Positions 1 to 23,204 of a stretch of 23,204 nt of DNA are shown here, piece by piece. A program made the translations under genes and the position numbers. The stretch lies in the IMG/VR virus record IMGVR_UViG_3300031919_000012, positions 1 through 23,204 of that record; one strand, written 5' to 3'. The stretch comes from a virus. Positions within the stretch are counted from its first letter, which is position 1. Each line of letters starts with the position of its first letter. Under the pieces are notes generated by a model. That model saw nothing but the letters and a program-made list of their open reading frames with translations, was not told the DNA's origin and did no database searches.

Positions 1-48
1 AAGATAATTTGAAAAACGAATGTAAAAAAGAAAAAAGGGAGGTTTTTT

Positions 49-774
49 ATGAAGCCTTTAAATAGAAAAAATTATGGTAGTATTCCGCACCTACTTGGTT
101 CAAAACTTGGTGCAACTGATAAGTATGTGCATGAAGGACAGCACAGAATATTAACAGAAAAAACTAGAGATAAGCACGATTATGTTATAGTTACTGAAAA
201 ATACGATGGTAGCAATGTAGGTATAGCAAAGGTGAATGGTAAAATAATAGCAATTACACGCTCTGGATATTTAGCAGAAACAAGCCCTTATACACAACAC
301 CATTATTTTGCTGAGTGGGTAAAATTACAGGGTGATAGATTTAATTTTATAGGAGAAAACGAACGCATTGCAGGGGAATGGATGATGTGTGCTCACGGGA
401 TTAAATACGATATATTAAAAGACCCGTTTATAGCATTTGATTACTTTATTTCAAATAATAAAAGGATGCTATATTCTGACCTTATAAGCAAAACAGCAAA
501 AGCAGAAATTGAAACACCTAGAATTATATTTCACGGCCACCAAGCATTTAGATTAGATTGGGCTTTGGAAGAGCTTAACAACAATAAACATTTGCATACA
601 GTAATTGCACACGGAAAACCTGAGGGGTTAGTTTATAGAGTTGAGCGAAAGGGAAAGTTTGATTATGCTGCAAAATTTGTTAGACAAGACCATCAATGCG
701 GAATTTATATAATAAATATTGCAGAGGAAAATTTAACGTGGAATGTTAATCCTAATAGTTTTGTCAAAAACTAA
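49..774 (+). CDS. RNA ligase, T4 Rnl2-like nucleotidyltransferase
   Basis: This 241-residue protein has the ordered motifs of the RNA ligase family (PF09414). Motif I is EKYDGSN with K51 as the predicted AMP-accepting lysine. A motif III-like GEWM lies near residue 110, motif IV EGLVYR at 192-197, and motif V AAKFVR contains K209. Family members seal nicked or broken RNA through a lysyl-AMP and an adenylylated 5' end; in phages a known role is repair of tRNA cut by host anticodon nucleases. The protein is shorter than T4 Rnl2 and seems to lack much of a C-terminal specificity domain. The purine-rich stretch GGGAGG ends 9 nt before the ATG and supports this start. The gene lies about 0.9 kb upstream of a tRNA whose halves meet in the anticodon loop, so a link is possible but inferred. 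The family call is secure; the substrate is unknown. Confidence 0.88.
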   Translation: MKPLNRKNYGSIPHLLGSKLGATDKYVHEGQHRILTEKTRDKHDYVIVTEKYDGSNVGIAKVNGKIIAITRSGYLAETSPYTQHHYFAEWVKLQGDRFNFIGENERIAGEWMMCAHGIKYDILKDPFIAFDYFISNNKRMLYSDLISKTAKAEIETPRIIFHGHQAFRLDWALEELNNNKHLHTVIAHGKPEGLVYRVERKGKFDYAAKFVRQDHQCGIYIINIAEENLTWNVNPNSFVKN

Positions 775-871
775 AAAGTATTGAAACACTGCAATAATAT
801 TTATTTTTTTTGCGTTGGAAAACATTTTTGAAGAAAATAAAAATAATATTTAATAATATAAAATAATACTA

Positions 872-879
872 TATATTTG
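872..879 (+). promoter_or_regulatory. Bacteroidota-type -7 promoter element
   Basis: TATATTTG fits the Bacteroidota sigma-A -7 consensus TAnnTTTG. It would start transcription near 886, about 20 nt before the ATG at 906. No TTTG -33 element lies at the usual 19-21 nt spacing, so only the -7 half is supported. The 775-905 gap is very AT-rich, contains a T-run near 803-810, and shows no gene. Confidence 0.55.
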
Positions 880-905
880 CACTAAACATTTAAAGTTTAA
901 AGATT

Positions 906-1544
906 ATGGAAAAAACAAAAATGACTATTCACAGAGCATTATCAGAATTAAAACTGATTGATGCAAGAATTGAAAAGGCTATTAATGTAGTTGAACCAAC
1001 TGGTTTAATACAATTAAATAAGCTTGTTAATGGTTTTTACGCAAAAGATGATTTTGAAAAAGACGTAAAAGCTAAGTTTCAATCAGTTACAGATTTGATT
1101 GAGCGTAAAAACTCTATTAAATCAGCTATCGTAAAAGCAAACGGAGCAACTATCGTTAAGGTTGGAGAAAAAAAAATGACCATTGCCGATGCAATTAACT
1201 TTAAGGCTGTAATTGCAGTTAAAAAGACATTGATTGTTCAGCTGATAAAAAAGCACAATATTGTAAAAGCAAAATTTACGCAGGAAAACGAGAAAATAAG
1301 CAATGTTGCTTTAGAAAATGCTAAAATTATGATTGGCAAACAGGGCGATGATAGGGTAAAACCTAACGATGAAGATGTGAAAAACATTGTTGAGCCTTTT
1401 GTAAAAAGAAACGAATTTCATTTAGTTGACCCTTTGAAAGTTGAAGAACTTATAGAGAAGTTGCAAAATGAAGTAAATGAATTTGAGGCAGAAGTTGACG
1501 CTGTGCTTTCTGAAATTAACGCAATTACAATAATTGAAATTTAA
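906..1544 (+). CDS. Unrecognised phage protein, helical
   Basis: I do not recognise this 212-residue protein with confidence. It is rich in Lys, Glu, Ile and Ala and looks almost entirely helical. A charged N-terminal segment (1-30) and the last 45 residues look like coiled coils, and the middle contains RKNSIKSAIVKANG followed by KKMTIADAINFK. The layout recalls small helical proteins of the DIP1984 type, but the resemblance is weak. It has no signal peptide, membrane segment or catalytic motif. It follows a TAnnTTTG promoter element with a leader of about 20 nt, so it probably opens its own transcript, which would run on into the structured RNA region at 1561-1883. It is clearly coding: one long frame with an ordinary start and codon use like its neighbours. 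Its function is unknown. Confidence 0.75.
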   Translation: MEKTKMTIHRALSELKLIDARIEKAINVVEPTGLIQLNKLVNGFYAKDDFEKDVKAKFQSVTDLIERKNSIKSAIVKANGATIVKVGEKKMTIADAINFKAVIAVKKTLIVQLIKKHNIVKAKFTQENEKISNVALENAKIMIGKQGDDRVKPNDEDVKNIVEPFVKRNEFHLVDPLKVEELIEKLQNEVNEFEAEVDAVLSEINAITIIEI

Positions 1545-1560
1545 TAATTAATAAATTGGA

Positions 1561-1883
1561 TGCCGATGCGAAAAGCCAAAATTTAATCCCCTGCTTAAGG
1601 GTAGAAAAGCAACCATATGCTAAATGGACGCAAACGGTTCTTAGGGTCATAGGTTCGATTCCTATATTTTCCGATGGAAAGTTAGCTCAGCTGGTTAGAG
1701 CATAAGACTGCAAAAACTGAAAAGTTTAAATTATAAAGTTCAAAGCAGAAAGGTTAAAATTAAAAGTTCTTACGCTTTAAAGATTAAAATATAAAAAGCA
1801 AAGTTCTTTTAAATCCCTGATAAAAGTTTTTATGAGTGATGATTAATAAACTTATGGTTTTGTACAGGGCTGCATCGGCAGCC
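1561..1883 (+). ncRNA. Structured RNA region enclosing a permuted tRNA
   Basis: The 418-nt gap between the genes ending at 1544 and starting at 1963 has no convincing ORF but strong RNA structure. TGCCGATGCG (1561-1570) pairs with TGCATCGGCA (1871-1880) over nine Watson-Crick pairs plus one G-U, closing a domain that contains the permuted tRNA at 1639-1714. Internal hairpins include AGCA/TGCT (1608-1621), AAACT-GAAA-AGTTT (1714-1727, GNRA-like loop, directly after the anticodon loop), CTTTTA/TAAAAG (1806-1811 with 1821-1826) and AAGTTT/AAACTT (from about 1825 to 1853). CCCTG (1815-1819) can also pair with CAGGG (1865-1869). In unpermuted order the closing helix would be one split hairpin, as in a permuted intron-exon design. 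However, I could not find the usual group I P7 sequences, so the class of RNA is unknown. Confidence 0.6.
1639..1714 (+). tRNA. Circularly permuted tRNA-Cys(GCA)-like gene
   Basis: The 3' half comes first: anticodon stem strand TCTTA (1639-1643), variable loop GGGTC, T stem ATAGG/CCTAT with loop TTCGATT (1649-1665), acceptor strand ATTTTCC (1666-1672), then G1673. After AT comes the 5' half: acceptor GGAAAGT (1676-1682), D stem GCTC/GAGC with loop AGCTGGTTA (1685-1701), anticodon stem TAAGA (1703-1707), and loop CTGCAAA (1708-1714). TAAGA pairs fully with TCTTA, and GGAAAGT pairs with ATTTTCC with one G-U. D- and T-loop signatures are canonical. The anticodon reads GCA (Cys), but G follows the acceptor stem, whereas bacterial tRNA-Cys normally has U73. 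No CCA is encoded. No matching 5' half lies upstream and no matching 3' half downstream. It could instead be the remains of two tandem tRNAs. Confidence 0.72.
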
Positions 1884-1888
1884 TTTTA
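1866..1888 (+). terminator. Possible intrinsic terminator hairpin
   Basis: GGCTGC-ATCG-GCAGCC (1868-1883) is a perfect 6-bp GC-rich hairpin with a tetraloop, extendable by G-U and A-U pairs and followed by a short TTTT. It could end the transcript carrying the permuted tRNA. The U-tract is only four bases, so termination may be weak. The same bases form the 3' strand of the long-range helix with 1561-1570, so the two structures exclude each other. Confidence 0.45.
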
Positions 1889-1962
1889 AATAGATGCAGA
1901 AAGCTTGATAATGTTAATACGAGGTAGTAACCTTTTTTATTTGTTTTTTTGGGGGGCTTTTT

Positions 1963-2868
1963 ATGCTTAATTTATTTGGTGAAGAAACTCCTGAACCAGT
2001 TAAAAAGCTAAAAGATTGGTTTGTCGTACCGCCTTTTTCAATTCTTAATTCTGCTTCAAAAGATTGGCAAGAAAAGAAAAAAAAGTGGATGATTAAGATT
2101 AATGATAAAGCTCAGGCACGCAGCAATAAGCTAAGATGTTATACTGATGTTGGTGTTGATTTTATGAATATAAAAGGCGATATAACAAGCGTATTAGACC
2201 CTGTTTTATGTGAAGTATTACTAAGTTGGTTTACAGAAGATAAGCACATATGCTTTGACCCTTTTGCAGGCGATGCTGTTTTTGGCTTCGTAAGTACATA
2301 TAAAAATAGAATATTTAAAGGTATTGAGTTAAGAAAAGAGCAGGTTTTATTTAATCAAACACTCTTAGATACTTTTGAACTTAACGGAAGATATATTTGC
2401 GACACTTCCGAAAATATGAATGATTATATTGAAGATGAAAGCTGTGATTTTATTTTCAGCTGCCCACCTTATGCAGATTTAGAAATATATTCAGACGACC
2501 CAAAAGACCTTAGCACAATGGAATATGATGAGTTTTTTAATGTTATAGGTAGAATATTAACGAATACATACAAAAAACTTAAAAAAAACCGTTTCGCATG
2601 TATTGTGATTGGAGAAGTTAGGCACAAGAAAACAGGCGAATATATCGGTATAGTTCCGAATGTTATTAATATAATGCGTGATGCAGGATATAAATATTAT
2701 AATGAAATGATATTACAGACGCCAATAGGTAATTTGCACATGAGAGCAGGGCGTTATATGAACCAAAATAGAAAGATTGGTAAGATGCACCAAAATGTAT
2801 TAGTTTTTTACAAAGGAGATTTAAACAAAATTAAAAACAACTTTAAAAGCTTGAAGGATGAAAGCTGA
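1963..2868 (+). CDS. Phage DNA methyltransferase (amino-group type)
   Basis: This 301-residue enzyme should transfer methyl groups from S-adenosylmethionine to adenine N6 or cytosine N4 in DNA. The SAM-binding motif I is DPFAG (99-103), and the catalytic motif IV is SCPPY (166-170), a variant of the D/S-PPY signature. The N-terminal VPPFSILNSASKDWQEKK segment, TSVLDPVLCE (75-84), GIELR (120-124) and the motif downstream of CPPY (DLEIYSDDPKDLS) match a methylase family common in phage genomes. No restriction nuclease is adjacent, so this is probably an orphan enzyme that protects phage DNA from host restriction (inference). It starts after a T- and G-rich leader (GGGGGG at 1951-1956). Its last 11 bp overlap the SpeD-like gene, so the two are probably translated together. 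The target sequence cannot be read from the protein. Confidence 0.88.
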   Translation: MLNLFGEETPEPVKKLKDWFVVPPFSILNSASKDWQEKKKKWMIKINDKAQARSNKLRCYTDVGVDFMNIKGDITSVLDPVLCEVLLSWFTEDKHICFDPFAGDAVFGFVSTYKNRIFKGIELRKEQVLFNQTLLDTFELNGRYICDTSENMNDYIEDESCDFIFSCPPYADLEIYSDDPKDLSTMEYDEFFNVIGRILTNTYKKLKKNRFACIVIGEVRHKKTGEYIGIVPNVINIMRDAGYKYYNEMILQTPIGNLHMRAGRYMNQNRKIGKMHQNVLVFYKGDLNKIKNNFKSLKDES

Positions 2869-3166
2869 GATATACAATATTAGGGGATGGGTAGCAGAAA
2901 CAGACCCGACAAAATTAAAAAACATTTATAGTGATATGTTGGTGTTAAGTGGGTTCGACATACTTAACTTTCAAGATTATTATTTTAATCCGATCGGATG
3001 GACTGGATTATGGTTGCTTGGAGAAAGTCACTTTGCAATTCACACATTCCCAGAGGAAAATAAAAGCTATATAGAATTAAGTAGTTGTAATGAGGATTAT
3101 TATAATTACTTTCTTTTTAACCTTAATGGCTTTGAAAAAGCCAAAGAGCGAGGGCAAAAAAAATAA
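2858..3166 (+). CDS. speD: SpeD-like pyruvoyl-dependent decarboxylase
   Basis: This 102-residue protein aligns with the small prokaryotic (class 1b) S-adenosylmethionine decarboxylases. S57 in GESHF is the expected self-cleavage site that becomes the pyruvoyl group, H62 lies in AIHTFPE, and C77 in ELSSC is the expected catalytic acid. Their spacing equals S63, H68 and C83 of the Thermotoga maritima enzyme. SpeD makes decarboxylated SAM for spermidine synthesis. Phage and bacterial homologues are also known that decarboxylate ornithine or arginine, so the substrate is uncertain. It is slightly shorter than usual (about 120-130 residues). No spermidine synthase gene is nearby. It begins inside the methyltransferase gene, an 11-bp overlap. 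Products could be polyamines that neutralise packaged DNA, or the role could be lowering SAM; both are inference. Confidence 0.82.
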   Translation: MKAEIYNIRGWVAETDPTKLKNIYSDMLVLSGFDILNFQDYYFNPIGWTGLWLLGESHFAIHTFPEENKSYIELSSCNEDYYNYFLFNLNGFEKAKERGQKK

Positions 3167-3187
3167 ATAAAAAAAACAATTACGCAC

Positions 3188-3195
3188 TAACTTTG
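3188..3195 (+). promoter_or_regulatory. Bacteroidota-type -7 element in intergenic region
   Basis: TAACTTTG matches TAnnTTTG exactly. No -33 TTTG is present at 19-21 nt upstream. The nearest gene start is almost 400 nt downstream, so if active it would make a long leader or a separate small RNA. Confidence 0.35.
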
Positions 3196-3539
3196 CTACG
3201 AAGCACGGCTATTGTGTACAACGTATGTATAAAAGTACATATATCAATGTAACGAAAGTTAATAACAATGTAGATAACTAGAGATAGTAACTAATAAGAT
3301 TAATCTAAAGGATAAGAGAAACAACGGAATACATGAGACTAAAGAAGAAGCACAGGAAGAATATGATATGCTAATAGGTTCTGTAAGAGGTATTTAGGAA
3401 AGCCGCAATTTATGTTCCAAAGTCCGCCGAGGCGAAAATATGGTTGTATTTTAAGAGTTGTTTTAAATTAGCCTTTAAATAGCGTTTTTAGCTCGTTTAA
3501 TGAATGATAATAAAGTCTTGTACTGGGGTTATGGTACAA

Positions 3540-3571
3540 TTTGCATAAGTGTTTATTTTGTTGTAATTTTG
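3540..3571 (+). promoter_or_regulatory. Promoter of the packaging/head operon
   Basis: TTTG (3540-3543), 20 nt, then TAATTTTG (3564-3571) fits the Bacteroidota consensus TTTG-N19-21-TAnnTTTG in both halves. Transcription would begin near 3578, leaving a leader of about 10 nt before the small terminase ATG at 3589. This is the best complete promoter in the window. Confidence 0.7.
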
Positions 3572-3588
3572 TTTTATAAAAGATTTCG

Positions 3589-4182
3589 ATGCCAAATAAT
3601 TTAACACGAAAAGATATAGCCAATTTAATAGGTAAGACTCCTCAGTATATTGGTGTTCATATTAAGCGGGGTCATTTAATTGAGTATAACAAACGAATAG
3701 ATACTGACAATCCAAAGAACAAGGCATTTTTAAATAAATTTATCACAAAAGAAGTTGAAAGAGAATCGAATGAATCTGAAGAAATTGAACCGACCGAAAA
3801 GAAAAAGGGTATTAACTCTGGAAATATAGATTATGTATTAAAGCAGCATGATTTAAAATTAAAGATTGTAAACATTGAAAAGGGTCGTTTAGATTTAGAT
3901 AAGAAAAAAGGGAAATTAATTGAAATTTTAGCGGCTCAAGATGTGATGCAACGGAGCGTGGTAGTTTTGAGTTATAAATACAGACAGGAATCGAAGCAAT
4001 TTATAACAGAGTTAGTAGCAAAATACAATATTCCAGATACAGATTTAGCAGGAATACAAAAATGGTTTGATAATACAATTAATAAAGCGGTTAAGGAATC
4101 TAAGGATTTAATTAAAAGTGAATGTCAGATAATAGCAAGTGAATATTCTAATTTACTTAACGTTGGAGAATCGAAAACATAA
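3589..4182 (+). CDS. Terminase small subunit
   Basis: The N-terminal residues 4-30 (LTRKDIANLIGKTPQYIGVH) form a helix-turn-helix of the type that recognises the packaging start site. A charged linker of Glu and Lys follows (about 55-75), then a long helical region with KLKIVNIEKGRLDLDKKKG and a C-terminal domain. This plan and the 197-residue length suit Nu1-type small terminases. The gene lies just upstream of the large terminase, which is the usual place. The call rests on HTH plus position more than on sequence identity. It is the first gene after the strong promoter at 3540-3571. The 100 bp between its stop and the large terminase contains only a short frame without ATG. Confidence 0.7.
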   Translation: MPNNLTRKDIANLIGKTPQYIGVHIKRGHLIEYNKRIDTDNPKNKAFLNKFITKEVERESNESEEIEPTEKKKGINSGNIDYVLKQHDLKLKIVNIEKGRLDLDKKKGKLIEILAAQDVMQRSVVVLSYKYRQESKQFITELVAKYNIPDTDLAGIQKWFDNTINKAVKESKDLIKSECQIIASEYSNLLNVGESKT

Positions 4183-4283
4183 TTTATAAAACAGAGCGTA
4201 AAAATCACTCATCGCATTATGCTGGGTGGGTAGTTCACAAATCATATTTTGATAAAGATAAATAGTATTGTTAAAATAGATTA

Positions 4284-6266
4284 ATGCTAAACAAACTTCT
4301 TAAAATAACAAACTTTGCCTTTGAGATTTCGGATATTTTACCCTCAGAATATTCGAGACGAAGATTTATGAAAAGCGGAGAAAGTCCTTTTGATGGTACT
4401 AAATTTAATATTGATAAAACTCCATATTTAAAAGAAATCCACGATTTCTTTTCTCCATATAATAACAAAAACGTATTAGCATTAATGAAGGGGCATCAAT
4501 TAGGGTTTAATGCTACAATTGAAAACGGAATTTGTTATCGAATATCTGAATGTCCAACAAATATAATGGTTGTTAGTGCCAATGAAGGTTTGGCAGCTAA
4601 AGCTATGGATAGAATTAATAAAGCTATAGATGGATTTAATTTAGGACATTTAATAAGAATAGATCAGCCTTCAAGAAAAAATAAAGCTACAGGTGATACG
4701 GCCTCATGGAAACAATTTTCAGGCGGATCGTTAATATCTTTTGGGGGACAATCTCTGGCTAATATGAGATCAAACATTATTCAAATAGTTATCGCAGATG
4801 AATGTGATACATATAAATTGAAAGATGATAAAATAGGTTCCTTTATTGATGTAATGGAAGATAGAACTTCATCTTATGGAGCTTCAAGAAAAATAATATA
4901 CGGATCAACTCCTTTATTAAAACATAGTTCTATTATTTATTCAGTATTTTTATTAGGCGATCAAAGATATTATAATATACCATGTCCTATATGCGGTGAA
5001 TTAATTACTTTAGAATGGTATGGCAAAAATAATAATGGCACAAAATACGGGGTTTTATTTGATGTTAAAAAAAATAGAGTAGTAAAAGGGTCGGTTCGTT
5101 ATCGGTGTCAAAAATGCGAAAACGATTTTCAGGAAAAACGATGGAAAACAGAAATAATACAAGCTGGTGAGTGGATTCCAACAGCAGAACCAATTGCAGA
5201 TAATTATGGAAGTTATGCAATTAGTAGTCTTTATGCTCCTGTTGAAATGAAAAACTGGACAGATTATGCAATTAAATATCAATCAATATATCCACGTGCA
5301 GGAATGCCAGATGCAGTAAAATTACAATCTTTTAACAATTCTGTATTAGCACTTGTTTGGGAAGAAAAAGGTAAAATTCCAAAAATTAATAAACTTCAAA
5401 ATAACTCCCGGGATTACAAAATAGGAACTATTCCTTTTGAACTTTGCAAAGAAGATAATAACGGAGATATAATAATGCTTACTTGTGCCTGCGACCTTAA
5501 CGGTGTCATGGATGGTGAAAATGGAGACGATGTAAGACTAGATTATGAAATAAAAGCATGGTCTGAAAATGGCGCTTCATATAGTGTTGATGCTGGAAGT
5601 ATTGGAACTTTTATAAGTAAAACTATTCGGCATAAAGAAGACCCTAATAGGAATAAATGGACTTATAGACATTATGATGAGTTTTCAGTTTGGAATCCGT
5701 TTAAGGAACTTATTGAAAAAGATTATGAAGGGATGAATGTAATGTTTACAGCCGTTGATACATCTCATTTTACTGAATATGCGAGGGATTTTGTTAAAGC
5801 AACTCAATCTGAAGGGCTTCCGGTTTACGAATTTCAGGGAGAAAAAATGGAATCTTTTAGAATGGTCGATCAAAATGTTCAGTTATTTAAAAAGTCAAAA
5901 GAAGTACCGAGCCTTTATTTGATTAATGTAAATAAAGTTAAAGATAACTTATCAAATTATATGCAACTTGAAGCGACTGAAGATTACCAGCCTTCAAACT
6001 TTATGAATTTCCCAAATCCTTCCGGTGGCAAATATGATTATAAAAACTATTTTTCACATTTTGAGGGAGAACAAAGAAAACTAAAAAGAAATTCCAATAA
6101 TGTTGAATATTATCTTTGGGAACGTAGGGCAGGGAAACAAAATCACTTCTGGGATTGTAAAGTTTATAATTATGCAATAAAAGAAATCTTAATAGACATG
6201 GTTTGTAAAGAAATTAAAGTTGATCCGCTTTGGAGTAACTTTTGTATGATTTTGAAAACTGCCTAA
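4284..6266 (+). CDS. Terminase large subunit, GpA family
   Basis: This 660-residue protein is the packaging motor and nuclease that pumps DNA into the prohead and cuts it. It belongs to the lambda GpA-type family (PF05876). The ATPase part has a degenerate Walker A around KGHQLGFNAT (69-78), a Walker B IVIADECD (168-175) and a GSTP coupling motif (207-210). A family-typical zinc-binding insertion has CPIC (234-237) and CQKC (275-278). The nuclease domain begins with an acidic strand CACDLNG near 403 and contains TAVDTS near 490. Length is normal. GpA-type terminases usually make cohesive ends, so cos packaging is likely (inference). Its TAA overlaps the stop of the convergent minus-strand gene by 4 bp. 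Confidence 0.93.
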   Translation: MLNKLLKITNFAFEISDILPSEYSRRRFMKSGESPFDGTKFNIDKTPYLKEIHDFFSPYNNKNVLALMKGHQLGFNATIENGICYRISECPTNIMVVSANEGLAAKAMDRINKAIDGFNLGHLIRIDQPSRKNKATGDTASWKQFSGGSLISFGGQSLANMRSNIIQIVIADECDTYKLKDDKIGSFIDVMEDRTSSYGASRKIIYGSTPLLKHSSIIYSVFLLGDQRYYNIPCPICGELITLEWYGKNNNGTKYGVLFDVKKNRVVKGSVRYRCQKCENDFQEKRWKTEIIQAGEWIPTAEPIADNYGSYAISSLYAPVEMKNWTDYAIKYQSIYPRAGMPDAVKLQSFNNSVLALVWEEKGKIPKINKLQNNSRDYKIGTIPFELCKEDNNGDIIMLTCACDLNGVMDGENGDDVRLDYEIKAWSENGASYSVDAGSIGTFISKTIRHKEDPNRNKWTYRHYDEFSVWNPFKELIEKDYEGMNVMFTAVDTSHFTEYARDFVKATQSEGLPVYEFQGEKMESFRMVDQNVQLFKKSKEVPSLYLINVNKVKDNLSNYMQLEATEDYQPSNFMNFPNPSGGKYDYKNYFSHFEGEQRKLKRNSNNVEYYLWERRAGKQNHFWDCKVYNYAIKEILIDMVCKEIKVDPLWSNFCMILKTA

Positions 6267-6523
6267 ACTGGGTAAATTTCTATTTGTGTTTTTTCAAAAT
6301 ACATACAAATCTTTTTATTCTCAAAACAAATCTTTTTAATTCCTTTTGAGTTTTCTATTTTATTATGTATGTTTTCTATTTTATTAATTTGATAATCTTT
6401 CCATTTACTATCAATTAATTTTCCGTATAAACCACTTCGACTAATATTTAAGTATTGTGCTAATTGAGTTTTAGACATATATCCTAAAATCTTATTTGCT
6501 TTTTTAGTTGTTTTTTCGTTCAT
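6263..6523 (-). CDS. Small helix-turn-helix protein
   Basis: The protein has 86 residues. Residues 16-42 (MSKTQLAQYLNISRSGLYGK) read as a helix-turn-helix: a TQLAQYLNIS first helix, a turn, then an SRSGLYGKLI recognition helix. The remainder is Lys/Ile/Asn-rich and helical, followed by a short beta-like tail. It is probably a DNA-binding regulator. It is the last gene of a three-gene minus-strand operon and ends convergently with the large terminase, overlapping it by 4 bp. What it regulates is unknown; candidates are its own operon and the divergent head genes. It is very AT-rich compared with the structural genes. Confidence 0.6.
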   Translation of the reverse strand: MNEKTTKKANKILGYMSKTQLAQYLNISRSGLYGKLIDSKWKDYQINKIENIHNKIENSKGIKKICFENKKICMYFEKTQIEIYPV

Positions 6524-6525
6524 AA

Positions 6526-6756
6526 TTATTCAGATAATGAATCAAAGTTCTTTTGTTCTAAGTTTCTATGAATATCTCTAAACTCATTATTACACATCAA
6601 GGCTGCTCTTTTTAATTCATAATTTAATAAATTATTAGCTTGACCTATTAACTTACTCATTGCACTTGCTTGTGCAACGTCAATTTCGTTTGAATCTAAC
6701 TTTTCCATGTATATACATAGTAAAGAAAACATTGATTTTGTGTTTACTGGTCTCAT
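6526..6756 (-). CDS. Small helical phage protein, function unknown
   Basis: This 76-residue protein is predicted helical, with a pattern seen in many short phage proteins: a hydrophobic N-terminal helix (SMFSLLCIYMEKL), then EIDVAQASAMSKLIGQANNL and a basic ELKRAA segment. No catalytic residues or membrane segment are evident. It overlaps the upstream 201-residue gene by 4 bp (ATGA type) and ends 2 bp before the downstream HTH gene, so the three genes form one translationally coupled operon. Function unknown. Confidence 0.6.
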   Translation of the reverse strand: MRPVNTKSMFSLLCIYMEKLDSNEIDVAQASAMSKLIGQANNLLNYELKRAALMCNNEFRDIHRNLEQKNFDSLSE

Positions 6757-7358
6757 AACTTTTTTTGTTTTTCGTTTATTGATTTTTTAAAATGTTTATT
6801 TAATTCATTAATTGTTGAATGTTTTATTCCTCCAAATACAATCGGTCTATTAAAGTCATATAGTTTGGTTAGGTTATCTTTTAAATAATCTAAATCACTA
6901 TTGTTAATATACTCAATAGCTTTATTGTAATTATTATCAATTAAGTTAGAATTTTTAAATACATCTATAAAATTAATTGTTGAGCATATTGCATATTCTT
7001 TAACAGCTGCATTATAATAGATATAATTAACTTCACTGCATTTCATTGATAATAGGTTATGTTCTTTTATTCTTTTTCTTAATTTTTTATCAGAAATATT
7101 ACTTCTATTGATATCATAATAGTCAATTTTTTTACTATTCTTCATTGCATTATTAAGCAGTTTTTCTACAAATTCATTTTGAGGTAAACCCCCACGTAGA
7201 CAATCACAATAAGTAGTTATAAAAAAATCATATCTATGATATGTTATTATTGTTTCTATACCTGCCGATCCAAATTTTCCTTTATTGTCTTTATGTAGGA
7301 TACAATCTTTTTTATGTTCATCACAAATATTATGATTTTCAAATTTTTGATTATCCAT
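6753..7358 (-). CDS. Unrecognised protein, lead gene of minus-strand island
   Basis: I do not recognise this 201-residue protein. The N-terminal 60 residues contain closely placed Cys and His (NICDEHKKDCILH, later YCDCLRGG), which could bind a metal. The rest is rich in Asn, Lys and Ile and mostly helical. There is no signal peptide. It begins 25 nt after a TATCTTTG promoter element on the minus strand and is followed, with a 4-bp overlap, by the 76-residue gene. The island sits between large terminase and gpW-like genes, a junction that is contiguous in lambda, so it is an insertion. Such inserted genes with their own promoter are often expressed in the prophage and may affect superinfection; here that is only inference. 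Confidence 0.6.
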   Translation of the reverse strand: MDNQKFENHNICDEHKKDCILHKDNKGKFGSAGIETIITYHRYDFFITTYCDCLRGGLPQNEFVEKLLNNAMKNSKKIDYYDINRSNISDKKLRKRIKEHNLLSMKCSEVNYIYYNAAVKEYAICSTINFIDVFKNSNLIDNNYNKAIEYINNSDLDYLKDNLTKLYDFNRPIVFGGIKHSTINELNKHFKKSINEKQKKL

Positions 7359-7382
7359 AGCATCGTTTTAATTAATAATACA

Positions 7383-7390
7383 CAAAGATA
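7383..7390 (-). promoter_or_regulatory. Minus-strand -7 promoter element of the island
   Basis: On the minus strand this reads TATCTTTG, an exact TAnnTTTG match. A TTG-containing -33-like element lies 22 nt upstream (7413-7415 on the plus strand reads CAA). Transcription would begin near 7376, giving a leader of about 18 nt before the ATG at 7358. The element lets the island be expressed independently of the head operon. Confidence 0.5.
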
Positions 7391-7476
7391 GAAAAAAGTG
7401 GACAAATAAAGGCAAGTTTTTCAAATTATTTTTAATTAGCCTATAAAATATTGACCTTTGATAAAAAATACAGTAC

Positions 7477-7758
7477 ATGGCTACGTACACGGAAAGTGAG
7501 TTTATTAATATTTATGAAGACCCGGCCGCAAAATTAGCACAAGTAAGATTAATACTTGATGCCTTAGATACTTTACAAGTTGACTTAATTTCAAAAGGAG
7601 CTGTAAAAGAATATATGCTGGACGATGGTCAAGTAAGAATATCTAAAACATACGGCTCAGTAAAAGAGATTAATCAAAGCCGTTTAATTTATGAGCAATT
7701 AGCTAATCGGTTAATTGAGAAAGCAGAAGGGCGCTCAACTAGATTTATCCCATGTTAG
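7477..7758 (+). CDS. gpW-like head-tail joining protein
   Basis: This 93-residue helical protein lies directly before the portal gene, the position of gpW in lambda (A-W-B-C order). Residues 15-40 (DPAAKLAQVRLILDALDTLQ) form a helix, then a short beta segment with MLDDGQVRISKTYGSV, then a second helix with RLIYEQLANRLIEKAEG. Helix, hairpin, helix is the gpW fold, and the RISKTYGSV-like strand is typical. gpW stabilises filled heads and forms part of the connector where the tail attaches. It overlaps the portal start by 7 bp. The call is based on order, size and fold pattern. A weak promoter (GACCTTTG at 7453-7460) may lie just upstream. Confidence 0.65.
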   Translation: MATYTESEFINIYEDPAAKLAQVRLILDALDTLQVDLISKGAVKEYMLDDGQVRISKTYGSVKEINQSRLIYEQLANRLIEKAEGRSTRFIPC

Positions 7759-9284
7759 ATTTGTTTAATAAAAATAAAATAAAAGACCTTATCAGTAAAT
7801 TAGAATCTCAAAGTTCTAAGATTGAAATACTAACAAACTCTATTTTCGGGCAACAATACCAATTATTTAATGGTGAAAAAACAGAAGGTGAACTCGGAAA
7901 TGCGAGAGTAATTTATCCAGATTATTATACAGCAGGGGAGAGAGCGTGGGAACTTCAATTAACAAATGATGTTGTTAAATTAGTTATGAATAAATGGATT
8001 ACATGGCTAATAGGTAAAGGACTTCGATTTAATGCAATACCGCCAAAAGACAGAATAAAAGGACTTGACAGAAATAAATTTATAAGCGACGTTGAATATC
8101 GTTTTAGAAATTATTTGAATAGTAAATATTGTGATTATTCTGGGATGGTTGATTTTCATACTCAGGAAAAGGAATGTGATTATAATGCTTTTGTTAGAGG
8201 TGATGTTCTTTGTGTTTTACGCGTCGAAGGGGGCAGAGTAACTAGACAATTAATTGACGGTGCAAATATTCAAACTCCTTTAAATTATAAAGGAAATGAT
8301 ATTTTAGAAGGCGTTGAATATAACCAAAAGGGTCAACACGTAGCCTATCATGTTTATAATGATGATTTAGAATTTCAAAGAATACCAGCAATACATAAAC
8401 AAACAGGTTTAAAAATGGCTTTTCTTGTTTATGGTTCCAAGTTTCGACTAAACGAAACAAGGGGCTTACCAATGTTGATTGAGGATTTTGAAAAGATAAA
8501 AAATATTGAGCGTTATGTTGATGCAACTGTAAAAAATGCAGAGGTATCAAGTGAATTGGTTTTTATAAATGAACATGATGTAACATCAACAGGTGAAAAT
8601 ATATTAAAGAATAATGTATTAAAAGGACTTACAAGCACTAGTAGCACTGCATCAAATGAATTACCGAATGCAAGCAGTTTCAAAAATAATTTAACAAAAC
8701 TCACAAAAGGTGTTGTGTTAAATAATACTATTGGTGCTAAAATAAAAATGTTAAAACCCGATGCAGCAAATACAATGCCTGACTTTTTAGAATCTAATTT
8801 AAAATTGATTTTCGGTAGTGCCGGTATTCCTTATGAAGTTGCAATGAGTGTCTATAATAATAATTATTCAGCATCTAGAGCAGCTATTAAAGATTGGGAA
8901 CATAATTTAAAAGTTAAAACAGATGACATCGCAAAACAAACCTACCAACCTTTTTATGAATTATGGCTTTATAACGAGATTTTGCTAGGCAATATTGATG
9001 CTTATCAATTAGTCGAAGCATATAATAAAAAAGATTATGTAAGTATTTCGGCAATAAACAAAGCGACATTCACAGGTGTTGCGGTTCCAAGTATTGATCC
9101 ACTTAAAGAAGTAAATGCGGTTCGTAAAGCAATGGCGGATGAAACCACTCCATTAATGACAGGTGAGCAGGGAGCGGAAATATTAAGTCAAAAAGATTAT
9201 TCAGAAATTCAGGAGCAAGTAAAAGAAGAACGGAAAATAGCAGTTAAACCAGAAATAAAACCAGAGGTAAAACCAAAGATATGA
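7752..9284 (+). CDS. Portal protein, lambda gpB-like
   Basis: This 510-residue protein forms the ring at the head vertex through which DNA is packaged and to which the connector and tail bind. It fits the lambda gpB-type portal family: an N-terminal segment with ERAWELQLTNDVVKLVMNKW followed by WLIGKGLRF, a central part with LIDGANIQTP and the family-like GLPMLIEDFEKIKNIERYVDA, then YEVAMSVYNNNYSASRAA, which is a characteristic portal motif (usually NYSSxRAA). The C-terminus is Lys/Pro/Glu-rich. Length is normal. It overlaps both neighbours (7 bp with the gpW-like gene, 4 bp with the protease), so translation is coupled. Confidence 0.92.
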   Translation: MLDLFNKNKIKDLISKLESQSSKIEILTNSIFGQQYQLFNGEKTEGELGNARVIYPDYYTAGERAWELQLTNDVVKLVMNKWITWLIGKGLRFNAIPPKDRIKGLDRNKFISDVEYRFRNYLNSKYCDYSGMVDFHTQEKECDYNAFVRGDVLCVLRVEGGRVTRQLIDGANIQTPLNYKGNDILEGVEYNQKGQHVAYHVYNDDLEFQRIPAIHKQTGLKMAFLVYGSKFRLNETRGLPMLIEDFEKIKNIERYVDATVKNAEVSSELVFINEHDVTSTGENILKNNVLKGLTSTSSTASNELPNASSFKNNLTKLTKGVVLNNTIGAKIKMLKPDAANTMPDFLESNLKLIFGSAGIPYEVAMSVYNNNYSASRAAIKDWEHNLKVKTDDIAKQTYQPFYELWLYNEILLGNIDAYQLVEAYNKKDYVSISAINKATFTGVAVPSIDPLKEVNAVRKAMADETTPLMTGEQGAEILSQKDYSEIQEQVKEERKIAVKPEIKPEVKPKI

Positions 9285-10291
9285 AAAAGTTTAATACAGA
9301 TTTACCAACATATATTGGAATTTATTCAATGAATAGATTAATTAACGAAATAGAGTTAATGGATGATAACGAAATAGAAATGTCATGGTATAGTTACGGT
9401 GGCGATGTTTGGGCTGGAAATAGTTTAGCTGATTTTTTAACATCTTCAGCAAAAAAAATAGATGCTAGGGTTACAGGAGTGGCAGCATCAATGGGGGCTT
9501 TATTATTGGCATATTTTAATAAAGTAATCGGAGCAAAGCAGGCAAATATAATGATCCATTCTGTTAGTGCAGATGTTGATAAAGTAGCAGAAACTAAAAA
9601 TCAAGAATTGTATGATGTTTTAAAACTAAAAATAGATGAACCAAAATTTAAAGAAGTTACAGGGACTGAATTAAAAACTATAATGTTTTTAAAGGGTGAA
9701 GATCGTAAAAATATTTGGCTAACAGGTCAAGAGGCTTTTGATGTTGGCTTATTCGATGAACTTATAGATTTAACACCTGAAGAAAAAACAAAAAACGATG
9801 CAATGTTAAGTGAATTAAGGCTATCTGCTAGTTTAGATTATAAATTACCAGACCGTTTATTAAATAATTCAGAAATTACAAACAAACAAATTAAAAAAAG
9901 TATGGACATTAACGAACTAAAAACTGAACATCCTGAATTGTATGCGCAAGTTTTAAAAGAAGGAAAAAATTCAGGCGTAACAGAAGGTGTTACATCAGGA
10001 ATTAAAACCGAAAAAGATCGTGTTAATGCTTGGATGGTTTTCAACGATGTTGATCCAGAAAAAGTAAAAACAGGAATTGAAAGCGGCGAAACTATGACAA
10101 AAGCGGAGGAATTAAGTTTCTTACGTAATTCTCAATCTTTGGATATGCAAAAAACATTAGAAGCCGCAAGTGCTGAAGATGTGACTGTTGATAAAGATAC
10201 TGGCAAACCTTTAACAAAAGAGCAAATAGAAGCAAATAAATTAGATGCTGCTTTAGAGGCTCAAAACATTAAAGATAAGGAGGATAAGTAA
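9281..10291 (+). CDS. Head maturation protease, ClpP-like, with scaffold tail
   Basis: The N-terminal 180 residues form a ClpP/S49-like serine protease: SYGGDVWAG (38-46), the nucleophile elbow AASMGALL with S70, and H93 in IMIHS. This is the pattern of prohead proteases such as lambda gpC. From about residue 185 the protein becomes charged and helical, with a Glu/Lys-rich C-terminus typical of scaffold proteins. As in lambda C/Nu3, the scaffold may also be made alone from an internal ATG (9902). The protease cuts scaffold and other head proteins during maturation. The stop codon overlaps the start of the decoration gene (TAATG), coupling translation. Protease call is secure; the scaffold part is inferred from composition and position. 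Confidence 0.88.
   Translation: MKKFNTDLPTYIGIYSMNRLINEIELMDDNEIEMSWYSYGGDVWAGNSLADFLTSSAKKIDARVTGVAASMGALLLAYFNKVIGAKQANIMIHSVSADVDKVAETKNQELYDVLKLKIDEPKFKEVTGTELKTIMFLKGEDRKNIWLTGQEAFDVGLFDELIDLTPEEKTKNDAMLSELRLSASLDYKLPDRLLNNSEITNKQIKKSMDINELKTEHPELYAQVLKEGKNSGVTEGVTSGIKTEKDRVNAWMVFNDVDPEKVKTGIESGETMTKAEELSFLRNSQSLDMQKTLEAASAEDVTVDKDTGKPLTKEQIEANKLDAALEAQNIKDKEDK
9902..10291 (+). CDS. Possible nested scaffold protein (Nu3-like)
   Basis: An in-frame ATG at Met208 of the protease gene would give a 129-residue protein starting MDINELKTEHPELYAQ. It is acidic, charged and probably helical, as scaffolds are. Lambda makes its scaffold Nu3 in the same way from inside gene C. The upstream sequence is A-rich (AAATTAAAAAAAGT) without a classical Shine-Dalgarno, which is normal in Bacteroidota. 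Whether this start is used cannot be proven from sequence. Confidence 0.4.
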   Translation: MDINELKTEHPELYAQVLKEGKNSGVTEGVTSGIKTEKDRVNAWMVFNDVDPEKVKTGIESGETMTKAEELSFLRNSQSLDMQKTLEAASAEDVTVDKDTGKPLTKEQIEANKLDAALEAQNIKDKEDK

Positions 10292-10722
10292 TGGCTTCTA
10301 CATCAAATAATAACCAAGCATTAACGACTTATGATTATACTAAGTTATTTAGTACATCTTTTAAGATTATAAGTGGTACTTATACGAATTCTTCCGGTGG
10401 TGAACAAACATTATCAGAAGGTATGCTTTTTGGTCGTGTTCACTCAACCGGGTTACTTGCTATCTTAAAAAGTGCAAGCTCCGATGGTTCTCAGATTCCT
10501 TTGGGAATAAATCTAACTGCCGTAACAGTTGCAAATGGTGCTTCTGCTACTATTAAGTTAGCAGTAACAGGTCGATGCAATCAAGATGAACTTGTTTTAG
10601 ACGGTTCTGATACTTTAGAAACAGTTGTGGATAATAGACAGTTAAGAGATAGAATACCTGCTGATACTGAAGGTATTGAATTAGAGTCTTTTACAAATTT
10701 AGTTAATTTAGAAAATAGTTAA
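10291..10722 (+). CDS. Head decoration protein, gpD-like
   Basis: This 143-residue protein has the features of the lambda gpD family (PF02924): beta-rich, an N-terminal arm, a SEGMLFGRV turn, and a C-terminal region with TGRCNQDELVLDGS. Such proteins bind the outside of the expanded capsid at three-fold axes and stabilise it. It is larger than lambda gpD (110 residues) but lies exactly between protease and major capsid protein, as in lambda C-Nu3-D-E. Its ATG overlaps the protease stop and it ends 4 bp before the capsid gene, so abundant co-expression is expected. Confidence 0.8.
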   Translation: MASTSNNNQALTTYDYTKLFSTSFKIISGTYTNSSGGEQTLSEGMLFGRVHSTGLLAILKSASSDGSQIPLGINLTAVTVANGASATIKLAVTGRCNQDELVLDGSDTLETVVDNRQLRDRIPADTEGIELESFTNLVNLENS

Positions 10723-10726
10723 GAAA

Positions 10727-11836
10727 ATGGCAATACCAGCAGCACAATCGAGAAAGGTTTTTACAACAGTATTAGCCAATATGTTTGAAGATTTAATTGA
10801 AGCACCGAGCTTCTTATCTTCATTTGCTAAGAAGAAAACATATTCTACAATGACAGTTCAAACTTTAGCTCGCAGAGGTAGAGAAAAAATTGCAGTAGAT
10901 GTTATTAGAGGGTCAAAGGGTAATTTAAACCAGATGACTAAATTTTCTCAAATGGAATATTTACCACCATATTATAAGGAATTGTCAAATATTACAGCAA
11001 TGAATGTTTATGATATTCCTTTTGAAAGTGGAAATTCCTATAATGTAGCTCAAATTGATGCTTTGGCAAGAGCATCCGCAACCGAATTAAACGAAGTTAA
11101 GAAAAAAGTTGATCGTGCAATTGAATTACAGATGTCTCAATTATTAACCACCGGAATTGTAGAAATTTCAAATGGTGATAATATTGATTTTAACCGTAAC
11201 AATTCAATGATTGAAGTTTTGGCAGGTGCTGATCTTTGGGATTCAAGTGGAGTTGATATAATCAAGTTCTTTGAAGATAAAGGAACTTTATTAAGAAGTA
11301 TTGGTAAAGTTGGCGGCGGTCAATCTGTTGATTGTATTATGGGAATGTTAGCATGGCAATCGTTTAGAACAAACGCTGATTTAAAAAACGGTGAAAACTT
11401 TTACACAAAATCATCTTTAGAATTTTCAACGAATCCAATATTTACCGCTTCTGGAGGTTCTTACAAAGGAACTTTAAAAGTAGGTATTTATAATTTTGAT
11501 ATTTGGGTTTACGATGAGGTTTATGATAATGCGAGTGATGTATCAACAAGATATTGGAGTTCGTCAAATGTAGCTTTGATACCTCAAAGTTTTAAGGCTG
11601 AAATAAGTTTCTGTCAAGTTCCTGAATTACCATCATGGGTTCGACAGTCTCCTAGGTCTAATAGAGTATTCTCAAATCTCAGGAATAAAATGCAGGGATT
11701 TACTTTATTTGATTATGTTAATGAAGAAGATGAAGTTTATTATGCAGGGATAAAGGCAGCTCCTTTAGCTCAATTAATTTCTGTTGATAGAGTTTATACT
11801 GCCACTGTTCTTGAAGGTGGCGGAGTTGTAATTTAA
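10727..11836 (+). CDS. Major capsid protein, lambda gpE-like
   Basis: This 369-residue protein belongs to the lambda gpE-type capsid family (PF03864, HK97 fold). Recognisable parts are the N-terminal arm with FEDLIEAPSFLSSFAKKKTY, the segment TLARRGREKIAVDVIRGSKG followed by EYLPPYYKE, and the C-terminal WVRQSPRSNRVFSNLRNKM. These match the arm, E-loop and spine regions of the family in order. Length is close to lambda gpE (341). It assembles into the icosahedral shell with the decoration protein. Its place after the decoration gene is as in lambda. Confidence 0.92.
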   Translation: MAIPAAQSRKVFTTVLANMFEDLIEAPSFLSSFAKKKTYSTMTVQTLARRGREKIAVDVIRGSKGNLNQMTKFSQMEYLPPYYKELSNITAMNVYDIPFESGNSYNVAQIDALARASATELNEVKKKVDRAIELQMSQLLTTGIVEISNGDNIDFNRNNSMIEVLAGADLWDSSGVDIIKFFEDKGTLLRSIGKVGGGQSVDCIMGMLAWQSFRTNADLKNGENFYTKSSLEFSTNPIFTASGGSYKGTLKVGIYNFDIWVYDEVYDNASDVSTRYWSSSNVALIPQSFKAEISFCQVPELPSWVRQSPRSNRVFSNLRNKMQGFTLFDYVNEEDEVYYAGIKAAPLAQLISVDRVYTATVLEGGGVVI

Positions 11837-11848
11837 AAAGATAGGAAT

Positions 11849-12520
11849 ATGAAAAGATTTATATTAATAATGGTACTATCCTTAATAGGAATAGTATTAT
11901 ATTCTCAAAACGGGATAGTTGATAAATATCTTGATTTTGATGATACCGGATTTTTATTTATAGGCGCATCAACTGATGTTATAACTACAACTGATACAAC
12001 ATGGATGTATACCATTCATAAGAAAATGAGATCAGAGATTAAATGTGTAGTTGAACTGTTGATTGATTCTACAGGCGGAACGGCTAATAATGTTGTAATA
12101 GTTTTACAAAACAAACATTTTCCTGTAAGTACGTATGCGACTGTTTCCACTACAACGTGGGATGGTGCAAATGATGATTCCAATGGTAAAAGAATATCTT
12201 TTAAGCCGTCAAGTCAATCATTTACATTTACAGCAGCAGGAGTGGATTCTATTAGCGGAGTCATTGCTTTAGACACTTTAACATTATTGTCTTTGACTGA
12301 TACAACCGGATTATCTGGTTATCCTGCTGATAGTATAGTAACAGGAGTTCCGCCACAAGCGGGAACCTTTACAGCTACAATCAAACCTACTACATTTACC
12401 TTATCTGTAACAGAATCTGATCAGTATTACATGGGTGAATATTGGAGGGTATTACTTACAGGTGCAGACAATACTTTACTTGCATCTATTAGATGGTTAA
12501 ACTTTAAATTTATAGAATAA
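11849..12520 (+). CDS. Secreted-looking protein in the head operon
   Basis: I do not recognise this 223-residue protein. It starts with a clear signal peptide: MKR, a hydrophobic core FILIMVLSLIGIVL, then YSQ, a typical Bacteroidota signal peptidase I site (cleavage after Q20). The mature part is beta-rich and Thr/Ser-rich with a cluster of Asp residues, and could be an immunoglobulin-like or jelly-roll domain. It sits between major capsid and connector genes and is part of the same tight operon (12 bp after the capsid gene, stop overlapping the next start). A signal peptide is odd for a virion component, which should assemble in the cytoplasm. It may be exported, for example to act at the cell surface, or the hydrophobic segment may remain. 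A second such protein lies at 18967-19668. Confidence 0.6.
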   Translation: MKRFILIMVLSLIGIVLYSQNGIVDKYLDFDDTGFLFIGASTDVITTTDTTWMYTIHKKMRSEIKCVVELLIDSTGGTANNVVIVLQNKHFPVSTYATVSTTTWDGANDDSNGKRISFKPSSQSFTFTAAGVDSISGVIALDTLTLLSLTDTTGLSGYPADSIVTGVPPQAGTFTATIKPTTFTLSVTESDQYYMGEYWRVLLTGADNTLLASIRWLNFKFIE

Positions 12521-12846
12521 TGACAAAAGAAATTAAAAAGCCGGAAGTAAAAGCAGACGAAAAACCTGTTGAAGAAGTAAAAAAACCAGAAGTTAAGGTT
12601 GTAGAAGAAAAACCGGAAGTAAAAGCAGACGAAAAACCTGTTGAAGAAGTAAAAAAACCAGAAGTTAAGGTTGTAGAAGAAAAACCGGAAGTAAAAGCAG
12701 ACGAAAAAAAGTTTAAAAAAACTTATGAAGTTGCTGTTACGGGTTTTTATGCTTTTGGTAAAATGTTCAGAGGACATGAAAAAATCAGTTCTCATACCTA
12801 TAAAGACTATATTGAAAAATGGTTAAAAGAAGGTAAGATAAGATAA
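12520..12846 (+). CDS. Small protein with K/E/P/V repeats, FI-like position
   Basis: The first 63 residues of this 108-residue protein are a low-complexity, highly charged region made of KPEVKADEKPVEEV and KPEVKVVEE units, encoded by two identical 72-bp repeats plus a partial third. It is probably extended and unstructured. The C-terminal 45 residues, starting KKFKKTYEVAVTGFY, look like a small folded domain. It lies after the capsid gene and before the FII-like gene, the place of lambda FI, an accessory packaging protein that links terminase and prohead and also has a flexible N-terminal part. That analogy is positional only. Both ends overlap neighbouring genes through TAATG junctions. Confidence 0.6.
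   Translation: MTKEIKKPEVKADEKPVEEVKKPEVKVVEEKPEVKADEKPVEEVKKPEVKVVEEKPEVKADEKKFKKTYEVAVTGFYAFGKMFRGHEKISSHTYKDYIEKWLKEGKIR
12541..12708 (+). repeat. 72-bp direct repeats, 2.3 copies
   Basis: Two identical 72-bp units (12541-12612 and 12613-12684) starting CCGGAAGTAAAAGC, followed by a partial third copy (12685-12708). They encode 24-residue Lys/Glu/Pro/Val repeats in frame. No base differs between the two full units, which means a recent duplication or ongoing gain and loss of copies. Confidence 0.9.
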
Positions 12847-13196
12847 TGAATATTTTTAATGAAGCAAGAGCGGATGCAAAGGAAATTCTTTTAGGAGATG
12901 ATTCTGTTTATGCGAAATTTATAAGTCCAGATACCGAGCCTGTAATAATTGAGACGGCTGGGATTGCAATTCGCAGAACGGATTCGTTAGCTTTTGATGA
13001 TGGTAGTAAACAAAACAGTCCATTTTCAAGTATAACAGTTCCTTTTGATGTTTTTGACTTCACAAAAAATTATGTTTCATTAAAAAATTGGACAGTTGAG
13101 TTTGCTGATAGTGAAAAAACACGAACTTATAAAATTGGCGAAACTTTGCCAAACAGAACAATTGGAATTATAAATTGCACGTTAAAAGATGAGTAA
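12846..13196 (+). CDS. Head-tail joining protein, FII-like
   Basis: This 116-residue protein starts with a short helix (NIFNEARADAKEILLG) followed by a beta-rich body with VIIETAGIAIRRTDSLAF and SSITVPFDVFDF. It resembles the head-tail adaptors that follow the capsid gene in lambda-like and P2-like phages (lambda gpFII has 117 residues) and is the same size. They cap the portal and create the surface to which the tail docks. Position (after the FI-like gene, before a tail terminator-like gene) supports this. It overlaps the next gene by 8 bp. Confidence 0.55.
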   Translation: MNIFNEARADAKEILLGDDSVYAKFISPDTEPVIIETAGIAIRRTDSLAFDDGSKQNSPFSSITVPFDVFDFTKNYVSLKNWTVEFADSEKTRTYKIGETLPNRTIGIINCTLKDE

Positions 13197-13740
13197 AATA
13201 GCATATAAAATAGGTGAGGGATTATTTTCAGAGGTAATGGTTAGAATAGCATCTATTTTGGCAGTAGAATTTGCAGAGCAAATTGTATTGTTAAATACAT
13301 TTTTACCGTCAAGCGTAAGTTATGATACTGAAAATTCTGTTAACGAAGGTGATGTGCCTTTTGTTTCTGTTAATTGGTTAAATTTTGAGAACTTAGATGA
13401 TTACCGTGAACATCAATCTAACATGAATAGTTTTTTTATTAATGTTAAAGCGATAGGATATGATAATGTACGCAAAATCATAGCAGTTATTAGAACAATA
13501 TTAAAATCTGAACAATATATTACTTTGGATTTTCCTTTGGGCTATATTTCAGAAACAAACATAGTAAGCGCAGGAGTAACTTTTGAAGATTCAAACACGA
13601 ATAGCCAGGGAATTATTTCCGGCGGATTAACGTATAAGTGTATAATAAATGAAAGCAATGACTCACCTGTCGCAGTGGATTTAGCAGAAGCAACATATAA
13701 TCTTATAATTACAAATAAAACAATAACATTTAAAAGTTAA
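13189..13740 (+). CDS. Probable tail terminator / tail completion protein
   Basis: This 183-residue protein is a mix of helix and strand: an N-terminal helix with VRIASILAVEFAEQ, then VPFVSVNWLNFENL, a repeated-helix segment DNVRKIIAVIRTILKS, and strands. This is the usual plan of the small terminators (gpU-like, Mu gp37-like) that stop tail polymerisation and join tail to head: an N-terminal helix, then a beta-alpha-beta body. It lies immediately before the tail sheath gene and after the connectors, which is the expected place. I do not see a diagnostic motif, so the call depends on order and fold impression. Confidence 0.5.
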   Translation: MSKIAYKIGEGLFSEVMVRIASILAVEFAEQIVLLNTFLPSSVSYDTENSVNEGDVPFVSVNWLNFENLDDYREHQSNMNSFFINVKAIGYDNVRKIIAVIRTILKSEQYITLDFPLGYISETNIVSAGVTFEDSNTNSQGIISGGLTYKCIINESNDSPVAVDLAEATYNLIITNKTITFKS

Positions 13741-13743
13741 AAA

Positions 13744-15249
13744 ATGAGTGAAATATCAACAGCAGTTGACCCTACCAGAGTAAGTACAGTAATTGGATAT
13801 GCTTTGGATAAGGGTTTTGAGGGGGTGACCGGAGGTTATTTACCTCAAAGAATTGCAATTATAGCTGAAGCGAATACCGATAAACAAGTAGGATTAAGCA
13901 CTAAATTAGTATTTACTTCTGCTGATGAAGTTGCAGCGGAGTGCGGTTATGGAAGCCCTGCACATTTAGCAGCAAAAAGATTAAGAGGTGATGCTCTTGA
14001 TGTTGGAGGTGTTAGTACGGTGGTATATCCATTAGTTGGAAATGTTGCAGCAATAGCACAAGAATATGGAATTACCGTAATAGGTACGGCTTTAAAGTCA
14101 GCAACACAATATGTTATAATTGCAGGAAAATACTATTCTTTTACAGTTGCCTCTATCGATACTGGAGATGAAATTTTAGAAAAAATGAAAGATGCTATAA
14201 ATGCCGTTGCGGATAGCCCTGTGACAGCCGGAGCAATTGTTCTTAATAAATTACCAATAATTTCTAAATGGCAAGGATTAACAGCGCATGACATCGTAAT
14301 TGAATTTGCAGGTGAGGACGTTGGATTAACTTTCGTAGTTACAGAATCATTTGCAGGAGCAGGTGAAGTTTTACCGACAGCAGCATTAGCATTATTTGGT
14401 GAGGAGTGGAATACTATCGTAGTTAATTGCTTAGGTTCTACATCAACAGTTTTAGATGATTACGAACTTTTCAATGGTAATTCAACTGATAGAATAGGAC
14501 GTTATAATTCTGAAAATTTTAAACCATTTATTGCAATTACGGGAACGGTTTTAGATGACAAAGATAATTTAATTTCAATTACAACAGGTCGCAAAAACGA
14601 GCAAACAAACGTAATTATGCCAGCTCCAAACAGTCTAAGTTTGCCGTTTGAAATAGCAGCAGTTACAGCCGGGATTTACGCTCCAAAAGTACAACGTGAT
14701 CCTAAATCTGATATTTTAGAATCAAGATTAATAGGAATAACAGCACCGCAGGATTTAGTTGCTGGCAATTTGGATGTTTACAATAATCGTGATTTGATTG
14801 TAAAAGCAGGATGTTCAACAGTTACTTTAGTTGATGGTGATTATTTTGTAAAAGATTTTGTTACAACTTACCATCCAGACGGCGAGGAACCATCTCAATT
14901 CAGATATGTTAGAAATTTGGCAGGAATTGACTTTAATACAGCTTATCGTATTTTATTTTTAGATAATTTATTTATTAAAGGGCTAACAATTTTACCTGAC
15001 AGTTCGACATCTACTGATCCCAATGTAATTAAACCAAAAAACAGCAAAAGTATAATGATAAATAAGTTAATTATTCCTTTTGCTGATTCAGGTATATTTG
15101 CTGATTCTGCTTATTCGATTGAAAATATGCAAGTAGGTATTGACAGCGTAAATCCTGACAGGCTTAATTTTTTAATTCCTTACAAAAGATCGGGATTTGC
15201 AAGGGTTATCAGTACAAATGCAGTTGCAAACTTTTATTTAGGAGGATAG
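13744..15249 (+). CDS. Contractile tail sheath protein, Mu gpL-like
   Basis: This 501-residue protein forms the outer sheath that contracts to drive the tube through the host envelope. It resembles the Mu gpL-type sheath: an N-terminal segment with LPQRIAIIAEANTDKQ, then the characteristic YGSPAHLAAKRLRG, GGVSTVVYPL, a variable middle domain, and a C-terminal core that includes ARVISTNAVANFYLGG at the end. It shows that the phage is a myovirus. Length is typical. The tube gene follows after one base, the usual order (sheath, then tube). Confidence 0.85.
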   Translation: MSEISTAVDPTRVSTVIGYALDKGFEGVTGGYLPQRIAIIAEANTDKQVGLSTKLVFTSADEVAAECGYGSPAHLAAKRLRGDALDVGGVSTVVYPLVGNVAAIAQEYGITVIGTALKSATQYVIIAGKYYSFTVASIDTGDEILEKMKDAINAVADSPVTAGAIVLNKLPIISKWQGLTAHDIVIEFAGEDVGLTFVVTESFAGAGEVLPTAALALFGEEWNTIVVNCLGSTSTVLDDYELFNGNSTDRIGRYNSENFKPFIAITGTVLDDKDNLISITTGRKNEQTNVIMPAPNSLSLPFEIAAVTAGIYAPKVQRDPKSDILESRLIGITAPQDLVAGNLDVYNNRDLIVKAGCSTVTLVDGDYFVKDFVTTYHPDGEEPSQFRYVRNLAGIDFNTAYRILFLDNLFIKGLTILPDSSTSTDPNVIKPKNSKSIMINKLIIPFADSGIFADSAYSIENMQVGIDSVNPDRLNFLIPYKRSGFARVISTNAVANFYLGG

Positions 15250-15250
15250 T

Positions 15251-15652
15251 ATGAAAATAGCAGGATTATTCACAGAAGTATTTTGCCAACATTCTATTGT
15301 TGGAAATCAAAAATTTGATCTTAAAAGCGGAGAGGATTCAGAAGTTGATAGAGGTGGTTTTAGGATTACAGATGATGGAAATAATAGAACAGCAAGTGGC
15401 CAAATGATTTTACAGTACGAAAATAATATGCCTTATATTCAATTTACATGTGCCGTAGATGGAGATATTGAAGATTACATTCAGGACTTGATTAAAGAAT
15501 CAATGACTGAATTAGCTAACTGGACATTAACACATATATCAGGAGATGTATATGTTGGTGTTGGAACTGTTGTAGGTGATGTTAAACCAAACAGAAATGC
15601 AGGGACATTACAAATTAAAGTAGCTTTTGAAAAAGACCTTTTAAAAATATAA
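15251..15652 (+). CDS. Tail tube protein
   Basis: This 133-residue protein directly follows the sheath and is of the right size for the Mu gpM-like tube protein that polymerises into the inner tube. It is beta-rich: AGLFTEVFCQHSIVGNQKFDL, GFRITDDGNNRTASGQMILQ, then a helix (EDYIQDLIKESMTELANW) and a strand-turn-strand end. This strand-helix-strand plan fits the tube barrel. The call rests on position plus fold pattern; the family could not be compared directly. Confidence 0.7.
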   Translation: MKIAGLFTEVFCQHSIVGNQKFDLKSGEDSEVDRGGFRITDDGNNRTASGQMILQYENNMPYIQFTCAVDGDIEDYIQDLIKESMTELANWTLTHISGDVYVGVGTVVGDVKPNRNAGTLQIKVAFEKDLLKI

Positions 15653-15656
15653 AACA

Positions 15657-16172
15657 ATGAAAAACGATGCTAAAAATTCAGGTGTTGAGCCAATGGAAGA
15701 AATAAAAGAACTTTCAGAAAATCAAGAAATATTAAACAAGTTATCAAAAAAAGAACTTGACATAATTGAATCTATTGAAAAATGGTTAATTACAAATCGA
15801 AGGTATAAGGATTATGATTTTACTGATGATTTTAAAGTTAGTAAAATCATACCTTTACTTAAATTTGTTGAACATAAAGAGATAGAATTTGTCGAAAATG
15901 CAATAATTCAACATCTCAGAGAACCAATTGAAATGACAAATAAGGGCGGAGATGTTGAACGTAAAATTACAGAATTGCGTTATCGTACACGGTATCAAGA
16001 TTATGAACTTGATAGTTACACACGTGGAATAAATATCCAAAAAGAAACAATGGTATATGTACGTGCGCAAATTGCACTATTAACAAATACAGCACGAAGC
16101 ATAATAGGCAAGTTATCAGACACTGATAGCAATAATAGCAAGTTAATCAGTGCATTGTATTTTTTAGGATAG
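15657..16172 (+). CDS. Tail assembly chaperone, short (zero-frame) form
   Basis: This 171-residue helical, acidic protein lies between tube and tape measure, the place of lambda G/GT and Mu gp41. Such chaperones coat the tape measure protein and recruit tube subunits. Its coding frame ends TAT TTT TTA GGA TAG, which contains the heptamer T TTT TTA (16160-16166) in the correct zero-frame phase for a -1 slip. Slipping continues into the frame that stays open to 16381, giving a longer form. Start is the ATG at 15657, 4 bp after the tube gene. No similarity beyond composition and size is claimed. Confidence 0.65.
   Translation: MKNDAKNSGVEPMEEIKELSENQEILNKLSKKELDIIESIEKWLITNRRYKDYDFTDDFKVSKIIPLLKFVEHKEIEFVENAIIQHLREPIEMTNKGGDVERKITELRYRTRYQDYELDSYTRGINIQKETMVYVRAQIALLTNTARSIIGKLSDTDSNNSKLISALYFLG
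16160..16166 (+). other. Slippery site for -1 frameshift (TTTTTTA)
   Basis: T TTT TTA fits the X XXY YYZ rule exactly in the reading frame of the tail assembly chaperone gene. It lies two codons before the zero-frame stop. The -1 frame is open from 16139 to the stop at 16381, so a slip here produces a fusion. Frameshifting at the end of this chaperone gene is a conserved feature of tailed phages. Confidence 0.7.
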
Positions 16173-16381
16173 CGAACCTTTCTGAAGATAAACGAAGTTG
16201 CAACGTTGAAATGGTTCAGATTTTAGATATAGAATCAATAAATACATGCATTAAACAGGTCGGTTTTGAAATGAAATGGACTCCTGAGATATTAAATAAA
16301 TTATATTTAGATGACTTTGATAGTTCAGGATTATTTTTTTGGTACAATGAGATTTTAAGACAATTACAAAAAAACGATTAA
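16166..16381 (+). CDS. C-terminal extension of tail assembly chaperone (-1 frame)
   Basis: After slippage at 16160-16166 translation continues in the -1 frame: RIANLSEDKRSCNVEMVQIL and onward to KND-stop at 16381, about 71 residues. The frame also has an internal ATG at 16211 that would give 56 residues, starting MVQILDIESINTCIKQ, if translated alone. The segment is predicted helical, with WTPEILNKLYL and WYNEILRQLQ. Its TAA overlaps the ATG of the tape measure gene (TAATG). The longer product would correspond to lambda gpGT, whose T domain recruits tube subunits. As an independent gene it would be an alternative, but the slippery site makes fusion more likely. Confidence 0.65.
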   Translation, partial: RIANLSEDKRSCNVEMVQILDIESINTCIKQVGFEMKWTPEILNKLYLDDFDSSGLFFWYNEILRQLQKND

Positions 16382-18496
16382 ATGGCAGCTTTTACCATAC
16401 CCTCAATATTCAAAGCAATAGATAAAGTTACTACGCCTGTTCGTAAGATGCAAGCTAGTGTCAAAGGTTTTGGCAAGAGTGCAACAGTATCAATGCAACG
16501 TGCATCAATGTCGCTGGGAAGTTTAAAACGTAAAATCTCACTGATGCAAGCTAGTGTCAAAGGTTTTGGCAGGAGTGCAACAGTATCAATGCAACGTGCA
16601 TCAATGTCGCTGGGAAGTTTCAATCGTAAAATCTCACTGATGCATGCCAACGTTAAAAAAAAGGTAAAAGGAATATTAGGTAGTTTAGGTAGTCTAGGTG
16701 CTGGGATAGGTTTGTTGATGGTCGGTCGGGAAATAGTAAATGCTAATATTAAGGTTGATAATGCTTTACAAAGTTTACAGGCTATTACAGGAGTAACTGG
16801 AAAAGAATTTAAATCTTTTGCCGCTCAAATTGACATTGTTTCAAAAAGACAAAAAATCTTTGCGGGTAATACTGCAAAGGCTTTTGAATTAGTTGGTAGT
16901 GCAAAACCAGAACTTTTAGAAAGTGCCGCAGCATTAGCAAAAGTTACCGAGGCAGCATTAATTTTAGGCAAAGCAGGTAATTTAGAAGTAACAGATGCAG
17001 TTGATTCATTAACTGTATCAATGAATCAATTCGGTGTAGGTGCAGATAAGGCAGCAGAGTTTGTTGATATATTAGCAACTGCTCAGCAAAAAGGATCTGG
17101 AACTATACAATATTTATCAGAAGCTATGGTTAATGCAGGAGGTACTTCAAGAGCTTTTGGAAATTCTTTTGAAGATACTGTTGCGATATTAGAAGGTTTT
17201 GCAAAATCAGGAACACCAGCAAGTGAAGCAGGAACTATGTTAGCAGGTATTTTAGCAAAACTTTCAACTGCTCAGAAAAGGGAATTTAATCCACAATTTA
17301 CGAAAGCAACTGATATAATAAATAATTTATCTAAAGCTAATTTATCATATAATGATTTATTAGAATTAACTGATGTAAGGGGTGCAAAATGGTTAACTAC
17401 TATTATTAATCAAAATGATGTAGTTCAAAAATTGACAGGTAATTTAAATGAAGTTGGTAATGCTCAATCACAGGCTAATATTCAAACTATGTCTTTTGGT
17501 ATCTTATTAAAAGAAATTCAAGCTGCGTTTAAAAATGCTACGACTTCAACTGATTCACAAAATAAAAGTCTTGTAAATTTAAAATTATTCTTACGTTCAG
17601 TTGCTGATAATATGGATAGAATAGTTGATGTTACTCTTAAAATTGTTAAATGGTTTGCAATTTATAAAGGTGTTACAATATTATTTAAAGTAGCTCAATT
17701 GGGATTAAATACAGTGATAGGATTATCAAATATTGCAACAGGTCTTCAAGTAGCATTATCAAAAAAATCTGTATTCGCATTACGCCACAATATAGTCGCA
17801 TTAAAATCATACAAAGTAGCTATGGGATTAGTTACTGCTGCTAAATGGTTTTATAATTCAGCTTTGGTACCTGCAATATCTGGAACGTTGGCTTTTGCAG
17901 CAGCGTTATGGGCTAATCCTATCACATGGATAGTAATTGCGATAATAGCTTTAATTGCTGCAATAGTATTATTAGTAATTCACTGGAAACAAGTTGTTAC
18001 ATGGATAAAAAAAGTTTGGGATCAATTTAAAAATACTAAATTTATTAAAAAAGTAATTGAATATTTTAACAATTTTATTGTTGTAATAAAAAATGTAATT
18101 AATAAATTAAAAGAAATCGGGAAGGCAATTAAAACATTTGTAATTGACAAATTCAAAGCAGTAAGTGAGTTGGTTGGTAACATAGTCGACAGAGTTGCTA
18201 AATTTTTCGGACGTAAAGATACGATAACAGCAGAAGAAACATTAAGAATACAAGCCGAAAAACAAGGATCGTATCAAGATATTGTTAGCAAAAACGCTGG
18301 TGGCGATTTAGTTAATTTACCAATGAATCAAATAAACCAAAACACATTAACAAATAAAGAAGTTATTACTAATCAAAATAATAAACAGCAACCAGTTCAA
18401 AAGAATAATAGAGTAGATTTATATATAAATGACAGGTCAAAAGAAACTCAATCTTATGTGGAAGGTGATGTGGATGTACATAATACAGGGTATTAA
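16382..18496 (+). CDS. Tail tape measure protein
   Basis: This 704-residue protein sets tail length and passes with the DNA into the host. The N-terminal region has a basic 32-residue unit duplicated (residues 23-86). Residues 110-330 form the conserved tape measure domain with GVTGKEFKSFAAQ, FEDTVAILEGFAKSG and SEAGTMLAGILAKL. A long hydrophobic stretch (about 495-535, including WANPITWIVIAIIALIAAIV) would form membrane helices, a family feature. The C-terminal part is charged and helical. In phage tails each residue corresponds to roughly 0.15 nm, so about 100 nm of tail is a fair inference. The gene follows the chaperone with overlapping TAATG, and no cut or frameshift is seen. Confidence 0.9.
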   Translation: MAAFTIPSIFKAIDKVTTPVRKMQASVKGFGKSATVSMQRASMSLGSLKRKISLMQASVKGFGRSATVSMQRASMSLGSFNRKISLMHANVKKKVKGILGSLGSLGAGIGLLMVGREIVNANIKVDNALQSLQAITGVTGKEFKSFAAQIDIVSKRQKIFAGNTAKAFELVGSAKPELLESAAALAKVTEAALILGKAGNLEVTDAVDSLTVSMNQFGVGADKAAEFVDILATAQQKGSGTIQYLSEAMVNAGGTSRAFGNSFEDTVAILEGFAKSGTPASEAGTMLAGILAKLSTAQKREFNPQFTKATDIINNLSKANLSYNDLLELTDVRGAKWLTTIINQNDVVQKLTGNLNEVGNAQSQANIQTMSFGILLKEIQAAFKNATTSTDSQNKSLVNLKLFLRSVADNMDRIVDVTLKIVKWFAIYKGVTILFKVAQLGLNTVIGLSNIATGLQVALSKKSVFALRHNIVALKSYKVAMGLVTAAKWFYNSALVPAISGTLAFAAALWANPITWIVIAIIALIAAIVLLVIHWKQVVTWIKKVWDQFKNTKFIKKVIEYFNNFIVVIKNVINKLKEIGKAIKTFVIDKFKAVSELVGNIVDRVAKFFGRKDTITAEETLRIQAEKQGSYQDIVSKNAGGDLVNLPMNQINQNTLTNKEVITNQNNKQQPVQKNNRVDLYINDRSKETQSYVEGDVDVHNTGY
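16448..16639 (+). repeat. 96-bp tandem duplication in tape measure gene
   Basis: Two 96-bp units (16448-16543 and 16544-16639) starting ATGCAAGCTAGTG differ at only 3 bases. They encode a 32-residue basic unit (MQASVKGFGKSATVSMQRAS...). A degenerate third unit starts with ATGCATGCC at 16640. The in-frame duplication lengthens the protein by 32 residues and is recent. Confidence 0.9.
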
Positions 18497-18970
18497 ATGA
18501 TTAACAAACAATTATATGAAACTTTGGACGGCGGTTCGCTTGTAATATTTGAAAATGATATTCAAGTTGACAGGGGTATTTTTACAGATATTTATTTACA
18601 TTTATTTTCATCTGTTTCCCCGTTCTGGGCAAATAATATTTTTAATCTTAATATAGATTCGCAAACTGAGAAAGCCTTATATGAAAATTCACTTGACAAT
18701 ACAGGAAAAGAAAATATAAAAAGAGCTATAAAATCAGATTTATCAAAAATAACTTATGCAACATTTGATATAGAATTAACAAGTTTAAATGATAAGTTAG
18801 AAATTAAAATAACAGCAAAAAACAATGGTACTTTACATATGGTTTGGGATTTTACGAAAAATCAAAATATAAGTATTTCAATTCAAGATACAACGACAGG
18901 CGATCCATTATTATCAAAAAGTGGATTTGAATTATTAACAAAAGATGGTCAAAAATTAACAACAAGATGA
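18497..18970 (+). CDS. Baseplate protein, Mu gp46-like
   Basis: This 157-residue protein opens with TLDGGSLVIFENDIQVDRGI and then TDIYLHLFSSVSPFWAN, which recalls Mu gp46 and related baseplate wedge proteins (small proteins of gp25/W type that have a GG-L start, a conserved LFS/LFT segment, and an aromatic W). The middle is helical (EKALYENSLDNTGKENIKRA), the end beta-rich. It lies before the gp47-like gene, as gp46 does in Mu. I could not confirm the family formally. Its stop overlaps the next ATG by 4 bp (ATGA). Confidence 0.5.
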   Translation: MINKQLYETLDGGSLVIFENDIQVDRGIFTDIYLHLFSSVSPFWANNIFNLNIDSQTEKALYENSLDNTGKENIKRAIKSDLSKITYATFDIELTSLNDKLEIKITAKNNGTLHMVWDFTKNQNISISIQDTTTGDPLLSKSGFELLTKDGQKLTTR

Positions 18971-19668
18971 AAAAATTAATATTATTTTTAGGAATTTTAA
19001 TATCAGTTAATTGTTATTCGCAAAGATTAATTGATTTGCCAACTGCTACTACTTATTTGCCAGTTGATTACTTGGTTTTGGAACCTTTAAGTTTTTCAGG
19101 AAACACAAGTAAATTAGCAATCCAAAACTTTTTTAAAGATGTTGTAATTACTGATTCTTTAATAATTAACGGTAATATAAATATATCCGGAACATTAGAA
19201 GCCGCAAATAGAGTAAGCCAATATCATAGACAGGCAGATATATCAACTTCATCTGCCGATACGTGGGAAACAGTAAAATTTGATACTTTAATATTAAGTG
19301 AATCGACAAAAGGATTTGATTTTGATGACGATTCAACATATTTTGTAGTAGATTTTGACGGTATTATAAGAGTTCAAGGATGTGGACATTGGGAATGGGC
19401 TGGTGGCATAAGCGATGCGAAAATGTATATACGTACATTAATTAATTCAACAGAAGCACGGTGTTTACAAGCAAACGACGATAAGGCTTTCAAAAGTGGT
19501 GATGATGGTATGCTGGGTTTTATAGGCACAATAGCAATAGAAGCAACAGATACAATAAGAATACAATACCAAGTCAGTAGTACAGATATAGACTGGTCAG
19601 GTTCTGCTGTCTTTGATAATGCCGTGAGTTTTAGCGTTAATTTTGAACAAATAGCAAAGAAAGAATAA
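18967..19668 (+). CDS. Secreted-looking protein with C1q/jelly-roll-like domain
   Basis: This 233-residue protein has a signal peptide: MKKL, a hydrophobic stretch ILFLGILISVN, and CYSQ with likely cleavage after Q19. The Cys at 17 does not make a good lipobox. The C-terminal 140 residues look like a beta-sandwich of the C1q/TNF type: TWETVKFDTLIL, FVVDFDGIIRVQGCGHWEW, KMYIRTLINSTEARC, and a final strand FSVNFEQIAK. Such domains are common in phage fibres and host surface proteins and bind other proteins or sugars. It overlaps the gp46-like gene by 4 bp, so it belongs to the tail operon, yet it should be exported. Its role in the virion is uncertain. Confidence 0.6.
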   Translation: MKKLILFLGILISVNCYSQRLIDLPTATTYLPVDYLVLEPLSFSGNTSKLAIQNFFKDVVITDSLIINGNINISGTLEAANRVSQYHRQADISTSSADTWETVKFDTLILSESTKGFDFDDDSTYFVVDFDGIIRVQGCGHWEWAGGISDAKMYIRTLINSTEARCLQANDDKAFKSGDDGMLGFIGTIAIEATDTIRIQYQVSSTDIDWSGSAVFDNAVSFSVNFEQIAKKE

Positions 19669-19708
19669 AATTTTATTTTCGGAATTTATAAAATAATTCA
19701 GATAAAAA

Positions 19709-20836
19709 ATGACAAAAGAAGAACTATTTGAACAAATAAAATTAGATTTTGCAAATATTTATAATATTTCAGTTGATGAATTAGGAGTTAATTTCCTTGC
19801 TGAAAGTGCTGTATTAGCAACCTCGATGTATTCATTGCAATTAAGAATAAACGAAATATCTGCCAATGTTTGGGCTGGAAGCGCTAATATGGAAACCTTA
19901 TTAAGTATTGGATCAAGTAAAATAGGGCGTTTGCCATTTCCTGCTGTTTCTGGAATTTATACCTGTACAACTGTTCTTATTTCTGGTGAAACTGCTACAA
20001 TACCAATAGGTACTCGATTTAAAAAAGGTATTTATATTTATGAAAGTTTAGCTACTATTAATCCAGGAGATGACATACAAGTAAGAGCTTTAACCGCTGG
20101 AATAGATAGTGTATTAATTGTAAGTAATGAATTGCAAAGTCTTTCACCTTTAATTTCAATTAATGATATAATTACCGTAAGTGCTGTTGATACTGCACCG
20201 TCAGACGCAGAAGATATAGAAGATTATAGACTGGATGTAGTCAGCAGCTTTACGCTACGCCCAAACGGAGGTAATGCTTCAGATTATATACTTTGGGCTT
20301 CAGATGTAGCAGCAATAAGAACTGTTTATCCTTATGCGGCAGATGGTAACGCTGGTAAGATAGTTGTCTATTGTGAGGGTATTAATCCTTTTATTCCAAC
20401 TTCAGCAACTATTGATGAAGTTATAGAAGCTATAAAATATGATACTGATGGAGTCGGAAGGGTTTTAGTTGATTTATTTCCTTTCATAAATAATACTTAT
20501 ATTTTGCCTATTCAAGTTACATATATTAACATTGTGTTAACAAGTGGCGTTGCTGGTCAACAGGCAGCAGCAAAAACGGTAATTGAAGATTATCTGTATA
20601 ATATAAGACCTTATTTGCCAACTTTAAATAAAACATATAATGCGAGTTTCGACACTATAACTCAGCAAGGATTAATAAAAGCATTATCAGATAACGATAT
20701 TACATTTACAGCAGTTACTTTAAAAGTAAAACCTTTGGGCGGTGTTGAACAAACAGTAACAGAATACAAAATTGGCGATGCTAATGATCCTACTTATTAT
20801 GGTGAAATACCAGTATTAGAAAGTTTAATTATATAA
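19709..20836 (+). CDS. Baseplate protein, gpJ/Mu gp47-like
   Basis: This 375-residue protein fits the baseplate J-like family (PF04865), the wedge component of contractile tails. N-terminal residues form helices with FLAESAVLATSMYSLQLRINE and WAGSANMETLLSIGSSKIGRLP, followed by a beta-rich domain with the family-typical ATIPIGTRFK. Then comes the region DYRLDVVSSFTLRPNGGNASDYILWA, characteristic of gp47/J (Arg near NGG and W-A segments), and a C-terminal mixed domain. Its stop overlaps the next start by one base. It lies in the Mu order gp46-gp47-gp48. The upstream gap of 40 bp contains only AT-rich sequence. Confidence 0.85.
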   Translation: MTKEELFEQIKLDFANIYNISVDELGVNFLAESAVLATSMYSLQLRINEISANVWAGSANMETLLSIGSSKIGRLPFPAVSGIYTCTTVLISGETATIPIGTRFKKGIYIYESLATINPGDDIQVRALTAGIDSVLIVSNELQSLSPLISINDIITVSAVDTAPSDAEDIEDYRLDVVSSFTLRPNGGNASDYILWASDVAAIRTVYPYAADGNAGKIVVYCEGINPFIPTSATIDEVIEAIKYDTDGVGRVLVDLFPFINNTYILPIQVTYINIVLTSGVAGQQAAAKTVIEDYLYNIRPYLPTLNKTYNASFDTITQQGLIKALSDNDITFTAVTLKVKPLGGVEQTVTEYKIGDANDPTYYGEIPVLESLII

Positions 20837-22293
20837 TGGATTCGAAAAGATACATAGAATTATTATTCCCTAATGGACGGGCTTTTGCGAGTGTCGAAGA
20901 TTCTGAAAAATATAATGAAGTTTTGGCAATGCAAATTGATAAGGTACTTGCATGGATTCAGGATTTTCAGGATCAATTATGGTATGTAAATGACAATTTC
21001 AATCCCGAGCCTTGGGAACTGAGATATAATATTAACGTTCCTGAATTTTCTACATTAGAACAAAGGCGAATTATTGTAAAATCTTATATGGCATTTCCCC
21101 AATCTCAAAACAGATTGAGTCTTGATTATATACAAGGTCAATTAAATTTAGCAGGGTTTACGAATGTCATAGTAAGCACAAACGAAATCGGATATGTAGG
21201 GAGATATATACATGCGAATAATATAAGTTTTTTTGAAAACTTTTTAATAGGAACTGATACATATAATTCAATATTAATATCTGGTTCAATTGATGCAACA
21301 TATTATTTAAAAATGTTGCTTTTAATAATGAGCTTGAAACCACTAGATACTGTTGTTTATGATGATGTTGATGTTTACACAACGATAGCATTAGATGATA
21401 CATTAGCAATAGCAATACCAACAGATGTTTATTTTGTTTCTAAGTTTGGAAGCTCTGGGACTGGAAATGGTCAGTTTACAACCCCTATAGCAATTGCAGT
21501 AACCGATACTAATATTTATGTGATTGATACTTACATGGATAACGTACAGATTTTTGATTTAAGTGGAACTTTTGTTTCTAAGTTTGGAAGCACTGGGACT
21601 GGAAATGGTCAGTTTACAACACCGACAGCATTTGCAGTAACCGATACTAATATTTATGTGGTTGATAGAGATAGAGATGACGTACAGATTTTTGATTTAA
21701 GTGGAACTTTTGTTTCTAAGTTTGGAAGTTCTGGGATTGAAAATGGTCAGTTTACAATCCCGATAGGAATTGCAGTAACCAATACTAATATTTACGTTGT
21801 TGATAATGGTAGATGTGATGTACAGATTTTTGATTTAAGTGGAACTTTTGTTTCTAAGTTTGGAAGCACTGGGACTGGAAATGGTCAATTTATAAATCCT
21901 AGAGCAATTGCAGTAACCGATACTAATATTTATGTGGTTGATAGAGATAGAGATGACGTACAGATTTTTGATTTAAGTGGAACTTTTGTTTTTAAGTTTG
22001 GAAGCACTGGGACTGGAAATGGTCAATTTATAAATCCTAGAGCAATTGCAGTAACCGATACTAATATTTATGTGGTTGATAGAGATAGAGATGACGTACA
22101 GATTTTTGATTTAAGTGGAACTTTTGTTTCTAAGTTTGGAAGCACTGGGACTGGAAATGGTCAGTTTACAATACCGACAGGAATTGCAGTAACCGATACT
22201 AATATTTATGTGGTTGATTTGGACAGAGATGACGTTCAAATATTCAATGATATTTTAGCAGATAATTTAGCAATAGTATTAACAACATTTTAA
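20836..22293 (+). CDS. gp48-like baseplate protein fused to NHL propeller
   Basis: Residues 1-190 of this 485-residue protein match the Mu gp48 (DUF2313/YmfQ-like) baseplate family: the start MDSKRYIELLFPNGRAF, EDSEKYNEVLAMQIDKV, then EQRRIIVKSYMAFPQSQN and LDYIQGQLNLAGF. Residues 200-472 hold six NHL-type repeats of 46 residues, each with FVSKFG, GNGQF, IAVTDTNIYVVD, and DVQIFDLSGT, which would close into a six-bladed beta-propeller. The C-terminal tail is DILADNLAIVLTTF. gp48 family members normally end after about 200 residues. The propeller is presumably at the tail tip or side and may bind a host sugar or protein. Repeats are very similar at DNA level. The fusion is plain in one reading frame, with no stop or shift. 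Confidence 0.85.
   Translation: MDSKRYIELLFPNGRAFASVEDSEKYNEVLAMQIDKVLAWIQDFQDQLWYVNDNFNPEPWELRYNINVPEFSTLEQRRIIVKSYMAFPQSQNRLSLDYIQGQLNLAGFTNVIVSTNEIGYVGRYIHANNISFFENFLIGTDTYNSILISGSIDATYYLKMLLLIMSLKPLDTVVYDDVDVYTTIALDDTLAIAIPTDVYFVSKFGSSGTGNGQFTTPIAIAVTDTNIYVIDTYMDNVQIFDLSGTFVSKFGSTGTGNGQFTTPTAFAVTDTNIYVVDRDRDDVQIFDLSGTFVSKFGSSGIENGQFTIPIGIAVTNTNIYVVDNGRCDVQIFDLSGTFVSKFGSTGTGNGQFINPRAIAVTDTNIYVVDRDRDDVQIFDLSGTFVFKFGSTGTGNGQFINPRAIAVTDTNIYVVDRDRDDVQIFDLSGTFVSKFGSTGTGNGQFTIPTGIAVTDTNIYVVDLDRDDVQIFNDILADNLAIVLTTF
21433..22248 (+). repeat. Six 138-bp NHL-coding repeats
   Basis: Units start at 21433, 21571, 21709, 21847, 21985 and 22123; the last lacks its end. They share most bases, including TTTGTTTCTAAGTTTGGAAG and GCAGTAACCGATACTAA. 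Units 4 and 5 are almost identical. Variation is concentrated after TTTACA and in the loop after TATGTGGTTGAT. The near-identity suggests recent expansion or gene conversion. Confidence 0.92.
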
Positions 22294-22295
22294 TT

Positions 22296-23204
22296 ATGGC
22301 AGATATAGCAACACCGACAATAGCAAGAAAACCAGAGGATTTTACGCAAACTCAGATAAATTTGATTAGAAATTCTTTAAGAATATCTACTGATTTTCCT
22401 TACCAACCAGATAAGACGTATATTATTTTTGATGCTGTAATTGGGAATAATAATCTTCATATTGACACAGGTGGATCATCAACTTATTCGATATTGAAAG
22501 GCGATGTTACTGAAGCCATTTCTTATACCGATACAGGCGGAACAAAAGTTTTAAATTATTCCGTTGCAGGTCGTTATTTAATAACTATTGATGGTACTTT
22601 TAACGGAATAGATACCACTGGGGCTAGCGCTGGTGATAAAAATAAATATATAGGAATAATTGGCGGCTCTAATTATCCTGTAAGTATAGTAAGTAATGCA
22701 TTTGATAATTGTATTAAATTGAAAAATGTATCTTTTTCATACGTAACAACTATAGATTCAAAATCTTTTTTAGCATGTTCAGAATTAAGATTTGCATCTT
22801 TTTTTGCTGCTACAAGTATTGCATCTGATTCATTTGACGAATGTAATAATTTAATTAATTTAATAACATCAGTAGGTAATGCAGAAAGTCAAGTTAAAGG
22901 TCATTTAAATCTTTATGGAAATGATGTCTTATCAAGTGTAAAGACCGGAACAAATCATTTATTTAACATAGAATTATATGATAACACTGTTTTTACGGCA
23001 ATTAGCGATAAGTCTATTTTCAAGGGTGATACTATTACAGATAGCAAAGCAAATGTTTATAGTATAATATTACAACGAGCGAAATATATTCCTGTTTTTT
23101 GTGCTTGTAAAATACGAATATCTGGAAGTATATCATATGTAAGTGTAGATATTCCTATTGTATTTTTTAACGGGGGTTTTGTTTCTAAGTTTGGAAGCAC
23201 TGGG
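22296..23204 (+). CDS. Probable tail fibre with LRR and NHL modules, cut at window end
   Basis: This frame starts with ATG 2 bp after the gp48-like gene and is open through the window end (303 codons, no stop), so the C-terminus is missing. N-terminal residues 1-60, starting MADIATPTIARKPEDFTQTQ, may be the attachment part. Residues 120-200 contain BspA-type leucine-rich repeats (LRR_5): SNAFDNCIKLKNVSFSYVTT, then SFLACSELRFASF, and SFDECNNLINL, each with the (A/S)F..C..L pattern. The last nine residues are FVSKFGSTG, the start of the same NHL repeat as in the upstream gene, identical over 28 nt. It is probably a tail fibre or receptor-binding protein with ligand-binding modules. The gene order (after gp48) fits a fibre. 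That the gene continues into an NHL propeller is inferred. Confidence 0.7.
   Translation, partial: MADIATPTIARKPEDFTQTQINLIRNSLRISTDFPYQPDKTYIIFDAVIGNNNLHIDTGGSSTYSILKGDVTEAISYTDTGGTKVLNYSVAGRYLITIDGTFNGIDTTGASAGDKNKYIGIIGGSNYPVSIVSNAFDNCIKLKNVSFSYVTTIDSKSFLACSELRFASFFAATSIASDSFDECNNLINLITSVGNAESQVKGHLNLYGNDVLSSVKTGTNHLFNIELYDNTVFTAISDKSIFKGDTITDSKANVYSIILQRAKYIPVFCACKIRISGSISYVSVDIPIVFFNGGFVSKFGSTG
23177..23204 (+). repeat. Copy of NHL repeat start in the second fibre gene
   Basis: The final 28 bases, beginning TTTTGTTTCTAAG, are identical to 21570-21597 in the upstream gene and run to the window edge, in frame in the second gene. The full copy lies beyond the window. Confidence 0.9.

What the first reader, a model, noticed from the sequence alone, without database searches (positions are those of the whole stretch)
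1639..1714. Circularly permuted tRNA-Cys(GCA)-like gene in a phage
The 3' half of a tRNA precedes its 5' half with only AT between the discriminator and G1. Acceptor (7 bp with one G-U), D, anticodon (5 of 5) and T stems are all intact, and D and T loops are canonical. The break falls in the anticodon loop, just 3' of the anticodon. Permuted tRNAs are established in some algae and archaea, where splicing endonuclease and ligase mature them; bacteria lack that endonuclease. G instead of U73 argues against ordinary Cys charging, so it may be a tRNA mimic.
Basis: partly seen in the sequence, partly recalled or inferred. Interest (0 to 1): 0.9.

Follow-up and report, generated by a model that had tools for sequence, protein, structure and literature searches.

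The report
tRNA-mimic arm in a phage RNA
The shuffled "tRNA" is real but is very probably not a tRNA gene: it is a plug-in tRNA look-alike arm of a ~325-base RNA that a phage encodes directly behind a small protein gene; the same protein-plus-RNA pair occurs in many phages, including T5, and similar look-alike arms occur in Y RNAs that other phages encode together with the Ro60 protein.

Summary
In detail: T arm, acceptor, D arm and anticodon stem are all intact, in permuted order, at 1639-1707. The tRNA-gene reading does not. The element is one arm of a structured RNA (1558-1883) that directly follows a 212-aa gene (906-1544, phrog_1491). The gene has homologs in 721 INPHARED phages, T5 included. 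Of 81 distinct downstream regions, 66 carry the RNA's 3' motif (7.8 expected); typical members have a closing helix followed by CGAAAA and tandem 7-nt AAAGTTC-like repeats. In 17 members the variable slot holds a permuted cloverleaf; in others, T5 included, it does not. Cloverleaf helices are kept through extensive compensatory change and nearly all tRNA-elbow loops persist, but anticodons are lost or altered and acceptor stems are shortened to as little as 4 bp and capped by UUCG or GAAA. That is the YrlA/Y-RNA tRNA-mimic design; Rfam YrlA is the best hit, below its cut-off. UUCG-capped permuted cloverleaves are common in phages and usually accompany Ro60 (23 of 30 records). This family's records lack Ro60, and L031 looks like a chimera of the two RNA types. 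One relative matches RAGATH-27 in its 5' domain. Best reading: a tRNA-mimic docking module of a phage ribonucleoprotein, mechanism inferred.

The parts
906..1544 (+). Gene of a 212-aa, mostly helical protein (phrog_1491, labelled 'tail fiber'); directly precedes the RNA; probable RNA partner (inferred)
   Evidence: phrog_1491 E 1.8e-54; 721 phage records incl. T5 ORF080; AF2 pLDDT 84, pTM 0.58; weak fold match to 3kdq
1558..1883 (+). Whole structured RNA, as bounded by its closing helix
   Evidence: Closing helix and 3' motif conserved in dozens of phages; scaffold nhmmer hits in relatives
1558..1568 (+). Closing helix, 5' strand (pairs with 1873-1883; one A-G mismatch)
   Evidence: Compensatory change in L006 (GCGGAAGC/GCUUCCGC); own helix median 12 bp, mean 12.3 vs 7.8 with swapped tails
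1569..1574 (+). CGAAAA motif directly after the closing helix
   Evidence: [CT]GAA directly after the helix in 55 of 64 members
1589..1611 (+). H-type pseudoknot CCC-UGCUU-AA-GGG-UAGAA-AAGCA
   Evidence: Sequence plus equivalent pseudoknots in relatives (generic score clearly above shuffles in only 18 of 64)
1613..1627 (+). Hairpin CCAU-AUGCUAA-AUGG
   Evidence: Compensatory CCAA/UUGG (L006) and AUACG/CGUAU (L036)
1639..1707 (+). Permuted tRNA-like cloverleaf: anticodon-stem closure, T arm, acceptor capped by GAU, D arm
   Evidence: All pairs; compensatory changes over 13 members; YrlA hit
1721..1769 (+). Seven tandem heptads AAAGUUU AAAUUAU AAAGUUC AAAGCAG AAAGGUU AAAAUUA AAAGUUC
   Evidence: 7-nt periodicity over 77 members; run of 7 is modal, control runs rarely exceed 4
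1811..1872 (+). 3' motif AAAU-CCCUG ... CAGGG-CUG (pairs 1815-1819 with 1865-1869)
   Evidence: 66 of 81 vs 7.8 expected; spacing 48-56 nt in 68 of 69
1873..1883 (+). Closing helix, 3' strand, followed by UUUU

Best explanation
1639-1707 is a tRNA-mimic arm, not a tRNA gene. It sits in the variable slot of a ~325-nt phage RNA encoded just downstream of, and probably co-transcribed with and bound by, the phrog_1491 protein. It joins the scaffold through its anticodon stem and presents a tRNA elbow (D loop against T loop) and a capped acceptor helix. By analogy with YrlA, whose tRNA-like domain is modified by TruB and DusA and binds PNPase, the arm most likely docks the phage RNP onto a host enzyme that recognises the tRNA elbow. 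Shown: structure, conservation, genetic linkage, and loss of features needed for decoding and charging. Inferred: protein binding, expression and docking partner.
For: Own-strand pairing in 13 cloverleaves: anticodon stem 64/65, T 65/65, acceptor 78/82, D 52/52, against 0.59, 0.69, 0.54 and 0.96 with swapped partners; 11-13 different strands per stem except D (3). Erwinia phages Rebecca and AH06 are 88% identical over the RNA, yet the acceptor changes from CGGG/CCCG to UAGCCU/AGGCUA with all pairs kept. Acceptor caps: UUCG, GAAA, GAU or a CCA-containing linker hairpin; down to 4 bp (L039, Rebecca). L006 and L039 lack an anticodon; L005 has GUA where L004 has GCA. The T loop keeps UUC[AG]A throughout the collected set and the D loop keeps GG in 12 of 13. 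YrlA is the top Rfam family for window, L004-6, L028, L031, Rebecca and L219. UUCG-capped permuted cloverleaves: 102 viral stretches; 23 of 30 records tested encode Ro60. L031 looks like a chimera: Y-type 5' part on this family's 3' scaffold. YrlA biology: PMC8394870, PMC7790460.
Against: No expression or binding data. The window's own copy has an intact 7-bp acceptor, and L004, L005 and L007 encode CCA. L007, L097 and L036 keep whole anticodon arms and close through or near the variable region. Some members lack the domain (L057, L065, L093, T5), so it is not essential to the RNA. YrlA scores stay below the curated cut-off.
Confidence: 0.78

Rival explanations
1. A true circularly permuted tRNA gene: the flanks are excised, the anticodon-loop ends are joined (perhaps by the RNA ligase at 49-774), and the AU linker is removed by RNase P and tRNase Z.
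For: Intact cloverleaf; GCA anticodon; PF09414 RNA ligase two genes upstream; CCA encoded in L004, L005, L007.
Against: Capped or shortened acceptors, missing or altered anticodons, some members without the domain. No RNA-ligase homolog in the loci of 18 relatives examined (loci of 3-15 kb). The break lies in a variable-arm region in L007, L097 and L036. The break site runs into conserved scaffold.
Confidence: 0.06
2. A genuine Y RNA of the Ro60 (TROVE) system.
For: Same tRNA-like domain; closing helix followed by CGAA recalls the Ro60-binding stem; YrlA is the best Rfam hit; L031 chimera.
Against: No TROVE gene in the window or in any of the 12 virus records of this family tested, against 23 of 30 records with Y-type RNAs. 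The RNA is about three times longer, with heptads and its own linked protein. E. coli (T5 host) did not ring in the TROVE control.
Confidence: 0.08
3. Neutral insertion: the slot tolerates any stable fold, and captured tRNA pieces persist without function.
For: Slot content varies; simple hairpins in L065 and L057; at least two separated groups carry the domain, with several gains or losses.
Against: Full compensation with elbow loops conserved while acceptor end and anticodon are not; whole acceptor helix exchanged between near-identical RNAs; same module in Ro60-linked RNAs.
Confidence: 0.1
4. A permuted self-splicing intron (group I, permuted intron-exon type) that releases a circular tRNA exon.
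For: Order 3' half, 5' half of the tRNA inside conserved flanks is the permuted intron-exon order.
Against: No group I or II intron match at E up to 10 in 1500-2000; flanks persist where no tRNA exon is present (T5, L057, L065).
Confidence: 0.02

Closest known systems
YrlA / bacterial Y RNA tRNA-like domain (Rfam RF02553)
   Same: T arm, acceptor-like hairpin and D arm in permuted order, joined to the rest through a basal stem; Rfam's best hit
   Different: Below the YrlA cut-off; no Ro60 in the records; embedded in a ~325-nt RNA with pseudoknot, heptads and a linked phrog_1491 protein
RAGATH-27 RNA (Rfam RF03100)
   Same: In relative L219 the 5' domain (end of closing helix, CGAAAA, pseudoknot region) scores 92.1 bits, above the cut-off of 76.1, directly after a phrog_1491 gene
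   Different: The Rfam model covers only 86 nt and is met above cut-off by that one relative; the window, T5 and the others tested are not recognised
Circularly permuted tRNA genes of algae and archaea
   Same: Order of tRNA halves
   Different: No evidence of maturation; acceptor often capped and short, anticodon not kept
skipping-rope RNA (Rfam RF02924)
   Same: In Brevibacillus phage Jenst it lies between the phrog_1491 gene and the homologous RNA
   Different: A separate element; not found above threshold in 20 other loci

Membership tests
Circularly permuted tRNA gene | 3' half precedes 5' half with intact cloverleaf | tested here: met
Circularly permuted tRNA gene | Chargeable acceptor end and a kept anticodon across relatives | tested here: not met
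   UUCG/GAAA caps, 4-bp acceptors, anticodon lost or changed
Circularly permuted tRNA gene | Maturation into a tRNA | not testable with these tools
   Needs RNA from infected cells
YrlA / Y RNA | Permuted tRNA-like domain (T, acceptor-like, D) | tested here: met
YrlA / Y RNA | Score above the Rfam YrlA cut-off (69 bits) | tested here: not met
   35 bits in the window; at most 44.5 in relatives of this family
YrlA / Y RNA | Linked or co-occurring Ro60 (TROVE) | tested here: not met
   None in the 12 virus records of this family; fragments, so not absolute
YrlA / Y RNA | Ro60 binding to the basal stem | not testable with these tools
   CGAA after the helix is suggestive only
RAGATH-27 | Score above the Rfam cut-off (76.1 bits) | tested here: inconclusive
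   L219 92.1 bits; no match in the window at E up to 10; others below cut-off
Permuted group I/II intron | Catalytic-core covariance match | tested here: not met
   No match at E up to 10
tmRNA | tmRNA gene call or Rfam match | tested here: not met

The most novel reading that the evidence does not exclude
A widespread phage ribonucleoprotein, so far without an assigned function in the resources searched, made of the phrog_1491 protein and an adjacent RNA with a tract of about seven single-stranded 7-nt repeats (possibly a repeating protein-binding track). Its variable arm takes up interchangeable effector modules, including the tRNA mimic that other phages use in Ro60-linked Y RNAs.
Probability: 0.55. 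Interest if true: 0.8.

Novelty: new variant of a known kind. Interest (0 to 1): 0.62.

Why it matters
It turns an apparent oddity (a permuted tRNA in a phage) into a testable RNA-protein system present in T5, one of the classic model phages. It shows that tRNA mimicry of the Y-RNA kind is a swappable module among phage RNAs, including RNAs with no Ro60 in sight, and it puts the RAGATH-27 motif into a full-length RNA with a linked protein.

Tried and rejected
Group I or II permuted intron and tmRNA: no covariance match. RNA ligase as a conserved partner: no homolog in 18 relatives' loci. Ro60 as partner: absent from this family's virus records. 'Tyr' and other identities in relatives as decoding tRNAs: L005's GUA looks derived from the GCA of L004, which shares its linker. 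DNA similarity search of the intergenic region in isolated phages gave only short, mostly tRNA-gene matches. Pfam and NCBIfam did not name the protein. The fold search gave only an uncharacterised Corynebacterium protein, 3kdq (prob 1.00, E 3e-3), supported weakly by sequence (E 0.023). The generic pseudoknot scan separates only partly from shuffles. Literature searches found nothing on this module; the RAGATH and skipping-rope source papers are not held or could not be searched.

Full report
Observation. The permuted cloverleaf is in the sequence at 1639-1707 with every helix paired. ARAGORN sees nothing, and Rfam gives nothing at curated thresholds. At relaxed thresholds the best family is YrlA, the bacterial Y RNA with a tRNA-like domain (35 bits, E 5e-6, cut-off 69). 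The pairing order of that domain (T arm, acceptor-like hairpin, D arm) is the one seen here.

The slot in relatives. Four close relatives found through the upstream gene have the same intergenic slot with different cloverleaves inside conserved flanks. L004 has GCA with GCCA encoded; L005 has GUA with ACCA; L006 has no anticodon; L007 is a leucine-type cloverleaf whose anticodon arm is intact and which is closed through its variable arm. Further members are L028, L031, L036, L039, L041, L047, L095, L097, L170 and L219, plus Erwinia phages Rebecca and AH06. That makes 17 in this RNA family. Acceptors are capped by UUCG, GAAA, GUGAAA, GAU or longer linkers and shrink to 4 bp.

Selection on the fold. 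Over 13 cloverleaves cut by hand (12 of this family plus the Y-type RNA of L031), own-strand pairing is 98-100% for the anticodon, T and D stems and 95% for the acceptor. With strands swapped between members it is 59%, 69%, 96% and 54% (anticodon, T, D, acceptor); the D stem is nearly invariant and says little. Rebecca and AH06 are 88% identical over the RNA but have entirely different, fully paired acceptor helices. The T loop keeps UUC[AG]A throughout the set and the D loop keeps GG in 12 of 13; most members were found through the gene or scaffold rather than by T-loop search. Anticodon and acceptor end are not kept. The part under constraint is therefore the tRNA elbow and overall fold, not decoding or charging.

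The larger RNA. The gene 906-1544 is phrog_1491. It has homologs in 721 INPHARED phages, including T5 ORF080, and in the annotated regions inspected a gap of a few hundred bases, usually gene-free, follows in most of them. KLEB27-3 is an exception, with annotated genes and no recognisable RNA downstream. In 81 distinct downstream regions, 66 have AAA[UC]-stem...stem-CUG, against 7.8 expected. Under a stricter spacing rule 69 do, with spacing 48-56 nt in 68 of them (this second count also allows CAG). A gapless closing helix of median 12 bp joins the two ends; swapped tails give a mean of 7.8 against 12.3. [CT]GAA follows the helix directly in 55 of 64. The tract before the 3' motif repeats every 7 nt: pair counts are 167, 150, 124 and 87 at 7, 14, 21 and 28 nt, about 10 at most spacings in between. 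A run of seven heptads is modal (23 of 77), and shuffled controls rarely exceed four. In the window the seven heptads are 1721-1769.

Relation to known RNAs. In L219 the 5' domain, directly behind a phrog_1491 gene, scores 92 bits for RAGATH-27 (cut-off 76). Other members tested do not reach that cut-off, so the link to RAGATH-27 rests on one relative. In Jenst a skipping-rope RNA sits between gene and RNA. A pattern for UUCG-capped permuted cloverleaves finds 102 viral stretches, most with fully complementary acceptors; 23 of 30 of these records encode Ro60/TROVE. None of 12 virus records of the present family does, although these records are mostly incomplete. L031 carries a Y-type RNA followed by an apparent chimera of Y-type 5' part and this family's 3' scaffold. 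The simplest account is exchange of the tRNA-mimic module between two RNA types.

History. In a protein tree the domain clusters in a Bacteroidota-phage clade (11 of 15 rows) and in Erwinia jumbo phages. Five gains or losses are needed, three forced by well-supported branches.

Mechanism. The domain is attached through its anticodon stem and offers elbow and capped acceptor. YrlA's equivalent domain is modified by TruB and DusA and binds PNPase, and it has been proposed as a competitive inhibitor of an anticodon nuclease (PMC8394870; PMC7790460). I therefore infer that this arm docks a phage RNP, built on the phrog_1491 protein, onto a host elbow-binding enzyme. The protein is predicted to be mostly helical with only an uncharacterised fold relative. 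Protein binding, transcription and the docking partner are untested.

Verdict. Observation confirmed; permuted tRNA gene rejected with good confidence; tRNA-mimic module of a phage RNA favoured. Novelty: new variant of a known kind for the tRNA mimic, within an RNA-protein module that I could not find described as a whole.

Noticed in passing
window 1721-1769; T5 (L080) and ~75 other members: A strict 7-nt periodic repeat tract (AAAGUUC-like, modally seven units) in the RNA; it looks like a repeating protein-binding track.
   Followed up: partly
L173-L272 (IMG/VR): Many phage contigs carry UUCG-capped permuted tRNA-like RNAs with Ro60 on the same record (23 of 30): phage Y RNAs appear to be common.
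   Followed up: partly
L187, L194, L196, L222, L234, L236, L249: A possible third RNA type with a UUCG-capped tRNA-like domain and a CAGCAA motif; L187 and L196 were tested and have no TROVE on the record.
   Followed up: no
window 49-774: RNA ligase gene (PF09414) upstream of the module; no homolog near the module in the relatives examined.
   Followed up: partly
L081 3643-3720: skipping-rope RNA (RF02924, 67.6 bits) between the phrog_1491 gene and the homologous RNA in Brevibacillus phage Jenst.
   Followed up: no
L110 3898-4005: drum RNA (RF02958, 47.7 bits) shortly downstream of the module.
   Followed up: no
L031, L039: The RNA persists without a phrog_1491 gene on the record; L039 keeps only what looks like the last few codons.
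   Followed up: partly
window 906-1544: The 'tail fiber' label of phrog_1491 looks doubtful: small helical protein, in several phages among tRNA genes, linked to an RNA; weakly similar to 3kdq (and one member weakly to Pfam DUF6847).
   Followed up: partly
window 2858-3166: S-adenosylmethionine decarboxylase-like gene (PF02675) in the phage.
   Followed up: no
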